63,633 nucleotides of DNA, from positions 197,713 to 261,345 of the forward strand of contig PMOB01000010.1 in NCBI GenBank assembly GCA_003161615.1. The letters run 5' to 3'. Positions 1 to 63,633 of this stretch are shown here, in pieces; the first letter of the stretch is position 1, and every line of letters begins with the position of its first letter. A program made the translations under genes and the position numbers. The notes beneath the pieces are model-generated. The model did no database searches, had not been told where the DNA came from, and saw nothing but the letters and a program-made list of their open reading frames with translations. This stretch comes from Actinomycetota bacterium (GTDB lineage: Bacteria > Actinomycetota > Thermoleophilia > Gaiellales > Gaiellaceae).

Positions 1-831
1 CCGATCTTCGGCTACCGGCTGATGGCGCTCTCGCTGATGGCGATCGTCGTGCTCGGCTTCTCGGTCTGGGCGCACCACATGTTCACGAGCGGCATGTCGT
101 CGTGGCTGCGCGTCCCGATGATGATCACGACCCTGCTGATCGCCGTCCCGACCGGGATCAAGATCTTCAGCTGGCTCGCGACGATCTGGGAGGGGAAGCT
201 CCATCTGCGGACGCCGATGCTGTTCGCGCTCGGCTTCCTCTCGATGTTCGTGATCGGCGGGCTCTCGGGCGTGATGCTCGGCGCCGTCCCGATCGACATC
301 CACGTCACCGACACGTACTTCATCGTCGCCCACATCCACTACGTGCTCTTCGGCGGCTCCGTCTTCACGATCTTCGCCGGGATCTACTACTGGTTCCCGA
401 AGATGACCGGCCGGATGTACGACGAGCGGCTCGGCAAGCTCCATTTCTGGCTGACGTTCATCGGCTTCAACCTGACGTTCTTCCCGATGCACATCCTCGG
501 CACCGAGGGGATGATCCGCCGGGTCGCCTACTACCCGTCGCGCTTCGCCTCGCTCAACATGTTCATCTCGCTCGCGTCGTTCGGCCTCGGCGCCTCCGTG
601 CTGGTCTTCCTCTACAACATGATCACGAGCTGGCGGTTCGGCGAGATCGCGCCCGCGAACCCGTGGCGCGCGATGACGCTCGAGTGGCAGGTCAGCTCGC
701 CGCCGCCGATCTTCAACTTCGACGAGATCCCGCAGGTCGTCGGCTCGCCGTACGAGTACGGCGTCCCGGGCGCGCAGCACGCGATCCTCGCGCCGTCGAA
801 GGAGCGTGAGATGGAGGAGGTGCCCGTATGA
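1..831 (+). CDS. ctaD: Cytochrome c oxidase subunit I, C-terminal part
   Basis: Membrane heme-copper oxidase subunit that carries heme a and the heme a3-CuB centre where O2 is reduced. Only the last 276 residues are in the window; the frame is open from base 1, so the 5' end lies outside. The WAHHMF motif (residues 23-28 of the fragment) supplies the adjacent CuB histidines, TGIKIFSW marks the K-channel helix, and VAHIHYV (109-115) holds the two helix X heme-ligand histidines. At least five transmembrane segments remain. The stop overlaps the start of the next gene by four bases, and ctaE follows, so this is a cta operon. Identity is secure; only the missing N-terminus limits it. Confidence 0.97.
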   Translation, partial: PIFGYRLMALSLMAIVVLGFSVWAHHMFTSGMSSWLRVPMMITTLLIAVPTGIKIFSWLATIWEGKLHLRTPMLFALGFLSMFVIGGLSGVMLGAVPIDIHVTDTYFIVAHIHYVLFGGSVFTIFAGIYYWFPKMTGRMYDERLGKLHFWLTFIGFNLTFFPMHILGTEGMIRRVAYYPSRFASLNMFISLASFGLGASVLVFLYNMITSWRFGEIAPANPWRAMTLEWQVSSPPPIFNFDEIPQVVGSPYEYGVPGAQHAILAPSKEREMEEVPV

Positions 832-1655
832 CGCACCTGCTCGTCGTCGCGAACGAGACCGTCGACGCGGCGACGCTGCGCGATGCGCTCGCCGCCCGCG
901 ACGGCGATCTCTGGGTAACGGTCGTCTCCCCGGTCACCACGCCGCAGCGCGGCTACGTCGTCTACAGCGACACGCGCCGCGCGTCGGCCCGGCGTCGTCT
1001 CGAGCGCGCGCTCGGACATCTGCGGGAGGCGGGCGTCTCCGCCGACGGCTACGTCGTCGAGGCCGATCCGGCTGCGGCGGTGCGCGACGCGCTCGCGACA
1101 CTCGAGCCGCCGGTGGACGCGATCCTCGTCTCGACGCATCCGGCGGAGAAGTCCGGCTGGCTGCGCCGGGGAGTCCTCGACCGGATCCGCACGGCGGCCG
1201 GCGATGTGCCGGTCGAGCACCTCGTCTCCGACGGGACCGCGCCGCCCGAGGCGAACGTCCTCGTGATCGCCAACGAGACCGTCCTCGGCGATGCGCTCCT
1301 CTCGAAGATCCGCGAGCGCGCCGCGGCGAGCCCGGCGAGCTTCCTCATCCTGTCGCCGCAGAGCGACCCGAGTGCGGGCGCCCATCCCGAAGCGGAGAGC
1401 CGTCTCAAGCGAGCGCTCGCCGAGCTGCGCGGCGGGGGGATCGACGTGCACGGCCAGGTCGCGCATCCCGATCCGTTCAGCGCCGCGATGGAGGAGGTGC
1501 ACGACGAGCGGGTCGACGAGATCCTCGTCTCGACCTTCCAACCCGAGCGCTCCGGCTGGCTGCGGAGGGATCTCGTCGAGCGGCTGCGCAAGGAGACAGG
1601 CGTTCCCGTGGAGCACGTCGTCGTCGCCAAGGCCGAGACCGAGGTTCCGGCATGA
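828..1655 (+). CDS. Tandem universal-stress-like protein inside the cta operon
   Basis: A 275-residue soluble protein made of two similar halves. Each half opens with a hydrophobic strand followed by NET (LLVVANET near residue 4, VLVIANET near 145) and ends with a block containing DAILVSTHPAEKSGWLRR or its counterpart DEILVSTFQPERSGWLRR. That layout matches the alpha/beta universal stress protein fold duplicated in one chain. The nucleotide-binding Gly loop of ATP-binding USPs (GxxGxxx) is not obvious, and each half instead carries SGWLRR. It overlaps ctaD by four bases upstream and ctaE by four bases downstream, so it is probably translated with the oxidase. Its role there is unknown. Confidence 0.75.
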   Translation: MTHLLVVANETVDAATLRDALAARDGDLWVTVVSPVTTPQRGYVVYSDTRRASARRRLERALGHLREAGVSADGYVVEADPAAAVRDALATLEPPVDAILVSTHPAEKSGWLRRGVLDRIRTAAGDVPVEHLVSDGTAPPEANVLVIANETVLGDALLSKIRERAAASPASFLILSPQSDPSAGAHPEAESRLKRALAELRGGGIDVHGQVAHPDPFSAAMEEVHDERVDEILVSTFQPERSGWLRRDLVERLRKETGVPVEHVVVAKAETEVPA

Positions 1656-2260
1656 GCGCCGCCGCGCACGCCGAGTCGCACGAGCATCACGGGCACCCGC
1701 CGGCGCCGCACTACAGCTCGCGGATCAAGCCCGAGACGCTCGGGATGTACCTCTTCATCGCGTCGGAGATCATGCTCTTCGGCTCGTTCTTCACGGCCTA
1801 CTTCTTCGTGCGGGTCGTGAACGGGACGCCGTGGCCGACGCCGCCGTACCACCTACCGGTCTTCGTCGCGGGGATCAACACGGTGATCCTCATGACCTCG
1901 AGCGCGACAATGCACTGGGCGACGACGGCGATCAAGAAGGGGAACGTCTGGGGGATGCGCGCGGGCCTGCTCCTCACGTTCCTGATGGGCCTCGCCTTCC
2001 TCATCTCGCAGATGTACGAGTACCTGCGCGCCGGCTTCAACACGTCGAACGGCGCCTTCCCGACGATCTTCTTCTGCCTGACGGGCCTGCACGGCGTCCA
2101 CGTGTTCGTCGGTCTCTCGATCCTCCTGATCATGACGGTCCGCGCCTTCCGGGGGCACTTCTCCGCCGAGCACCATCACGGCGTTGAGATCGGCGGGATC
2201 TACTGGCATTTCGTCGACGTGATGTGGATCGTCGTCTTCACGACGGTCTACATCCTCTGA
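1652..2260 (+). CDS. ctaE: Cytochrome c oxidase subunit III
   Basis: A 202-residue integral membrane protein of the heme-copper oxidase subunit III family, which stabilises the oxidase core. The ATG at 1652 overlaps the preceding TGA as ATGA and gives the expected cytoplasmic histidine-rich start before the first helix. Five hydrophobic helices can be followed: the first contains MYLFIASEIMLFGSFFTAYF, and the last pair carries GLHGVHVFVGL and the family C-terminal IYWHFVDVMWIVVFTTVYIL. Five helices suits the short actinobacterial form rather than the seven-helix form. Translational coupling to the neighbours supports one operon with ctaD. Confidence 0.96.
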   Translation: MSAAAHAESHEHHGHPPAPHYSSRIKPETLGMYLFIASEIMLFGSFFTAYFFVRVVNGTPWPTPPYHLPVFVAGINTVILMTSSATMHWATTAIKKGNVWGMRAGLLLTFLMGLAFLISQMYEYLRAGFNTSNGAFPTIFFCLTGLHGVHVFVGLSILLIMTVRAFRGHFSAEHHHGVEIGGIYWHFVDVMWIVVFTTVYIL

Positions 2261-2281
2261 GGCCGGGGTAGGGAGGGAGAG

Positions 2282-2830
2282 ATGCGCAATCCGCTCGGCA
2301 GCGAAGGCGAGGCCTACCGCTTCCTTTGGATCGTCGTGCTCGGCGCGGCGGTGATCATCGGCGCGGCCTACATCAACACGTGGCTCGGCGTTGCGGTCGC
2401 GGTCGTCGCGTTCGGCGCGCTCGGCCGGTGGTTGTGGGGAGAGCCGGTGCCGGGAATCGCGGCGCCGCCGAAGGCGGTCGTTTCCGAGACGCCGGGACGC
2501 CGGCGGATCCTCGTCGTCGCGCCGCCGGGAACCGAGAGCGTGTCGGTGCCGGATGGGGCGGAGGTGCTCGTCGTCGTGCCGGCCCTCGCGTCGAAGGTCG
2601 AGGCGGTGACGGGTGCGGTGGACGACCGCCGCCACGACGCGGAGGTGACGGCTGCCGCGCTCGAAGCGCGGATCCCGGGCTCGCGCGCGGAAGTCGGCGC
2701 GGACGATCCGGCCCTGGCGGTCGAGGACGCGCTGCGGATGTTCGGCGCCGACGAAGTGCTCGTCGTCGGCGACGAGGAGCTGGTGAACGCGATCCGCGAA
2801 CGGGTCGCGATCCCGGTTAGCCGCGTCTAG
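2282..2830 (+). CDS. Two-helix membrane protein with a C-terminal USP-like domain
   Basis: A 182-residue protein of unknown function, 21 bases after ctaE. Residues 15-50 form two hydrophobic helices split by a short turn (FLWIVVLGAAVIIGAAYI, then LGVAVAVVAFGALGRWLW), like the small subunit IV found in actinobacterial cta operons. From residue 72 (RRILVVAPPG) a soluble alpha/beta domain follows, with strands AEVLVVVPAL and ADEVLVVGDEEL, resembling the USP-like halves of the protein at 828-1655. It could be an oxidase subunit IV fused to a stress-type domain. A purine-rich ribosome site (GGGAGGGAGAG) sits just before the ATG. The fusion is my inference. Confidence 0.7.
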   Translation: MRNPLGSEGEAYRFLWIVVLGAAVIIGAAYINTWLGVAVAVVAFGALGRWLWGEPVPGIAAPPKAVVSETPGRRRILVVAPPGTESVSVPDGAEVLVVVPALASKVEAVTGAVDDRRHDAEVTAAALEARIPGSRAEVGADDPALAVEDALRMFGADEVLVVGDEELVNAIRERVAIPVSRV

Positions 2831-2837
2831 CCGAGCG

Positions 2838-3539
2838 CTACTTCTTGCCGGCGACGGACTTGACGTACTGCGCGACGGCCTGGATCTGCGCGGTGCTCAG
2901 CTTGCCGCTGAAGGGCGGCATGATCGAGCCGCCGCTCGTCACCTGGCGGACGATGATCGCCAGCGTCAGCTTCGGCCCCAGCTGGTCGAGGTTCGGCCCG
3001 GTCGTCCCGTGCGCTCCGGCGGCCGCGAGCGTGTGACAGCCGGCGCACTCCGCCTTGAAGATCTTGCCGCCGTCCGTGCCGAGGGTGGCCGGGTTGACCG
3101 ACTTCGTGAAGCCGTTGATCCCTGCGACCGAGGCGACGTAGGCCGCGACGTCCACCGCGTTCTGGCCGGTGACGAGATGCGCAGGCATCTGCGTCTGCGG
3201 CGTCAGGCCTTTCACGCCGTGCTCCGCCTTCGTGTACGTCGCGATCGGGCCTGAGCCGAGCCGAATCTGGTCGAGGACGACGTTCTCGATATCGGCGTTC
3301 GCGTAGCCCTGCGTGCGGTCGGTGGCGAAGGCGTTGTCGAGGTTCGGGCCGATCGTCCCGCTAGCGGCCGCCGCCTGCAGTGTGTGGCAGCTCGCGCACG
3401 TGGAGGAGAAGATCGCCTGGCCGTTCTGGGTGTCAGCTTCCGACGCCGTCGCGACGCCGCCGTAACCGCAGCCCGCGACGAGCAGCGCCGCCGCCGCCAA
3501 CCCTCCGCCCAGAGCTACGACCCGGCCGCCCCGCCTCAA
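2838..3539 (-). CDS. Diheme cytochrome c lipoprotein
   Basis: A 233-residue exported electron carrier. The N-terminus is a lipoprotein signal with lipobox VAGC (Cys24). Two c-type cytochrome domains follow, each with a heme-binding CxxCH: CASCH at 48-52 and CAGCH at 165-169. Likely axial methionines are M119 (MPAH) and M207 (MPPF). The start is a TTG at 3539 overlapping the STAS stop as TTGA. It converges on the cta operon with only seven bases between stops, and it may feed electrons to that oxidase (inference). The Tat genes lie upstream on the same strand. Confidence 0.92.
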   Translation of the reverse strand: MRRGGRVVALGGGLAAAALLVAGCGYGGVATASEADTQNGQAIFSSTCASCHTLQAAAASGTIGPNLDNAFATDRTQGYANADIENVVLDQIRLGSGPIATYTKAEHGVKGLTPQTQMPAHLVTGQNAVDVAAYVASVAGINGFTKSVNPATLGTDGGKIFKAECAGCHTLAAAGAHGTTGPNLDQLGPKLTLAIIVRQVTSGGSIMPPFSGKLSTAQIQAVAQYVKSVAGKK

Positions 3540-3892
3540 CCTTGTGGGACTCCCAGGGCGGCGACAGCCTCGTCGCGCGTCGGGTAGATCTCGAAGACCT
3601 TGTCGAGACCGGTGATCTCGAAGATCTTCGTGATGTTCCGGTCCTGGCAGACGAGCGAGAGCCTGCCCTCGTTCGTGCGCAGCCGCTTCACGCCACCGAC
3701 GAGGACGCCGAGTGTCGTCGAGTCGATGAAGGTCGTGCCGCTGAAGTCGACGACGACTTCCTTGCCGCCCTGCCCGATCACTTCGAGCAGCTGCTGCTTG
3801 AACTCCGGCGCGGTGTAGAGGTCGACCTCGCCGGTGAGCGAGATGACGTACGCATCGCTATTGAGTTGCTCGGTCTGGATGTCGAAATTCAT
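3536..3892 (-). CDS. STAS-domain anti-sigma factor antagonist
   Basis: A 118-residue single STAS domain of the SpoIIAA/RsbV type, which binds and sequesters an anti-sigma kinase in the cytoplasm. The block VVVDFSGTTFIDSTTLGVLVG contains the conserved DS (Asp57-Ser58), where the serine is the phosphorylation switch in this family. The final helix is KVFEIYPTRDEAVAAL. No cognate anti-sigma kinase or target sigma factor is next to it, so its partner is elsewhere. It is translationally coupled to the downstream diheme cytochrome, an unusual pairing for a regulator. Confidence 0.92.
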   Translation of the reverse strand: MNFDIQTEQLNSDAYVISLTGEVDLYTAPEFKQQLLEVIGQGGKEVVVDFSGTTFIDSTTLGVLVGGVKRLRTNEGRLSLVCQDRNITKIFEITGLDKVFEIYPTRDEAVAALGVPQG

Positions 3893-3979
3893 GCGCGGTC
3901 GTCCCCCCGAAATCGTTCCACCGGCCTCGCTGGGCCGCTTGAGGGTGAGTCTATCCGCGCGGCCCGCGCCGCAATCCCG

Positions 3980-4858
3980 CTACTTGTGCGTGGGCTTTTT
4001 GGCGGGCTTGGGGGTGCAGGAGCCGCCGAGCTGCTTGCACGTCTTCTCGATCTGCGACAGCTGCGCCGCGTGCGGATCGAGCTGCACGTACCGCTGGAGC
4101 GCCTTGAGCGCGACCGGGTACTTGCCTGCGTAGATGGCGGCGTTGTAGACGAGGTACTGCGCGTTGCCGCTGTGCGGCTGAAGCCGCGCGGCGGTCTGGA
4201 AGGAGGTCAGCGCGGAGGCGTACGCACTGATCGCCTCCTGGTACAGCGTCTGACCCTGGCTGGTCGACGTCTTGGAGTAGTAGTCGTTGACCGGGCTCGT
4301 CCCGAGCGCCGTACCGAGCGCGCCCGACACCGTGAAGGATCCGCCCGGGTTCGCGGCCGCCGCCGCCGACTGCGCCGCCTGGTACTGCGATGCGAAGGTG
4401 TTGCCCGCCTGCTGCTCGAGCCCGCCGAGCTGTGACCAGATCCCGCCGTTCTTCTTGTTCTTGTCGATCTTGAGGTAGCTCTGGAGCGCGAGCGCGGCGC
4501 TCTGGAGGTCGTTGTTCTGGATGTACGCGTTCGCGAGATCGCGGTAGCCCTTGGAGGGGTTCGTCTTGATCTCCGCCTGGGCTGCCGAAACGGAGCCCGT
4601 GCCTTTGCCGCCGAACAGGCCGGAGTAGAGGTCGCTCAGGCCGCCCGAGCCGGATCCGACACCGACCCCGACGAACGTCAGCGCGAAGACGACCGCCAGC
4701 GCGAGAAAGACCCACTTCTGCCGCCGGCGCAGCTTCATGAAGAACAGCTGCTGGTTCGGATTGCCGCCGGAGGCGTGGCCGCGGCGCCCGCGCGCGGGCT
4801 TGACGGGCTGCGCCTTCGCGCGCGCCGCCTGCTTCGCTTTTACTGCCGCACGAGCCAT
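3980..4858 (-). CDS. TPR-like membrane protein
   Basis: A 292-residue protein. The ATG at 4858 shares one base with the tatC stop and is preferred over longer in-frame starts that would run into tatC. The first 45 residues are Lys/Arg-rich (RAKAQPVKPARGRRG), a single transmembrane helix lies near 50-66, and the rest is outside the membrane. Residues about 100-280 contain tetratricopeptide-like helical pairs (YRDLANAYIQNNDLQSAALA, and a repeat with ALKALQRYVQLDPHA). The end is Lys/Pro-rich with two cysteines near the C-terminus. The function is probably a protein-protein scaffold. Its link to Tat is only positional. Confidence 0.75.
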   Translation of the reverse strand: MARAAVKAKQAARAKAQPVKPARGRRGHASGGNPNQQLFFMKLRRRQKWVFLALAVVFALTFVGVGVGSGSGGLSDLYSGLFGGKGTGSVSAAQAEIKTNPSKGYRDLANAYIQNNDLQSAALALQSYLKIDKNKKNGGIWSQLGGLEQQAGNTFASQYQAAQSAAAAANPGGSFTVSGALGTALGTSPVNDYYSKTSTSQGQTLYQEAISAYASALTSFQTAARLQPHSGNAQYLVYNAAIYAGKYPVALKALQRYVQLDPHAAQLSQIEKTCKQLGGSCTPKPAKKPTHK

Positions 4859-5628
4859 TACGCGCGCAGAGTAGCCGAGGCCGTCGCGACCTTCCGCCGG
4901 CGTCTCTCGAAGAGAACCGCGAGCCAGATCGAACCCTCGAAGAGGATCCACATCGGCAGCAGCTCGAGGAAGGTCGTGACCGGATCGGGGCCCGGCAGCG
5001 CGAGCGCGACCGCCGCGGTGATCAGGTATCCCATGCGCCGCTGCTTCCGCAGGATCCGCGAGCTGAGCACGCCGAGGAAGACGAGCCCGAGCACGATGAG
5101 CGGCGTCTGGAAGACGAGCACGATCCCGACGAGCACCGTGACGACGAAGCTGTAGTACGGCTTCGCCTGGATCAGGTGCTGAAAGTGGGCGTTGTCGTAG
5201 TTCGTGAGGAAGTGGACCGCGCGCGGCAGCAGCACCCAGTAGCCGAACGCGACACCGCCAGCGGCCATCGCGACCGCGAACACCGCGAGCCCGAGCACCT
5301 TCCGTTCGGCGCTCGGATCGACGGCCGGAGCGAAGAACGCCCAGAGCTGCCAGAGGATCACCGGCAGGGCGAGCACGAAGCCGGCGTAGAGGCAGACGGT
5401 GATCGTGATGGTGAACGGCTCGGCGACGCCGAGCGTCACGACCTTGCTGTGGTCCGCCGGCAGCGGCCGGTTCAGCCAGTTGAGCAGGTGGTCGTGGAAG
5501 ACGAAGGCGACGACCGTGCCGGCAATGAGAGCGCCGAGCATGACGAACACCCGGCCGCGCAACTCGTCGAGATGCTCGGCGAGTGTCGCCTCCTCAGCGT
5601 GCGCGAGGCGGCGGGGAAGTCTCGCCAT
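4858..5628 (-). CDS. tatC: Twin-arginine translocase subunit TatC
   Basis: A 256-residue polytopic protein, the receptor for twin-arginine signal peptides in the Tat translocon that exports folded proteins. The N-terminal LAEHLDELRGRVFVML is the family's first conserved block with the functionally important Glu. Six hydrophobic segments follow, including the block with FAVAMAAGGVAFGYWVLLP, and the protein ends in a basic tail (ERRRRKVATA). Length matches the family. The start lies six bases after tatA. Tat export suits the Rieske-type and molybdenum enzymes such bacteria make, although those in this window show no clear signals. Confidence 0.96.
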   Translation of the reverse strand: MARLPRRLAHAEEATLAEHLDELRGRVFVMLGALIAGTVVAFVFHDHLLNWLNRPLPADHSKVVTLGVAEPFTITITVCLYAGFVLALPVILWQLWAFFAPAVDPSAERKVLGLAVFAVAMAAGGVAFGYWVLLPRAVHFLTNYDNAHFQHLIQAKPYYSFVVTVLVGIVLVFQTPLIVLGLVFLGVLSSRILRKQRRMGYLITAAVALALPGPDPVTTFLELLPMWILFEGSIWLAVLFERRRRKVATASATLRA

Positions 5629-5634
5629 CGGCGC

Positions 5635-5850
5635 CTAAACGGTCGGGTCGTGCTCGGACGGCGCTGCGGGCGGCTCCGCCGGCGGAAGCTCGGCGGGCGG
5701 ATCCGGCGAGTGCCCCGTGACGGCGTCCTTGAACTCGCGCATCCCGGACCCGAGCGAGCGCCCGATCTCCGGCAGCCGCTTGCCGCCGAAGAGCAGCAGC
5801 GCGATGCCGAGGAGCAGGACGATGTGCCACGGAGTCTGGAAGTAGCCCAC
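5635..5850 (-). CDS. tatA: Twin-arginine translocase subunit TatA
   Basis: A 71-residue pore-forming component of the Tat translocon. One N-terminal transmembrane helix (WHIVLLLGIALLLFGGKRL) ends in the FGGKRLPE hinge typical of TatA. An amphipathic helix follows (IGRSLGSGMREFKDAV), then a flexible Pro/Glu-rich tail. It is first in a tatA-tatC-TPR run and divergent from sufC, with 78 bases between the two starts. TatB/E-type variants have similar architecture, but the FGGKRLPE motif and short length favour TatA. Confidence 0.93.
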   Translation of the reverse strand: MGYFQTPWHIVLLLGIALLLFGGKRLPEIGRSLGSGMREFKDAVTGHSPDPPAELPPAEPPAAPSEHDPTV

Positions 5851-5916
5851 GCGCGGAGGGTAGCGCGTTTCCCTCAGCGTTTGCGAGGACTGCCCGGCTT
5901 CCCGGGGCTATCTAGC

Positions 5917-5929
5917 TAACCTGAACCCA
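5917..5929 (+). promoter_or_regulatory. Candidate leaderless promoter of the sufC operon
   Basis: TAACCT at 5917-5922 fits a -10 element and lies six bases before the sufC ATG at 5929. This TANNNT-N6-ATG spacing is the usual signature of leaderless transcripts in actinobacteria. There is no Shine-Dalgarno sequence before the ATG, which agrees with leaderless translation. The -35 region is weak. No IscR- or SufR-like palindrome was recognised in the tatA-sufC gap. Confidence 0.4.
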
Positions 5930-6702
5930 TGGCATTGCTGAAGCTCGAGAACCTCCACGTCGCGCTCGAGGACGGGACGGAGATCGTCAAGGGCGTCGAC
6001 CTCGAGGTCGACGTGAACGAAGTGCACGCGATCATGGGGCCGAACGGCTCCGGTAAGTCGACCCTCGCCTACGCGCTGATGGGTCATCCCGCCTACGTGA
6101 TCACCGAGGGCCGGATCTGGCTCGACTCCGAGGACGTGACCGAGCTCGCCGCCGACGAGCGCGCGCAGCGCGGCCTCTTCCTCGCCTTCCAGTATCCGCA
6201 CGCGATTCCCGGCGTCACGGTGACGAGCTTCCTGCGCAGCGCGATCAACGCCGTGCGCAAGGCTCGCAACGGAGGCGCCGACGATCCGATCGCGATCCCG
6301 GAGTTCCGCAAGACCCTGCTCGCTCAGATGGACCGCCTCAAGGTCAGCCGCGAGCTCGCCTCGCGCTACCTCAACGACGGTTTCTCGGGCGGCGAGAAGA
6401 AGCGGGTGGAGATCCTCCAGATGGCGATGCTGAAGCCGCGGATGGCGGTGCTCGACGAGACCGACTCCGGCCTCGACATCGACGCGCTTCGTGTCGTCGC
6501 GGGCGGCGTGAAGGAGCTCGTCGGCCCCGAGATGGGCGCGCTCGTGATCACGCACTACCAGCGGATCCTCGACTACATCACTCCCGATCATGTCCACGTT
6601 TTCGTCGACGGCAAGATCGTCGAGTCGGGCGGCGCGGAGCTGGCGAAGAAGCTCGAGAAGGGCGGGTACGCTCCCTACGAGCCTGAGGAGGTGCCGGCAT
6701 GA
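5929..6702 (+). CDS. sufC: Fe-S cluster assembly ATPase SufC
   Basis: A 257-residue cytoplasmic ABC-type ATPase that powers the SufBCD scaffold during Fe-S cluster assembly. It shows Walker A GPNGSGKS (37-44), an ABC signature FSGGEKKR (152-159) and Walker B with the SufC hallmark [10 protein letters not shown] (174-183). H-loop TH is in VITHYQRIL. Length and motifs are standard. It is first in a run sufC-sufB-VOC-sufD and its stop overlaps the sufB ATG. The order with sufC first differs from the more common sufB-sufD-sufC order in actinobacteria. Confidence 0.97.
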
Positions 6703-8121
6703 CGCAGACCGAGACCGAGATCGTCAAGGGAATCGGCAGCGAGTACAAGTACGGCTTCTCGAACCCCGACGAGGCGAAGGACTATTTCTTCAAGTCGGGC
6801 CGCGGCCTCTCGCACGAGCTGGTCGAGGCGATCGCCGAGCACAAGAACGAGCCCGACTGGATGCGGAAGTTCCGGCACAAGAGCCTGGACTACTTCTACG
6901 CGCGTCCGATCCCGCAGTGGGGCGGCAACCTGAACGACATCGACTTCGAGAACATTTTCTACTACATCAAGCCGACCGAGAATCAGGCGAAGTCGTGGGA
7001 GGATCTGCCGGCCGACATCCTCGACACCTGGGACAAGCTCGGCATCCCGGAGGCGGAGAAGAAGTACCTCGCCGGCGTCGGCGCGCAGTACGAGTCCGAG
7101 GTCGTCTACCACAAGCTTCAGGAGGATCTCGAGAAGAAGGGCGTGATCTTCCTCGACACCGACTCGGCGCTCCGCGAGCACGAGGATCTGTTCAAGGAGT
7201 ACTTCGGGACGATCATCCCGCAGAACGACAACAAGTTCGCGGCGCTCAACTCGGCCGTCTGGTCGGGCGGCTCCTTCATCTACGTGCCGCCGGGCGTGCA
7301 GATCGAGATGCCGCTGCAGGCCTACTTCCGGATCAACGCCGAGAACATGGGCCAGTTCGAGCGGACGCTGATCCTCGTCGACGAGGGCGCGTACGTCCAC
7401 TACGTCGAGGGGTGCACCGCGCCGATCTACTCCACCGACTCGCTGCACAGCGCGGTGGTCGAGATCGTCGTCAAGAAGGGCGGACGCTGCCGCTACACGA
7501 CGATCCAGAACTGGTCGAACAACGTCTACAACCTCGTCACCAAGCGCGCCGATCGCGGAAGAGAACGCGACGATGGAGTGGGTCGACGGGAACCTCGGCT
7601 CGAAGCTGACGATGAAGTACCCGGCGATCTGGCTGACCGGCAAGGGCGCGCACGGCGAGGTTCTGTCGATCGCGTTCGCCGGCAAGGGCCAGCATCAGGA
7701 CGCAGGCGGCAAGTGCGTCCACATCGCACCGAACACCACCAGCGTGATCACGTCGAAGTCGATCTCAAAGAACGGCGGCCGCGCCGGCTACCGCGGCCTG
7801 CTGCAGGTGGACAAGAACGCGGGTGGCTCGAAGTCGAAGGTCGTCTGTGACGCGCTGATCCTCGACGACGAGTCGCGCTCCGACACGTACCCGTACATCA
7901 AGATCGACGCCGACAACGTCGACATCGGTCACGAGGCGACCGTCTCCAAGATCGGCGAGGAGCAGCTCTTCTACTTGATGAGCCGCGGCATGAGCGAGTC
8001 GGAGGCGAGCGCGATGATCGTGTCCGGCTTCGTCGAGCCGATCACGAAGGAGCTGCCGCTCGAGTACGCGGTCGAGATGAACCGGCTGATCCAGCTCCAG
8101 ATGGAAGGGTCGGTGGGTTAG
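6699..8121 (+). CDS. sufB: Fe-S cluster assembly scaffold SufB, frame broken near 7551
   Basis: SufB is the scaffold on which SufBCD builds nascent Fe-S clusters. The frame from the ATG at 6699 reads as SufB through [14 protein letters not shown] (up to 7550), then turns into unrelated Arg/Asp-rich sequence. In the +1 frame, family sequence resumes at 7552 with [18 protein letters not shown] and runs to the stop at 8119-8121. Dropping a single G at 7551 joins both parts into a 473-residue protein of normal length, with the spacing between KRA and MEWVDGN that I expect in the family. The best explanation is a sequencing or assembly error, or a very recent mutation; programmed frameshifting is less likely. 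Coding character is intact on both sides. Confidence 0.9.
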
Positions 8122-8490
8122 GTGATCGCCGAGCGCACGGACTTCATCTCCGTCCCGGTCACCGACGTCGAGCGCGCGAAGCAGTTCTACGGCGAGACGC
8201 TTGGGCTGCCCGAGATCGAGCATCCCGAGCAGGGCTTCCCGGAGTACCAGCTCGGCGAGAACGTCAGCCTCTATCTCCTCGACATGGAGAAGGTCGGCAG
8301 CTCGTTCACCGGCCCGCACACCGCGTCGATCGCGATCCGCGTGGCCGACGTCCACGAGGCGCAGGCCGAGCTCGAGGCGAAGGGCGTCGAGTTCCGCGGC
8401 GAGCCGATGGACACGACCGTCTGCCACATGGCGTTCTTCACGGATCCCGACGGGAACGCGCTCATGCTCCACCGCCGGTACGCCCCGTGA
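8122..8490 (+). CDS. VOC-family (glyoxalase/bleomycin-resistance-like) protein
   Basis: A 122-residue single vicinal-oxygen-chelate domain with the paired beta-alpha-beta-beta-beta modules of the family: ISVPVTDVERAKQFYGETLGLP at the start and CHMAFFTDPDGNALMLHRRY at the end. Such proteins bind a metal and act as lyases, dioxygenases or resistance proteins; the substrate cannot be told from sequence. The GTG start directly follows the sufB stop, and its own stop overlaps the sufD GTG. It is therefore embedded in the suf operon, which is unusual. The reading of the domain is secure, the role is not. Confidence 0.9.
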   Translation: MIAERTDFISVPVTDVERAKQFYGETLGLPEIEHPEQGFPEYQLGENVSLYLLDMEKVGSSFTGPHTASIAIRVADVHEAQAELEAKGVEFRGEPMDTTVCHMAFFTDPDGNALMLHRRYAP

Positions 8491-9638
8491 GTCGTACCGA
8501 CGCGCTCGCTGCCTACGAGAAGCTGCCGATCCCGGACACGACCGAGGAGCACTGGCGCTTCACCGACCTGCGCGGCTTCGACCCCGAATCGTTCGAGGGC
8601 GCGGCGTCGGCCGAGATCGAGACGATGCTCGACCTCGACGTCTCCGGCTTCGCGACCGTCACCGCCGACGGCATCGAGATCGAGAAGGCGCCCGAGGGCG
8701 TCACCTTCGAGCCGCTCACCGACGACAACGAGCGCCTCTACTCCCTCGTCGGCTGGGACGAGAAGTTCGCGGCCCACAACGCGGCGCTTTGGAAGCACGG
8801 CCTCCTCGTCGTCGTCCCGAAGGGCGTCGTGCTCGAGAAGCCGCTCTACGTCCGCATCTCGGCGACCGGCCAGACGTTCTGGCGGCTCGTCGTCGTCGCG
8901 GAGGAGGGCGCGCGCGCGTCGATCATCGAGGAGTACGCGTCGCCGTCGCCCGACACCGAGGCCTACTCGAACGCGGTGACCGAGCTCTTCGTCGAGCCGG
9001 CCGCGAAGCTCGAGTACGTCTCCCTCCAGAATCTTTCGCAGGAGACCTGGCACTTCGCGAACCATCACGCGCGCGTCGAGCGCGACGCGGAGTTGGATTG
9101 GGTCGCGGGCGGCTTCGGCTCGAAGAGGGGCAAGACGCGGATCCAGAACGACCTCAACGGCCGTGGCGCCACCTCGCGCGTCACCGGCGCGTACTTCGCC
9201 GACGGGACGCAGCATCTCGACTACGACACCTTCCAGGAGCACATCGCGCCCGACTGCGAGAGCGACTTCGCCTTCAAGGGCGCGCTGCGCGACCATGCGA
9301 CGGCGGTGTGGCGCGGGATGATCCGCGTCGAGAAGGACGCGCAGAAGACGAACGCGTACCAGGAGTGCCGCAACCTGATGCTGAGCCCGACGACGCACGC
9401 GGTCCCGATCCCGGGGCTCGAGATCCTGGCGAACGACGTGCGGTGCACGCACGCGGCGACTGTGGGTCGCGTCGATCGCGAGGACCTGTTCTATTTGATG
9501 AGCCGCGGGCTGACGCGGCAGGAAGCAGAGCGCCTAATCGTGCGCGGCTTCTTCCAGGAGATCCTCGACCGGATCGAACTCGAGCCGGTACGCGAGGCCG
9601 TTACGGCCGCGCTCGAAGCGCGGATTCCTCAGGCCTAG
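8487..9638 (+). CDS. sufD: Fe-S cluster assembly protein SufD
   Basis: A 383-residue SufD, the beta-helix partner that forms the SufBC2D complex with SufB and SufC. The N-terminus has EEHWRFTDLRGFDPESF, matching the family's WR-T block, and the C-terminus has the SufB/SufD signature [36 protein letters not shown]. The start is GTG at 8487 overlapping the VOC stop as GTGA. The gene ends the first suf segment; sufS and sufU lie about 10 kb downstream on the same strand. Confidence 0.95.
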   Translation: MSRTDALAAYEKLPIPDTTEEHWRFTDLRGFDPESFEGAASAEIETMLDLDVSGFATVTADGIEIEKAPEGVTFEPLTDDNERLYSLVGWDEKFAAHNAALWKHGLLVVVPKGVVLEKPLYVRISATGQTFWRLVVVAEEGARASIIEEYASPSPDTEAYSNAVTELFVEPAAKLEYVSLQNLSQETWHFANHHARVERDAELDWVAGGFGSKRGKTRIQNDLNGRGATSRVTGAYFADGTQHLDYDTFQEHIAPDCESDFAFKGALRDHATAVWRGMIRVEKDAQKTNAYQECRNLMLSPTTHAVPIPGLEILANDVRCTHAATVGRVDREDLFYLMSRGLTRQEAERLIVRGFFQEILDRIELEPVREAVTAALEARIPQA

Positions 9639-9732
9639 CTAGCCCGGGCTCAGAGACGGCCGGGTCCCCCGCGGCGCCGGCCGATGGGCCGTGTGATTGA
9701 AGCCGGCAGCGGCTCGGCGTACGCTCGCGAAC

Positions 9733-10035
9733 ATGCGCACTCTTCTCAGCATTCTCGCGTCGGTCATCGTCACGGGAGCCGTCACCGCGCTGGCGCTCGG
9801 GGCCGGGTCACATCGGGCCGGCTGTTCGAGCAAGGGAGTGGTGTGCTCCGGTCAACGCGTGTACGTGAAGCCGATCGGGTGGACCTGCACCATGGCGACC
9901 GCGGGCGGCGAGCCGACGTTCTTCTGTCGGCGGCCCGGCGCCTACGTGGCGATAAACCGCAACGGCGTCGGCGTTCATACCGGCAGCGCACCCCGCGCGA
10001 TGGGCGGCGGCTTCTACAGCTTCAAGATCCCCTAA
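9733..10035 (+). CDS. Small secreted protein of unknown function
   Basis: A 100-residue protein I do not recognise. The ATG at 9733 gives a clean signal sequence (MRTLLSILASVIVTGAVTAL) and is preferred over an in-frame TTG at 9697. The mature part is short, with four cysteines (AGCSSKGVVCSG, WTCTMA, FFCRRP) that could form two disulfides. The pattern Ile-Gly-Trp-Thr-Cys then Phe-Phe-Cys-Arg suggests a compact extracellular fold. The next gene, a signal peptidase homologue, starts three bases after its stop, so the two are likely co-transcribed. Confidence 0.6.
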   Translation: MRTLLSILASVIVTGAVTALALGAGSHRAGCSSKGVVCSGQRVYVKPIGWTCTMATAGGEPTFFCRRPGAYVAINRNGVGVHTGSAPRAMGGGFYSFKIP

Positions 10036-10038
10036 TCC

Positions 10039-10629
10039 ATGCAGAGGCTCTCGGCCGCACTCCTCGTCACCAGCTGCCTCCTTGTCTTCGCCGGCTGCGG
10101 CGGCGGCTCGAGCAACGGGCCTGGCACCGAGTTCGTGAAGGCGCCAAAACGCATCTTCACGATCCCGTCGTCTGCCATGGAGCCCACCCTGAACTGCGCC
10201 AAGCCAGCCCAGGGTTGCCTAGGTACGACGGACGATCGGGTCGTTGTGCAGCCGGGAAAGAGCCTGAAGAGACTCGACATCGTGGTGTTCAGGACACCGC
10301 AAAGGGCTGCCGTCGAGTGCGGCGAGGGAGGCACGTTCGTGAAGCGGCTGATCGGCCTTCCCGGCGAGACGGTGCGGGAGGACGACTTCGGGAACATCTG
10401 GATTCGCGGGCCGGACTCGAAGAAGTGGGTGAAGCTCAGAGAGCCGTATCTCAGCAAGGCGCGCCGTCTCGCCGACACCGAGCACTTCGGGCAGACTTGG
10501 CATGTCCCGCCGGGCAAGTACTTCATGATGGGCGACAACCGGGGCGAGTCGTGCGACTCACGTGTCTGGGGCTCCGTGCCCGCAGGCGACGTCATCGGGC
10601 TGGTAGTGAAGATCATCCGTACCCGCTGA
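10039..10629 (+). CDS. Signal peptidase I homologue with lipobox, nucleophile Ser replaced by Ala
   Basis: A 196-residue S26-family protein. Signal peptidase I normally cleaves signal peptides with a Ser-Lys dyad. The family boxes are present: IPSSAMEPTL (42-51), DIVVF, TFVKRLIGLPGETV with the general-base Lys, and GDNRGESCDSRVWG. However the residue directly before the Met, which is the nucleophile Ser in the canonical box, is Ala46 (codon GCC); serines remain at 44 and 45. The N-terminus is a lipoprotein signal (LLVFAGC, Cys20) instead of the usual transmembrane anchor. It may be an inactive or altered-specificity homologue. It follows a small secreted protein by three bases. Confidence 0.85.
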   Translation: MQRLSAALLVTSCLLVFAGCGGGSSNGPGTEFVKAPKRIFTIPSSAMEPTLNCAKPAQGCLGTTDDRVVVQPGKSLKRLDIVVFRTPQRAAVECGEGGTFVKRLIGLPGETVREDDFGNIWIRGPDSKKWVKLREPYLSKARRLADTEHFGQTWHVPPGKYFMMGDNRGESCDSRVWGSVPAGDVIGLVVKIIRTR

Positions 10630-10682
10630 GCGTCCGAATGTGGCCCGGGTCTCGGCCGATCGTACGCGGCCACTTCCGAACT

Positions 10683-10701
10683 GGCTCGACCGGATCGAGC
10701 C
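10683..10701 (+). terminator. Terminator-like hairpin after the signal peptidase homologue
   Basis: GGCTCGA at 10683-10689 pairs perfectly with TCGAGCC at 10695-10701 around a 5-base loop, 54 bases after the stop at 10629. No T-run follows, so it would be an atypical terminator. A second inverted pair (CGGATC and GATCCG) overlaps it. Confidence 0.35.
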
Positions 10702-10796
10702 GCGGATCCGGACGATCTAGTCTTCGGTCTACCGCTCGCACAATGCCAAGCGTGTCCGCGCGCCAAGGCGCCGTTCGGATCAGCTAAAGTTCAAGC

Positions 10797-10883
10797 GCTT
10801 CCGCTTGCCGGAAGCTGGTGCGCCCGTCCGGAAGGGCGACTGAGTGGCTTCGCAATCACTCGTACGTCGGTCGCCCTTCCGGA
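10797..10883. repeat. Two adjacent inverted repeats built on CCGGAAG
   Basis: The first hairpin is GCTTCCG (10797-10803) with CGGAAGC (10809-10815), loop of 5. The second is a perfect 14-bp stem: TCCGGAAGGGCGAC (10827-10840) with GTCGCCCTTCCGGA (10870-10883), loop of 29. Both contain the core CCGGAAG or its complement, so they look related. They lie outside any gene, about 250 bp upstream of the integrase-like gene. They could be binding or recombination sites, or the remains of a small mobile element. Confidence 0.5.
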
Positions 10884-11065
10884 ACCTACGACTCATTTTG
10901 CCAGTAGGGGTGCAAGCGTCGTTCGCTAGCGGGTCTATCTTGGCTTGGTTTAGAGGAAGCCGCATTCACAGGGCTATGCGTCTGACGAGAGAAACCCAGC
11001 GAACGTTTCAGGTCGGGACTCACGCACAGCGCTCTTCGGCCTGCCCGCAGAACTCCTCGTACTGA

Positions 11066-11095
11066 TTGACGCAATACGCGCTCAGTTGCTAAGCT
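11066..11095 (+). promoter_or_regulatory. Sigma-70-like promoter for the gene at 11134
   Basis: TTGACG at 11066-11071 and TAAGCT at 11090-11095 are separated by 18 bases, a good fit to the -35/-10 consensus. The predicted start of transcription near 11102 leaves a leader of about 30 bases with a GTGAGGTAG ribosome site before the ATG. Confidence 0.55.
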
Positions 11096-11133
11096 GTGCG
11101 AACGATCAATCAAGAATCCAAGTGAGGTAGTAG

Positions 11134-11739
11134 ATGAGTACAGAACCATCCGACAATCAGGTGATCGCGACAGGAAGCGTGGAAGGCCTATATGCCTTCC
11201 TCGACTTCTTGACAGAAAAAGGGTATGCGACGCGAAGTGCCGTTAACCCGTGGAGGTCTGCATCTAGACAAATCTTCGGTGTTGTAGAAGGGCGGCCTGA
11301 TCCCGCAGTCGATGTCACGAAGATCGATCCAGACGCGTACATGGATCGATTCGAGAAGTTGACTGTCGGACAGTACAAACACGAAAGCCTCGCTTCGTAC
11401 CGATCCAGATTCAAGAAGGCGGTTGAGGCATATGCGGCCTATCTGTCAGATAGGAAGATTCCAAGCTTCCGGGGAAGCGGGGGACCAGGCGGGCGGAAGA
11501 AGGAGACGCAGGCAGCACCCAAGGAGGGCACTGCCCCCGTTGCGGCACACCATGTGCGGCCCGAAGTTGTCTCCAGCGCCGCTGAAGCCGGTCTCATCGC
11601 GTACCCGTTCCCACTCAAGTCGGGTGAACTTGCCTATATCCGGCTTCCCGCGAAACTCGACAAGACCGACGCCGATCGGTTAAGCGCGTTCATCCAAACG
11701 CTCGTGCTCGAACCTCAGCGACAACTCGTTTCGGGGTAA
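11134..11739 (+). CDS. Unknown protein with integrase core-binding-like N-terminus
   Basis: A 201-residue protein. Residues 16-110 (LYAFLDFLTEKGYATRSAVNPWRSASRQIF to YAAYLSDRKIP) look like the helical SAM-like core-binding domain of tyrosine recombinases, but no catalytic domain follows. A Gly/Lys-rich linker (GGPGGRKKET) leads to a C-terminal 40-residue module (YPFPLKSGELAYIRLPAKL, then DADRLSAFIQTLV) that I have seen only as an uncharacterised actinobacterial tail. Codon use (AGA, CTA, TAT, AAA) is less GC-biased than in the neighbours, suggesting transfer. It has its own promoter. It may bind DNA, but no reaction can be assigned. Confidence 0.65.
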   Translation: MSTEPSDNQVIATGSVEGLYAFLDFLTEKGYATRSAVNPWRSASRQIFGVVEGRPDPAVDVTKIDPDAYMDRFEKLTVGQYKHESLASYRSRFKKAVEAYAAYLSDRKIPSFRGSGGPGGRKKETQAAPKEGTAPVAAHHVRPEVVSSAAEAGLIAYPFPLKSGELAYIRLPAKLDKTDADRLSAFIQTLVLEPQRQLVSG

Positions 11740-11875
11740 GACCAGTAAAGAGAGAGCATTGGGGTCCCCGGTTCAGCGACCTTCCATCGGCTAGATCGGC
11801 GCCTTCACCGCTCGCCTGGCGTTCCCGATCCTCGCGGTGCGCGCGGTTGGCTGCGCTCGCGGTTAGCGTGCCATC

Positions 11876-12142
11876 GTGGAGCCGCGTGTCATCGACAACC
11901 CGGAGGAGCTCCGCTACGAGCTCTGGCTCGGGACGAAGCTCGCCGGCGAGATCCGCTACACGCGCGAGGAGGACGGCACGGTCGTCCTCGTCCACACCGA
12001 GGTGGACCCGAGCTACAAGGGCGAGGGGCTCGGCAACGTCCTTGTCCAGGGCGCGCTCGACGACCTGCGCGAGCGCGGGCTCGAGTACCGCGTGGTCTGC
12101 CCGTTCGTGACGGCGTACCTCCGCCGCCACCCGCAGAGCTAG
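11876..12142 (+). CDS. Small GNAT-like N-acetyltransferase (YjdJ type)
   Basis: An 88-residue protein of the short GNAT subgroup that holds only the acetyl-CoA-binding core. The sequence VLVHTEVDPSYKGEGLGNVLVQGALDDLRERG has the Q/RxxGxG/A-like P-loop as YKGEGLGN, and the end CPFVTAYLRRHP is typical of the YjdJ/Gtn10 group. GTG start at 11876. The substrate is unknown. It stands alone between the integrase-like gene and the sigma factor operon. Confidence 0.85.
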   Translation: MEPRVIDNPEELRYELWLGTKLAGEIRYTREEDGTVVLVHTEVDPSYKGEGLGNVLVQGALDDLRERGLEYRVVCPFVTAYLRRHPQS

Positions 12143-12195
12143 CGGACAACTCGGTCTGCTCGCCGAGTCGTTCTCCGCTGTAACGAATTCGCCCG

Positions 12196-12223
12196 CGCGA
12201 GTGATGTAGGTGTGACACTCGCG
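12196..12223 (+). promoter_or_regulatory. Hairpin in the leader of the membrane protein-sigma operon
   Basis: CGCGAGTG (12196-12203) pairs perfectly with CACTCGCG (12216-12223) around a 12-base loop. It ends directly before the AGGAGG ribosome site (12226-12231) of the gene at 12240. It could be an operator for a dimeric regulator or a leader structure affecting translation. Confidence 0.4.
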
Positions 12224-12239
12224 ACAGGAGGCTTCAACG

Positions 12240-12992
12240 ATGACGCTCAAACTGGTGCGGCAGCTGGATCCGATCGCCGGGACAGACCTCACGACTCCCG
12301 GGATCGAGGACGCAGTCGCACACCTCGCGCGCTCGATCGTGCGGCAGCCACATGTCCGTTCTGCGCCGCGGTCGCGCCGGCTGAAGCTCGCCTTCGCGGC
12401 GGCAATCGTGGCGGCCATAGTCGGCGTCGGTGTCGCGACCGCCGCGGGTGTCTTCCACGCGCGCATGGGCATCTTCCCGAGCCCCGCGGAGGTGCCGATG
12501 GGCGGACCCGGCGAGGAGCTCAACCCGGCGGCGCCCGATTTCCGAAGCGTCGCGCTGAAGCTCTCATCCGACATTCCGTATCCGAGCGGATACCAGCCGT
12601 GGCGCGACCTGGTCATCACGAGGGAGATTCAATTCGCCGACGGCGCGCTCGAGACGACCGGCGCGCTCCGCGGGTGGTTCGCCGGGAGCGCCTTCTGCGC
12701 CTGGGTGCAGGACTGGCGCCACGCCACGAGCGCCGACGACGCCTCGGCGGCGCAGCAGGCGGCGACCACGATCGCCGCGGCACCCGGCTGGAGTGCGGTC
12801 ACCGCCGAGGATCCGCATCCGAGTCCCTCTGCGGCCAACGACCCCGGGGCGGAGACCGGAACGCTCTTCGGCTGGATGCTGCCGTACCGCGATGCGGTTC
12901 TAGCCGGCGACAGCGGCCGCGTCGACCACCTCCTCGCCACTGGCTACGGCGACGGCAAGTGCCGGCTCGCCAATCCGCAGGAGCAGCCGTGA
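12240..12992 (+). CDS. Membrane-anchored protein upstream of an ECF sigma factor
   Basis: A 250-residue protein with a cytoplasmic start of about 48 residues, one transmembrane helix (LKLAFAAAIVAAIVGVGVATAAGVF) and an extracytoplasmic domain of about 180 residues. The external part contains two Trp-rich stretches (LRGWFAGSAFCAWVQDW) and ends with LATGYGDGKCRLANPQ. A strong AGGAGG site precedes the ATG. Its stop overlaps the sigma factor start as GTGA. Topology and coupling suggest an anti-sigma or sigma-controlling sensor, but the order is reversed from the usual sigma then anti-sigma, and no ZAS or known anti-sigma domain is visible. Confidence 0.65.
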   Translation: MTLKLVRQLDPIAGTDLTTPGIEDAVAHLARSIVRQPHVRSAPRSRRLKLAFAAAIVAAIVGVGVATAAGVFHARMGIFPSPAEVPMGGPGEELNPAAPDFRSVALKLSSDIPYPSGYQPWRDLVITREIQFADGALETTGALRGWFAGSAFCAWVQDWRHATSADDASAAQQAATTIAAAPGWSAVTAEDPHPSPSAANDPGAETGTLFGWMLPYRDAVLAGDSGRVDHLLATGYGDGKCRLANPQEQP

Positions 12993-13516
12993 GCCGAGAG
13001 ACACGGTTCGAGCAGCTCGTCGCCGATACGAGCCCGGACCTCCTCGCCTACGCGCTGCGCCGGTCGAAGAGCCCGGAGGATGCGGCCGACGTCGTCGCCG
13101 AGACCTTCCTCATCGCTTGGCGGAAGATCGACAAGCTTCCGTCCGGCGAGGAGGAGCGCCTCTGGCTCTTTGGCGCCGCGCGCAACGTCCTCCGGCGCAG
13201 CGCGAGCCGCCGGCACGTGGAGCACGCGGCGGTCGAACGCTTGGGCGGAGAGCTTCGCGAGGCGATCGCATCCGCGCCCGCCTCCGATGAAGGCTCACCC
13301 ATCCTCCGGAATGCCCTCGCGAGGCTCCCCGAGCCGCAGCGAGAGGTCATCCTCCTCGCCGCGTGGGAGGAGCTAACCCCGCGGGAGATCGCGGTCGTCA
13401 CCGGAGTGCCGGTCAATCTCGTGCGCGTCCGGCTGCACAGGGCGCGCGCCCGCCTCAAGGACGCGTTTGCTGCCGACCCGGACCGCCTCAGCCGCGCACG
13501 AGCGGCTTGTACTTGA
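12989..13516 (+). CDS. ECF-type RNA polymerase sigma factor
   Basis: A 175-residue sigma-70 family protein of the extracytoplasmic function group. Region 2 is seen in [29 protein letters not shown], and region 4 in [37 protein letters not shown] with its helix-turn-helix. Start is GTG at 12989, coupled to the membrane protein. The 3' end overlaps the convergent ettA 3' end by 29 bases. The pair probably responds to an envelope signal (inference from the partner's topology). Confidence 0.92.
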
Positions 13517-15161
13517 TCCGGTGCGGCTCGAGCGCGTCGGGGCCGCGCGTTTCCTTCATCCACTCCACGTACTCCGCCCACGAGCCCTCGTGCCAGATCG
13601 TCTCGCTGTTCCCCTCGAACGCGAGGATGTGCGTCGCGACGCGGTCGAGGAACCAGCGGTCATGCGTGATCACGACCGCGCAGCCGGCGAACTCGAGCAG
13701 CGCCTCCTCGAGCGCGCGCAGCGTGTCGACGTCGAGATCGTTCGTCGGCTCGTCGAGGAGCAACACGTTGCCGCCCGAGCGCAGCAGCTTCGCGAGGTGG
13801 ACGCGGTTCCGCTCGCCGCCCGACAGGTCGCTGACGCGCTTCTGCTGGTCGGAGCCCCTGAAGTTGAACCACGACGTGTACTGGCGCGAGTTGATCTCCT
13901 TGTTGCCGAGCTCGATCGAGTCGTGGCCGCCGGAGATCTCCTTCCAGACGGTGCTCGCCGGGTCGAGGTCGGCGCGCGCCTGGTCGACGTAGGCGAGCTG
14001 GACGGTGTCGCCGACGCGCAGCGTCCCGTCGTCGGGCTGCTCCTCGCCCGCGATCATCCGGAACAGCGTCGTCTTGCCGGCGCCGTTCGGGCCGACGACT
14101 CCGACGATCCCGGCCGGCGGCAGGGAGAAGGTCAGGTCGTCGACGAGGAGCCTGTCGCCGAAGCCCTTCCGCACGCCTTCCGCCTCGATCACGATGTCGC
14201 CGAGGCGCGGGCCGGGCGGGATGTGGATCTCAACGCGGTCGAGCTTGACGTTCTGCTCCTCCGCGAGCAGCTTCTCGTAGGAGCCGAGCCGCGCCTTCGC
14301 CTTCGCGTGCCGCGCGCGCGGTGATGCGCGCACCCATTCGAGCTCGCGCGCGAGCGTCCGCCGGCGCGCCGACTCCGTCTTCTCCTCGACGGCGAGCCGG
14401 TCCTGCTTCTGCTCGAGCCACGAGGAGTAGTTCCCCTTGAACGGGATGCCGCGGCCGCGGTCGAGCTCGAGGATCCAACCGGCGACGTTGTCGAGGAAGT
14501 AGCGGTCGTGCGTGACCGCGACGACGGTGCCCTTGTACTCGGCGAGGAAGCGCTCGAGCCAGAGGACGGACTCCGCGTCGAGATGGTTCGTCGGCTCGTC
14601 GAGGAGGAGCAGATCGGGAGCGGAGAGGAGCAGCCGGCAGAGCGCGACGCGGCGGCGCTCGCCGCCCGAGAGCGTGTCGACGTCTCGGTCTCCCTCGGGC
14701 AAACGCAGCGCGTCCATCGCGTGGTCGAGCTTGTCGTCCAGCTCCCACGCGCCGGTGCGGTCGATCTTGTCCTGCACCTTTCCCTGCTCGGCGAGGAGCG
14801 TGTCGAAGTCGGCGTCCGGCTCGGCGAACTTCGCGTTGATCTCGTTGAAGCGGTCGAGGAGGTCGCGCACCTCGCGGACGCCGTCCTCGACATTGCCGCG
14901 CACGTCCTTGGCGGAGTCGAGCCACGGCTCTTGCTCGAGCATTCCGGCGGTCGCGTTGGGCGCGAGCTCGGCGACGCCGGAGGAGGGCTCGTCCTTGCCC
15001 GCCATGATCCGCAGGAGCGTCGACTTGCCGGCGCCGTTCGGGCCGAGCACGCCGATCTTCGCTCCCGGCATGAACGAGAGCGAGATGTTCGCGAGCACCT
15101 GCCGCTCCGGGCCGTAGAACTTGTCGGCCCGGTACATGGTGAAGATGTATTCGCCTGCCAT
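13488..15161 (-). CDS. ettA: Energy-dependent translational throttle protein EttA (ABC-F)
   Basis: A 557-residue soluble ABC-F ATPase that binds the ribosomal E site and gates entry into elongation according to energy state. Two ATPase domains are seen. The first has GPNGAGKST (40-48), [16 protein letters not shown] and [15 protein letters not shown]; the second has [28 protein letters not shown] and [15 protein letters not shown]. The linker and the arm in domain 1 are of EttA length, and the start [18 protein letters not shown] is typical of EttA. No transmembrane domain is present. Confidence 0.95.
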
Positions 15162-15179
15162 CTCGGCGGCGGACGATAA

Positions 15180-15677
15180 CTACGCCTGCTGTTCGAGCAG
15201 CGACCTGAGGTAGTCCTCCATCTTGTTGAAGCTGTCCCCCTGGCCGTCGGGGCCGGTCATGGTCATGTGGGCGCGACCTCCCGCATTGCGGAACGCGATC
15301 GTCATCGTCAGCTTCGTCACGCCGTCGGTCTCCTCCAGCACCGTGGTCTCGACAGCGTCCGTGTCCGGCCCCCACCCTTCGAACCACCATGTGTCGACGA
15401 TCCGGGTCGGCCGCTCGAGCTCCAGGTAGGTGCCGCGGAACGAGCACTCCTTCCCGTCCGGGGTGACGAAGACGAGGTGGTAGTCGCCGCCGACGCGGAG
15501 GTCGATTTCGCACACCGTCATCCGGTCATCGAACGGGGCGAACCAGTGGCGCACGTGCTCGGGCTGCGTCAGCACGTCGTAGACGAGCTCGACCGGAGCG
15601 TCGAACTCTCGAGTGGTGACGATCTCGAGCTCGCTCGGGAACTCGATGACCGACGATCCATGGCGGTTCGGTGTCAC
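15180..15677 (-). CDS. SRPBCC/AHSA1-domain protein
   Basis: A 165-residue START-like hydrophobic-pocket protein of the AHSA1 group. Conserved pieces are TTREFDAPVELVYDVLTQPEHVRHWF, CEIDLRVGGDYHLVFVTPDG and LTMTIAFRNAGGRA. The GTG start overlaps the ArsR stop by two bases, giving the very common ArsR-SRPBCC pair. Such proteins bind small hydrophobic ligands; the ligand is unknown. Likely controlled by the partner through the operator at 16028-16047. Confidence 0.9.
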   Translation of the reverse strand: MTPNRHGSSVIEFPSELEIVTTREFDAPVELVYDVLTQPEHVRHWFAPFDDRMTVCEIDLRVGGDYHLVFVTPDGKECSFRGTYLELERPTRIVDTWWFEGWGPDTDAVETTVLEETDGVTKLTMTIAFRNAGGRAHMTMTGPDGQGDSFNKMEDYLRSLLEQQA

Positions 15678-16015
15678 TGCGTGTCTCCTTGTCGTTGCAG
15701 TTCTTTGAGGTAGTCGTCCATCCGGTCCAGCCGCTCGGCTAGCGCCTGCTCGTACTTGGCGAGCCAGTCGTGCATCGGGCGCAGCTGCGCGGGCTCCAGG
15801 CTGTACAGCCGCCGGCGTCCTTCCGCCCGGCAGCGGACGAGCCCGACTTCGCTGAGAACGCGGAGGTGCTTCGAGACCTGAGGTTGCGAGAGCGAGACGT
15901 CGTCGACGATCGAGCCGACCGCCTTCTCGCCGGCGATCAGCACGTCGAGGATCTCGCGGCGGCGCGGCTCGGCGATCGCGTTGAAGACATCCGACGTGGT
16001 GGCGGAGCGGGGCAC
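15674..16015 (-). CDS. ArsR-family transcriptional regulator
   Basis: A 113-residue winged-helix repressor. The recognition region is SLSQPQVSKHLRVLSEVGLVRCRAEGRRRLYSL, with the domain start FNAIAEPRRREILDVL. The metal-binding ELCVCD motif of true ArsR/SmtB sensors is absent, so this belongs to the metal-independent group usually paired with SRPBCC proteins. GTG start at 16015. A perfect inverted repeat 12 bases upstream of the start is the likely operator, implying autoregulation. Confidence 0.92.
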   Translation of the reverse strand: MPRSATTSDVFNAIAEPRRREILDVLIAGEKAVGSIVDDVSLSQPQVSKHLRVLSEVGLVRCRAEGRRRLYSLEPAQLRPMHDWLAKYEQALAERLDRMDDYLKELQRQGDTQ

Positions 16016-16027
16016 GGTGGCGATCTT

Positions 16028-16047
16028 ATATTCCTGTATCGGAATAT
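16028..16047. promoter_or_regulatory. Operator palindrome for the ArsR-family regulator
   Basis: ATATTCC (16028-16034), a 6-base spacer, then GGAATAT (16041-16047) form a perfect 7-bp inverted repeat. It is AT-rich in a GC-rich setting and sits in the 60-bp gap between the divergent ArsR (start 16015) and methyltransferase (start 16076) genes. Position and symmetry suit a dimeric winged-helix repressor that could control both sides. Confidence 0.6.
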
Positions 16048-16075
16048 GTCAATGCTGATCTAGGCTCCTTGCGCC

Positions 16076-16720
16076 GTGAACTGCTGTCCGCCTCCCTCGT
16101 CGGAGTACCGCCGCTTCTTCGGGCGGAAGCTCGCGGGTCACGACGCCCGCCGCTACCGGCGGCGCGGCCTGCCGAAGACGGCGCGCGGGCTCGTCGCGGC
16201 AGTCGAAGGAGACACCGTCCTCGACATCGGCGGCGGCGTCGGGAACCTCTCCCTCGAACTGCTCGAGCGCGGCGCCTCCCGCGCGACCGTTGTCGAGCTC
16301 TCGGACGGCTACGAAGAGGCTGCGGGCGAGCTCCTTGCCGAGCATCGTCTCGGCGACCGGGTCGAGCGGCGGACGGGCGATTTCGTCGCGGACGCCGGGC
16401 TCGTCGAGCCGCACGACGTCGTCGTCCTCCACCGGGTCGTCTGCTGTTATCCCGAGGCCGACGCGCTCGTCTCCACGGCCGCCGCGCATGCGCTTCGCAG
16501 CCTCGCGCTCACGTATCCGCGCGAGCGCACGCTGACGCGATTCGGCTTCCGGGGCTTCAACCTCTGGCTGCGCGCGACTCGTTGCGGGTTCCGCGCCTAC
16601 GTCCATCCATTCGCGACGATCGCGGCAGCGGCCGAGCGGGAAGGGCTCGACCTCGTGCGGCGCGAGGTGCAGGGGCTCGTCTGGGAGAACGCGGTGTTCG
16701 AGCGGCCGCCTAGCGGCTGA
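16076..16720 (+). CDS. Class I SAM-dependent methyltransferase
   Basis: A 214-residue Rossmann-fold methyltransferase. Motif I is DTVLDIGGGVGNLSLELL, followed by the acidic ATVVELSDG strand and VVLHRVVCCYPEAD as motif IV-like region. The start of the protein has two adjacent cysteines (NCCPPP). The overall form resembles small-molecule O-methyltransferases, such as Mg-protoporphyrin type, but no other pigment genes are near, so the substrate is unassigned. GTG start without a clear ribosome site. It is divergent from ArsR and shares its operator region. Confidence 0.85.
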   Translation: MNCCPPPSSEYRRFFGRKLAGHDARRYRRRGLPKTARGLVAAVEGDTVLDIGGGVGNLSLELLERGASRATVVELSDGYEEAAGELLAEHRLGDRVERRTGDFVADAGLVEPHDVVVLHRVVCCYPEADALVSTAAAHALRSLALTYPRERTLTRFGFRGFNLWLRATRCGFRAYVHPFATIAAAAEREGLDLVRREVQGLVWENAVFERPPSG

Positions 16721-17612
16721 GCGACCAGATGCCGTTCGTGCCGCCGCCGGCGACGACGATCTCGGTGCCGACGATCGTGGCTGTCGGATCGGAGAGCGAG
16801 ACAGGCAGGCGTGCGGCGACGGTGACTTTCCCGGTGTGCGGGTCGATGGCGAGCACCTTCCGGCCGCCGATGTAGTAGAGCGTGCCGCCGAGCGCGGCGA
16901 GCGCGGCGTGATCCTCCGGTGCCGGCAGGGTCGCGATCTGGTGGGGAGTTCCGCCAGGAATGACGGCGTAGACGGCGCGGGTCGTTCCCGAGGTCGTCAG
17001 GCCGCCGGCGACATAGATCGTCTGCCCGATCGCCGTCACGCCGGCGTAGCGCGTCGGCTGTGGCAGTCGGGTAACCGTGTGCGTCCCGCCGGCCAGCAAG
17101 TAGCGGAGGATCGCCGACGCGAACTGCGTGCCGGTGTAGCCGCCGACGAGATAGGCGCGTTTGCCGATGGCCACGGCGCCGAGGTCGGAGAGGGGCTCGT
17201 CGAGCGCCGGCGCCTCCACCGCCGCTCCCGTGCCGGGATCCACGCGGAGGACGCTCGGCGTCGAGGTGCTCGAGCCGCCGCCGAAGAGATAGACGGAGCC
17301 GCCCACCAGCGCCGCGGCGGCGTCGTGCGTCGGTTGCGGCAACCGGCCGACGGCACGGAGCCGGCTCGGCGAGCCGGCGAGGATCGTGGCAACCGAGGCC
17401 GAGCCGGTGTAGCCGCCGAGGATCATCAGCTTCCCGCCCGGCAGCGCGACGGCCGAGGCCTTGGACAGCGACTGCGGCAGCGAGCCGATCCGCGCCACTT
17501 TCAAGCGTGTCGTTCCCGTTGAGACGGTGCTAGTCGTGATCGGATGCGCGGCGCTTCCGCAGCCGGCCGCGACGAGCGCGGCTGCTGCCAGCCCGAAGAA
17601 CCGCCTAGCCAC
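16710..17612 (-). CDS. Kelch-repeat beta-propeller lipoprotein
   Basis: A 300-residue exported protein. The signal MARRFFGLAAAALVAAGC ends in a lipobox (Cys18). The rest is a series of about six Kelch-type blades with the GG doublets (LMILGGYTGS, VYLFGGGSSTS, AYLVGGYTGT, IYVAGGLTTS, LYYIGGRKV, EIVVAGGGTNG). Such propellers bind ligands or proteins at the cell surface. The start overlaps the end of the upstream ferric-reductase-like gene by eight bases, linking it to that redox module. Its 3' end overlaps the methyltransferase by 11 bases. Confidence 0.9.
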   Translation of the reverse strand: MARRFFGLAAAALVAAGCGSAAHPITTSTVSTGTTRLKVARIGSLPQSLSKASAVALPGGKLMILGGYTGSASVATILAGSPSRLRAVGRLPQPTHDAAAALVGGSVYLFGGGSSTSTPSVLRVDPGTGAAVEAPALDEPLSDLGAVAIGKRAYLVGGYTGTQFASAILRYLLAGGTHTVTRLPQPTRYAGVTAIGQTIYVAGGLTTSGTTRAVYAVIPGGTPHQIATLPAPEDHAALAALGGTLYYIGGRKVLAIDPHTGKVTVAARLPVSLSDPTATIVGTEIVVAGGGTNGIWSLSR

Positions 17613-18570
17613 TCAGCTGGATCTGGCCGACGACTCCCGTGCCCGTCGAGTTCGGCACCCAGCTCGCGGCGATGTTCCGCTGCTCGCCGTTCGACATTCG
17701 GCACGTCCCGCTGAAGTTCGTTCCGCCGACATTGCCGACCTTGCCGCGGCAAACGTCTCCACTCGGCAGGTACTCGAGCTGCAGCGACGTCGACTGGAGG
17801 CTCTGCGGCGAGACGAGCAGATCCGCGCGGATGAGCAGCCTCTGCGCGCCCGTCGACTGGCCGACGAAGGAGACGATCTCCTTCAGGTTCGTCCCCTTCC
17901 GGACCACCGAGCCGGTGAGCTGCTCGTTCACGTTCTTAGCGTCCCAGAGCGGCGGGGAGCGGTGCAGCGGCCCGATGATCAGGAGCGGCAGCCCGACCAC
18001 CGTCAGGGCACCCGCGGTCGCGACGCGCGGCGAGCGGAGGACGTAGCCGCCGAAGCGCCAGAAGAGCAGCATCACGACGGGTGCGACGCAGACGCCGTAG
18101 ATGAGCGCGAGCCACCAGACGCCGCGGTCGGTGCCCGACATCAGCCCGTGCAGCGAGGCGAGCGTCCAGACAGCGAAGTTGAGGTAGTGCGCGAGCCGCC
18201 AGAAGCGATACGGCAGGCGCTTGCGGTAGTGGTTCGTGACCGCGAGCGCGAGCAGGATCTCGGCCGCCGCGACCCCGAGGCCTGTCCAGATCGGCCGGTA
18301 CGTCGCGGTGAACGGCACGATGAAGTTGATGACCGAGAAGGGGAGGAACGAGTCCACCGCGATCGTGGCGACGTGGATCGTGATCAGCGAGCCCACGAGC
18401 AGGCCGCCGAAGCGGTGGATGTCCTCCACCGAAAAGCGCGGCCAGCGCTTGGTCTGCGCCTTGCCGCCGAGCCCGAGGCCGAGCGCGACGACGACGCTGA
18501 GGATGACGTAGGCGGCGATGCCCGAGGCGCGGGCCGCGTACCAAATCGCCGGGCTCGAGGTCAGATGCAC
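17605..18570 (-). CDS. Ferric-reductase-like heme membrane protein
   Basis: A 321-residue protein with about six transmembrane helices in the first 200 residues, resembling the ferric reductase/YedZ-type transmembrane domain. Two His pairs fit b-type heme ligation: DIHRFGG with LITIHVA, and RLAHYLNF with LASLHGL. The C-terminal 110 residues are extracytoplasmic and contain two cysteines (DVCRGKV, SGTCRMS). The GTG start at 18570 lies inside the 3' end of apbE. With ApbE and a small membrane protein upstream, it suggests transmembrane electron transfer to an exported flavin or surface target. The electron acceptor is unknown. Confidence 0.8.
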   Translation of the reverse strand: MHLTSSPAIWYAARASGIAAYVILSVVVALGLGLGGKAQTKRWPRFSVEDIHRFGGLLVGSLITIHVATIAVDSFLPFSVINFIVPFTATYRPIWTGLGVAAAEILLALAVTNHYRKRLPYRFWRLAHYLNFAVWTLASLHGLMSGTDRGVWWLALIYGVCVAPVVMLLFWRFGGYVLRSPRVATAGALTVVGLPLLIIGPLHRSPPLWDAKNVNEQLTGSVVRKGTNLKEIVSFVGQSTGAQRLLIRADLLVSPQSLQSTSLQLEYLPSGDVCRGKVGNVGGTNFSGTCRMSNGEQRNIAASWVPNSTGTGVVGQIQLSG

Positions 18571-19289
18571 GCGAGCGCTCCTGTCCACAGCCGGCTTTCG
18601 ACGACGTCGCCGGCGAGAGCGACGAAGCGTCCGGGAATCTCGCGCTCGTCGAGCCAGGCGGGACCGTCGGGGCCGAGGAGGAACGCAGCCTTCGCGGCGA
18701 CGTCTGCGGCGAGGCAGGAGGAACCGGAAGCGGTGACCTGCTCCCATAGCGAGTCGCTCGGCTCGCCGGTGCGCGGGTCGACGAGGTGGCGTCCGCGCGA
18801 GGCAGTGCCGCTCGTCGCGAGACCGCCGGCGACGACACGAATCGCGCCGCCTCCCGGCAGCGCGACGTCCACGGGTCCGCGCACGGCGATGTCGCCGCCG
18901 GCGGAGACGAATCCTTCTCCCTCGATCAGTTCCGCCGCCGCATCCACCGCGAGCGACTTGACGACGCCGTTGAGATCGAGTGCCAGGCCGGCGGGCCGCG
19001 AGAGGAGCCGGCCCACGAGCCGCACCTCGCGCCAGCGGCCGCACAGCGTCGGGTCGACCAGGCCGTTCGTGTCCTCCGCGACGTCGAGTGCCACGTCGAG
19101 CGCGCGCGCGAAGAGGGGCGAGACTGCGAGGACCTCGGCGGGGGAACGATTGACGCGGCACAGCTCCGAGCCGGGGCGGAAGAGGCTGAACTCGTCCTCC
19201 CACTCCTCGAAGACGCGCGCGACCGTCTCGGGGTCGATCCCGGCCGCGACGATCTCGCAGCCCATGGCCTCCAGGCGATGGACGGTCAC
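18561..19289 (-). CDS. apbE: FAD:protein FMN transferase (ApbE family)
   Basis: A 242-residue enzyme that attaches FMN from FAD onto Thr/Ser of exported flavoproteins. Conserved pieces: ALDLNGVVKSLAVD (103-116, replacing the usual DLGGIAKG), SAGGD (129-133), ATSGT (158-162) and HLVDPRTGEP (168-177). It is shorter than typical ApbE (about 300-350) and has no signal peptide, so it may act in the cytoplasm or be anchored by its partner. Start overlaps the upstream small membrane protein as ATGA. No clear FMN acceptor motif was found in the neighbours. Confidence 0.88.
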   Translation of the reverse strand: MTVHRLEAMGCEIVAAGIDPETVARVFEEWEDEFSLFRPGSELCRVNRSPAEVLAVSPLFARALDVALDVAEDTNGLVDPTLCGRWREVRLVGRLLSRPAGLALDLNGVVKSLAVDAAAELIEGEGFVSAGGDIAVRGPVDVALPGGGAIRVVAGGLATSGTASRGRHLVDPRTGEPSDSLWEQVTASGSSCLAADVAAKAAFLLGPDGPAWLDEREIPGRFVALAGDVVESRLWTGALACI

Positions 19290-19543
19290 GACGTGGCGCT
19301 GGCGACGGGCGGCGGTTGCACGGCCGGGGCGATGACGCCGCCCTGCGCGATGCTGCGCTTGACGGCGCGCTCGAACGACTTCGGCGCGCCGAGCGGCGAG
19401 GTCTTCCCCTTCGCATGGCCCGGCGCGTGGACCTTCGCACCGACGAACGCGACGCCGAAGACGAGCAGCGTGCTCGCGCCGATCAGCGCTTTTGCCGAAC
19501 GGGCGCGCGCACGCGCCCTCTCGATCCGGGAATCCGCAGCCAT
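19286..19543 (-). CDS. Small single-helix membrane protein next to apbE
   Basis: An 85-residue protein. The ATG at 19543 gives a basic N-terminus (RIERARARARSAKA), one transmembrane helix (LIGASTLLVFGVAFVGAKV) and a short external tail with Lys/Pro (KGKTSPLGAPKSF, VQPPPVASATS). It is translationally coupled to apbE. Divergent from sufS with 39 bases between starts. I do not recognise the family; it could anchor or assist the ApbE-ferric reductase module. Confidence 0.65.
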   Translation of the reverse strand: MAADSRIERARARARSAKALIGASTLLVFGVAFVGAKVHAPGHAKGKTSPLGAPKSFERAVKRSIAQGGVIAPAVQPPPVASATS

Positions 19544-19582
19544 TGCCGCGCTCAGAGTGCCCTGAGCCGATGAGAGACCGAT

Positions 19583-20851
19583 GTGAGCGCGATTACCATG
19601 GGAAACGTGGTCGTGAACACCGCTACGAAGCTTGACGCACACGCGCTCCGCGCGGATTTCCCGATCTTCGAGCAGGAGTTCCACGGCAAGCCGCTCGCCT
19701 TCCTCGACTCGGCGGCCAGCTCCCAGAAGCCACGCCAGATGCTCGAGGCGATGAACCGCTTCTACGAGACCTCGTACGCGAACGTCCACCGCGGCGTCTA
19801 CGAGCTCGCCGAGCGCGCGACCGAGGGGCTCGAGCACGCGCGCGAGCGGACGCGCGCCTTCATCAACGCGCCGAGCACGCGCGAGGTGATCTTCCTCCGT
19901 AACGCCACCGAGGCCTTGAATCTCGTCGCCTACTCCTGGGGACTGAACAACCTCGGCCCCGGCGACGCCGTCGTCGTCACCGAGCTCGAGCACCACTCGA
20001 ACTTCGTCCCGTGGCAGTACATCGCCAAGCGGCAGGGCGCCGACTTCCTGATGCTGTCGATCGACGAGTCCGGCGATCCCGACCTCTCGCAGCTCGAGGA
20101 GATCGCTCGCGACCACACGGTGAAGGTCGTCGCGACGAACCTCGTCTCCAACTCGCTCGGGACGATCCACGACCTCGTGCCGCTCGTCGAGTGGGCGCAC
20201 GAGCAGAACGCGATCTTCGTCTGCGACGCGGCCCAGGCGGCGCCGCACATGAAGCTCGACGTGCAGGCGCTCGACTGCGACTTCCTCGCGATCTCCGGCC
20301 ACAAGATGTGCGGGCCGAGCGGCATCGGCGCGCTCTGGGGGAGGGCCGAGCTGCTGCAGTCGATGGAGCCGTTCCTCCTCGGCGGCCACATGATCAGCTC
20401 CGTCCGCGCCGACAAGACGATGTGGGGGGAACTGCCGCACAAGTTCGAGGCGGGGACGGCTCCGATGGCCGAGGCGGTCGGGCTCGGCGCGGCGATCGAC
20501 TACCTCGAGGCGATCGGGCTGGACAAGATCGAGGCGCACGAGCACGAGCTCGCCGCGTACGCGCTCGGGCGGCTCGGCGAGGTACCGGGGATCACGCTGT
20601 ACGGGCCGTCGGCCGAGCGCCGCGCCGGCGTCGTCAGCTTCAACCTGGAGGGGATCCATCCTCACGACGTCGCCCAGATCCTCGACCTGCAGGGCGTCGC
20701 GATCCGCGCCGGCCACCACTGCTGCCAGCCGCTCATGCACAAGCTCGGCGTGGCTGCGACGAACCGCGCGAGCTTCTACCTGTACACGATTCCGGAGGAG
20801 ATCGACCAGCTCGTCGAAGGCCTCTACGCCGTCCGTAAGGTGTTCGCATGA
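19583..20851 (+). CDS. sufS: Cysteine desulfurase SufS
   Basis: PLP enzyme that takes sulfur from cysteine for Fe-S assembly, giving alanine and a persulfide. The protein is about 417-422 residues: the GTG at 19583 has a weak GAGAG site, while an ATG at 19598 is the alternative start. Motifs: NATEALNLVAYSW, TELEHHSNFVPW, the PLP lysine in ISGHKMCGPSGIG, and the active Cys in IRAGHHCCQPLM, where two Cys are adjacent. The group II form (SufS, acting with SufU) is supported by sufU directly downstream with an ATGA overlap. Confidence 0.95.
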   Translation: MSAITMGNVVVNTATKLDAHALRADFPIFEQEFHGKPLAFLDSAASSQKPRQMLEAMNRFYETSYANVHRGVYELAERATEGLEHARERTRAFINAPSTREVIFLRNATEALNLVAYSWGLNNLGPGDAVVVTELEHHSNFVPWQYIAKRQGADFLMLSIDESGDPDLSQLEEIARDHTVKVVATNLVSNSLGTIHDLVPLVEWAHEQNAIFVCDAAQAAPHMKLDVQALDCDFLAISGHKMCGPSGIGALWGRAELLQSMEPFLLGGHMISSVRADKTMWGELPHKFEAGTAPMAEAVGLGAAIDYLEAIGLDKIEAHEHELAAYALGRLGEVPGITLYGPSAERRAGVVSFNLEGIHPHDVAQILDLQGVAIRAGHHCCQPLMHKLGVAATNRASFYLYTIPEEIDQLVEGLYAVRKVFA

Positions 20852-21285
20852 GCGGTGCGTTCGATCAGATGTATCGCGAGGTCATCCTCGACCACTACAA
20901 GAACCCGCGCGGGCACGGGACGATCGAGGACCCCGACGCCGAGGCGGACGGGCAGAACCCGCTCTGCGGCGACGAGGTCTCGATTTACGTCGCGTTCGCC
21001 GACGACGGGGAGACGATCGCCGAAGTGAAGTTCTCCGGCCGCGGCTGCGCGATCTCGCAGGCGGCGACATCGATGCTGATGGAGATGTCCGTCGGCCGCA
21101 CGGCGACCGAGGTCGCGACGATGGAGAAGGAAGAGCTGCTCGAAGAGATCGCGATCCCGCTCACGCCGGTCCGCCTCAAGTGCGCGATGCTCGGGCTGAC
21201 GACGCTCAAGGTCGCGCTCCACAAGGCGAAGGGGACGCCGCTCCCCGAAGGCCTCGCCGGCTTCGACGAGCTGGAACTCACCTAG
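20848..21285 (+). CDS. sufU: Fe-S assembly sulfurtransfer protein SufU
   Basis: A 145-residue zinc-dependent sulfur acceptor that partners SufS. The expected Zn ligands are Cys40 (NPLCGD), Asp42, Cys67 (GRGCAISQA) and Cys112 (RLKCAMLG). The extra loop between the second and third cysteines distinguishes SufU from IscU and is present. The start overlaps sufS. Together they deliver persulfide sulfur to SufBCD encoded at 5929-9638. Confidence 0.95.
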   Translation: MSGAFDQMYREVILDHYKNPRGHGTIEDPDAEADGQNPLCGDEVSIYVAFADDGETIAEVKFSGRGCAISQAATSMLMEMSVGRTATEVATMEKEELLEEIAIPLTPVRLKCAMLGLTTLKVALHKAKGTPLPEGLAGFDELELT

Positions 21286-21597
21286 GTGGAGGTCGATGTC
21301 GCCGACGCGGACGTCTTTCCGCCCGGCTCGTCCAAGCTCGTCGCGCACGGCAGCCTCTTCGTCGGGGTCTACAACTGCGGCGGCACGCTCTACGCGATCG
21401 AGGACCGCTGTTCGCACGACGACGGCCCGCTCTGCGAGGGCGACTGGGACGAGGAGACGTGCCGCGTGATCTGCCCGCGCCACGGCTCGGCGTTCGACCT
21501 GGCGACCGGGACGCCGCGCTCGCTGCCGGCGACGGAGCCGGTCGACACCTATCCCGTGCGAATCGTCGACGGCGTCATCCGTGTCGATCTCCCCTGA
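21286..21597 (+). CDS. Rieske-type [2Fe-2S] ferredoxin
   Basis: A 103-residue soluble Rieske domain. The cluster ligands are in ENRCSH-like and CPRHGS-like boxes: DRCSHDDGPLC and VICPRHGSAFDLATG. This matches small NirD/biphenyl-dioxygenase-type ferredoxins found at the end of actinobacterial suf operons. GTG start directly follows the sufU stop, so it is co-translated. It overlaps the next gene by 17 bases. Confidence 0.93.
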   Translation: MEVDVADADVFPPGSSKLVAHGSLFVGVYNCGGTLYAIEDRCSHDDGPLCEGDWDEETCRVICPRHGSAFDLATGTPRSLPATEPVDTYPVRIVDGVIRVDLP

Positions 21598-22123
21598 CGG
21601 TCGCGTCCGCTGCTGGACGACGACCGACCCGGCCTACAACTCGTATCACGACGAGGAGTGGGGGCGGCCGGTGCGCGACGAGCGCGGCCTCTACGAGCGC
21701 CTCTGCCTCGAGGGCTTCCAGGCCGGGCTGGCGTGGATCACGATCCTGCGGAAGCGCGAGGCGTTCCGCGCCGGGTTCGCCGGCTTCGACCCGGAGAAGG
21801 TCGCGCGGTTCGGCGAGCGCGACGTCGAGCGGCTGCTTGCTGACGCGGGGATCGTCCGCCACCGCGGCAAGATCGAGGCCGCGATCGCGAACGCGCGCGC
21901 AACGCTCGCGCTGCGAGAAGCGGGGACGCCGCTCGACGAGGTGCTGTGGAGCCATCGCGATGCGCCCGACGGCAAGGAGCTCTCGAAGCGGCTCAAGAAG
22001 AGCGGCTTCCGCTTCGTCGGGCCGACCACGGTCTACTCGGCGTTCGAGGCGTGCGGGATCGTCAACGGCCACCGCGCGGATTGCTGGGTGCGCGATGCGG
22101 TAGAACAGGAGCGCAATGCTTGA
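21581..22123 (+). CDS. tag: DNA-3-methyladenine glycosylase I
   Basis: A 180-residue base-excision repair enzyme that removes 3-methyladenine from alkylated DNA. The family start is RCWTTTDPAYNSYHDEEWGRPV, the catalytic region FQAGLAWITILRKREAFRAGF, and the end HRADCWVR. Zn snap ligands (Cys near the N-terminus, His in the first block, and the C-terminal His and Cys) are present. GTG start at 21581 overlaps the Rieske gene by 17 bases. A repair enzyme in a suf operon is probably just operon extension. Confidence 0.95.
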   Translation: MSISPDGRVRCWTTTDPAYNSYHDEEWGRPVRDERGLYERLCLEGFQAGLAWITILRKREAFRAGFAGFDPEKVARFGERDVERLLADAGIVRHRGKIEAAIANARATLALREAGTPLDEVLWSHRDAPDGKELSKRLKKSGFRFVGPTTVYSAFEACGIVNGHRADCWVRDAVEQERNA

Positions 22124-22703
22124 CGATCGCGTTCTCGCCGTCATGAAGCGCCTCGAGCGCGAGGACGCCGAGGAGCGGGAGCAGGGCGTCGCGCGCGAGC
22201 TACGCGCCCGCCAGGTCGAGCCGACGACCGGCCGCTTCCTCTTCTCCCTCGTCGCGCCGCAGACCGATTGCGAGGTGCTCGAGATCGGCGGCTCGCGGGG
22301 CTATTCGACGCTCTGGCTCGCCGCCGGCGTCCGCCAGCTCGGCGGGCGCGTCCTCTCGCTCGAGCACGACCCGCGCAAGGCGGAGGCGTGGCGCGCGAAC
22401 GTCGAGGAGGCTGGCCTTTCCGAGTGGGCGGAGCTGCTCGAGGGCGACGCGTTCGAGCTTCTCCCGCAGATCGAGGACGTCTTCGACGTCGTTTTCATCG
22501 ACGCGGAGAAGGACGACTACGAGCGGCTGTTCGAGCTCGCGCGCGGCAAGGTCGAGCCGGGCGGGCTGTTCGTCGCCGACAACGTCCTCAGCCATGCGGA
22601 TCCGCTCGCGCAGTACTCGGCGGCGCGGCAGGCCGATCCGGACCTCGTCAGCGTCACCGTCCCACTCGACCGCGGGCTCGAGCTCAGCGCCCTTTTGCGC
22701 TGA
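22116..22703 (+). CDS. O-methyltransferase, class I SAM
   Basis: A 195-residue protein of the caffeoyl-CoA/catechol O-methyltransferase-like family. Motifs: VLEIGGSRGYSTLWLAAG for SAM binding, VLSLEHDPRK, FDVVFIDAEKDDYERLF and GGLFVADNVLSHAD, which carries the Asp-Asn used for metal binding. The substrate is unknown. It ends the sufS operon; a new promoter for the small RNA unit overlaps its last codons. Confidence 0.88.
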   Translation: MLDDRVLAVMKRLEREDAEEREQGVARELRARQVEPTTGRFLFSLVAPQTDCEVLEIGGSRGYSTLWLAAGVRQLGGRVLSLEHDPRKAEAWRANVEEAGLSEWAELLEGDAFELLPQIEDVFDVVFIDAEKDDYERLFELARGKVEPGGLFVADNVLSHADPLAQYSAARQADPDLVSVTVPLDRGLELSALLR

Positions 22704-22722
22704 CCGCCGTCTTCGCTAGATT
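22695..22722 (+). promoter_or_regulatory. Candidate promoter of the small RNA/short-ORF unit
   Basis: TTGCGC (22695-22700) and TAGATT (22717-22722) are 16 bases apart. Transcription would start near 22729, just before the strong Shine-Dalgarno sequence. The -35 overlaps the stop of the upstream methyltransferase. Confidence 0.4.
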
Positions 22723-22753
22723 GCCGTTACCGCGGAAAGGAGGTGGTCCGGCA

Positions 22754-22795
22754 GTGATTTCAGACAGTACGGGCAGTGGAGGTACCAGCGGGTAG
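22754..22795 (+). CDS. 13-residue leader-type peptide
   Basis: GTG start at 22754, stop TAG at 22793-22795, encoding MISDSTGSGGTSG. It begins four bases after the extended Shine-Dalgarno block. The product is only Gly, Ser, Thr, Asp and Ile, with no rare-codon run, so it is not a classical amino-acid attenuator. Its stop overlaps the first alternative hairpin, so translation could choose between the competing stems. Confidence 0.4.
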   Translation: MISDSTGSGGTSG

Positions 22796-22922
22796 GGGTG
22801 CCGTCCCCGGACCTACGGGGAACCGCCTAGCCAGCGCGGGGGACGTCGCGTTCCGCGCCGCCCGGCTTACTACCGAGCCGGGCCGGAAAGCGCCTCTACC
22901 ACTACGCGCTGGTCACCGAGTC

Positions 22923-22948
22923 GAGGGGCCGTCCATGGGCGGCCCCTC
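22923..22948 (+). terminator. Rho-independent-like terminator
   Basis: GAGGGGCCG (22923-22931) pairs perfectly with CGGCCCCTC (22940-22948) around an 8-base loop, then TTCGTTTCT follows. It ends the small transcript and lies ten bases before the stop of the convergent FMN reductase, so it may serve both strands. Confidence 0.7.
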
Positions 22949-22957
22949 TTCGTTTCT

Positions 22958-23518
22958 CTAGGCAGCGACGCGCTCGGAGGCGGCGACCGCTTCCGAGGCG
23001 AGCGTCGTCAGGTGGAGGCGCAGCTGCTCGAAGACTTCGCCGTCGAGCAGGCGCCCGCTCTGATCGAACTTCTCGTGCGCGCGTGAGACCGGGATCTCGG
23101 TTCCTACAACGCGCGCGCCTGCAGCGCCGAGGATTTTCTTCAGGTCCTGCTGCGCCCAGAGGGCGCCGAACTGGCCGGTGCTCGCACCGACGACCGCGAC
23201 CGGCTTGTTGCGGAGCGGCGCCTCGAGCCGCGGGCGGGAGCCCCAGTCGACCGCGTTCTTGAGGCCGCCGGGAACGGAGCCGTTGTACTCGGGCGTCGCG
23301 AAGAGGATCGCGTCTGCCGCTCCCCATGCCTCGCGCAGCCGGTGCACCGACTCCGGCGGGTCGTCGTTGTCGAGGTCCTCGTCGTAGAGCGGCAGCTCCG
23401 CGATTCCGTCCCAGAGCTCGAGCTCGACGCCGTCGGGCGCGGCCTCGGCGGCCGCCCGCAGGAGGCTCGTGTTGAACGAGCTCTCCCGCAGGCTGCCGGA
23501 AACTCCGAGGATTCTCAT
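22958..23518 (-). CDS. NADPH-dependent FMN reductase
   Basis: A 186-residue flavodoxin-like oxidoreductase. The FMN phosphate loop is GVSGSLRESSFNTSLLRAA at the N-terminus, ILFATPEYNGSVPGGLKNAVDW is the family signature around the isoalloxazine, and VVGASTGQFGALWAQQDL follows. The ATG at 23518 gives the canonical MRILGVSGS start. It reduces quinones, azo dyes or free FMN. It lies five bases downstream of yceI on the same strand, so it is probably controlled by the MarR protein nearby. Confidence 0.93.
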   Translation of the reverse strand: MRILGVSGSLRESSFNTSLLRAAAEAAPDGVELELWDGIAELPLYDEDLDNDDPPESVHRLREAWGAADAILFATPEYNGSVPGGLKNAVDWGSRPRLEAPLRNKPVAVVGASTGQFGALWAQQDLKKILGAAGARVVGTEIPVSRAHEKFDQSGRLLDGEVFEQLRLHLTTLASEAVAASERVAA

Positions 23519-23523
23519 CGCTG

Positions 23524-24039
23524 TTACGCCTCCTGCTTGATCAGGGCGAGCTCCGCCTTGATCGTGACGTCGTCGCCGAGGTAGTTGCCGCTGCCCTGGT
23601 TGGGCGCGTTCCACTCGATGCCGTACTCGTTGCGGTCGACGGTCGCCTCGAGGGTGAGGCCGACGCGCTCGCGGCCGGCCGGATCGACGTTCGGCTCTGA
23701 GACGGAGGCCGCGATCGTGACCGGGCGCGTGACGCCCTTGATCGTCAGCTCGCCGTGCTCGAGGTCGCTTGTCCGGAAGGTGATCTCCGGGAAGCGCTCG
23801 GCGTCGAAGAAGTCCGGCGTCTGGAGGTGGCCGCTCAGCTGCTCGTCCTTGACGTCGACGCTGGCGACCTTGGCCGAGCCCTCGAGGACGCCGTCCTTGA
23901 GGCTCACGCCGTACTCGCCGAAGCCGCCGCGGAAGGTGTTCGTCCCCGCGTATGCGATCTCGAACGAGACGTGGGAGTGAACCGGATCGGCGCTCCAGCT
24001 GCCGGCCGGTGCAGACTTGGTGGTGGTGATGGTGGACAT
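23524..24039 (-). CDS. YceI-family lipid-binding protein
   Basis: A 171-residue lipocalin-like protein that binds long-chain isoprenoids or lipids. Family features are SADPVHSHVSFEIAYAG, FRTSDLEHGELTIKGVTRPV and NEYGIEWNAPN. The ATG at 24039 is chosen because GGAG lies seven bases upstream. No signal peptide, so a cytoplasmic form. It is the first gene of a YceI-FMN reductase operon with a consensus promoter at 24076-24104. Confidence 0.93.
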   Translation of the reverse strand: MSTITTTKSAPAGSWSADPVHSHVSFEIAYAGTNTFRGGFGEYGVSLKDGVLEGSAKVASVDVKDEQLSGHLQTPDFFDAERFPEITFRTSDLEHGELTIKGVTRPVTIAASVSEPNVDPAGRERVGLTLEATVDRNEYGIEWNAPNQGSGNYLGDDVTIKAELALIKQEA

Positions 24040-24060
24040 GGGCGATCTCCTTTGCATATA

Positions 24061-24112
24061 CTTGTGGTCGCAAGGACTATAGCGAGGAAAGATTGTCTAG
24101 TCAAGTATTGAC
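24061..24112. promoter_or_regulatory. Divergent yceI-marR control region
   Basis: On the minus strand TTGACT (24104-24099) and TATAGT (24081-24076) are exactly 17 bases apart, a near-consensus sigma-70 promoter for yceI. A GTCAA-N3-TTGAC palindrome (24100-24112) overlaps the -35, and CTTGTGGTCGCAAG, an imperfect palindrome (24061-24074), lies just past the -10. Both are the size and place expected for a dimeric MarR repressor. The MarR gene starts at 24093, inside this region. Confidence 0.55.
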
Positions 24113-24575
24113 CACACAAGAAGTTTCAAACCCCACGGAAGTCGCTTGGGTCCGGTTCCTGCGTGCCCATGCCGCATTGACACGGGAGCTCTCGGCGCGG
24201 CTCGAAGCCGAGCACGGGCTGACGATGAGCGACTTCGACGTCCTCATCCAGCTCTACCACGCCGAGGGACATGCCATGCGCCGCGTCGACATCGCGCGGC
24301 AGGTGCTGCTCACTGCGTCCGGGATCACGCGGCTGCTCGACGGGCTCGAGCGCTGCGGGCTCGTCGAGAAGAAGGCGTGCCCGAGCGACGCGCGCGTCAG
24401 CTACGCGGTGCTGACCGACGCGGGGCTCAGCAAGATCACGGCGGCTCGGGATTCGCACGGGGCCGACGTCGACGAGCTATTCGGGTCGCGGCTCGAGCCG
24501 AAGGAGCGGGAACATCTCGCCGAACTCCTTGGCCGGCTCCCGCTTCTGCACACCTCGGAGGCCTGCTCGGAATGA
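24093..24575 (+). CDS. MarR-family transcriptional regulator
   Basis: A 160-residue winged-helix regulator. The DNA-binding part is DIARQVLLTASGITRLLDGLERCGLVEKKACPSDARVSYAVLTDAG, with the DxR-wing motif (SDARVSYAVLT). TTG start at 24093 with GAGGA just upstream. Cys residues in the winged region (RCGL, KACPS) could allow thiol-based sensing, but this is speculation. It probably represses itself and the divergent yceI operon through the sites at 24061-24112. A cupin gene is coupled by ATGA. Confidence 0.92.
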   Translation: MSSQVLTTQEVSNPTEVAWVRFLRAHAALTRELSARLEAEHGLTMSDFDVLIQLYHAEGHAMRRVDIARQVLLTASGITRLLDGLERCGLVEKKACPSDARVSYAVLTDAGLSKITAARDSHGADVDELFGSRLEPKEREHLAELLGRLPLLHTSEACSE

Positions 24576-24958
24576 CCCACGCGTTCGGATCGCTCGACGA
24601 GCTCGGCGACGGCTACGGCTTCCGCAAGATCCGCGGGCCGCTCGGCGTCGAGGCCTTCGGCGTCAACGCGATCGTCTATCCGCCGAACTACGAAGGCCCC
24701 GAGCATTACCACGACACCCAGGACGAGCTCTACTTCGTCCACAAGGGCCGGATTCGTGTCGACGTCGACGGCGAGTCGCGTGAGCTCGGCGAGGGCGGGC
24801 TCTTCCACGCGAGCTCGACCACGCCGCGCCGGATCTCGAACGCCGGCGACGAGGACGCGATCGTCTTCGTCGTCGGGGGCAAAGGCGGCTACGTCGAGCG
24901 CGACGGGCACCTCGTCGATCCCGAGACTGACCTGCCCAAGCGCCAGGGCCTCGGGTAG
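24572..24958 (+). CDS. Cupin-domain protein
   Basis: A 128-residue single cupin. Motif 1 is EGPEHYHDTQDELYFVHKGRIRVDVDG, with the metal-binding His-X-His equivalent H..H and Glu, and motif 2 is STTPRRISNAGDEDAIVFVVG, where the usual motif 2 His is replaced by Arg. The ATG overlaps the MarR stop. Metal-dependent or simple sugar-binding roles are possible. Co-transcribed with MarR. Confidence 0.88.
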   Translation: MTHAFGSLDELGDGYGFRKIRGPLGVEAFGVNAIVYPPNYEGPEHYHDTQDELYFVHKGRIRVDVDGESRELGEGGLFHASSTTPRRISNAGDEDAIVFVVGGKGGYVERDGHLVDPETDLPKRQGLG

Positions 24959-24960
24959 TT

Positions 24961-25404
24961 CGCGAAGCTGCGCTTCGCTCGCTCTTAAAGGAACTGCGCC
25001 AACGGGAGAGCGTGGTCTCCCGTTGGCTTCGTGCTGAGAGCTTGTTGGGGCTGACGCAGGGTTCTGAGCGTTCTTCCGTCGCGAGCGCGCAGGCCTTCGG
25101 CGTGCCCGCTCGCTACTGAGCGGCGGCGTAACGCACCGTTACGCTGCCGCCTGGTCCGAGTGAGGCTTCTGACCGCTCAAGCTAAGAGCGGCTCATGGCC
25201 GGAGGCTAAGACATCCGCGCTAGCGGCGGCTTAGCTGGAGGCCGGACTGCGCTCGCGCCGGCCTCCGTCGCGCGCGAGCGCACGGGGTAGCCAGTCCGTC
25301 CAGAGCATCGAAAGCCAGAAACAGCACGGAGCGGGCCGGAAACCGCGCTTTCCGGCCCGCGTAGTTCCTTCAAGAGCGCGCGAGAGCGAAGCTCTCGCGC
25401 GCTA
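24961..25404. repeat. 440-bp gene-free nest of inverted repeats
   Basis: No gene is present. Outer arms: GCTCTTAAAGGAACTGCG (24981-24998) against CGTAGTTCCTTCAAGAGC (25360-25377), 16 of 18 pairing, with GCTTCGCTC (24972-24980) also matched on the outer right side. Inside are five or more hairpins: an 11-bp perfect stem 24999-25025, a 14-bp stem with one wobble 25120-25150, a 6-bp stem 25173-25191, nested stems 25205-25235, a 9-bp stem 25237-25266, and a 12-bp perfect stem 25331-25360. A 13-bp stem follows at 25375-25403. The layout fits a folded RNA or a MITE-like element. Confidence 0.6.
25375..25403 (-). terminator. Strong hairpin at the end of the alcohol dehydrogenase gene
   Basis: AGCGCGCGAGAGC (25375-25387) pairs perfectly with GCTCTCGCGCGCT (25391-25403) around GAA. 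It overlaps the stop codon at 25402-25404 and can end the minus-strand operon. It lacks a T-run. Confidence 0.5.
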
Positions 25405-26463
25405 AAGCAGAGCCACTGTTCTGATCTCGGCGCCCTCGCCGATGTGCGGGAGGCGGTCGGGAACCTCGTCGAGCGTGATCGTGCTCGTCACGAAGCGGGC
25501 GAGATCGAGCTTGCCCTCGAGCGCGGCGCGCGCGAGGAATGGGAAGTCCTCCTGCGGGATCGTGTCGCCGCCGTGCGTCACGGCGATCGCCACCTTCGGA
25601 TGGAAGAGATCGAGCTCGAGATCGACGTCGAGAGTGCGCCCAGGCGGTGGAACTCCGACGAGCGTCGCCGTTCCGCCGTAAGCGCACATCCTGACCGCGT
25701 CGACGAGACCCGACGGCGCGCCAATCGCCGAGAAGGCGTACTCGACGCCTCCGTCCGTGAGCTCCTTGACCTCGTCCACCGAGGTGGCGACATCGGTCGC
25801 GCCGAGCTCCCGCGCGAGCTCGAGCTTCTCGGTCGAGAGGTCGAGCGCCACGATCCGTTCCGCCCCGGCGAGCTTCGCGCCCTGAACCGTGGCGAGCCCG
25901 ACTCCGCCGCAGCCGATCACCGCGACGCTCGCGCCCGGGCGGACCGGCGTCGCCCACAGCGCGGCGCCGGCGCCGGTCGAGAACCCGCATGCGAGCAGGC
26001 ACGCCTGCTCGAACGGCAGCTCCTCCGGCACCTTCACGGCGCACGCCTCGTGCACGACGACTGCGTCCGACAATGTCCCGCAGCGAAGCACCGTGTTGAG
26101 GACTGCGCCGTCGGACGCGCGATGCGAGCGGCGCTTCGCGCGGAGGTTGTTCGAGCACCGCCGCAGGTCGCCGCGACGGCACGACGGGCACGAGTCGCCG
26201 CACGGCGCGCGCCACGCGACCACGACGCGGTCTCCGGGCGCGACGCCCGTCACGTCCGGGCCGACCTCCTCGACGACGCCTGCGCCCTCGTGGCCGAGGA
26301 GGACGGGCAGCTTCATCCCCCAGCCGGCGGTCTCGATTACGTGCAGGTCGGTGTGACAGAGCCCGTTCGCAACGACGCGCACACGCACCTCGTGCTCACC
26401 GGGCGGGTCGAGCGTCAGCTCCTCGATCCCGACGCCGTCCTCGGAGAGGACGACTCCTCTCAC
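25402..26463 (-). CDS. Zinc-dependent alcohol dehydrogenase (MDR family)
   Basis: A 353-residue medium-chain dehydrogenase/reductase. Catalytic Zn ligands are in ANGLCHTDLHV (Cys), LLGHEGAGVVEEVG (His-Glu) and LACGFSTGAGAA (Cys). The structural Zn lobe has the four cysteines of CGDSCPSCRRGDLRRC. Cofactor motif GCGGVGLATVQGAKLAGA and the acidic ALDLS indicate NAD(H). It resembles class III-type or mycothiol/aryl alcohol dehydrogenases. GTG at 26463 overlaps the upstream gene stop. Confidence 0.92.
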   Translation of the reverse strand: MRGVVLSEDGVGIEELTLDPPGEHEVRVRVVANGLCHTDLHVIETAGWGMKLPVLLGHEGAGVVEEVGPDVTGVAPGDRVVVAWRAPCGDSCPSCRRGDLRRCSNNLRAKRRSHRASDGAVLNTVLRCGTLSDAVVVHEACAVKVPEELPFEQACLLACGFSTGAGAALWATPVRPGASVAVIGCGGVGLATVQGAKLAGAERIVALDLSTEKLELARELGATDVATSVDEVKELTDGGVEYAFSAIGAPSGLVDAVRMCAYGGTATLVGVPPPGRTLDVDLELDLFHPKVAIAVTHGGDTIPQEDFPFLARAALEGKLDLARFVTSTITLDEVPDRLPHIGEGAEIRTVALL

Positions 26464-27347
26464 GCCGCCCGCCGCAGCTGCTCGTCGAGCGGGACGAGCG
26501 GCAGCTGGAACGTCTCCACCGCGCTCGAGTCGGTGACGACGTTGTCGCCGAGCGCGAGCATCGTCAGCTGGTCGCGCGTCACCGGCGCGCCCGGCAGCCG
26601 CTCGGTCAGCGCCGCCTGCACGCGCATCGCGCCGAACGGGACGTGGACGGACGGGCGCCGCACGCCGAGCGTCCGCTTCAGCCGCGCCCAGAACTCGTTC
26701 CACGTCACCGCGTCCGGTCCGCCGAGCTCGAACGTCCGGCCGGCCGCCGTCGGCTCCGAGACCGCAAGCGCGTAGTAGTCCGCCAGATCCTCGACCCAGA
26801 TCGGCTGCAGCCGCTGCGTCCCCGGCCCGACGATCGGCGTCACCGGCGCGAAGCGCGCCAGCCGGACGAACGTGGGAAGGACGCCGCCGTCGCGGCCGAA
26901 GACGAAGCTCGGCCGGAAGATCACGTGGTCGAGTCCCGACTCGCGGACGGCCTTCTCCATCTCCCACTTCGCCGTGAAGTAGGGCACCGCGTCCTTCGTC
27001 CGCTCGTCGAGGCCGAGCGCGCTCGCCAGGACGAAGCGCCGCACGCCCGCCTCCTGGGCGGCGGCGACGAGGTTGCGCGTGCCCTCGGACATGACGCGCT
27101 CGAAATCTGCCGGCCGCCCCTTGATGATCGCGACGAGGTGGACAACGCAGTCCACTCCCTCGCACGCTGCGCGGAGCGAGGTGGGGTCGGTGACGTCGCC
27201 GGCCGCGAGCTCTACGCCCCAAGCCGCGAGACGCGAGGCACGCGCCGGATCGCGGACGAGCGCGCGCACCGGCTCCTCCCGCGCGCGCAGCGCGTGCGCG
27301 ACGTGCGGACCGATGAACCCCGTCGCGCCGGTGACCAGAACAGTCAC
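26460..27347 (-). CDS. NAD(P)-binding SDR-like protein (NDUFA9-type)
   Basis: A 295-residue atypical extended short-chain dehydrogenase. The nucleotide-binding motif is [21 protein letters not shown]; later parts include [31 protein letters not shown] and the [15 protein letters not shown] block typical of complex I NDUFA9-like proteins. The GTG at 27347 overlaps the dcd stop as GTGA and is preferred over the longer TTG start at 27362. It may be a nucleotide-sugar or quinone-linked protein; the true reaction is unknown. Confidence 0.88.
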
Positions 27348-27907
27348 TCGAAATTCTTCCAATAGCGGCTCGCCGTCGGGCCGCGCTGGCCCTTGTACTT
27401 CGAGCCGATCGCCGCCGAGCCGTACGGCGTCGTCGCGGGCTCCGTCATCTGCATGAAGGAGATCTGCCCGATCTTCATCTCCGGATAGATCGTGATCGGG
27501 AGGTTCGCGACGTTCGACAGCTCGAGCGTCACGTGGCCGTCCCAGCCCGGGTCGATGAAGCCGGCCGTCGAGTGGATGAGAAGGCCGAGGCGCCCGAGCG
27601 ACGACTTGCCCTCGAGGCGGGCGACGATGTCGTCGGGCAGCAGGATCCGCTCAAGCGTCGAGCCGAGCACGAACTCGCCGGGGTGGAGGATGAACGGGTG
27701 CTCGTCGTCGACCTCCACGAGCTCGGTCAGCTCCGGCTGCTCGACCTTCACGTCGATGAACGGGTAGCGGTTGTTGTGGAAGACGCGGAAGAGCCGGTCG
27801 ACCCGGACGTCGACGCTCGACGGCTGCAGCAGCGAGTCGTCGTAGGGATCGATCTCGATCCTCCCCTCGGCGAGAAAGCGGGCGATCGTCGCGTCGGAAA
27901 GAACCAT
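27344..27907 (-). CDS. dcd: dCTP deaminase, probably bifunctional (dUMP-forming)
   Basis: A 187-residue nucleotide enzyme that deaminates dCTP to feed dTMP synthesis. Motifs: [51 protein letters not shown] and [11 protein letters not shown]. The STAGFIDPG form, as in the Mycobacterium enzyme, is associated with combined deaminase and dUTPase activity giving dUMP. First gene of a dcd-SDR-ADH run. Divergent from gabT, with only 53 bases between starts. Confidence 0.95.
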
Positions 27908-27960
27908 CGACGGCGATTGTTACCGGATTCCCCGTCGTGCGCAGCGGATATCGTGGCGGT

Positions 27961-29283
27961 ATGGCCGTGACACGTTCGATCGAGCTGAAGACCGAGGTTC
28001 CCGGCCCGCGCTCCCGCGAGCTCGCGGCGCGGAAGGAGCGCGTCATCGCCGACCCGCTCGGCCTCTATCTGCCGGTCTTCGCAGCCGAGGGTCACGGCGC
28101 CATGCTCACCGACGTCGACGGCAACACCTTCGTCGACTTCACCGGCGGCATCGGCTCCCTCAACATCGGTCACGCCCATCCGCGCGTCGTCGCGGCCGCA
28201 CAGGAGCAGGCCGCGCGCTTCTTCCACACCGACTTCACGATCGTCCCGTACGAGGGCTACGTCGAGTACGGAGAGCGGCTGACCGCGATCGCGCCGTTCG
28301 CCGGGCCGACGAAAGCGGCGTTCTTCAACGCCGGCACCGAGGCGGTCGAGAACGCCGTGAAACTTGCGCGCGGCTACACGAAGCGGCCAGCCGTGATCGC
28401 CTTCGAGGGCGCGTTCCACGGCCGGACGCTCATGTCGCTCTCGCTCACGTCGAAGACGCACCCGTACAAGGCCGGTCTCGGGCCGTTCGCGCCCGAGGTC
28501 TACCGCGTCCCGTTCCCGTACGAGTACCGCGGGGTCACCTCCGCCGACGCGCTCGCCGCCCTCGAACGCGCGCTGAACACGCTGGTCGCCGCCGAGACGG
28601 TCGCCGCGATCGTCGTCGAGCCGGAGCTCGGTGAGGGCGGCTTCGTTCCCGCTCCGAACGAGTTCCTGCAGGGGCTTCGCACGATCTGCGACCGGGAGGG
28701 GATCCTCCTGATCGTCGACGAGGTGCAGACCGGCTTCGGCCGCACGGGCCGGATGTTCGCGATCGAGCACTCCGGTGTCGAGCCGGATCTGATGACGCTC
28801 GCGAAGTCGATCGCCGCGGGCCTCCCGCTCTCCGCGGTCGTCGGCAAGGCGGAGATCATGGATTGCCTCTGGGACGGCGCCATCGGCGGCACGTACGTCG
28901 GCAACCCGGTCGCGCTCGCGGCTGCGGTGGCTGTCCTCGACGTCTTCGAGGACGAAGGCCTCGTCGAGCGCGCCCAGCAGATCGGCGAGACGATTCGCGC
29001 CCGGATGCTCGCCTGGCAGGACCGCTTCGCGGCGATCGGCGACGTTCGCGGCCTCGGGGCGATGCTCGCGATCGAGTACGTCGAGGACCGCGTCACGAAG
29101 GAGCCCGCGTCGGCGATCGCAACGCGCGTCGCCGAGGAAGCGCTCGCGCGCGGCCTGCTCCTCCTCAAGGCCGGCGTCCACTCCAACTGCAACCGCGTCC
29201 TCTGTCCGCTCGTGATCACCGATGCCGAGCTCGACGAGGCGCTCGGCGTCTGGGAAGAGTCACTCGAAGCGGTTCTCGCGTAG
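27961..29283 (+). CDS. gabT: 4-aminobutyrate aminotransferase
   Basis: A 440-residue class III PLP aminotransferase that moves the amino group of GABA to 2-oxoglutarate. Seen: DFTGGIGSLNIGHAHPRVV, FFNAGTEAVENAVKLAR, EGAFHGRTLMSLSLTSK, LLIVDEVQTGFGRTG with the PLP Asp, and the Lys in LMTLAKSIAAGLPLS. The ATG at 27961 is preceded by TATCGT six bases away, which suits a leaderless promoter; an upstream in-frame start at 27937 is less likely. No other GABA genes follow. Confidence 0.92.
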   Translation: MAVTRSIELKTEVPGPRSRELAARKERVIADPLGLYLPVFAAEGHGAMLTDVDGNTFVDFTGGIGSLNIGHAHPRVVAAAQEQAARFFHTDFTIVPYEGYVEYGERLTAIAPFAGPTKAAFFNAGTEAVENAVKLARGYTKRPAVIAFEGAFHGRTLMSLSLTSKTHPYKAGLGPFAPEVYRVPFPYEYRGVTSADALAALERALNTLVAAETVAAIVVEPELGEGGFVPAPNEFLQGLRTICDREGILLIVDEVQTGFGRTGRMFAIEHSGVEPDLMTLAKSIAAGLPLSAVVGKAEIMDCLWDGAIGGTYVGNPVALAAAVAVLDVFEDEGLVERAQQIGETIRARMLAWQDRFAAIGDVRGLGAMLAIEYVEDRVTKEPASAIATRVAEEALARGLLLLKAGVHSNCNRVLCPLVITDAELDEALGVWEESLEAVLA

Positions 29284-29294
29284 CCCCTTCGGGG
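29284..29294 (+). terminator. Short UUCG-type hairpin after gabT
   Basis: CCCC-TTC-GGGG directly follows the gabT stop and would fold as a CUUCGG-like tetraloop. Only 13 bases separate it from the kinase start, and there is no T-run, so it may be an RNA-stabilising hairpin more than a terminator. Confidence 0.35.
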
Positions 29295-29307
29295 TACTAC
29301 GCGTCGT

Positions 29308-30774
29308 ATGGCTGTGCCGGGATCCAGGTCGACCAGCGGCGTGTCGCGCCCGCCGCGCGCCGGCGACCAGATAGCGGAGCGCTACGAGCTCGAGGAGCTC
29401 TGCGGCACCGGCGGCATGTCGAGCGTCTTCCGCGCGCACGACGTCCAGCTCGACCGGCGCGTCGCGATCAAGATCCTCCACCAGCGCTACGAGGAGGAGG
29501 ACGACTACGTCGAGCGCTTCCGGCGTGAGGCGCGCGCCGTCGCGCAGCTCTCCCACCCGAACATCGTCACGGTCATCGACCGCGGCGAGGACGAGCGGCG
29601 CCAGTTCATCGTCTTCGAGTACGTCGAGGGCGAGAACCTCAAGGAGCTGATCGTCCGCACGGGCGCGCTGCCGCTGCGTGGCGCGATCGAGCTCGCTCTC
29701 GCGGTCGCGGACGGCCTCGCCTTCGCCCACGAGCACGGGCTCGTCCACCGCGACGTGAAGCCGCAGAACGTCCTCCTCAGCAGCACCGGCGAAGTGAAGG
29801 TCACGGACTTCGGGATCGCGCGCTCGCTCGAGGTCGAGCACGGCCTGACGCAGACGGGGACGGTGATGGGGACGGGCGAGTACCTCGCGCCCGAGCAGGC
29901 GAGCGGCCAGCCGATCTCCGCCGCGACGGACGTCTACTCGCTCGGCATCGTCCTCTGGGAGCTTCTGACGGGCGACGTTCCGTTCGGCGGCGAGAACTTC
30001 GTCGCGATCGCGCTGCGGCATGTGAACGAGCCGCCGCCGAGCCTGCGCGATGTGCGCCCGGACGTGACGCCGCGTCTCGCGGCCGCCGTCGAGCGCGCGC
30101 TCGAGAAGGATCCCGCCGCGCGCTTCCCGTCAATGGAGGCATTCGCACAGGAGCTGCGCGCCTGCCTCGCCGGGTTGGACACCGAGTCGGCGCCGACGGC
30201 GGTGATTCGGCTGCCGGCCGCTTCGCGGCCGAGGCGGTCGTGGCCGGTCGGCTATCTCATCGGCGCTCTCGCCGTCGCCGCGGTGGCGCTCGTTGGCGCG
30301 CTCCTTCTCACCGGCGGCGGCCATCACGGCGGTGCAGGCGGCGGAGCTGCGAGCGGCGCGCCGGTGCAGCTGCAGGGTGTCGGCGACTACGACCCGCAGG
30401 GCGACGGTGGCGAGCCTGCGGACACGGCTCGCTTCGCTACCGACGGGAGCCCGGCGACCGACTGGCAGACCGAGGTCTACAACACGCCTGACTTCGGTGG
30501 GCTCAAGGACGGGCTCGGCCTCGTCCTCTCGGCGGGCGCAGCGACGACGCTTTCGAGCCTCACCGTGAACACGCCGACGCCGGGGTTCCTCGCGCGCGTC
30601 GAGGTCGGCAACTCCACCGGCGGCCCGTTCACGATCGACTCCGCGACGAAGAGCGTCAGCGGTGCGACGACCTTCTCCCTCGACGGCAAGACTGGCAGCT
30701 ACTACGTCGTCTGGCTGACCCGGCTCCCGGCCGGTCGCAAGGCCGAGATCTCCGAGGTAACGGCTAGAAGATGA
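29308..30774 (+). CDS. Ser/Thr protein kinase with external discoidin-like domain
   Basis: A 488-residue membrane kinase. Residues 25-285 form the kinase: GTGGMSSVFRA loop, AIKIL lysine, HRDVKPQNVLL catalytic loop, VTDFGIAR, and activation loop with TQTGTVMGTGEYLAPEQ. One transmembrane helix (VGYLIGALAVAAVALVGALLL) lies near 313-333. The external C-terminus (about 360-488) has a beta-sandwich pattern resembling F5/8 type C (discoidin-like) domains (FATDGSPATDWQTEVYN). Such an ectodomain could sense a wall or sugar ligand. Its 3' end overlaps ddl by 11 bases. Confidence 0.9.
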   Translation: MAVPGSRSTSGVSRPPRAGDQIAERYELEELCGTGGMSSVFRAHDVQLDRRVAIKILHQRYEEEDDYVERFRREARAVAQLSHPNIVTVIDRGEDERRQFIVFEYVEGENLKELIVRTGALPLRGAIELALAVADGLAFAHEHGLVHRDVKPQNVLLSSTGEVKVTDFGIARSLEVEHGLTQTGTVMGTGEYLAPEQASGQPISAATDVYSLGIVLWELLTGDVPFGGENFVAIALRHVNEPPPSLRDVRPDVTPRLAAAVERALEKDPAARFPSMEAFAQELRACLAGLDTESAPTAVIRLPAASRPRRSWPVGYLIGALAVAAVALVGALLLTGGGHHGGAGGGAASGAPVQLQGVGDYDPQGDGGEPADTARFATDGSPATDWQTEVYNTPDFGGLKDGLGLVLSAGAATTLSSLTVNTPTPGFLARVEVGNSTGGPFTIDSATKSVSGATTFSLDGKTGSYYVVWLTRLPAGRKAEISEVTARR

Positions 30775-31777
30775 GCTTGGAACGGCGTTCGTGCCGTTCG
30801 AGCGCGAGCGCGATCAGCCGGTCGAGCGCCTCTGCGTAGCCGATCCCCGACGCCGCGAACAGCTTCGCCCAGACGCTCGTCGAGGTGAAGCCGGGCATCG
30901 TGTTCAGCTCGTTGAGGACGACCTCGCCGTCGCTCGCCCGCACGAAGAAGTCCACCCGTGCGAGGCCCTCGCACTCGCACGCGACGAACGACTCGACCGC
31001 GCGCCGCTGCAGTAGCTCGATCGTCTCCTGCGACAGGCTTGGCGGCGGCACGAGAAGATCCATTCCGCCGTCGTCGTACTTCGAGGCGTAGTCGTACCAC
31101 TCGTGTCCGAGCGTGTCGATCTCGCCGGGAAGCGAGGCGATCGGCGGCGGGACGCGGTTGCCGAGGACACCTACCTCGACCTCCGTTCCCTCGACGAACT
31201 CCTCGATCAGCACCTTCTCGTCGTGCCGGAAGGCGAGCTCCACGGCGGCCACGAGCTCGTCCTCGGAGTGCGCTTTCGAGATGCCGACCGAGGAGCCGAG
31301 CCGCGCGGGCTTGACGAAGACGGGATAGCCGAACGGGTTCTCGATCGCGTCGCCGAGTCGGATCGCGTGGTGCGCGGCGACCGGGATGCCGCTGTCGCGC
31401 ATCACCTTCTTGAACAGGTCCTTGTCCATCGCGAGCGCGGACGCGGCGACGCCGGCGCCGACGTACGGGATGCCCGCGAGCTCGAGCAGTCCCTGCACCG
31501 TTCCGTCCTCTCCGAACGGGCCGTGGAGGATCGGGAGGACGACGTCGACGGAGCCGAGACGCTCGAGCGGCCCGCCTTCGTACGGGACGGGCAGGGTCTC
31601 CGCGGTCGTTTCCCCGGTGCCTAGCTCCCAGCGGCCATCGCGGCCGACGCCGATCTCGGCGACGTCGTACCGCTCCGGGTCGAGCGCAGCGACGACGGAG
31701 CGCGCGGAGGCGAGGGAGATGTCGTGCTCGCTCGAGCGTCCGCCCGCGAGCACGGCGACGCGAACGCGCGGCGCCAT
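30764..31777 (-). CDS. ddl: D-alanine--D-alanine ligase
   Basis: A 337-residue ATP-grasp enzyme that makes the D-Ala-D-Ala dipeptide for peptidoglycan. Motifs: LAGGRSSEHDISLASARSV, the ATP lysines in DKDLFKKVMRDSGIPVA and PVFVKPARLGSSVGISK, EEFVEGTEVEVGVLG, and the Mg-binding FFVRASDGEVVLNELNTMPGFT. The ATG at 31777 shares its first base with the pknB stop, giving coupling. This puts a wall precursor ligase directly downstream of the PASTA kinase. Confidence 0.96.
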   Translation of the reverse strand: MAPRVRVAVLAGGRSSEHDISLASARSVVAALDPERYDVAEIGVGRDGRWELGTGETTAETLPVPYEGGPLERLGSVDVVLPILHGPFGEDGTVQGLLELAGIPYVGAGVAASALAMDKDLFKKVMRDSGIPVAAHHAIRLGDAIENPFGYPVFVKPARLGSSVGISKAHSEDELVAAVELAFRHDEKVLIEEFVEGTEVEVGVLGNRVPPPIASLPGEIDTLGHEWYDYASKYDDGGMDLLVPPPSLSQETIELLQRRAVESFVACECEGLARVDFFVRASDGEVVLNELNTMPGFTSTSVWAKLFAASGIGYAEALDRLIALALERHERRSKLIF

Positions 31778-33681
31778 CAGGGGATCGTCGTCGTCGTGCC
31801 GCCGTTGAACTGGCCGACGTCGATCGTCACCGTCGATCCCTGCGCCGCTTGGGCATTTCCGGCGGGCGTCTGCGACTGGACGAGGTCCTGTTGCGTCGGG
31901 TCGCTGGTGTTGGTCGGAACCTGCTTCACCTTGAAGCCCGCGGCCTCGAGGTCGGACGTGGCCTGTTCCGACGTTTCGCCCACGACGGACGGGACGCTCT
32001 TCTGCGGCGGCCCGTTCGAGAGAGTCACCTTCACGGACGAGCCCTGCGCGGCGTTCGAGTTCGGCTGCGGGCTCTGGGAGACGACGTCGTCCTTCGGCCG
32101 GTTGCTGTTCGTGTAGCCGGCGAGGACGAAGTTGAAGCCGGCGGCCGCAAGGTCGGCCTGCGCCTGCTGCTCGGTCTCGCCGACGACGCTCGGCACCTGC
32201 TTGATCACCGGGCCGGCCGTGACGTTGACCCGCACGGTCGAGCCCTCCGCGATCATCGTGCCGGCCTTCGGGTCGGTCGCGGAGACGATGTTCTTCGCTT
32301 TTCCGCCGGGGACGATGTGCTCGTCCGGCTTCAGGTGCGCCGCGATGAGGGCCTTCTTGGCGTCCGGCCACGTCTGGCCGACGGTCGTGGGAACGGCGAC
32401 CTTCGGCTTGCCGGTGGAGACGATGAGCGTGACCGTGCCGCCCTTCGGCACCGTGCCGCCGGCCTCCGGATCCTGGTTGCAGACGAGTCCCGGCGCGTAC
32501 TTCTCGCACGCCTGCTTCTGCTCCTTCACGTGGAGATTGGCGGCCGTGATCTGGTGGGAGGCCTGGCTGACGTGCTCGCCGATGTACAGCCCGACGTGCA
32601 CCTTCGGGCCGCCGCCCGCGAGCTGGTTCCAGACGAGGAAGGCGGCGACGATGGCAGCGATCACGAACGCGCCCGCGGCGATCCACGGCCAGAGCGGCCG
32701 CTCGCGCTCGGGACCGGCCTCTTCGGATTCGTCGAGCACGCCGTAGCTGCGCCCGCGCGGCGTGATCATTGTCGCGCCGGTGTCGCCCACTGCGGCGGCC
32801 GGCGGCACGCGCATCACCTGCGTCGCGGAATCGGAGGTCGCGGCGGCGACGGGAGCGCCGCGCAGCACGCGCTCGAGATCGGCCTCCATCTCGTCGGCGC
32901 TCTGGTAGCGATCCTCCGGATCCTTGGCGAGCGCGCGCATCACGACCATGTCGAGGTCGCGCGGGACGTCCTTGCGCAGCTGCGACGGCGGGCGCGGCAC
33001 CGCGGAGAGGTGCTTCATCGCGATCTCGACGGGCGTATCTCCGTCGAAGGGCGTCTCTCCTGTCAGCAGCTCGTAGAGGACGACGCCGAGCGAGTAGAGG
33101 TCGGAGCGCTGGTCGACCTCGCCGCCTCGCGCCTGCTCCGGCGAGAGGTACTGCGCGGTGCCGACGATCGAGCCCGCCTCCGTCATCTGGCTCGTGCCCG
33201 CGCGTGCGATCCCGAAGTCCGTGACCTTGACGCGTCCCTCGCGGTCGACGAGGACGTTGTGCGGCTTGATGTCGCGGTGGACGATGCCGTGCCGGTGCGC
33301 GAAGCGAAGCGCCGAGAGAGTCTGGCGTGCGTACTCGATCGCGACGTTCACCGGCGCGGGGCCGTGCCCGACGATCAGCTCCTTGAGCGTGCGGCCGTCG
33401 AGGTACTCCATCGCGATGTAGTAGGTGTCCTCCGCTTCGCCGCGGTCGTAGATGGAGACGATGTTCGGGTGGTTGAGCGCGGCTGCGTTCTTCGCCTCGC
33501 GCCGGAAGCGCTCGATGAACTGGTCGTCGTTCGCGTGGCGGTCGTTGAGGATCTTGATCGCGACCCGCCGGCCCAGCTCCTGGTCCTCGGCGAGGTAGAC
33601 GTCCGCCATCCCACCCGCGCCGAGCTTGCGGACGATGCGGTAGCGCCCGTCGAAGAGCGTGTCGATGAGGGAATCGTTCAC
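31777..33681 (-). CDS. pknB: PASTA-domain Ser/Thr kinase PknB
   Basis: A 634-residue membrane kinase that coordinates wall growth. The kinase (about 13-275) has LGAGGMADVYLA, VAIKIL, HRDIKPHNVLVD, VTDFGIAR and GTAQYLSPEQ. A transmembrane helix (LWPWIAAGAFVIAAIVAAFLVW) lies near 330-350. The outside carries about four PASTA repeats, each with the hydrophobic VPxVVGxTxxxA pattern (VAVPTTVGQTWPDAKKAL, KQVPSVVGETEQQAQADL, KSVPSVVGETSEQATSDL), which bind muropeptides. The acidic-Thr tail (GGTTTTIP) ends the protein. It follows pbpA and precedes ddl. Confidence 0.96.
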   Translation of the reverse strand: MNDSLIDTLFDGRYRIVRKLGAGGMADVYLAEDQELGRRVAIKILNDRHANDDQFIERFRREAKNAAALNHPNIVSIYDRGEAEDTYYIAMEYLDGRTLKELIVGHGPAPVNVAIEYARQTLSALRFAHRHGIVHRDIKPHNVLVDREGRVKVTDFGIARAGTSQMTEAGSIVGTAQYLSPEQARGGEVDQRSDLYSLGVVLYELLTGETPFDGDTPVEIAMKHLSAVPRPPSQLRKDVPRDLDMVVMRALAKDPEDRYQSADEMEADLERVLRGAPVAAATSDSATQVMRVPPAAAVGDTGATMITPRGRSYGVLDESEEAGPERERPLWPWIAAGAFVIAAIVAAFLVWNQLAGGGPKVHVGLYIGEHVSQASHQITAANLHVKEQKQACEKYAPGLVCNQDPEAGGTVPKGGTVTLIVSTGKPKVAVPTTVGQTWPDAKKALIAAHLKPDEHIVPGGKAKNIVSATDPKAGTMIAEGSTVRVNVTAGPVIKQVPSVVGETEQQAQADLAAAGFNFVLAGYTNSNRPKDDVVSQSPQPNSNAAQGSSVKVTLSNGPPQKSVPSVVGETSEQATSDLEAAGFKVKQVPTNTSDPTQQDLVQSQTPAGNAQAAQGSTVTIDVGQFNGGTTTTIP

Positions 33682-33712
33682 GGCGAAAACCGGCTAAAGC
33701 GTAGAGACAAGG

Positions 33713-35206
33713 TCAGCCATGTAGGAGGTTTTGGAGGATGTCCTTCGCGATCGGCGCCGAGATCGAGCCGCCGAAGCCGTTCGGCTGCTTCTCGACGACG
33801 ACCGCGACGACGACCTGTGGGTTGTTCGCCGGGGCGAAGGCGACGAACCAGGCGTCGTAGAGGTTGCCGAGCCCGAGCTCCGCGGTGCCCGTCTTGCCCG
33901 CGACCTCGACACCCGGGATCTGGGCGGCGGTGCCGGTGCCGCCCTGGATGACGAGCTGCATCATCGAGTTCAGCTCCGCCGCCGTCTGCGGCTTGATCAC
34001 GCGGCCGAGCACGTGCGGCGCCGTGGTGGTGACGTTGGAGCCGTCGGGCGCCACGACCCTCTGGACGAGGTACGGCCGCGGCTCCGTTCCTCCGTCCGCG
34101 ATCGTCGCGCCGACGAGCGCCATCTGGAGCGGCGTGACGAGCATCCGCTCCTGCCCGAAGGCGAGGACGCCCGGATCGACCGCGGTGGCGGGATTCTTCG
34201 GGAACCAGAGCTTGCCCTTGTTGTAGAGGCCGCTCGGGTTGATCGTGTTCGGCGGCGTGTCGAGCGGCGGGATCGAGTAGAAGCCGTAACGCTTCGCGTA
34301 GTCGAGGATCGACGCGGCACCGATCTGCTTGCCGACGTTGCAGAAGACGGCGTTGATCGAGTTCTCGAAGGCCTGCGCGAAGTCGACGTGCCCGAAGGTC
34401 TCGTGGCCGCCGGGCGAGTCGGGGGCGCTCGAGTTGTAGACCCTCTTCCCGTACTCGGTGCAGTAACCGGGGTCGTAGAAGCCGGAGGTCGGCTTGACCT
34501 TGCCGGTGTCGAGCGCGGCCGACGCGGTGACCATCTTGAAAGTCGAGCCCGGCGGATAGAGGCCCTGGGTCGCGTTGTTGTAGAGGGCCGACGCGTCCCC
34601 GCACGTGCCCTTGTTCTTGCCGATCTTGGTGTAGCCGCCCGGCTGCGAGATGAGGTTCTCGTTGTAGGTCGGGGACGAGGCCATCACATAGACCGCGCCG
34701 GTCTTCGGGTTCATCGCGACGACCGCGCCGCAGCGTCCGGCGAGATCGTGCAGCGCGAGCGCCTGCGCCGCGGGCTTGACGGTGAGGTAGACGTTGTCGC
34801 CGTGCACGGTCTGGCCGCCGAGCCGGTCGAGCTCCTGCGAGAAGGTGTTGCTCAGGTTCGTGTTGGCGCCGGTCAGGTAGTCGTTGAGCGACTGCTCGAG
34901 GCCGACCTGGTTGTCGCCGCTCGTCGAGTAGCCGACGATCTGGGAGAAGAGCCCGTTCGCCGGATAGTGGCGCGAGTAGGTCGTCAGGCCCTTCTGCTTG
35001 TGCGGCGTGCTCCAGGCGAGCGGCGCGCCGTTCGACGCGAGGATCTTGCCGCGCGCGATCTGGAGCTGGGCGACTAGCTGGGTCGCGTTGTCCTTCCGGT
35101 TCGCCAGGCTCGCGCCCGCCCACGACTGCCAGTACGTCGTCGCGATCACGAGCACGGCGAGCAGGCTGACGGACACGACGGCGAGGTGCATGAGCTGCTT
35201 GTTCAC
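33713..35206 (-). CDS. pbpA: Penicillin-binding protein, PbpA type (transpeptidase)
   Basis: A 497-residue class B-like PBP. One N-terminal anchor helix (LMHLAVVSVSLLAVLVIATTYW) is followed by a dimerisation region and a transpeptidase domain. Catalytic motifs: SxxK in YPPGSTFKMVTA, SxN in FENSINAVFC, and KTG in VEVAGKTGTAELG. It cross-links peptidoglycan stems outside the membrane. Between rodA (four-base overlap) and pknB, as in the conserved actinobacterial cluster. Start at 35206 gives a short cytoplasmic MNKQ. Confidence 0.95.
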   Translation of the reverse strand: MNKQLMHLAVVSVSLLAVLVIATTYWQSWAGASLANRKDNATQLVAQLQIARGKILASNGAPLAWSTPHKQKGLTTYSRHYPANGLFSQIVGYSTSGDNQVGLEQSLNDYLTGANTNLSNTFSQELDRLGGQTVHGDNVYLTVKPAAQALALHDLAGRCGAVVAMNPKTGAVYVMASSPTYNENLISQPGGYTKIGKNKGTCGDASALYNNATQGLYPPGSTFKMVTASAALDTGKVKPTSGFYDPGYCTEYGKRVYNSSAPDSPGGHETFGHVDFAQAFENSINAVFCNVGKQIGAASILDYAKRYGFYSIPPLDTPPNTINPSGLYNKGKLWFPKNPATAVDPGVLAFGQERMLVTPLQMALVGATIADGGTEPRPYLVQRVVAPDGSNVTTTAPHVLGRVIKPQTAAELNSMMQLVIQGGTGTAAQIPGVEVAGKTGTAELGLGNLYDAWFVAFAPANNPQVVVAVVVEKQPNGFGGSISAPIAKDILQNLLHG

Positions 35207-36486
35207 GCAGCTCCCGCTCCCTGATCACGGTTCGCCCGGTTGGAGATCAGCATCAATCCGGCGACGAGCAGGAAGTTCGAGACGATGCTCGAGCCTCCGT
35301 AGGAGACGAACGGGAGCGTGATGCCGGTGAGCGGGATGACGCGGAGGATGCCGCCGACGATCACGAACGTCTGGAAGGCGAAGCCGAAGCTCAGCCCGGC
35401 CGCGAGGAGCTTCGAGAAGCCGTCGCTCGCCGCGAGCGCGATTCGGAAGCCGCGCAGCACGAACGCCATGTAGAGGAGGAGCAGAGCGCCGGCGCCGATC
35501 AGGCCGAGCTCCTGCGCGACGGCCGAGTAGATGAAATCGGTGTTCTGGTCGGGGACGATCTGCTGTCCTGTCGCTGTCGTCATGATCCCGCGCCCGAGCC
35601 CGGTGCCGCCGAAGCCGCCGTGCGCGATCGAGTAGAGCGACTGGACGAGCTGGTAGCTCGTGCACTCCTGCCGCAACGCCAGGTGGCCGGTGAAGGGGCA
35701 GAACACCGGCTTCGACGACCACGGGGAGAGCCAGTTCGTGACGCGCTCGTGAACGTGCGGAGTGAGGTATGTGAGCCCGGTCGCTCCGACGAGAAAGAGG
35801 CCGAGCGCGCCGGCGACGAAGCTGAGCCGCGCAGTCGCGACATAGAGGAGCGCGAGAAAGATCCCGTAGTAGAGGAGCGCGCTGCCGAGATCCTTGGTCG
35901 CGAAGAGAACGAGCATTGCGAGGCCCCAGATCACGAGCAGCGGCCCCCAGTCCTTCAGCCGTCCCTGGGCCAGCACCTCGCGCCTCTCCCGCAGGTACGC
36001 GGCGAGGAAGACGATCAGCGCGATCTTGCCGAGCTCACCCGGCTGGAACTGGAGTGGCCCGAGATGGATCCAGAGATTTGCGCCGTTGATCGGCTGTCTG
36101 ATGCCGGGCAGCAGCGGCAGGAAGAGAAGCGCGATCGCCGTGACGCCGAAGATGTACTTGTAGCGCTCGAGGACGCGGTAGTCGTTGCGCAGCCAGAGCA
36201 GCGTGGCCGCGAAGACGGCGACGCCGATCACCACCCAGATCCCCTGCCGCAGGGCGCTGCTCGGCCCGAGCCGGTAGATCTCCGTCAGCCCGATCGCGGT
36301 CAGGAGCGCCGCCATCGGCAGGAGGTACGGGTCGGCGAGCGGCACGGTGAAGCGCGCGACGAGGTGCGCGACGAGGTAGAGGGCGAAGAAGAAGGCGGCG
36401 TAGCCGAGGGAGCCGGTCGAGATCTGCGACTTGAGCGCGATGTAGACGCTCGCGAAGCCGAGCGCCGTCAGGACGCCGACGAACAA
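35203..36486 (-). CDS. rodA: RodA/FtsW family glycan polymerase
   Basis: At least 427 residues, about ten transmembrane helices. The SEDS family block is seen in ILRVIPLTGITLPFVSYGGSSIVSNFLLVAGLML, and NTDFIYSAVAQELGLIGAGALLLLYM is the extracellular loop region. It polymerises lipid II with a PBP partner, here the adjacent PbpA. The only usual start codon is the TTG at 36486, but coding sequence with a typical family start (LTLRNRELAALL) continues upstream in frame to a CTG at 36518. The real start may be that CTG, or a base has been miscalled. Confidence 0.93.
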   Translation of the reverse strand: MFVGVLTALGFASVYIALKSQISTGSLGYAAFFFALYLVAHLVARFTVPLADPYLLPMAALLTAIGLTEIYRLGPSSALRQGIWVVIGVAVFAATLLWLRNDYRVLERYKYIFGVTAIALLFLPLLPGIRQPINGANLWIHLGPLQFQPGELGKIALIVFLAAYLRERREVLAQGRLKDWGPLLVIWGLAMLVLFATKDLGSALLYYGIFLALLYVATARLSFVAGALGLFLVGATGLTYLTPHVHERVTNWLSPWSSKPVFCPFTGHLALRQECTSYQLVQSLYSIAHGGFGGTGLGRGIMTTATGQQIVPDQNTDFIYSAVAQELGLIGAGALLLLYMAFVLRGFRIALAASDGFSKLLAAGLSFGFAFQTFVIVGGILRVIPLTGITLPFVSYGGSSIVSNFLLVAGLMLISNRANRDQGAGAA

Positions 36487-36515
36487 CAGCGCGGCCAGCT
36501 CGCGGTTGCGGAGGG

Positions 36516-37463
36516 TCAGCGGGCCAGCCCCCAGACGAGCAACGCCGTCGCGACGAGGAAGAGGATCAGCCCGGCGAGGACGATCCCGACGCGCTGCCCG
36601 TCGATCTTCGCGACCGGGCGGGGGGTCGGTGCTGCGGAGGTCTCGACTTCCGTGTACTCGCGCGTCCGCTCGTCGGGCTCGGCCGGCTCGTCGGTCAGCG
36701 CGGGCATGGAGAGCGTGTCCTCGACGTTCACGGCGGCCTCCGCCTCTGCCTCCGCGTCGATCCGGAAGGCGACGGCGGTGATGTTGTCCTCGCCGCCTTC
36801 CTTGTTCGCGGTTTGGACGAGCGACTTGACGGCCTTCTCGAGGTCGGCCCGGTTGCGGTCGAGGACGTCGAGGATGTCCTCGTCTTCGACCATGTCCGTC
36901 AGGCCGTCGGAGCAGATCAGGAAGACGTCGCCGTCCTCCGCCTCGATCGTGAACGCGTCGACGTCCACGTCGGGATCCGTCCCCACCGCGCGGGTGATCA
37001 CGCTGCGCTGCGGGTGGATCTGCGCCTCCTCCGCGGACAGCTTGCCGCTCTTGAGCAGCTCGTTGACGAGGGAGTGGTCCTCCGTCAGCTGCTCCATCGA
37101 GTCGCCGCGGACGAGGTAGGCGCGCGAGTCGCCGACATGTCCCAGTGCGACAGTCATTCCCTCGACGAGCGCGACGGTCATCGTCGTGCCCATGCCGGAG
37201 GCGGCCGGGTCCGAAGTCGAGCGGTCGTAGATGCGGCGGTTGGCCTCCTGGATCAGCTCGTCGACGCGCTCGAGGCCGCTCAGGCCGTCCGCGTCGCCGG
37301 CCTCGAGCGCCGACGCGGCGAGCTTCGACGCGACTTCGCCTGCCTGGGCGCCTCCCATGCCGTCGGCGACAGCGAAGAGAGGAGGGGCGACGACGTAGTT
37401 GTCCTCGTTCCGGCGCCGCCTCCGCCCGGTGTCGCTCGCAACCGCGTAGGCGCCAACCGGCAC
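36516..37463 (-). CDS. pstP: PP2C-family Ser/Thr phosphatase
   Basis: A 315-residue membrane-anchored phosphatase that reverses Ser/Thr kinase action in the wall cluster. Motifs: RRNEDNYVV, FAVADGMGGAQAGEVAS (Mn-binding DG), ALGHVGDSRAYLVR, LTEDHSL and VFLICSDGLTDMVEDEDI. The catalytic domain occupies residues 1-235. A Glu/Ala-rich stretch follows, then one C-terminal helix (GIVLAGLILFLVATALLVWGLA). GTG start directly follows the fhaB stop. Confidence 0.95.
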   Translation of the reverse strand: MPVGAYAVASDTGRRRRRNEDNYVVAPPLFAVADGMGGAQAGEVASKLAASALEAGDADGLSGLERVDELIQEANRRIYDRSTSDPAASGMGTTMTVALVEGMTVALGHVGDSRAYLVRGDSMEQLTEDHSLVNELLKSGKLSAEEAQIHPQRSVITRAVGTDPDVDVDAFTIEAEDGDVFLICSDGLTDMVEDEDILDVLDRNRADLEKAVKSLVQTANKEGGEDNITAVAFRIDAEAEAEAAVNVEDTLSMPALTDEPAEPDERTREYTEVETSAAPTPRPVAKIDGQRVGIVLAGLILFLVATALLVWGLAR

Positions 37464-37964
37464 CTAGTCCTCCTCGACGCGCAGATCGGTCTCGCCGACC
37501 CGGAGGATGTCCCCCGGCGACATGCGCTCGGCGCCGACGACGCGCGTGCCGTTGACGAAGGTCCCGTTCGTCGACTCGAGGTCCTGCACCCAGACGCCGT
37601 CGCCGCGCGCCTCGACCCGCGCGTGGCGGGCGGAGGCGAACTCGTCGCCGTCGAGCACGAGGTCGTTCTGGCCGCCGCGGCCCACTGTGACGGGCGCGGA
37701 CTCGACCGGGAACTCGGCGCCCTCCTCAAGACTGGGACTGCGCTGGACGACGAGGCGCACCGGGCGCCGCGGACGCGCCGCCATGCCGAGCCCGGCCGCC
37801 GCGGCCGCGCCGGGCGTGAGGATCATGCTGTCGGAGTGCGCCACCTTCCGCTCGCTGCCAGCGGTGCGGATCACGCGCCAGACGAAGAGGTAGAGCAGCA
37901 CGAGGAACGCGATCTTGAGGACGAGAAGAACCTCGGCGACCGTTGTGGAGGCGAGCAGCTGCAT
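37464..37964 (-). CDS. fhaB: FHA-domain membrane protein FhaB
   Basis: A 166-residue protein with one N-terminal transmembrane helix (LLVLKIAFLVLLYLFVWRVI) and a cytoplasmic FHA domain near 75-166. The phosphothreonine-binding pieces are VTVGRGGQNDLVL, FASARHARVEARGDG and LESTNGTFVNGTRV. It recognises kinase-phosphorylated Thr, linking PknB-type signalling to the wall machinery. The second of two FHA proteins, matching the fhaA-fhaB order. Confidence 0.95.
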   Translation of the reverse strand: MQLLASTTVAEVLLVLKIAFLVLLYLFVWRVIRTAGSERKVAHSDSMILTPGAAAAAGLGMAARPRRPVRLVVQRSPSLEEGAEFPVESAPVTVGRGGQNDLVLDGDEFASARHARVEARGDGVWVQDLESTNGTFVNGTRVVGAERMSPGDILRVGETDLRVEED

Positions 37965-37972
37965 CGCGGGCT

Positions 37973-38737
37973 CTATTCCCGCTCGGTCGAGAAGGTGACC
38001 GTCGTCTCGCCGATCGTGAAACTCGAGCCCTCGTCGAGCTTGGCCCGCTGCACGCGCCGCCCGTTCACCTCGACGCCATTCGTCGAGCCGAGGTCGATCA
38101 CCCAATAGGCCGATCCTTCCTGCACGACCTCGGCGTGGCGGCGGGAGACATTCGCATCCTCGATCTGGACGTCGACGTCGCGCGAGCGCCCGAGCACGGC
38201 GCGCTTCTTGTCGAGGACGCGCCGGCGGCCGCTCCAGCTCAGAACCGCGACGGCCCGGTCGACGCCGAGCTCCTCCAGCGAGGCCTCCTCGGTCGGCTGC
38301 GTACGCGGCTTGTAGATCATCGTCGCGCCCGGCGCGACTCCCTCCGCCGGCTCCTCCTCGCCGCTGCGGCCGTGCTGGGCCATCCGCGTCGCTATGCCGA
38401 ACTCTCCGACGCCGAGGTCGTCGTCGGTCTCGAAGATGATGCGCGGCGGCGTCAGTAGCGCGTAGTTCTCCCGCGCCGCGTGCTCGGCGAGGTACTCCTC
38501 GAGCTCGGAGACGAGCGAGTTCTCGTAGCCCTCGAACTGCTTGCGGTCGCCGGAGGAGACGTAGATCGTGTACTCGTTCGGGACGTAGACCCGGGTCACC
38601 GACGTCGAGCGGTGCTCGTCCATCTCCTTCGCGAGCTTGCGCGCGAGCTCGACCGGCTGGACGTTCGTGCGAAATGCGCGGCCGAAGACGCCTTCGAAGA
38701 TCGCCTCCAGCCTTTGCTCGATTCCCCGCAGCACCAT
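37973..38737 (-). CDS. fhaA: FHA-domain protein FhaA (DUF3662 N-terminus)
   Basis: A 254-residue cytoplasmic protein. Residues 1-120 are the DUF3662 domain (IEQRLEAIFEGVFGRAFRTNVQPVELARKLAKEM). A linker leads to an FHA domain near 175-254 with AVLGRSRDVDVQIED, VSRRHAEVVQEGSAYWVIDLGSTNGVEVNGRRV. In Mycobacterium the homologue interacts with MviN/MurJ. It starts the fhaA-fhaB-pstP-rodA-pbpA-pknB series. Confidence 0.95.
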   Translation of the reverse strand: MVLRGIEQRLEAIFEGVFGRAFRTNVQPVELARKLAKEMDEHRSTSVTRVYVPNEYTIYVSSGDRKQFEGYENSLVSELEEYLAEHAARENYALLTPPRIIFETDDDLGVGEFGIATRMAQHGRSGEEEPAEGVAPGATMIYKPRTQPTEEASLEELGVDRAVAVLSWSGRRRVLDKKRAVLGRSRDVDVQIEDANVSRRHAEVVQEGSAYWVIDLGSTNGVEVNGRRVQRAKLDEGSSFTIGETTVTFSTERE

Positions 38738-38761
38738 TACGTCGGCTGAATGTACCCGGCG

Positions 38762-40384
38762 CTAGCGGGCGCGAAGCGCGGTGAACCCCGCGACGGCCCA
38801 CGAGCAGAGGACGATGGAGGCCACGAGCGGCACCGGAGCGGCGCTCGGAACGGCGAGAACCGTGAACGTGAGCATCCCGGCCCCGAGCCCGGCGGCGCCC
38901 CAAAGGCCGTAGCGGCCGGCGTGCGGGAGGGCGAAGGCGACGAGCGCGAGGACTCCCGCTTCGACGAGCAGTGCCGGATGAGCAGCGGCCGCGCGAGCGA
39001 GCGAGCCGGCGACGTCGAGTGGCCCCGTCGAGCCGCCCACGCCGACTCCGTGTGGGGCGGCCCCGCCGATCAGCGGCAGCGAGACGTGGCGAATCCCGGC
39101 CGCGAGCGCCGCGGTGACGACGCCGATCGCAACCGCGAGCGCGCGGCGGACGCCGGCGCCGACGCGGACGGTCGCGAGCGGCAGGAGGCCGAGCGCGGTG
39201 AGCGGCGCGAGAAGCGGGCCGAGCGCGAAGAGGAGCGTCGCCCGCGGTTCCTTCCACGTCACGAGCAGCCAGAGCGCGGCGAAGACGGTGTAGAGGACAG
39301 CGAGGCCGGATGAGACGTTGCCGAGCGGCAGGATCGGGACGGCGAGCGCGAGCGTGAGCCCGGCCCGTTCCCGCCAGAGCGTCAGGGCGGCAGCCGCGAG
39401 GCCGAAGCCAACCGACCAGCCGGCCGGGAAGAAGGGAAGGGCGGACGCCGTCCAGCCGGCGAACGCCCCCGCGAGAGCGGCGCCGGCGAAGCGCCCGGCG
39501 TCGGGCGGGACCGCGAGATCGACTTTCGTCCGCCGTGACGGCTTCCTCGCGCCGGCGCCGGCGAGGCCGCGCAGCTCCTCGGCGAGCTCGCGAGCGGACG
39601 GTCGGCGCGTCGGATCCTGCGAAAGCGCGCGGTCGACGAGCCGCAACAGCCGCTTGGGGAGCCCCGGCCGGACCTCGCCGAGCGGCCGCGCGCCGGACTC
39701 GATCGCCCGCGCGGTCTCGAGCATCGAGCCGCGCCAGAACGGATGCCGTCCCGCGAGCGCCTCCCAGAGCATCACCCCGACGGCCCAGACGTCCGCCGCC
39801 GCCGTGGCCGGCTGGCCGGCGAGGCGTTCCGGCGAGATGTAGGCGAGAGTGCCGGGAACGTCGCCTTGCTCGGTCAGCGTCTCGCTCTCGGCCATCTGCG
39901 CCAGCCCGAAGTCGAGGACGCGCGCCGAGACGCGGTCACCGTCCCCTTCGGCGAGAAGGATGTTCGACGGCTTGATGTCGCGATGGAGAATCCCCGCCGC
40001 GTGCGCGTGCGCGATCCCGTCGCAGACTTGCGCACACGCCTCGATCGCGTCTTCGTCCGGCAGCTCCCGCGCGCGCAGCGCCTCGCGGAAGGTGCGGCCC
40101 GGAACGAACTCGTAGGCGATGTAGACGTGGCGCTCGTCGTGAGCGAAGCCGTAGGCGCGGAGGCAGGCCGGATGGCGCAGCTGTGCCGCGGCCGCGGCCT
40201 CCCGCTCGGCGCGCACGGCCGCCTTCCCCTCGCGCGCGATGATCTTGAGCGCGACGTCGAGGCCCGTCTGCTCGTCGCGAGCCAGCCAGACCGACCCCGA
40301 GCCGCCACTGCCGAGCGGCCGGAAAGGCCGGTAGCGACCGAGGACGAGCTCCGGGAAGGCGAGAGCTGGGGCGGCCTCTCCCAT
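38762..40384 (-). CDS. Ser/Thr protein kinase with polytopic membrane C-terminus
   Basis: A 540-residue kinase. Domain (about 15-275): LGSGGSGSVWLA, ALKIIAREG, HRDIKPSNILLAEGDG, LDFGLAQM, GTLAYISPERLAG. The C-terminal half (about 300-540) is unlike PknB: about eight hydrophobic segments with little sequence outside the membrane, for example LALAVPILPLGNVSSGLAVLYTVFAALWLLV. It is just upstream of fhaA on the same strand (24 bases). A membrane-embedded sensor is possible, but no ligand is evident. Confidence 0.88.
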   Translation of the reverse strand: MGEAAPALAFPELVLGRYRPFRPLGSGGSGSVWLARDEQTGLDVALKIIAREGKAAVRAEREAAAAAQLRHPACLRAYGFAHDERHVYIAYEFVPGRTFREALRARELPDEDAIEACAQVCDGIAHAHAAGILHRDIKPSNILLAEGDGDRVSARVLDFGLAQMAESETLTEQGDVPGTLAYISPERLAGQPATAAADVWAVGVMLWEALAGRHPFWRGSMLETARAIESGARPLGEVRPGLPKRLLRLVDRALSQDPTRRPSARELAEELRGLAGAGARKPSRRTKVDLAVPPDAGRFAGAALAGAFAGWTASALPFFPAGWSVGFGLAAAALTLWRERAGLTLALAVPILPLGNVSSGLAVLYTVFAALWLLVTWKEPRATLLFALGPLLAPLTALGLLPLATVRVGAGVRRALAVAIGVVTAALAAGIRHVSLPLIGGAAPHGVGVGGSTGPLDVAGSLARAAAAHPALLVEAGVLALVAFALPHAGRYGLWGAAGLGAGMLTFTVLAVPSAAPVPLVASIVLCSWAVAGFTALRAR

Positions 40385-40455
40385 GCCTGTGGGAGATTGG
40401 CGACCGCGTCGGACTGTCCTGCTTCACAGGACAGTAAGGTTGGCTCCGCTCCAGC

Positions 40456-41655
40456 ATGAATACCTCTGGCGACGACACCGAGTTCGGCTTCTTCGAGGAG
40501 GCGCCGACGCGCGAGCGCGCTGAGCGACCGCGCCGCCGCGCACGCCCGGAAAGAGGCGCCCCGCGGCGGCCCACACCGCCGCCGGGAGCGATCGGACTGG
40601 CACGGCTCGCAGGCCTCATCGCCCTCGCCATCGCCGTCGTCATCGGCCTCGTCTTCTGGGTTGGCTCCTGTCAGGGCCAGTCGAAGCACGACGAATACGC
40701 CGCCTACCTCGGCAAGATCATGCCGCTCGCTCAGAGCTCGGCTCGAATCGGAACGGAGTTCGCGAGCGAGCTCTCGGCGCGTAGCGTCTCGCTTTCCGAC
40801 TTCGAGGCGAAGCTCGGGGCCTGGTCGCAGGCCGAGCAGCAGGACTACGCCGCTGCGCAGCGGCTCCAGCCGCCCGGCCCGCTGCAGACCGCGCAGGCGC
40901 AGGTGCTCAGCACCTTCCAGCTGCGGGCGCTCGGCCTCGCCGGGCTCGAGAACACGCTCACGGCGGCGAAGAGCCAGAGCACGCCCCCGTCCGCCGCCAC
41001 CGTCGCGAACACGATGGCGGCGCAAGCCCAGCTGCTGAGCTCGAGCGACATCGTCTGGACCGAGCTCTTCCGCGGGCCGGTTACTGCGACCCTCTCGCAA
41101 GAGGGAGTGACAGGCGTGATCGTGCCGGGCTCGCAGTTCGTGACCGATCCGGGCGTGATCACCTCCCGCTACTTCGCGATCCTCTACCAGCGCCTCGGCT
41201 CGGCGACGACGGGCGGCGGCGGCGGCGGAGGAGGAGGCGGCGGTGGCGGTGGGGCGGCGAAGGGCCTGCACGGGAGCGCGCTCATCGGCGTCGCGGCGGT
41301 CGAGGGTGGGAAGACGACGACGCTTTCCGAGACCTCGCCGGCCACGGTTGCTGTATCGGCCGGCCTCGTCGTCCAGGTGACGTTCGAGGATTCCGGCACC
41401 TTCCCGGAGGTGAAGATCCCCGTCACGCTTAACGTGATCGTCTCCGGCAACAGCGTCTTCACGAAGACGGAGACGGTCGACTCGATCCTCGCGAAGCACC
41501 AGACGACGGTGTCGTTCTCGAGCCTGCAGGTGCCGCCGGCCGCGTTCGGGCACAGCGCCCAGATCAGCGTCAAGATCGGGCAAGTGCCCGGCGAGGTGCG
41601 ACTCGACAACAACGCCGCGACGTATCCCGTTCTCTTCCAGCTCGCGCCGAGCTAG
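40456..41655 (+). CDS. Unknown single-pass membrane protein with poly-Gly linker
   Basis: A 399-residue protein. The basic N-terminus (RERAERPRRRARPERG) is cytoplasmic, one helix (LARLAGLIALAIAVVIGLVFWVG) lies near 48-70, and the remainder is external. Residues about 78-250 look helical. A run of 14 glycines (41212-41253) separates this from a C-terminal beta domain of about 125 residues resembling CARDB/adhesion folds (VQVTFEDSGTFPEVKIPVTLNVIV). No catalytic motif. It is next to a DUF4446 gene and may be structural in the envelope. Confidence 0.65.
   Translation: MNTSGDDTEFGFFEEAPTRERAERPRRRARPERGAPRRPTPPPGAIGLARLAGLIALAIAVVIGLVFWVGSCQGQSKHDEYAAYLGKIMPLAQSSARIGTEFASELSARSVSLSDFEAKLGAWSQAEQQDYAAAQRLQPPGPLQTAQAQVLSTFQLRALGLAGLENTLTAAKSQSTPPSAATVANTMAAQAQLLSSSDIVWTELFRGPVTATLSQEGVTGVIVPGSQFVTDPGVITSRYFAILYQRLGSATTGGGGGGGGGGGGGGAAKGLHGSALIGVAAVEGGKTTTLSETSPATVAVSAGLVVQVTFEDSGTFPEVKIPVTLNVIVSGNSVFTKTETVDSILAKHQTTVSFSSLQVPPAAFGHSAQISVKIGQVPGEVRLDNNAATYPVLFQLAPS
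41212..41253 (+). repeat. Poly-glycine codon tract
   Basis: Fourteen consecutive Gly codons mixing GGC, GGA, GGT and GGG, so the tract is not a pure nucleotide repeat. It forms a flexible linker in the surrounding protein. The mixed codons argue against a simple slippage artefact. Confidence 0.85.
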
Positions 41656-42135
41656 ATGAGCTCCTCTGCCGCAGGCTGGATCGCGATCGGCGCGGCGACG
41701 CTCGCCATCGTCGCGCTTGCTCTCGCGGTTGTCTTTTACGCCCGCCTTCGCACCGTCCGTGCCGCGCAGCAGACGCTGCTCGGTGGCGGGAGCTCCGACC
41801 TCGTCGACTTCGCCGTTTCGCTGCAGGGACGGATCGACAGCGTCAACAGCAGCGTCGACGGTCTCGAGTCACGGCTCGCCCGGCTCGACCGTCGCGTCGA
41901 CGGCACCGTCTCCCGCGTCGCCGTCGTCCGCTACGACGCCTACGAGAACACGGGTGGCCACCAGTCCGCCTCGGTCGCCCTGCTCGACTCCTCGCGCACC
42001 GGCGTCGTCCTGAGCGCGATCCAGGGACGCGACTACGCGCGGATCTACGTGAAGGAAGTCGAGGAAGGCCGCGCCGCCGTCTCGCTCTCGCCCGAGGAGC
42101 AGGAAGCGGTAGACCGGGCGATGAAATCCGCTTAG
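41656..42135 (+). CDS. DUF4446-family membrane protein
   Basis: A 159-residue protein with one N-terminal helix (WIAIGAATLAIVALALAVVFYARLR), a coiled-coil stretch (RIDSVNSSVDGLESRLARLDRRVDG) and the family core VAVVRYDAYENTGGHQSASVALLDS then GRDYARIYVKEVEEG. The family is widespread in Gram-positives but uncharacterised. ATG directly follows the preceding stop, so the two membrane proteins are one operon. Confidence 0.85.
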   Translation: MSSSAAGWIAIGAATLAIVALALAVVFYARLRTVRAAQQTLLGGGSSDLVDFAVSLQGRIDSVNSSVDGLESRLARLDRRVDGTVSRVAVVRYDAYENTGGHQSASVALLDSSRTGVVLSAIQGRDYARIYVKEVEEGRAAVSLSPEEQEAVDRAMKSA

Positions 42136-42169
42136 TACTCTCGGCGGCCACTGCTACTTTTCGCGCAGG

Positions 42170-42679
42170 TTGCAGCACGTTCTCGTCCTGAACGCGAGTT
42201 ACGAACCGCTCAACGTTTGCACGGTGCGGCGGGCCCACGTGCTCGTCCACAAGGGCAAGGCGGAGGTCGTCGAGCGCCTGGACAAGCCGCTCCGCTCCGC
42301 CAACGGCAGCTTCATCTGGCCGCACGTGATCCGGCTGCTCAACTACGTGCGGGTGCCGCGCGCGATCCAGCGGAAGATCTCCCGGCGCGCGCTCTTCGCC
42401 CGCGACGGCTGGCGCTGCGCGTATTGCGGCACGACGAGCGGGAGGCTGACGCTCGACCACATCGTCCCGCGCTCGAAAGGCGGCGAGTCGATCTGGGAGA
42501 ACGTCGTCACTGCCTGCGCGCCGTGCAATCTGCGCAAGGGAGACCGAACGCTCGAGCAGGTGGGGATGCAGCTGCGGACGGCGCCGCGGCCGCCGGCTCC
42601 TGCGCTGTTCATCCGGCTCGCTGCGCCGCGGATTCCGTCCGGCTGGACGCCCTACCTGCCGGGCACCGCGACCGCTTAG
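42170..42679 (+). CDS. HNH endonuclease
   Basis: A 169-residue protein. Residues 1-60 are the start typical of this family (VLVLNASYEPLNVCTVRRAHVLVHKGKAE). The HNH nuclease is CAYCGTTSGRLTLDHIVPRSKGGESIWENVVTACAPCNLRKGD, with two CxxC zinc pairs and the catalytic His in DHIVP. TTG start at 42170. Stand-alone chromosomal members of this family are common in actinobacteria and need not be mobile. Function unproven. Confidence 0.9.
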   Translation: MQHVLVLNASYEPLNVCTVRRAHVLVHKGKAEVVERLDKPLRSANGSFIWPHVIRLLNYVRVPRAIQRKISRRALFARDGWRCAYCGTTSGRLTLDHIVPRSKGGESIWENVVTACAPCNLRKGDRTLEQVGMQLRTAPRPPAPALFIRLAAPRIPSGWTPYLPGTATA

Positions 42680-42711
42680 CGGCGCTCTTCCGCCTTAACC
42701 GAGTCTTGGCC

Positions 42712-42730
42712 CGGGCGTTGCAATCGCCCG
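42712..42730 (+). terminator. Terminator-like hairpin after the HNH gene
   Basis: CGGGCG (42712-42717) and CGCCCG (42725-42730) pair around a 7-base loop, 32 bases after the stop at 42679. No T-run, so only moderate support. Confidence 0.35.
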
Positions 42731-42795
42731 CCAAACCGTAGCCCGGCCCTTTCCTGCCTCCGCGTAGAACTGCGGCACATGAAAGGAGACCTCAG

Positions 42796-43062
42796 ATGGA
42801 GCGCTACCGCCTCACGTTCGACGCCAACCCGAAAGAGCTCGCCCGTCGCGACTCGGGCGTCAGCCACATCGCGCTCCTTTGGAGCCGTCGCCGCCACCGC
42901 GCTGCCGTCGTCGTCGATAACGACGCCACCGGCGAGCTCGTCCAGCTCGACGTCCGCGAACAAGAGAACGCCCTCGAGCTCTACGAGCATCCCTACGCCT
43001 ACCTCGCCACCCGCGGGCACCCGGGTAGGCAATCCGGCCCGCCTGGCCTCCACGCAGCGTGA
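42796..43062 (+). CDS. Unknown small cytoplasmic protein
   Basis: An 88-residue protein, no recognised family. A strong AAAGGAG site (42783-42789) precedes the ATG with good spacing. Sequence is mixed alpha/beta: YRLTFDANPKELARRDSG, then IALLWSRRRHRAAVVVDNDATGELVQLDV and a helix ENALELYEHPYAYLATRG. The tail is Gly/Pro-rich. No membrane helix or motif. Short but well supported by the ribosome site and codon use. Confidence 0.6.
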   Translation: MERYRLTFDANPKELARRDSGVSHIALLWSRRRHRAAVVVDNDATGELVQLDVREQENALELYEHPYAYLATRGHPGRQSGPPGLHAA

Positions 43063-43122
43063 TGACTCCGAACCGACAACCCGGGAGGTGAGTCCGATGT
43101 GACCGCTTCTCCGCTCGACTGT

Positions 43123-43150
43123 GACATACGGCACTTCGGCGCCGTATGTC
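43123..43150 (+). promoter_or_regulatory. Hairpin covering a possible start of the SIMPL gene
   Basis: GACATACGGC (43123-43132) and GCCGTATGTC (43141-43150) form a perfect 10-bp stem with an 8-base loop. The right arm contains the in-frame ATG at 43146. The second ATG at 43155 lies just outside. It may hide the first start or act as an operator. Confidence 0.4.
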
Positions 43151-43154
43151 GTGC

Positions 43155-43862
43155 ATGAACAGATTCCGGAACGTCCTCTTCCTTGCCGGCGTGATCCTCG
43201 TCGCGGCCGCGATCGCCGGCGTCGCGCAGCCGCACATCGGAGGCGCCGCGACGCCCTCCTCGACCACGATCACCGTGACCGGCAACGGCACGGCCAACGC
43301 GACGCCCGACAAGGCGTCCTTCGACTTCGGCGTCCAGGTGAACGCTTCGACGGCCGCCGATGCGATCAGCAAGGACAACGAGCAGGCGAATGCGATCATC
43401 GCCGCCCTCAAGAACGCAGGCATCGACTCGGCGGATATCCAGACGACGCAGGTCTCCCTCTGGCCGCAGACCTCGAGCGACGGGACGCAGATCACCGGCT
43501 ACCAGGCCTCCAACTCCGTCAACGTGACCGCGCCGCTCGGCAAGGCCGGCGACCTCGTCGACGCGGCAGTCGGCGCCGGCGCGAACAACGTCGACGGCCC
43601 GAACCTCGACGTCAGCGACCAGAGCTCGTACTACGCGCAGGCCCTGAAGCTCGCCGTCGCCGACGCGAAGACCCAGGCGCAGGCGATCGCCGACGCCGCC
43701 GGCCTCACGCTCGGTGGGATCCTCCACATCAGCGACGAGGGAAGCGCGCCGACGCCGATCATGTACGGCGCACTTGCGGCTTCGGCCAAGAGCGCTACGC
43801 CGATTCAGGCCGGGACGCAGCAGATCCAGGCGACCGTGACGGTGACCTACTCGGCCAGTTAG
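43155..43862 (+). CDS. SIMPL-domain (DUF541) exported protein
   Basis: A 235-residue protein counted from the ATG at 43155; an ATG at 43146 adds three residues. The N-terminus is a signal/anchor (FRNVLFLAGVILVAAAIAGVA). The rest is the SIMPL domain: TITVTGNGTANATPDKASFDFGVQV, repeated helix-strand units, and LKLAVADAKTQAQAIADAAGLTLGGIL. Members are envelope proteins of unclear function, some oligomeric, such as BP26. It overlaps the next convergent gene by four bases. Confidence 0.9.
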   Translation: MNRFRNVLFLAGVILVAAAIAGVAQPHIGGAATPSSTTITVTGNGTANATPDKASFDFGVQVNASTAADAISKDNEQANAIIAALKNAGIDSADIQTTQVSLWPQTSSDGTQITGYQASNSVNVTAPLGKAGDLVDAAVGAGANNVDGPNLDVSDQSSYYAQALKLAVADAKTQAQAIADAAGLTLGGILHISDEGSAPTPIMYGALAASAKSATPIQAGTQQIQATVTVTYSAS

Positions 43863-44200
43863 AGACCGTCGGCGGCAGGGCGCGCGGCGATGCATTCGAG
43901 CGCCCAGCCGTTCGCCGCTAGCACGATCCGTTCAGCGAGCACGTCGGGTTCCGGCCCGGCGTGCTCGCGCGGTACCTCGACGACGACCTGCCCGAGAGCG
44001 GCCTCGACGCCGCCTCCGAACTCGTGGCGATCCTCCGCCACGATCGCGAACGACGACACGAGGCCGCGCAACGCGGTGGCCAGGTCGTCGATCTCGGCAG
44101 GCGTCACGCTCCGTCCGGCGAAGACGCCGAAATTGATCCGCACCTCGACGGCCGGGTCCTCGTGCTCGCGCACGTTCAGGGCGATCGCGGGCTCGTTCAT
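43859..44200 (-). CDS. Unknown protein coupled to an ABC exporter
   Basis: A 113-residue cytoplasmic protein that I do not recognise. ATG at 44200 overlaps the permease stop as ATGA, so it is the last gene of the ABC operon. Sequence: ALNVREHEDPAVEVRINFGVFAGRSVTPAEIDDLATALRGLV, then a beta-alpha stretch ending LAERIVLAANGWALECIAARP. No membrane segment. Possibly an accessory protein. Confidence 0.6.
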   Translation of the reverse strand: MNEPAIALNVREHEDPAVEVRINFGVFAGRSVTPAEIDDLATALRGLVSSFAIVAEDRHEFGGGVEAALGQVVVEVPREHAGPEPDVLAERIVLAANGWALECIAARPAADGL

Positions 44201-44958
44201 CCTTCTCGTGGTTCCCACCTGAAGCGAAAGAAAGCACCGACGAGGCCGGCGGCGCCCCACGCGGCGAGGATCCCGATCGCCTTCGGTTGCGACCAGAGGC
44301 TTTCGCCGTGGAGATAGACGGCGTTTGTGAGGTCGACGAGGTACTTGAGCGGCAGGACTTCACCGATCACGCGCAGGACGTGCGGGTAGTGGAGCGTAGG
44401 GCCGAAGGAGCCGGTGAGGAAGGCCATCGGCAGCACGATGAGATTGACGACGGCGGACGATCCCTCCGCAGACCGGACGAAGCCGGAGAGTCCTACGCCC
44501 ATCGCGGCGAAGCAGATCCCGCCGATCACCACGATCCCGGCGATGGAGCCGATGCGATCCGGGAACGGCGTTCCGTACACCACGCGGCCGAGCAGGAACA
44601 GGGCGATCGTCTCGATCCCGAAGACGACGAGCGTCGACGCGAGCAGCGAGGCGACGAACGTCAGCGGCGGCAGCGGCGTCGCGCGGAGCCGCTTCAGCAG
44701 CGAGCCCTCCCGTCGGATCACGAGCGTGATCGCTAAGCCGGCGAACGCGACCATCGCGCAGCCGTACGCGAGCAGCGCGGCGAGCAGTATTTGTGGCGCG
44801 GGCTTGTCGTAGTAGGGCGCCCCGGGATACCTCCCCTTGTAGACCGAGCCGAGCAAGACGAAGAGCATCAGCGGGAAGATGAACGTGAACACCGCCGACT
44901 CGCGTGAGCGCCAGTAGAGCTTCTGCTCAGTCCGGATCTGGTGGAGGAACATCCTCAC
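44197..44958 (-). CDS. ABC-2 type transporter permease
   Basis: A 253-residue membrane protein with six hydrophobic segments, including FTFIFPLMLFVLLGSVYKG and the family pair ILLAALLAYGCAMVAFAGLAITLVIRREGSLLKRLRATPLPP. The last block, LPMAFLTGSFGP through LPLKYLVDLTNAVYL, is typical of ABC-2 exporters. GTG start overlaps the ATPase stop; an ATG two codons later is possible. It exports drugs, polysaccharide or peptides; the substrate is unknown. Confidence 0.92.
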   Translation of the reverse strand: MRMFLHQIRTEQKLYWRSRESAVFTFIFPLMLFVLLGSVYKGRYPGAPYYDKPAPQILLAALLAYGCAMVAFAGLAITLVIRREGSLLKRLRATPLPPLTFVASLLASTLVVFGIETIALFLLGRVVYGTPFPDRIGSIAGIVVIGGICFAAMGVGLSGFVRSAEGSSAVVNLIVLPMAFLTGSFGPTLHYPHVLRVIGEVLPLKYLVDLTNAVYLHGESLWSQPKAIGILAAWGAAGLVGAFFRFRWEPREG

Positions 44959-45806
44959 GCCTCGGTCTCCTCCTCGACGAGGCCGAGATAGACGTCCTCG
45001 AGCGTCGGCCGACGCACCTCGAGCGCCTCGAGCTCCTCACCCCGGGCGAGAGCGTCGGCAGTCAGCTCGTTGAGTACGCGCGTCGGTTCCGTCGTGCGGA
45101 GGACGACCTCCTCGCCGCTACGGCGGTAGCGAATCTCCACTTCGAGGTCGGAGCTCGTGAGCTCTCGCGGCGTGCCGACCCGCACGATGACGCCGTCCCG
45201 GAGGACTGCGACGCGATCAGCGAGCTGTTCCGCCTCGTCGAGGTAGTGCGTCGTGAGGAGCACCGTCTTCCCGAGGGAGCGGAGCGAACGGATCATCTCC
45301 CACGCCGCGCGGCGCGCAGCCGGGTCGAAGCCGGTCGTCGGCTCGTCGAGGAAGACCAGCTCCGGGTCACCTACGAGCGCCACGCCAAGATCGAGCCGCC
45401 GCTTCTGGCCGCCCGACAGCGTCTTCGCTCGCGCGTCCCGCTTCTCGGTGAGACCGACGAGCTCGATCACCTCGTCGACGTCGCGCGGCGCGCGGTAGTA
45501 ACCCGCGAAGACGGCGTGTGTCTCGCGCACGGTGAGGTTCGGCCAGAGCTGCGACTGCTGGAGAACGACGCCGATCCGCTCCCGGAAGTCCGGACCGGGC
45601 CGTTCGGGATCGTGGCCGAGCACGCGCACCTCGCCGGCGTCGCGGCGCCGGTAGCCCTCGAGGATCTCCACGGTCGTCGTCTTGCCGGCGCCGTTCGGGC
45701 CGAGCAGCCCGAACACCTCGCCCTCCTCGATCGCAAAGTCGACCCCACGGACAGCCTCGAGGTTCCCGTAGGCCTTTCGCAGGCCGCTGACCTCGATTGC
45801 AGGCAT
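44955..45806 (-). CDS. ABC transporter ATP-binding protein
   Basis: A 283-residue ATPase partnering the permease. Walker [16 protein letters not shown]-loop region VVLQQSQLW, signature LSGGQKRRLDLGVAL, Walker B LVFLDEPTTGFDP and H-loop TTHYLDEAEQ. The C-terminal extension beyond 220 is the DrrA-type domain found in multidrug exporters. Coupled to the permease by GTGA. Divergent from phzF with 20 bases between. Confidence 0.95.
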   Translation of the reverse strand: MPAIEVSGLRKAYGNLEAVRGVDFAIEEGEVFGLLGPNGAGKTTTVEILEGYRRRDAGEVRVLGHDPERPGPDFRERIGVVLQQSQLWPNLTVRETHAVFAGYYRAPRDVDEVIELVGLTEKRDARAKTLSGGQKRRLDLGVALVGDPELVFLDEPTTGFDPAARRAAWEMIRSLRSLGKTVLLTTHYLDEAEQLADRVAVLRDGVIVRVGTPRELTSSDLEVEIRYRRSGEEVVLRTTEPTRVLNELTADALARGEELEALEVRRPTLEDVYLGLVEEETEA

Positions 45807-45826
45807 CGGCTGACTAGCCTAGATGC

Positions 45827-46657
45827 ATGGCGACCTTCCGCTACGTGATCGCCGACGTCTTCACCGACATCCCGCTCGCCGGGAACGGGCTCGCCGTCTT
45901 CACCGACGCGCGGGAGATCCCCGAGGAACGGCTGCAGCCGCTCGCGCGGGAGATGAACCTCTCGGAGACGGTCTTCGTCTATCCGCCGTCCGCCGAAGGA
46001 CACGTCCGGATCCGCATCTTCACGCCGGCGCTCGAGCTGCCCTTCGCCGGGCATCCGATGCTCGGGACGGCGTTCGTCCTCGCCGGGCCGCTCCAGCTCG
46101 AGGAGATCCGGCTCGAGACGGACGCCGGCGTCGTGCCGGTGCGGCTCGAGCGCAACGGCTCGAGCATCGTCTTCGGCTGGATGCGGCAGCCGCCGTTCGC
46201 GCACGAGCCGTACGAGCACGCCGAGGAGCTGCTCGCGCTGCTCGGCATCGAGTCGAGTGGGTTGCCGGTCGAGCTCTACCGCCAGGGGCCGCAACACGTC
46301 CTGATCGAGCTCGCCTCCCCCGAGGCAATCGCGGCGCTCCGGCCGGACTTCGCCGCGCTCGAGGCGCTGTCGCCGCACGGGACGATGTGCTTCGCGCGGG
46401 ACGGGGAGACGTGGAAGGCACGCGTCTTCGTCCCCGCTCACGGCGTTCCCGAGGATCCCGCCACCGGCTCGGCTGCCGGGCCGCTCGCGCTCCATCTCGC
46501 GCGCCATGGGCGGACCGCCTTCGGAGACGAGATCGAGATCCGGCAGGGCGCCGAGATCGGCCGCCCCTCGACGCTCTTCGCGGTCGCGCGTGCAGAGGAC
46601 GAGATCGAGGTCGGCGGCTCAGCGGTCGTCGTCGCGCGCGGCGAGTTCCGTCTGTAG
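45827..46657 (+). CDS. PhzF-family isomerase
   Basis: A 276-residue protein of the PhzF/diaminopimelate epimerase fold. Seen: VIADVFTDIPLAGNGLAVF, the catalytic Glu region MNLSETVFVYPP, LPFAGHPMLGTAF and the C-terminal PEDPATGSAAGPLALHLARHG. Only the phenazine pathway role is known for the namesake; no other phenazine genes are here, so the substrate is unknown. Confidence 0.93.
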   Translation: MATFRYVIADVFTDIPLAGNGLAVFTDAREIPEERLQPLAREMNLSETVFVYPPSAEGHVRIRIFTPALELPFAGHPMLGTAFVLAGPLQLEEIRLETDAGVVPVRLERNGSSIVFGWMRQPPFAHEPYEHAEELLALLGIESSGLPVELYRQGPQHVLIELASPEAIAALRPDFAALEALSPHGTMCFARDGETWKARVFVPAHGVPEDPATGSAAGPLALHLARHGRTAFGDEIEIRQGAEIGRPSTLFAVARAEDEIEVGGSAVVVARGEFRL

Positions 46658-46659
46658 TG

Positions 46660-47232
46660 ATGCGGGTTCAGGTCATCGGCGGCTCCTGCTCGGGGAAGTC
46701 GACGACGTCGCGGCGCCTGGCCGCGATCCTCGGCGTCCCATACGTCGAGCTCGACGCGCTCCACCACGATCCGGGCTGGCAGGAAGCATCGGCCGAGGTC
46801 TTCCGCGCAAGGGTCGAGGCCGCACTCGCGGCGGCGCCGGACGGCTGGGTCGTCGACGGCAACTACTTCGGCAAGCTCGACTCGCTCGTCCTCGACCAGG
46901 CGGACACGATCGTCTGGCTCGACATCCCGTACCGGACTGCGGTGCGGCGCGTCTTCTGGAGGACGTTGCGGCGTTCGCTCAGTCGCGAGGAGCTCTGGAA
47001 CGGCAACCGCGAGTCGTTCCGCATCGCCTTCTCACGCGAGTCGATCGTGCTGTGGGTCCTCCGGACGCATCGCGGTTTCGGGGCGAAGTGGGCGCCTCGC
47101 CTCGAGGGCCGGAACGTCGTCCGCGTGACGGACGTCGACTCCTGGCTTCAGTCGATCCAGGCGACGGAGTCGATATCCGGCAGCTCGAAGGGCAGCGAGC
47201 TCCAGAACACGCCGCCGTTCGTCGAGACGTAG
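46660..47232 (+). CDS. P-loop kinase-like protein (adenylate kinase/FlaR type)
   Basis: A 190-residue nucleotide-binding protein. Walker A is IGGSCSGKSTTSRRLA, followed by VPYVELDALHHDPGWQ and DGWVVDGNYFGKLDS as seen in DNA topology modulation (FlaR)-like proteins. ATG at 46660 is three bases after the phzF stop. The last 28 codons are antisense to the convergent gene ending at 47148, and that tail (SISGSSKGSELQNTPPF) is not family-like. The tail may be run-through into the opposite gene. Confidence 0.82.
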   Translation: MRVQVIGGSCSGKSTTSRRLAAILGVPYVELDALHHDPGWQEASAEVFRARVEAALAAAPDGWVVDGNYFGKLDSLVLDQADTIVWLDIPYRTAVRRVFWRTLRRSLSREELWNGNRESFRIAFSRESIVLWVLRTHRGFGAKWAPRLEGRNVVRVTDVDSWLQSIQATESISGSSKGSELQNTPPFVET

Positions 47233-47537
47233 AGCCGGTTCCGCGCGGCGTAGAGCATCCGGTCGGGCTCGTCCTCCGCGATCGCGATCGCGAAGCCGGG
47301 CGGCAGGCCGCCGCCGGCCTCGCGCCAGGTGACGCCGCCGTCGCTCGAGAGCATCAGCGGCGGCCGCCGCTCGACGATCGCGGCGACAGACGCGCCGGCC
47401 TGCGCAGCCGCGACGATGCGCGGCAAAGCCACCTCGGGACGCTCCACCACGGGCACCTCGGTTCCCTCGCCGAGAATCGACTCAGCCTCGACGTCGACGA
47501 GGAACACGCCGGCCAGGGTTCCGACGGCAGCGATCAC
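47148..47537 (-). CDS. BNR/Asp-box repeat protein, short
   Basis: A 129-residue protein with sialidase-like blades. The first Asp-box is SSDGGVTWREAGG, and a degenerate one is VSTNGGVFWSSL. The beginning (IAAVGTLAGVFLVDVE) is a strand, not a signal peptide. Full propellers need more blades, so it may oligomerise or be a remnant. GTG at 47537 overlaps the permease stop. The 3' end overlaps the convergent kinase by 85 bases. Confidence 0.7.
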   Translation of the reverse strand: MIAAVGTLAGVFLVDVEAESILGEGTEVPVVERPEVALPRIVAAAQAGASVAAIVERRPPLMLSSDGGVTWREAGGGLPPGFAIAIAEDEPDRMLYAARNRLYVSTNGGVFWSSLPFELPDIDSVAWID

Positions 47538-48871
47538 GGCCGTGTGCGAGCGGCCGCACGGCCCGCGAGCGTAAGCCCCGCCATCAAGAGGAAGGCGAGC
47601 GCAAAGCTCGGCAATGACGCCGTGAAGCTGACGTTGCCGGGATGCGTGTGCCGGACGAGGCTCGTCCACCACGCCGGCCCGACCGGCGAGAGCCACTGGT
47701 AGAGCGCGAAGCCGGCGATCCACGCGACGACCGCTCCTGGCCGCCACGCCGGCCCGCCGAAGATGCGCTCGGGCGTGTAGTGGGCGCCGGCGAGGAGCCA
47801 GTCGGCGATGAGGACTCCGAGCAGCGGCACGAAGAACGAGCCGAGGAGGTAGAGGAAGTCCTGGTAGTTGCCGAGGTTCAGTGCGAGCGCAAGTCCGGTC
47901 GCGAGAGCCGAGATGACCGTGATGAGGAGGCGCTGCGAGACGCGGGGGAAGAAGTTCTGGAGCGAGACGGCGGTCGAGTAGATGTCGGCGAACGCCTTCT
48001 CGCTCTCGTCGATGGTGATCGCGACGAGAGCCACGAACGCGACGCCGCCGGCGGCGGCGACGGCGCCCGGCAACGCCTGCGCGTCGGAGATCTGGCGCGA
48101 GAGGGCGATGAGGACGCCGAGCCCGATGCACCAGATCGTCGGCACGAAGTAGCCGACGCCGGCGCCGAGGCCGGCGCTCCTCCGGTCGCGCGCGAAGCGG
48201 GTGTAGTCCGCGGCGAGCGGAGACCACGAGACCGTGCTGCCGATCACGAGATCGACGGCCTGACCGAAGCTCGGGAAACCCCCCATTCCTGGCTTCGCCC
48301 AGAACGCGTGCAGGTCGGACTTGGAGATCGCCCAGTACGTGAGGTAGGCCATGGAGACGAGAAGAGCCCACGAGGCGACCTTCCGGAGGTAGCGGCGGAC
48401 GAAGCCGATCGGGCCGAGCATTCCGAGCGCCCAGCTCAGCGTGCCGAAAACGAGCGTCCACAGCCAGATGCCGCGCCAGTGGAGGAGGTGCCCGGACGCC
48501 GCGCCCGCGGCGGTCGCGATGATGATCAGCTCGAACGTCGACCACCCGATGTTCTGCGCGACGTTGAGCGCGGTCGGCAGCCATGAGCCCCGCTGCCCGA
48601 GCGGCGCCCGCAGGAGCACCATCCCGGGAACGCGCGCATCGGCGCCGATCGCGGCGCTGATTCCGAGCAGGACGTTCCCAACCACCGCGCCGACGAGGAT
48701 CGCCAGAAGCGCGTCGCGCAGCGAGAGCGCCGGCACGAGGAGCGCGCCGATCACGATCACGAGCAGCGAGACGGAGAGGTTCCCCCAGAGCAGCGTCGAG
48801 TCGAACCCGCTCAGGACCTGGAGCCGCTCGGGGACGGGCGTGATGCCCCACGCGGGAGCGCGTTCGTTCAT
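47534..48871 (-). CDS. NCS1-family purine/cytosine permease
   Basis: A 445-residue transporter with about 12 helices. Family pieces: GFDSTLLWGNLSVSLLVIVIGALL, APLGQRGSWLPTALNVAQNIGWSTFELI, WSPLAADYTRFAR and NYQDFLYLLGSFFVPLLGVLIADWLL. Related to CodB and hydroxymethylpyrimidine transporters; the substrate is a nucleobase or related ring. The ATG at 48871 gives the usual cytoplasmic start. Nothing nearby points to a salvage enzyme. Confidence 0.92.
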   Translation of the reverse strand: MNERAPAWGITPVPERLQVLSGFDSTLLWGNLSVSLLVIVIGALLVPALSLRDALLAILVGAVVGNVLLGISAAIGADARVPGMVLLRAPLGQRGSWLPTALNVAQNIGWSTFELIIIATAAGAASGHLLHWRGIWLWTLVFGTLSWALGMLGPIGFVRRYLRKVASWALLVSMAYLTYWAISKSDLHAFWAKPGMGGFPSFGQAVDLVIGSTVSWSPLAADYTRFARDRRSAGLGAGVGYFVPTIWCIGLGVLIALSRQISDAQALPGAVAAAGGVAFVALVAITIDESEKAFADIYSTAVSLQNFFPRVSQRLLITVISALATGLALALNLGNYQDFLYLLGSFFVPLLGVLIADWLLAGAHYTPERIFGGPAWRPGAVVAWIAGFALYQWLSPVGPAWWTSLVRHTHPGNVSFTASLPSFALAFLLMAGLTLAGRAAARTRP

Positions 48872-48934
48872 CGCGGACGAGTCTACGAGTCGCTCCGCTA
48901 GCCGGACGCGCTCATCTGTGAGAGCATCGCCGCG

Positions 48935-49657
48935 ATGCGCGCGTTCTTCGCCAGCACTCTGCTCGTCGCGGTTCTCTTCGCTGCCGGTTGCGGTGGCGGC
49001 TCGGGCGGCGGCAGCACGACTGGCGGCGGCACTCCCTCGGGCGAGGCCGCGAAGTCGGCTACGCAGGTCCTGGCCGACGGGGTAAAGGCCGCGAACGCTG
49101 CGAGCTCCGTGCACATGTCCGGCCAGCTGAGCCAGGCCGGCAAGCAGATCGGAATCGATCTCTCGATCGCGAAGGGCAAAGGCGCGACTGGGTCGCTGAC
49201 GATCGGTGGCGCCAAGGTCGACATCGTCCTGGTCGGCGGCTTCGGCTACCTGCGCGGCGGCTCCACCTTCTGGAAGCAGTTCGGCGGAGCAAACGGCAGC
49301 GCGATCGCCCAGCTACTCACCAACAAGTGGCTCAAGTTCCCGGAGAACAACGCGCAGTTCGGATCGCTCACCAGCGTGGCGAACGCCAGCGCGCTCTTCC
49401 ACTCGCTGCAGTCCAGTCACGGGAAGATCGCGAACCAGGGCGCGACCACGTACAAAGGCCAGAGCGTCATCGCTCTCGTCGACACGACGAGGGGCGGCAC
49501 GTTGTACATCGCGGCGTCCGGAACTCCGTACCCGGTGGCGATCGTCAAGACGAAATCCGGAAACGCGGGGGCGATCACGTTCGACCGCTGGGGCCAGTCG
49601 GTCACATTGGCCGCTCCCAAGGGAGCGATCGACTTCTCGCACCTCGGCTCCGGCTAG
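48935..49657 (+). CDS. LppX/LprAFG-like lipoprotein
   Basis: A 240-residue exported lipoprotein. Lipobox LFAAGC (Cys19), then a Gly/Ser/Thr linker. The domain is a half-barrel with AANAASSVHMSGQLSQAGKQIGIDLSIAKGKG and later TTYKGQSVIALVDTTRGGTLYIAASGTPYPVAIVK, as in mycobacterial lipid-carrying LprG/LppX. The role would be envelope lipid handling. It stands alone between the permease and the decayed GNAT gene. Confidence 0.85.
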   Translation: MRAFFASTLLVAVLFAAGCGGGSGGGSTTGGGTPSGEAAKSATQVLADGVKAANAASSVHMSGQLSQAGKQIGIDLSIAKGKGATGSLTIGGAKVDIVLVGGFGYLRGGSTFWKQFGGANGSAIAQLLTNKWLKFPENNAQFGSLTSVANASALFHSLQSSHGKIANQGATTYKGQSVIALVDTTRGGTLYIAASGTPYPVAIVKTKSGNAGAITFDRWGQSVTLAAPKGAIDFSHLGSG

Positions 49658-50023
49658 AGCCGCTTGCCCATCGAGACCGCGTTCTCCTCATACCCGAGCG
49701 AGCGGTAGAGGTTCCGCGCGACCTCGTTGCGACCGAAGACGTTGAGCGCGATCCGGTCGATTCCGAGGCGGCGCGCCTCCTCCTCCACGAGCCGCATGGC
49801 GGCATTGCCGTAACCCTTGCCGCGCTGGTTTTCGTCGATGCCGACCCTCCGGCGACTGCTTCCCGCTCAGGAAGAGTCCCTCCATCTGCTTCGCCGACGT
49901 CGCGGCCGCCTTCGCCGGGTCGACGCCCGCGTCCCTGGCCATGTCGTTCGCGTAGCCGTCGCGGATCTGCGGGAACCAGTCCGCGAACTCCTCGTCGGTC
50001 ATCGAACGGGCTTGGATGCTCAC
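49654..50023 (-). pseudogene. Decayed GNAT acetyltransferase
   Basis: Two parts of one gene in different frames. From the ATG at 50023 the reading gives IQARSMTDEEFADWFPQIRD through MEGLFLSGKQSPEG, then becomes Arg-rich. In another frame VGIDENQRGKGYGNAAMRLV (the acetyl-CoA P-loop) through VARNLYRSLGYEENAVSMG runs to the stop at 49654. The middle strands expected between the two parts (about 30-40 residues) are missing. So it has an internal deletion that also broke the frame. The intact family acetylates small molecules or proteins. Confidence 0.8.
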
Positions 50024-50057
50024 ATCGCGACCCTAATCCACGCGTAGGCTCGCGCAA

Positions 50058-51005
50058 GTGGAGCTCGACGCTGAGCAACTGCTCGCGAAATTCGGGCGGA
50101 ATCCGTTCTCCGGTTTCGTTCGCTACGAGGCTCCCTGGCGCTGGTTCGAGCTGGACGGTGGGGCAGCGCCGTATCTCGAGCACCGGCGCGTGGCGCTCTT
50201 CTGGGCGGATCCACTCGCCGCAGACGCCGATGCGTTCCTCGAGGCGCTCACGCGTGAACTGCGCGCCGCGCACCGCCGGATCTGCCTCCTCCTGATCGGC
50301 GAGGAGCTCGCGCGGCTTGCCCGCGCGCGCGGCTATGTCGTCCTGAAGATCGGCGAGCAGCCGTATTTCGACTTCGCGACGTGGCGGCTGCCGCGCGGCG
50401 ATCCCGGCAAGCACCTCCGCTGGTGCCTCAATGTCGCGCGGCGCGCCGGCGTCGAGGTGCGGGAGTACGCGCCCGCGGACGAGGCTGCGGTGCGCGAGGC
50501 GCTGGCGGCGTGGCAGGACGGGCTGGGGCGCGCGCCGGCGGAGTCGTTCCTCCGCACCTCGCCGCTCGCGCTCGTCGAGGAGAAGCGGCTCTTCCTCGGC
50601 TGGCGGGACGGGAAGGTCGACGCGCTCGTCGCCTGCTCGCCCGTGCCGGCTGCAGGCGGCTGGCTGCTCGAAGATCTGATCCGGCGGCCGGACGCCGTCC
50701 CGGGCGCGACGGAGGCGGCGGTCGTCCACGCGCTCCAGAGCCTCGCGGCGGACGGCGCGGCGTGCGCGTGGCTGGACGTTGCGCCGCTCCGTGGCTTCGA
50801 ATCCCAGATCGACGGGCGGGCGCGGTTCCTCTTCCGCACACTCGGGCCGGTCGTGTCGTGGTTCGACGCGCGCTACCACTTCCGCGCGCTGACGACGTAT
50901 CTGGGGAAGTTCCAGCCGACGAGCTGGGAACCGCGCTACGTCGCGCTCAAGCCGGTCGTTCCAACGCCTTTGCTCCTCCGCGCAGTGCGTACCCTGCTGC
51001 AGTGA
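50058..51005 (+). CDS. DUF2156 / lysyltransferase-like GNAT protein
   Basis: A 315-residue soluble protein resembling the catalytic domain of phosphatidylglycerol lysyltransferases (MprF), which contains two GNAT folds. Pieces: LLAKFGRNPFSGFVRYEAPWRWFEL, YVVLKIGEQPYFDF, LRWCLNVARRAGVEVREY and the C-terminal YLGKFQPTSWEPRYVAL. The membrane flippase half of MprF is absent. GTG start at 50058. It may modify lipids or peptides. Coupled to a membrane-anchored phosphodiester glycosidase. Confidence 0.82.
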   Translation: MELDAEQLLAKFGRNPFSGFVRYEAPWRWFELDGGAAPYLEHRRVALFWADPLAADADAFLEALTRELRAAHRRICLLLIGEELARLARARGYVVLKIGEQPYFDFATWRLPRGDPGKHLRWCLNVARRAGVEVREYAPADEAAVREALAAWQDGLGRAPAESFLRTSPLALVEEKRLFLGWRDGKVDALVACSPVPAAGGWLLEDLIRRPDAVPGATEAAVVHALQSLAADGAACAWLDVAPLRGFESQIDGRARFLFRTLGPVVSWFDARYHFRALTTYLGKFQPTSWEPRYVALKPVVPTPLLLRAVRTLLQ

Positions 51006-51967
51006 CCGGAGCGGCGACATGTAGACGGCGGCGCCGCTGGCTCGTCGCCACGCTTGTCGTGCTCCCGCTTGCAGCGCTGCTGTTCGCCTCGGCTGCGCAG
51101 GGGCGCCAGGCGTCCGAGAAGCCGTGGCCGCCCAACATCAAGCCGGTTTTCGCCCACCCCCTGCCGGGCGAGGGCGTCTGGAGGCGGTCGGGACCGCCGG
51201 TCGACGGAGGACCGCCGGTTCTCCTCACGGTCTTCCGGACGGACCCCGCCTACCCGCGCGTCCTCGCCTACGTCGCCTGGTTCGACCACACGCGCACCGC
51301 CGTCGGGTTCTACCCGGGCCGCTACGAGCCGCCGCACGCGGCTGTGCGCGGACCGATGATGGTCCCGTACGGGCAGCGGTGGCGGCTGCTGGCCACCTTC
51401 AACGCCGGCTTCACGTACGCCTACGGGGGGAACGGCTCAGCCGTCAACGGCCGGGTGAACGAGCCGCTCAAAGACGGCAATGCCACGCTCGTCGGCTACA
51501 AGACCGGCGCGATCGCGATCCTGAATTGGAGAGGCGGGCCGAACGCCGGGAAGAACGTCGCCTGGGCCCGCCAGAGCCTGCCGCCGATCGTCTGGAACGG
51601 AAAGCTCAACCCCGCGCTCGACAACAGCCTTAGATGGGGCCAGGCGTTCGGCCACTCGATCCGCGTCTGGCGAACGGGCGTCGGCATCGACCGGCGCGGG
51701 AACCTCATCTTCGTCGCCGCGGACGCCCAGACCGTGGTCACGCTGGCCAAGATCCTCCAACGCGCCGGAGCCGTCCGGGCGATGCAGTTCGACATCAACG
51801 GCTTCTGGCACACGCTGATCACGTACACCCACAAAGGCGGCCTCCACCCGACGCTGGTGGAGCCCCAGGCGAATCAATCCGCCAGCCGCTACCTCGTCCC
51901 CGACGACCGGGACTTCTTCGCCGTCTACCGGCGTGTCCCCGGCCCCCTCACCGTTCCGTTCAAGTAG
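51002..51967 (+). CDS. Phosphodiester glycosidase (NAGPA-domain) membrane protein
   Basis: A 321-residue protein with a basic N-terminus (CRRRRRWL) and one hydrophobic signal/anchor helix (VATLVVLPLAALLFASA). The external domain resembles NAGPA/YihM glycosidases: LLATFNAGFTYAYGGNGSAVNG, then VGIDRRGNLIFVAADAQT and AVRAMQFDINGFWHTLITY, the family FD-N-G region. It could cleave phosphodiester-linked sugars in wall polymers. GTG overlaps the DUF2156 stop. Confidence 0.85.
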   Translation: MTGAATCRRRRRWLVATLVVLPLAALLFASAAQGRQASEKPWPPNIKPVFAHPLPGEGVWRRSGPPVDGGPPVLLTVFRTDPAYPRVLAYVAWFDHTRTAVGFYPGRYEPPHAAVRGPMMVPYGQRWRLLATFNAGFTYAYGGNGSAVNGRVNEPLKDGNATLVGYKTGAIAILNWRGGPNAGKNVAWARQSLPPIVWNGKLNPALDNSLRWGQAFGHSIRVWRTGVGIDRRGNLIFVAADAQTVVTLAKILQRAGAVRAMQFDINGFWHTLITYTHKGGLHPTLVEPQANQSASRYLVPDDRDFFAVYRRVPGPLTVPFK

Positions 51968-52481
51968 CGAGCAGGCGGGCGGCCAGCGCGGCGAGGTCGA
52001 CCGGGTTGCTCGTGTCGATCCGGATCGTCTCGCCCGGGAGGTCGAGCGGATCGTGGCGACCGGATGAGACCGCGTCCTCCAGCGCCGAGATCCGCTCCGC
52101 GTCGACGTGGCCGGGATGGCGTTCGCGGCTCGTGTACCGCTCGAGGAGCAGCTCGAGCGGTGCGCTGCAGTGGATCTGGACGAAGCGCGCCGGCAGCGCG
52201 GCGAGCCTCGTCTCGAGCTCGCTGCCGCGGACGAAGTTCCCCTCGAGCACGACACTCGCACCGGCGGCGATGGACTCCTCGACGAGTGCGGCGAGGACGG
52301 AGTACGTCCCCTCGCCGAGCCGCCGCGACCACTCGAGATCGCCGCTGCCGAGCGCATCGAAGAGCGCCTCCTTGACCGTGTCCTTCGCGAGCAGCGGCAA
52401 CCGGAGCCGAGCCGCGATTTCCCGCGCGACGGTCGTCTTTCCCGCTGCCGGCGGCCCCTGCACGACGATCAGGAGCGGCAT
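51960..52481 (-). CDS. AAA/zeta-toxin-like nucleotide kinase
   Basis: A 173-residue P-loop protein. Walker A GPPAAGKTTVAREIA, LLAKDTVKEALFDALGSG as lid/base region, then ASVVLEGNFVRGSELETRLAAL and FVQIHCSAPLELLLERY. Similar to zeta-toxin-type or shikimate-kinase-like kinases; no epsilon-type antitoxin is adjacent, so a toxin role is doubtful. It starts three bases after the aconitase stop on the same strand. Confidence 0.85.
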   Translation of the reverse strand: MPLLIVVQGPPAAGKTTVAREIAARLRLPLLAKDTVKEALFDALGSGDLEWSRRLGEGTYSVLAALVEESIAAGASVVLEGNFVRGSELETRLAALPARFVQIHCSAPLELLLERYTSRERHPGHVDAERISALEDAVSSGRHDPLDLPGETIRIDTSNPVDLAALAARLLAT

Positions 52482-52484
52482 GAG

Positions 52485-55178
<2,694 letters not shown>

Positions 55179-55231
55179 GCCTCGATCTTAGGCATTGGTC
55201 CCTCGTTGGGCGCGAGACTTACTCTTCGGCC

Positions 55232-56164
55232 ATGAAGGGGATTCCACTCGTCGTGCTCGGCTGCGCCGCCGCGCTCGCCTATCCCGCGCTCGGGAGCAGC
55301 GGCAGCGGCCCTACGGGGCAGATCGCGTTCGGCATGAACCACTACTGCCTGCAGGGCCCGGCCGGGAACAAAACCCCGGCGGACTGCGGCAAAGGAGAGA
55401 TCGCGGTCGTCAACGCCAACGGCTCGAATCTCCGCGTCCTGACGCACGACCAGGTCACGGAGACCGATCCCGTCTGGTCGCCGAACGGAAGCGAGATCGC
55501 GTTCCTTCGCCCGACGCCGCACACGAGCAACCAGATCTGGGTGATGAACGCCGACGGCACGAACCAGCGCGCGCTGACGCGGTTCCGGAACGCGCCGCAG
55601 CTGTTCGGCGCCCAGAATGAGCCGGCGCTCTCGTGGTCGCCGGACGGGCAGTCGATCGTCTTCTCCGCCTTCCCCAGCAACAAGGGAGGAAGCGAGCAGC
55701 TGTTCATTCTCACCGTGCGCACGCGCGGCGTGACGCGGCTGACGCACCTGGCCCGCGGGGCGACGAATCCCGTCTGGTCGCCGGACGGCCGCTGGATCGC
55801 CTTCGCCTCGAGCGGCGCGCCGGGTCAGATCTTCCTCCTCTCGCCGCAGACGCACCGTGCGCACGGGCTCGCCACGAGCAAGGGTGCGCCGGTCGCGGGG
55901 CTCGGGATCGCCTGGTCGCCCGACAGCCGGTCGCTCGCGTTCAACGACGGAGGCACCCTCGTCTCGTTCAACGTGAAGACGAAGCGCTTCCAGACGATCA
56001 TGCGCGACGGCGACTCGCCGAGCTGGTCGCCGGACGGACAGTGGATCGTCTTCGACTACGGCGACTACGTGAAGGAGATCAGGGTCAACGGCACGGGCCT
56101 CCACCCGATCCTCCACGCGAACTCCCGGAAGGGCCATAACTTCGAGCCCGACTGGGGGTCATGA
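55232..56164 (+). CDS. TolB-like WD40/beta-propeller exported protein
   Basis: A 310-residue protein with an N-terminal signal (IPLVVLGCAAALAYPAL). Four to five PD40-type blades carry the WSPDG motif (PVWSPNGSEIAFL, LSWSPDGQSIVFS, PVWSPDGRWIAFA, IAWSPDSRSLAFN, PSWSPDGQWIVFD). Such domains mediate binding in the envelope. The ATG at 55232 is chosen over the in-frame start at 55148 that overlaps aconitase. Divergent from acnA. Confidence 0.9.
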   Translation: MKGIPLVVLGCAAALAYPALGSSGSGPTGQIAFGMNHYCLQGPAGNKTPADCGKGEIAVVNANGSNLRVLTHDQVTETDPVWSPNGSEIAFLRPTPHTSNQIWVMNADGTNQRALTRFRNAPQLFGAQNEPALSWSPDGQSIVFSAFPSNKGGSEQLFILTVRTRGVTRLTHLARGATNPVWSPDGRWIAFASSGAPGQIFLLSPQTHRAHGLATSKGAPVAGLGIAWSPDSRSLAFNDGGTLVSFNVKTKRFQTIMRDGDSPSWSPDGQWIVFDYGDYVKEIRVNGTGLHPILHANSRKGHNFEPDWGS

Positions 56165-56205
56165 TTCCCGCCGACTAAACGCGGACCGGCGCTACCTTTG
56201 CGCGG

Positions 56206-56568
56206 GTGAGGCCGGAGGAGATCCAGCCCGGCAGAGCCGGCATCGTCGAGCACGCCGTTCCCGAGGAGGCCGAGGAGCTTTGGACGGAGGACGGCCACGA
56301 GCACGTCGGCTGGTACTGCGTGCGCACCGATCCGTTCCCGTGCCCGGCACCCGACTGCAAGTTCGTCGCCGAGTTCATGACCGCCGCGCATCTCGTCCTC
56401 GTCTGGGAGGTGCGGGACGACCCGAACCTCCTCCGCCACGCGCAGCGCGCGAAGGAGGTGGGCCGGAACCCGCGCGTCGTCTCGTACGAGGTCGACTACG
56501 GCCCGAGCGCGTCGTACTACGCGTGGGAGGCAGCCGGGCGGCCGGTGCACGGCGTCCGCGGCAAATAA
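56206..56568 (+). CDS. Unknown protein with Cys/His cluster
   Basis: A 120-residue cytoplasmic protein that I do not recognise. GTG start at 56206. The central region has WYCVRTDPFPCPAPDCKFVAEF followed by TAAHLVLVWEV and LLRHAQRAKEV, so three Cys and two His could bind a zinc ion in a finger-like arrangement. The end ASYYAWEAAGRP is aromatic. Four bases separate it from the ligase, so they may be one operon. Confidence 0.6.
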   Translation: MRPEEIQPGRAGIVEHAVPEEAEELWTEDGHEHVGWYCVRTDPFPCPAPDCKFVAEFMTAAHLVLVWEVRDDPNLLRHAQRAKEVGRNPRVVSYEVDYGPSASYYAWEAAGRPVHGVRGK

Positions 56569-56572
56569 CGCC

Positions 56573-57478
56573 GTGGATTTGAGCCGCTTCGGCGCGGCGC
56601 CGCCCTGGTCGCTTGGCGTCGAGGAGGAGCTGATGCTCGTCGACGCGGAGACGCTCCTGCCGGCGCGCGACGGCTGGTCACGCGTCTTCGGCGAGGCAAC
56701 GGAGCGGATCAAGCCGGAGCTGTTCGAGTCCTTCGTCGAGATCACGACGCCGGTCGTGGAGACGGCGGAGGAGGCGGAGGCGGAGCTGCGCGCGTTGCGG
56801 CTCGAGGTCGCGGAGCGGGCGGCGGAACACGGCTTCGCGGTGCTCGCGACCGGCTCGCATCCGACGGCGCGCGAGACGGTGCCGATCGTCGGAGTGGAGC
56901 GCTACGAGCGGCTCAAGGCCGAGCTCGGCCCTCGGCTTCTGCGGCAGACCGTCTGCGGCCTGCATGTGCACGTCTCCGTGCCGGATCCGGCGACCTGTCT
57001 GCGGGCGTTCGAAGGAGTCGTCCCGCAGCTCCCCGGTCTTCTCGCCGCTTCCGCGAACTCGCCGTACTGGGACGGCGAGCCGAGCGGCTGGCGCTCGATC
57101 CGCTCCCAGATCCTCCTCGAGATGCCGACGGGCGGGACGCCGCCGGTGGTGCGCGACTGGGAGGACTGGCAGGCGGCGACGCGCGCCGACAGCACACGCC
57201 GCCACTGGGACGCCTGGCCGCGCCCGGAGTACGGGACGCTCGAGGTTCGCGTCATCGACCAGCCGACGTCGCTGCGGCGCACTGCGGAGATCGCGGCCGA
57301 GGTGCAGCAGCTCGTGCGCGACGCGGCTGAGTGGAGCGGCGAGCCGGTGGACCGGGAGGAGTACGCGCGTGAACGCGAGCGGGCAGCACGCGAAGGCGGC
57401 GGGCCGGAGGCGGAATGGCAGCTCGAAGTCGGGCCTGAGCGCGCCGTCGCAGAGCTCGCTGAGAGGACGTTACGCTGA
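56573..57478 (+). CDS. Carboxylate-amine ligase (GCS2/YbdK family)
   Basis: A 301-residue ATP-dependent ligase related to plant-type glutamate-cysteine ligase. Start SLGVEEELMLVDAETLLP carries the Mg-binding Glu triplet, then VEITTPVVETAEEAEAELR, CGLHVHVSVPD and TLEVRVIDQPTSL. It is shorter than YbdK (about 370). The product could be gamma-glutamylcysteine or a related amide. Next to a SigR-like regulator this hints at thiol metabolism (inference). GTG start at 56573. Confidence 0.85.
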   Translation: MDLSRFGAAPPWSLGVEEELMLVDAETLLPARDGWSRVFGEATERIKPELFESFVEITTPVVETAEEAEAELRALRLEVAERAAEHGFAVLATGSHPTARETVPIVGVERYERLKAELGPRLLRQTVCGLHVHVSVPDPATCLRAFEGVVPQLPGLLAASANSPYWDGEPSGWRSIRSQILLEMPTGGTPPVVRDWEDWQAATRADSTRRHWDAWPRPEYGTLEVRVIDQPTSLRRTAEIAAEVQQLVRDAAEWSGEPVDREEYARERERAAREGGGPEAEWQLEVGPERAVAELAERTLR

Positions 57479-57482
57479 GGAC

Positions 57483-57701
57483 ATGGCTACACAGACCGAG
57501 ACGATCCAGGTCGGCGGCGTCCGCTGCGAGAAGTGCGTGATGCGCCTCGCCCACGCGCTCGAAGGGCACGAGGGGCTCGAGGCCGCGAACGCGAACCTCA
57601 TGGGCGTGGTGTCGCTCTCCTGGGACGACTCCACGACGAGCCGCGAGGCGATCGTCGATCGCCTCGCGAAGTCGGGCTTTCCAGAGCTGACCGCGGTCTA
57701 G
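57483..57701 (+). CDS. Heavy-metal-associated (HMA) domain protein
   Basis: A 72-residue CopZ-like chaperone. The metal site is GGVRCEKCVMRLAHAL, a CxxC in the standard place. The fold continues VVSLSWDDSTTSREAIVDRLAKSGF. It would carry Cu(I) or Zn(II), but no P-type ATPase or copper regulator is adjacent. ATG at 57483 lies four bases after the ligase stop. Confidence 0.9.
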   Translation: MATQTETIQVGGVRCEKCVMRLAHALEGHEGLEAANANLMGVVSLSWDDSTTSREAIVDRLAKSGFPELTAV

Positions 57702-58285
57702 CCGGCTAGGAAAGGCTTGAGCGCGGCGAGCGCTTGCGCCGCTGTGAGCACCTTCGGCAGGTTCGGGGAGGCCTCGATCGTGCCGGCGGCGATGTTCGTG
57801 AGCACGCTGAGGTGCCGGGACTCGCAGGCGCCGATCTCGGCGGCGACTCCCTTGAGTGCGTTGCTCTTGAACGCCGTCACCGCGCCCATGTAGGCACCGA
57901 CGAAGGCGGTCTCGAGGGCCTCGCCCAGCGTGCCGATGCTCTTGCGCGAGGCGAACGAGCCGTGCGGGTACTTGAACTTGAGCCCTGCGGGAGCGCCCGA
58001 CTTGAGCGCAGCCTTGAGAGCGGCGTAGTGAGCCCGTTCATTGGACATCGCCGCGGCGAGGTAGCCAAGCTCGTCGCCCTTCAGCTTCTTCGACTTGATC
58101 GACCGCGTGTAGAAGTCGATCGCCAGCAGCTCCGCGGTCGCAGCGAGCTTGAGGATGTCGGTGTCGGACGTGGCCGCACCGAAGGCGGTGTCCTCCGCGA
58201 GCGCGAGGACAGAGCCGCCGGCGACGAGCGCCACTCCGCCCTTGGCGCCGCGAGCGAGGAACTGTCCGCGGGTCGTTCCGCTCAT
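57698..58285 (-). CDS. Exported ferritin-like domain protein
   Basis: A 195-residue protein with a Tat-like or Sec N-terminus (SGTTRGQFLARGAKGGVALVAGGSVLALAEDTAFGA); only one Arg precedes QFL, so a true RR motif is lacking. The rest is a four-helix ferritin-like domain (DILKLAATAELLAIDFYTRSIKS, ELGYLAAAMSNERAHYAALKAAL, LGEALETAFVGAYMGAVTAF, EIGACESRHLSVLTNI) with Glu and ExxH ligands for iron. It overlaps the HMA stop by four bases. An AGGAGG site precedes the ATG. Confidence 0.88.
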   Translation of the reverse strand: MSGTTRGQFLARGAKGGVALVAGGSVLALAEDTAFGAATSDTDILKLAATAELLAIDFYTRSIKSKKLKGDELGYLAAAMSNERAHYAALKAALKSGAPAGLKFKYPHGSFASRKSIGTLGEALETAFVGAYMGAVTAFKSNALKGVAAEIGACESRHLSVLTNIAAGTIEASPNLPKVLTAAQALAALKPFLAG

Positions 58286-58379
58286 ATTCGAGTGCCTCCT
58301 GTATGTGGAGTTCCAAGCGCCCCCACGACGCTTCGCGCGGTATTCGCGCACCGGCCGGAACCGGTTCGCCCGCGCTTGA

Positions 58380-58405
58380 GGAATACGCGGCATCCCGCAG
58401 CCGTT
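58380..58405. promoter_or_regulatory. SigR/SigH-type promoter of the sigma-anti-sigma operon
   Basis: GGAAT (58380-58384), exactly 18 bases, then GTT (58403-58405), the known consensus of SigR/SigH-type ECF factors. Initiation would fall near 58412, almost at the ATG (58415), so the transcript is near leaderless. On the opposite strand the same sequence reads GGAAC-N18-ATT, a near match, so it may also drive the ferritin-like gene. This predicts autoregulation. Confidence 0.7.
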
Positions 58406-58414
58406 CCTGACCTT

Positions 58415-59026
58415 ATGAGTGCCACTGGTACGGTTGAGCGCGTGGACGCGGAGTCGCAAGACCCGCAGCGGCTGGCGGCCGAGGCGCGCGACCGTGTCAG
58501 GTTCGAGGAGGAGGCGCTCGCCCTCGCCGACCAGGTCTACCGCGTCGCCCGCCACATGGCGAACTCGCGCGAGGACGCCGAGGAGCTCGTGCAGGAGACG
58601 TATTCGCGCGCCTTCCGCAGCTGGCGCTCGTTCACGCCCGGCACGAACCTGCGCGCCTGGTTGCTTCGGATCCTCACGAACCTCAACATCGACCGCGGCC
58701 GGCGCCAGCAGCGGGCGCCCCAGATGCAGCCGCTCGAGGCGAACGACTACTACCTCTACGACCGGCTCGCCGACGACGGGGACGGCATCTCCGACGAGGA
58801 CCGCGTCGTGGAAAGGCTCTCGCAGGACGACATCGTCACGGCACTCTCGGAAGTGCCGCACGACTTCCGCGACGTCGTCGTGCTCGTCGACATCGGCGAC
58901 TTCAGCTACGCCGAAGCCGCCCAGATCCTCGACATCCCGGTCGGCACCGTCATGTCGAGGCTTCATCGTGGCCGTCGTATCTTGAAGGGAGCACTCGCAG
59001 AATCGGCTTTGGAGGAGGCGACATGA
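58415..59026 (+). CDS. SigR/SigH-like ECF sigma factor
   Basis: A 203-residue redox-type sigma factor. Region 2: LADQVYRVARHMANSREDAEELVQETYSRAFRSWRSF; region 4: LSEVPHDFRDVVVLVDIGDFSYAEAAQILDIPVGTVMSRLHRGRRIL. This sequence form (FTPGTNLRAWLLRILTNLNID) is that of the SigR/SigH/RpoE group controlling thiol stress. The adjacent RsrA-like gene overlaps by four bases. ATG at 58415 is just downstream of a matching promoter. Confidence 0.93.
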   Translation: MSATGTVERVDAESQDPQRLAAEARDRVRFEEEALALADQVYRVARHMANSREDAEELVQETYSRAFRSWRSFTPGTNLRAWLLRILTNLNIDRGRRQQRAPQMQPLEANDYYLYDRLADDGDGISDEDRVVERLSQDDIVTALSEVPHDFRDVVVLVDIGDFSYAEAAQILDIPVGTVMSRLHRGRRILKGALAESALEEAT

Positions 59027-59256
59027 GCATCGATCCCTGTGCGCACTGCGAGGAGATGATGCAGCCGTACCTCGACCACGTCCTCACGGACGCGGAGATG
59101 GCCGAGGCGGAGAGGCACCTCGCCGACTGCGAGCCATGCCGGCGGCGCTACCGGTTCGAGGAGAGCCTGCGCGTCTACGTCCGGAACGCGGCCGCCGAGC
59201 AGATGACTCCCCAGCTGCGGGAGAAGCTCTCCGCGCTGCGCATCCCGCTCGAATAG
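59023..59256 (+). CDS. Zinc-binding anti-sigma factor, RsrA-like
   Basis: A 77-residue ZAS protein. The zinc motif is HLADCEPCRRRY, that is H-x3-C-x2-C (His92-type spacing), with CAHCEEMMQPYLDHVL at the start giving further cysteines. In RsrA, disulfide formation among these releases the sigma factor. The partner at 58415 is the target. Overlap by ATGA gives equal synthesis. Confidence 0.92.
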   Translation: MSIDPCAHCEEMMQPYLDHVLTDAEMAEAERHLADCEPCRRRYRFEESLRVYVRNAAAEQMTPQLREKLSALRIPLE

Positions 59257-59319
59257 CACCACAGCCGCTCCGACGAAGCGCTCGGACTGCCAGCCGACCA
59301 CGGCCATAGGCTCTTAGCG

Positions 59320-60114
59320 GTGGCGGAGACAGCGGCAAAACGGGACAAGCGTTATCTGAATTACCTGCTCGACGCGGTTAAGGCGGCGGCGAGAAAACCA
59401 CCGCAGTTCGGTACGGGTAAGGACGTGTCAGTCGACGAGTTCAGGCGGCTCTACGGTGACGATCCTTTCTACGCCTGGATCGGCTTCGACTCCGACCTCC
59501 TCTACGCCGCACACAAAGCAGGCGCCGCGATGACCTCTCTCTACCGCAAGCTCGGCGACGGCTGTCAAGACCTCTGGCGGGCGATCATCCGCGATCAGTT
59601 TGGCGTTGCGGATAAGGACGCCAAGTGGGAATACACGGTTCCGACGGCGAAAGGGCCGCGGAAGCGGATCCTCGACGGCCGTATCGACGTACTCGACTTC
59701 CCGGAGTCCGACGCGCTGGAACGCTTCCGGCGGGACTGGCTACCGAAAGCGAAGAAGAAGCTCGGCGCGACGATCAATCCGCGTGGAGCGGTGTTCGAGG
59801 TGCGGCAGGGCTACAAGAGCCAAGACGCGAAGCGGGCTAGCGGCGACGTGGACAACGCGGGCCGCATCGCATTGGAGAGCAGCCTGCCGTCGCTAGTCGT
59901 GTTCTCGAATCAGATCCCCGAGCAGATCGCGCGCCGTTATGCGAGTGCAGGGTGGCTCGTCCTTCGCGGCACCACTGCAGACGACCCGCTCACGAGCACG
60001 TTCGCCTTCGCGGATGCAGTCATGGGCTTTGACCTTGCGCGCCTTTTCGAGATGAACTCGCAACACCTTCGCGACCAAATCGAGGTGATCCTTGCGGAGG
60101 TGTTGAAGCCATGA
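59320..60114 (+). CDS. Putative type II restriction endonuclease
   Basis: A 264-residue protein without a certain family match. A helical start (KRYLNYLLDAVKAAARKP) is followed by a likely PD-(D/E)xK core: KRILDGRIDVLDF (Asp119, Asp123), then GAVFEVRQGYKSQDAKR (Glu160, Lys166). The stop overlaps the methyltransferase ATG. The tandem of unknown nuclease-like protein and a DNA methyltransferase is the ordinary type II layout. A TAGGCT element seven bases before the GTG is compatible with a leaderless start. Codon use is less GC-biased than around it. Confidence 0.7.
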   Translation: MAETAAKRDKRYLNYLLDAVKAAARKPPQFGTGKDVSVDEFRRLYGDDPFYAWIGFDSDLLYAAHKAGAAMTSLYRKLGDGCQDLWRAIIRDQFGVADKDAKWEYTVPTAKGPRKRILDGRIDVLDFPESDALERFRRDWLPKAKKKLGATINPRGAVFEVRQGYKSQDAKRASGDVDNAGRIALESSLPSLVVFSNQIPEQIARRYASAGWLVLRGTTADDPLTSTFAFADAVMGFDLARLFEMNSQHLRDQIEVILAEVLKP

Positions 60115-61319
60115 CCGCATTTGGTCTTCAGGAGCACCTGACTCACCGCGGGAACGTTCGTAGCTCCCGGTACGGCTGGCTCCGGTTGACCCCCATGTAC
60201 TCCGTCCACCTTGTGGACGAGCTACTCGAGGCCGACTTGCGACTACGTGAAGGCCGGGTACTTGACCCGTTCTGCGGGACAGGCACGACAGCACTCGTTT
60301 GCGCCGAACGCGGGATCGCCGCTGACACCTGCGACATCAACCCGTTCCTTCTTTGGCTAACCGACGTGAAGACGCACGACTACACGCAGGCCGAACGCGC
60401 TGCCGCGGCAGACCACGGAGCGACGATCCTTGCCGCCGCGCGTGCGAAGAACCGCGGGATCGTGTGGGTTCCGCCGCTGCGCAACATCGAGAAGTGGTGG
60501 GAGGAAGGCGTACTCGGGGCGCTTTCACGCGCCTGGGAGATGGTTCAAGCCTGTGGGTCGGAGCCGGCGCGCTGGCTCCTCACGATCGCCTTTCTGCAGG
60601 CCGCAATCAAGACCGCGCACGTTAGCTTCGGGCATCAGTCGATGAGCTTCAAGCAGCGAGCCGAGCGTTCCGGCGTTGCGCTGTTCGAGACGGAGTGGCA
60701 GGCCGCGCTCGACTCAATCCTCGTCGCTGCTGACTCGCCAATCCTCGCAACTCCGCGAACGCTGCTCAGCGACGCACGAGGGCTCACATCGCTTGAACCG
60801 AACGCCTACGCCAGCGTCATCACGTCGCCCCCGTATTGCAACCGGATGAGCTACATCCGCGAGCTACGCCCTTATATGTACTGGACTGGCTACCTCGCGG
60901 ACGGTCGAGCTGCGGGCGAGTTGGACTGGCAGGCAATCGGCGGTACATGGGGACTCGCGACCTCGAACGTGGGCAAATGGCAGCCGCCAGCGGACGATGT
61001 CGTCGTGCCGTTCCCCGGTTTCCCCGGGATCGTGGAACGTGTGTCTGCGTCCTCAAACGTGCTTGGTCGCTACATCGCTAAGTACTTCCACGATGTCGTA
61101 CTCCACGCGCGCGCGCTCGCCGGGGTCGTGCAACCTGGCGGCTCTGTCCACTACGTCGTCGGCAACTCAAAGTTCTACGACGTGCTCGTGCCGACCGAAG
61201 CGATCTACGCAGCCGTTTTCGAGTCCGTGGGCCTGGAACAGGTCATGGTGCGGACGATCCGCAAGCGCACCTCGAAGAAGGAGCTGTACGAGTACCTCGT
61301 CTCGGCGAGACGGCCGTGA
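60111..61319 (+). CDS. DNA methyltransferase (N4-cytosine/N6-adenine type)
   Basis: A 402-residue modification enzyme. The SAM motif I is LDPFCGTGTT (51-60), with CDINPF as the acidic strand, and the catalytic motif IV TSPPY is at 238-242. The long helical gap between them (about 160 residues) may carry target recognition. TSPPY favours N4-methylcytosine but N6-adenine is possible. With the upstream gene it would form a type II R-M pair. The composition matches the upstream gene. Confidence 0.9.
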   Translation: MTAFGLQEHLTHRGNVRSSRYGWLRLTPMYSVHLVDELLEADLRLREGRVLDPFCGTGTTALVCAERGIAADTCDINPFLLWLTDVKTHDYTQAERAAAADHGATILAAARAKNRGIVWVPPLRNIEKWWEEGVLGALSRAWEMVQACGSEPARWLLTIAFLQAAIKTAHVSFGHQSMSFKQRAERSGVALFETEWQAALDSILVAADSPILATPRTLLSDARGLTSLEPNAYASVITSPPYCNRMSYIRELRPYMYWTGYLADGRAAGELDWQAIGGTWGLATSNVGKWQPPADDVVVPFPGFPGIVERVSASSNVLGRYIAKYFHDVVLHARALAGVVQPGGSVHYVVGNSKFYDVLVPTEAIYAAVFESVGLEQVMVRTIRKRTSKKELYEYLVSARRP

Positions 61320-61339
61320 CCTTGCCGACGTTGCCCTAA

Positions 61340-61828
61340 CTAGAACAGTTCATCGACGTCGCCCGGCGGCGTCAGATCGTCGCAGGCGACGAGCCGGGCC
61401 GGGAGCGACTTGGCGCCCTCGTCGGGGACGCTGCCCCACACACTGCGCGCGAGCAGGACGGGGTGCAGGCGGACGCCGCCGTAGGCTGCCGCGACGACGT
61501 CGCCGCCGTTCGCGCGCCAGTCGGCGACGACCCGGTCGATCGCACGCGGGTCGAGATCGGGGCCGTCGGCGAGGACGACGACCGCGGCTTCGACGTCGTC
61601 GCCGAGTGCAGCCAGGCCGCAGCGGAGAGAGGCGCCGGGACCGAGTTCCCAGACCGCGCACTGGACGCTCTTCACCGGCAGCGCGTGAGCGCCGCTCACG
61701 ACGACGATCTCGTCCACGAGCGAAGCGTCGAGTGCGGTCAGCACCGCCTCGAGGTGGACGAGCTGCTTCGGCGGCTCCGTCCCGTAGCGCGAGGATGCGC
61801 CCGCCGCGAGGACGACCGCCGCAATCAA
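61340..61828 (-). CDS. MobA-like nucleotidyltransferase
   Basis: A 162-residue NTP transferase. The start IAAVVLAAGASSRYGTEPPKQLVHLE is the family's NTP loop (LAAGASxR...K), and VVVLADGPDLDPRAIDRVV contains the Mg-binding Asp block. Such proteins (MocA/MobA type) add CMP or GMP to molybdopterin. TTG at 61828 overlaps the FAD subunit stop, tying it to the molybdenum hydroxylase genes. It is somewhat shorter than MocA (about 190). Confidence 0.88.
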   Translation of the reverse strand: MIAAVVLAAGASSRYGTEPPKQLVHLEAVLTALDASLVDEIVVVSGAHALPVKSVQCAVWELGPGASLRCGLAALGDDVEAAVVVLADGPDLDPRAIDRVVADWRANGGDVVAAAYGGVRLHPVLLARSVWGSVPDEGAKSLPARLVACDDLTPPGDVDELF

Positions 61829-62646
61829 TCGAGTTGTGCGAGCGCGCGGCCGACGAGCGCACGTGCGAGCGGCAGCTTCCACTCCGTGCGCGGCAGCGGC
61901 GTCGCGTTATCCAGCGCTTCGATCGAGTCGATCCGCCACGGGATCGGCGCGACGCCGGCGAGTGCGATTCGGACTCCGCCGCCGACGCGAGCCGCGGCGA
62001 CGCCGACCTGGGGGAACGACCACCGCTTCCTGTCCATCGCCTTGAGATAGACGCTCGCCTCCACGTCCGGCAACTCGACCTCGAGGATCAGCTCGCCGTC
62101 CTCGAGCGTCGTTGTGTGGCGGTCAGCCTCGTCCGGCAGCCGGTAGAGCTCCTCCACACGAAGTTCGCGGCGGTTCGTCCGCAGCCGCGCGCCGAGCGCG
62201 ACGAGCGCCGCGGCGACGTCTGAAGGGTGGGCGGAGGCGCAGAAGTCGTTGGCGAAGATCGCGTGCTCGCGGTGCTCGCCGTCGCGCGCATGGCAGCGGT
62301 CGCCACCGTGCAGGCGGCAGGGATAGTCGAGCCGCCAGTACCAGCAGCGGCTCGACTGCAAGAGATTGCCGCCGAGCGAGCCCATGTTGCGGAGCTGCGG
62401 CGACGCGGCGAGCCGGCACGCCTCGCGCAGAGCGTCCGGAATGGAAGGCTCCACCTCGAGCTCGCCGAGCGTGGTGCCGGCGCCGATGACGCCGTCGCTC
62501 ACGCCGCGCGGCACGACGCCGCGCACGTCGACGAGCGTCTCCGCCTCGAGCAGCCCGTCGCGGAGGAGCGGCACGACCTCGGTGCCGCCGTGAACGAACA
62601 CCCCGCCGTCGAGCTCCTCGACGCTAGACGGTCGCAGGAGCTCCAC
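61825..62646 (-). CDS. Molybdenum hydroxylase FAD-binding subunit
   Basis: A 273-residue CoxM/XdhB-like subunit that passes electrons between the Fe-S and FAD parts. FAD motifs are VHGGTEVVPLLRDG and LRNMGSLGGNLLQ. Between them and the C-terminal domain four Cys (101, 110, 118, 136; SRCWYWRLDYPCRLHGGDRC and DFCASAH) match the extra [4Fe-4S] loop of PaoB/YagS-type and HcrB-type enzymes. So electron flow may include an added cluster. Its start overlaps the large subunit by 23 bases. Confidence 0.92.
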   Translation of the reverse strand: MELLRPSSVEELDGGVFVHGGTEVVPLLRDGLLEAETLVDVRGVVPRGVSDGVIGAGTTLGELEVEPSIPDALREACRLAASPQLRNMGSLGGNLLQSSRCWYWRLDYPCRLHGGDRCHARDGEHREHAIFANDFCASAHPSDVAAALVALGARLRTNRRELRVEELYRLPDEADRHTTTLEDGELILEVELPDVEASVYLKAMDRKRWSFPQVGVAAARVGGGVRIALAGVAPIPWRIDSIEALDNATPLPRTEWKLPLARALVGRALAQLD

Positions 62647-63631
62647 GCCGTTCCTTCTCCTTCGCGGCCTCGAGCGCGCGCAGCATCTCCTCGCGGGAGA
62701 TCGGCAGCTCGTGGACGTCGGCGCCGGTCGCGTCGCGGATCGCGTTCGCGATCGCGGCCGCGATGGGGACGATCGGCGGCTCGCCGAGCCCCTTCGAGCC
62801 GAGGTTCGTCAGGTGCGCGTCCGGCTTGTCGACGAACTCGCAGACGATCTCGGGCACGTCCGCAATCGTCGGCATCCGGTAGCTCTCCAGCGTCGACGTG
62901 AGGACCCGGCCCGTCTCCGGATCGAGGAGACGGTCCTCCGAGAGCGTGTGGCCGATGCCCTGGATGATCCCGCCCTCGACCTGGCTCGAGGCGCCGAGCG
63001 GGTTGACGATCCGGCCGACGTCGTGGATCGCCGCAACGCGCTCGACGACGATCTCGCCGGTCTCGACGTCCACCGCGACCTCGACGACGTGGACGCCGAA
63101 CGTGAGGACGCTCATGCCGGCCGGGTTCGGGCCGCGCGCACCCTTGCCCAGGATCTGCGCGTCCTCGAGCAGGTCGACGACCTCGCCGACGGGCGCGTCT
63201 TTCGGCATGCCGCGCTGCTCCGCGATGTCCTCGATCTGCTCGCGCGCGTCGGCCGCGGCGGCGCGTACCGCCGGTCCCATCGACGGCAGCGTCGACGAGC
63301 CTGCCGAGATGGATGCGTACGGGCCGCGCGCCGAGTCGCCGAGGACGACGTCCACGCGGTCGAGCGGCAGCCGCAGCTCCTCCGCCGCGATCTGGGCCAT
63401 CGCGGTCCGCGTGCCGGTGCCGATGTCCTGCATCGCCGTGATCACGGTGGCGCGGCCGTCGGAGCCGACCCGCACCCAGGCGTAGGACGGAGGGCCGCCG
63501 CCGCCGTACCAGATCTGGCTCGCCATCCCGACACCGCGCTTCCACGTCGCGTCGGACCGGCCGCGCACTTCGTGGCGACGCTCCCAGTGCGGCTCGGCGC
63601 GGCGGTAGCAGTCCGCGAGATTCTTCGAGGA
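62624..63631 (-). CDS. Molybdenum hydroxylase large subunit, C-terminal part
   Basis: The frame is open to the end of the window, so the N-terminus is missing. About 335 residues remain. CoxL/XdhA features: MASQIWYGGGGPPSYAWVRVG, MQDIGTGTRTAMAQIAAEEL (GTG loop near the Moco), GDSARGPYASISAGSSTLPS, VAAIHDVGRIVNPLGASSQVEGGIIQGIGH, and the catalytic Glu in LGSKGLGEPP. It oxidises a purine, aldehyde or aromatic substrate; the substrate cannot be told. The small Fe-S subunit is not in the window. Confidence 0.94.
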   Translation of the reverse strand, partial: SSKNLADCYRRAEPHWERRHEVRGRSDATWKRGVGMASQIWYGGGGPPSYAWVRVGSDGRATVITAMQDIGTGTRTAMAQIAAEELRLPLDRVDVVLGDSARGPYASISAGSSTLPSMGPAVRAAAADAREQIEDIAEQRGMPKDAPVGEVVDLLEDAQILGKGARGPNPAGMSVLTFGVHVVEVAVDVETGEIVVERVAAIHDVGRIVNPLGASSQVEGGIIQGIGHTLSEDRLLDPETGRVLTSTLESYRMPTIADVPEIVCEFVDKPDAHLTNLGSKGLGEPPIVPIAAAIANAIRDATGADVHELPISREEMLRALEAAKEKERRGAPATV

Positions 63632-63633
63632 GC

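Follow-up and report, generated by a model that had tools for sequence, protein, structure and literature searches.

BanII, HgiJII and EcoT38I are restriction enzymes that recognise GRGCYC, and their likeness to the system described here lies in the recognition word that we predict for it; in structure, EcoT38I (7e8r) aligns with a model of our nuclease at Z 5.2 over 133 residues (rmsd 6.0), and no PDB chain was matched by profile. The excerpt of PMC11649196 that was consulted gives GRGCYC as the site of BanII and describes, for Propionibacterium freudenreichii TL110/TL29, a GRGCYC motif with a 5mC mark that was assigned by homology and Nanopore calls, in DNA that is resistant to BanII. Compared with our locus by motif and mark, on the same excerpt (PMC11649196), the TL110/TL29 system has the GRGCYC motif in common with our prediction but carries 5mC, a mark that a TSPPY enzyme would not make. 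On one viral contig (L241, see below), a nuclease of the family studied here does adjoin a C5 methyltransferase. GRGCYC also appears among the absent words of a halovirus in the excerpt of PMC7911831, which has no bearing on the present system. In the consulted portions of the literature on GRGCYC restriction, BanII/HgiJII, EcoT38I and restriction avoidance, no description of this nuclease family was found.

The window, by which we mean the whole stretch of 63,633 nucleotides analysed here, comes from an actinomycetotal bacterium of the family Gaiellaceae and contains a nuclease gene and a methyltransferase gene that are probably a type II (IIP) restriction-modification (R-M) system, recently arrived as a bare two-gene unit, with GRGCYC as its target and N4-methylcytosine as its means of protection. 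The nuclease, which appears to be of the PD-(D/E)xK type, would cleave incoming DNA at unmethylated sites of the palindrome GRGCYC, and the methyltransferase would protect the host's own GRGCYC sites through N4-methylcytosine, both the cleavage and the modified base being predicted. The evidence suggests that, as a defence system, it is of an ordinary kind, and that what is newly predicted is its target. A restriction enzyme family that is spread across many bacterial phyla, and that has neither a Pfam entry nor a solved structure, gains in this way a concrete and cheaply testable recognition sequence, predicted from genome avoidance alone.

Layout of the locus and its predicted proteins

The locus has the following features, numbered from the first base of the window:

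58380..58405, + strand: SigR-type promoter motif GGAAT-N18-GTT, matched nowhere else in the window, 35 bases before the start codon of sigR
58415..59026, + strand: sigR-like ECF sigma factor gene, left neighbour (profile matches)
59023..59256, + strand: rsrA-like anti-sigma factor gene (zf-HC2), left border of the insert (profile matches, sister alignments)
59257..61350, no strand: inserted segment of ~2.09 kb, holding the nuclease and methyltransferase genes only (sister-genome alignments)
59320..60114, + strand: predicted type II restriction endonuclease, 264 aa, GTG start (PADLOC PDLC03512, fold model, pairing with a TSPPY methyltransferase)
59674..59835, + strand: predicted active-site stretch of the nuclease, D119 to R172 (alignment A2, 46 sequences)
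60111..61319, + strand: predicted TSPPY amino methyltransferase, 402 aa, ATG start (PADLOC MTase_II, model and fold)
60264..60290, + strand: methyltransferase motif I, DPFCGTGTT (P53, G56, T59 and T60 invariant in 45 sequences)
60387..60728, + strand: helical region between motifs I and IV, approximately residues 93-206 (secondary structure of the model)
60780..60785, no strand: sole GRGCYC site of the insert (window mean 6.2 per 2094 bp)
60822..60836, + strand: methyltransferase motif IV, TSPPY (invariant in 45 sequences)
61340..61882, - strand: MobA-like NTP transferase gene, right border, its stop codon now inside the insert (profile match)

Both genes of the pair are read from the + strand and overlap by 4 bp (the ORF coordinates were confirmed), and no mobile genes were found inside the insert. 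Their GC3 (0.774 for the nuclease and 0.772 for the methyltransferase) is lower than the 0.85-0.95 of six neighbour genes, and the GC content of 500-base windows over 59250-61499 is 0.62-0.66, as compared to 0.66-0.74 on either side. The left flank consists of the sigR-like and rsrA-like genes, the RsrA-like protein matching TIGR03988 at E 4e-10, under that model's cut-off; downstream, beyond the MobA-like gene, are genes for a FAD_binding_5 protein and a MoCoBD_2 protein, i.e., two molybdenum hydroxylase genes. An earlier note on this DNA had described the pair as lower in GC codon use than its neighbours and as lying, with no other mobile genes, between a SigR/RsrA operon and molybdenum hydroxylase genes, and the composition and the profile matches on both flanks agree with it. 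The note had also proposed an R-M pair, in which the TSPPY methyltransferase is coupled to a 264-residue protein with a possible PD-(D/E)xK core, and had left that protein unassigned. The R-M pair is supported, and the protein has a family: the REase_II model PDLC03512 of PADLOC-DB matches it over its full length (E 1.9e-58, residues 3-262), as it matched all 46 of the aligned nuclease sequences. The window therefore holds separate, adjacent nuclease and methyltransferase genes, as expected of a type II R-M system, and the nuclease belongs to a restriction enzyme family (PDLC03512) rather than to the non-nuclease family that the note had named as the outcome that would count against its proposal.

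Pfam gave no match for the window nuclease and only single matches, at E 0.016 or worse, for its relatives, and sequence and profile searches of PDB chains gave no convincing match. An AlphaFold2 model built from 46 sequences (mean pLDDT 91.7, pTM 0.90) had no Foldseek match at E 0.001 or better among PDB and viral models. When the same model was compared by VIA-align, the top match was EcoO109I (Z 7.5; rmsd 5.6 over 190 residues), with PspGI in third place (Z 7.0; rmsd 5.5 over 167 residues); these best fold matches are solved PD-(D/E)xK restriction enzymes, from which the window nuclease differs in its low identity (8-10 percent) and in having an arginine for the usual lysine. Rows 1-36 of the list are restriction enzymes, Card1/Cdn1/Can2-type proteins and VC1899, the non-restriction rows presumably belonging to the PD-(D/E)xK superfamily as well, and rows 37-50 follow at Z 3.4-4.4. 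Because every Z is below 8, the fold claim rests on the consistency of this list; on a confident model, then, the nuclease would be of the PD-(D/E)xK kind with restriction enzymes as its best PDB matches, much as had been supposed. Residues D119, E160, R162, Q163, Y165, K166, S167, D169, K171 and R172, among others, are invariant in the alignment of 46 nuclease sequences (A2). D119 and E160 fit the PD-(D/E)xK core, the +2 position that is usually lysine is the invariant R162, and K166 and K171 are candidates, to judge from the alignment, for the role of that lysine.

The window methyltransferase, METHYLTRANSFERASE, carries DPFCGTGTT (residues 52-60) and TSPPY (residues 238-242), and is matched by MTase_II models of PADLOC (best E 1.8e-26); its model (pLDDT 90.1) shows a Rossmann methyltransferase in linear order and aligns with Trm11 at Z 17.5 over 176 residues (rmsd 2.6). 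It has the motif I, the motif IV of the form (S/D/N)PP(Y/F) and the Rossmann fold of an amino (m4C/m6A) DNA methyltransferase, and the order of its motifs would place it in class alpha. Class alpha amino methyltransferases have their target recognition between motifs I and IV, and the helical region at approximately residues 93-206 is presumably a part of it here. The length of this segment had been remarked upon as unusual; the long stretch is real, but it is largely helical and a trait of the family.

Insertion of the pair and its empty site

The two-gene unit arrived recently, as a bare insertion at the point where rsrA and the mobA-like gene meet by their 3' ends. When the region downstream of sigR was compared with the window in 14 same-genus genomes, the pair was absent from all 14, and in seven of them (G014, G011, G004, G006, G001, G008 and G013) rsrA and the mobA-like gene are adjacent, which indicates that ~2.09 kb with only these two genes was inserted; the other seven have a different stretch between rsrA and the mobA-like gene. 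Alignments of the sisters to the window end at 59247-59257 and start again at 61349-61353, no junction repeats longer than 7 bp were found, and the mobA-like frame, which continues into rsrA in four sisters, ends in the window after three new residues. The nuclease was found in one of 61 searched relatives, the window's own genome, and its family in two of 396 genomes of the phylum, one of these being a fragment at a contig end in G223. The comparison with sister genomes that had been suggested as a check thus exposes the empty site directly in seven same-genus genomes, and the contrary outcome named with it, namely genes of native composition conserved in place, did not occur.

The closest relative among the best 80 of 341 methyltransferase relatives (see below) is that of Candidatus Gaiellasilicea maunaloa (L099), also of the Gaiellaceae, whose nuclease is 63 percent identical to that of the window and whose pair sits elsewhere, between two ORFs that, judged by eye, read as pyruvate kinase and enolase. 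Comparison of the window with L099 gave a dN/dS of 0.21 (nuclease) and 0.26 (methyltransferase) at a dS of ~1.4, so that both genes are under purifying selection. The locus cleanly illustrates how an R-M pair can enter a genome with nothing but its two genes: sister genomes keep the empty site, and the closest relative has the pair elsewhere.

The rsrA-mobA junction looks like a variable site (e.g., L064:498-1199 and L068:2313-2675). It holds a LytR_C/HTH protein in G002, with similar sequence in G005, G010 and G012, and a 120-aa ORF without a Pfam match in G003, with similar sequence in G007 and G015. In the G223 fragment (L006:1984-3507), the family nuclease starts immediately after an ORF that looks, by eye, like a transposase, and the contig end cuts it short.

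The family and the avoidance of GRGCYC

Scanning genome contigs with an alignment of three methyltransferase sequences yielded 341 relatives; the best 80 of these, together with three from viral contigs, make up the 83 loci used here. The nuclease lies immediately upstream of the same methyltransferase in 60 of the 83, and the phyla with the pair are Chloroflexota, Planctomycetota, Cyanobacteriota, Verrucomicrobiota, Acidobacteriota, Myxococcota, Actinomycetota and others. The nuclease gene is split in two pieces in 11 of these 60 loci. No nuclease was found in the examined flank of the remaining 23, a flank that is shorter than 0.8 kb upstream for L105, L139 and L162. A contig scan with the nuclease alone found no relative because its peptide patterns came from a divergent member, and the plasmid and phage collections gave no match to the nuclease.

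Several loci are assembled in other ways. On viral contig L241 (2838-4825) the family nuclease follows a C5 cytosine methyltransferase (PF00145, E 1.5e-61) rather than the TSPPY enzyme, a pairing that is a partner exchange, and in Thermogemmatispora (L124:3050-5242) the methyltransferase stands behind an Mrr-type nuclease gene (PF04471, E 2.1e-35) that replaces the family nuclease. The nuclease gene of Hormoscilla (L163, L165) is without its middle, profile positions 4-51 and 203-269 being left, next to an intact methyltransferase. Myxococcota loci L109-L112, L150, L154, L166 and L175 have the methyltransferase and no nuclease in the examined flank, and GRGCYC is undepleted there; these enzymes are possibly solitary housekeeping methyltransferases.

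Against expected counts from an order-2 Markov model within each locus, GRGCYC occurs 218 times for 596 expected in the 60 loci with the nuclease and 316 times for 348 in the 23 without it, and it is below expectation in 57 of the former (sign test, 3e-14) and 13 of the latter (0.34). All variants of the word are low in the loci with the nuclease (observed/expected: GAGCTC 56/136, GGGCCC 44/170, GAGCCC/GGGCTC 118/289), and the neighbour words GAGCAC (253/226), GGGCAC (237/255) and GCGCCC (625/645) are not depleted, with the exception of GTGCAC (40/105). Whole genomes show the same avoidance: most of those with the pair are short of GRGCYC, in several cases down to some 1-3% of the expected number, with GAGCTC present 11 times in 4.8 Mb (G454), five times in 4.9 Mb (G462) and 10 times in 5.4 Mb (G466), and GAGCCC eight times on both strands of 4.7 Mb (G482). 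When the 6-mers expected at least 15 times are ranked in 178 kb from seven avoiding genomes, the scarcest three are precisely GAGCCC, GAGCTC and GGGCCC; having been chosen for a site-free locus, these genomes reveal the shape of the avoided word and not how common avoidance is. The specificity, for which the earlier note had no proposal, is accordingly no longer a blank, as site avoidance in related genomes points to GRGCYC. One variant, GGGCCC, has no adenine, so an amino methyltransferase that protects every variant must modify an invariant cytosine, and a GRGCYC target together with a TSPPY enzyme would imply an N4-methylcytosine mark.

Two other candidate targets were rejected. CYCGRG, presumably the site of AvaI, is low in loci with the nuclease (346/588, as compared to 390/340 without it), and in the seven genomes pooled it stands at 35/171 and GRGCYC at 6/190. 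The wider GDGCHC was set aside because the pooled loci show no depletion of GAGCAC and GGGCAC; G454, a genome in which many words are scarce, has the two at 4/91 and 4/85, respectively.

The target of the window member

The genome that holds the window (G000) does not itself avoid the word (GRGCYC 649/532 in 200 kb; 3991 GAGCTC in 2.3 Mb), nor does that of L099 (7722 GAGCTC in 3.9 Mb), and the genomes of L103, L104 and L116 are likewise not depleted. Within the PDLC03512 family, the window and L099 nucleases deviate jointly at 17 of 74 near-invariant positions, including Q77K and the QNA stretch at 173-175, so that for the window member it is the conserved methyltransferase that carries the prediction, with less certainty. 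These departures and the lack of avoidance in both genomes are what might be expected if the Gaiellales branch of the family had changed its target, such that the nuclease, and perhaps the methyltransferase, reads another word or a part of GRGCYC. We regard such a change as rather unlikely, given that the methyltransferases of the window and L099 keep all but two of 114 near-invariant positions and are sisters (100/98) in the methyltransferase tree, nested within a group that holds the avoiders L106, L097, L098, L102 and L100. Moreover, a nuclease cannot safely cut beyond the sites that its methyltransferase protects, and a recent arrival accounts for the missing avoidance in the window genome. 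From the sequences, GRGCYC specificity inherited by recent arrivals seems the simplest reading, with a changed nuclease target as its main rival, and we infer that the window member keeps the GRGCYC target of its family.

A scarcity of GRGCYC in the relatives could also have other causes (general palindrome avoidance, composition or other R-M systems), in which case the target would be another word. Palindrome avoidance is general, many palindromes are scarce in the loci, and CYCGRG is scarce too in several genomes. The non-palindromic GAGCCC/GGGCTC, however, is as scarce as the palindromic variants, and its neighbours GAGCAC, GGGCAC and GCGCCC are not. The median per-locus ratio of GRGCYC (0.24) is the lowest among 20 patterns listed, and GRGCYC also shows the widest difference between loci that have the nuclease and loci that lack it. 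A panel of 151 Chloroflexota genomes, drawn evenly around G460 and not chosen for absence of the site, bears on the same question. PDLC03512 was found in five of them, with 23, 110, 23, 39 and 48 GAGCCC per Mb, where the other 146 have a median of 565 (p 4e-4; p 0.007 with only the three carriers not selected before), and the methyltransferase in nine, of which eight have 16-162 GAGCCC per Mb and the most distant (G634) ~865. Equally low values in 24 of the 146 genomes without the nuclease family lend some weight to other causes, which on balance we consider improbable. Several genomes of the panel that lack the family have almost no GAGCCC, e.g., G645 (11 in 2.7 Mb), G516 and G541; they may hold an unrelated system directed at a similar word.

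That the nuclease is inactive in the window lineage, leaving the pair to act as a methyltransferase only, like the solitary relatives, is very unlikely. In its favour are the lack of site avoidance in the window genome, the split nuclease genes of 11 of the 60 loci and the 23 methyltransferases, out of 83, whose examined flank has no nuclease; against it, the window gene has an intact reading frame, the invariant core residues and a dN/dS of 0.21 against L099.

The position of a system probably directed at GRGCYC behind the sigR-rsrA genes may also affect its expression. GGAAT-N18-GTT, which we take to be the SigR motif, precedes sigR in 22 of the 23 genomes that were compared, and its place there suggests autoregulation of sigR-rsrA. 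A scan of 58300-61500 recognised neither a sigma-70-type promoter nor a terminator in the gap from rsrA to the nuclease gene, and two terminator-like sites on the other strand are within chance expectation. The nuclease gene begins 63 bp after rsrA on the same strand and, with no terminator recognised, read-through from the SigR promoter is possible. Because of this spacing, the conserved SigR-type promoter, and a nuclease that has diverged beside a methyltransferase that has not, one may speculate, at long odds, that the Gaiellales system is a stress-linked defence, in which the nuclease would be made by read-through under thiol-oxidative stress and its cutting would be altered or narrowed. 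If true, stress-linked expression with altered cutting would also explain a host genome full of GRGCYC sites.
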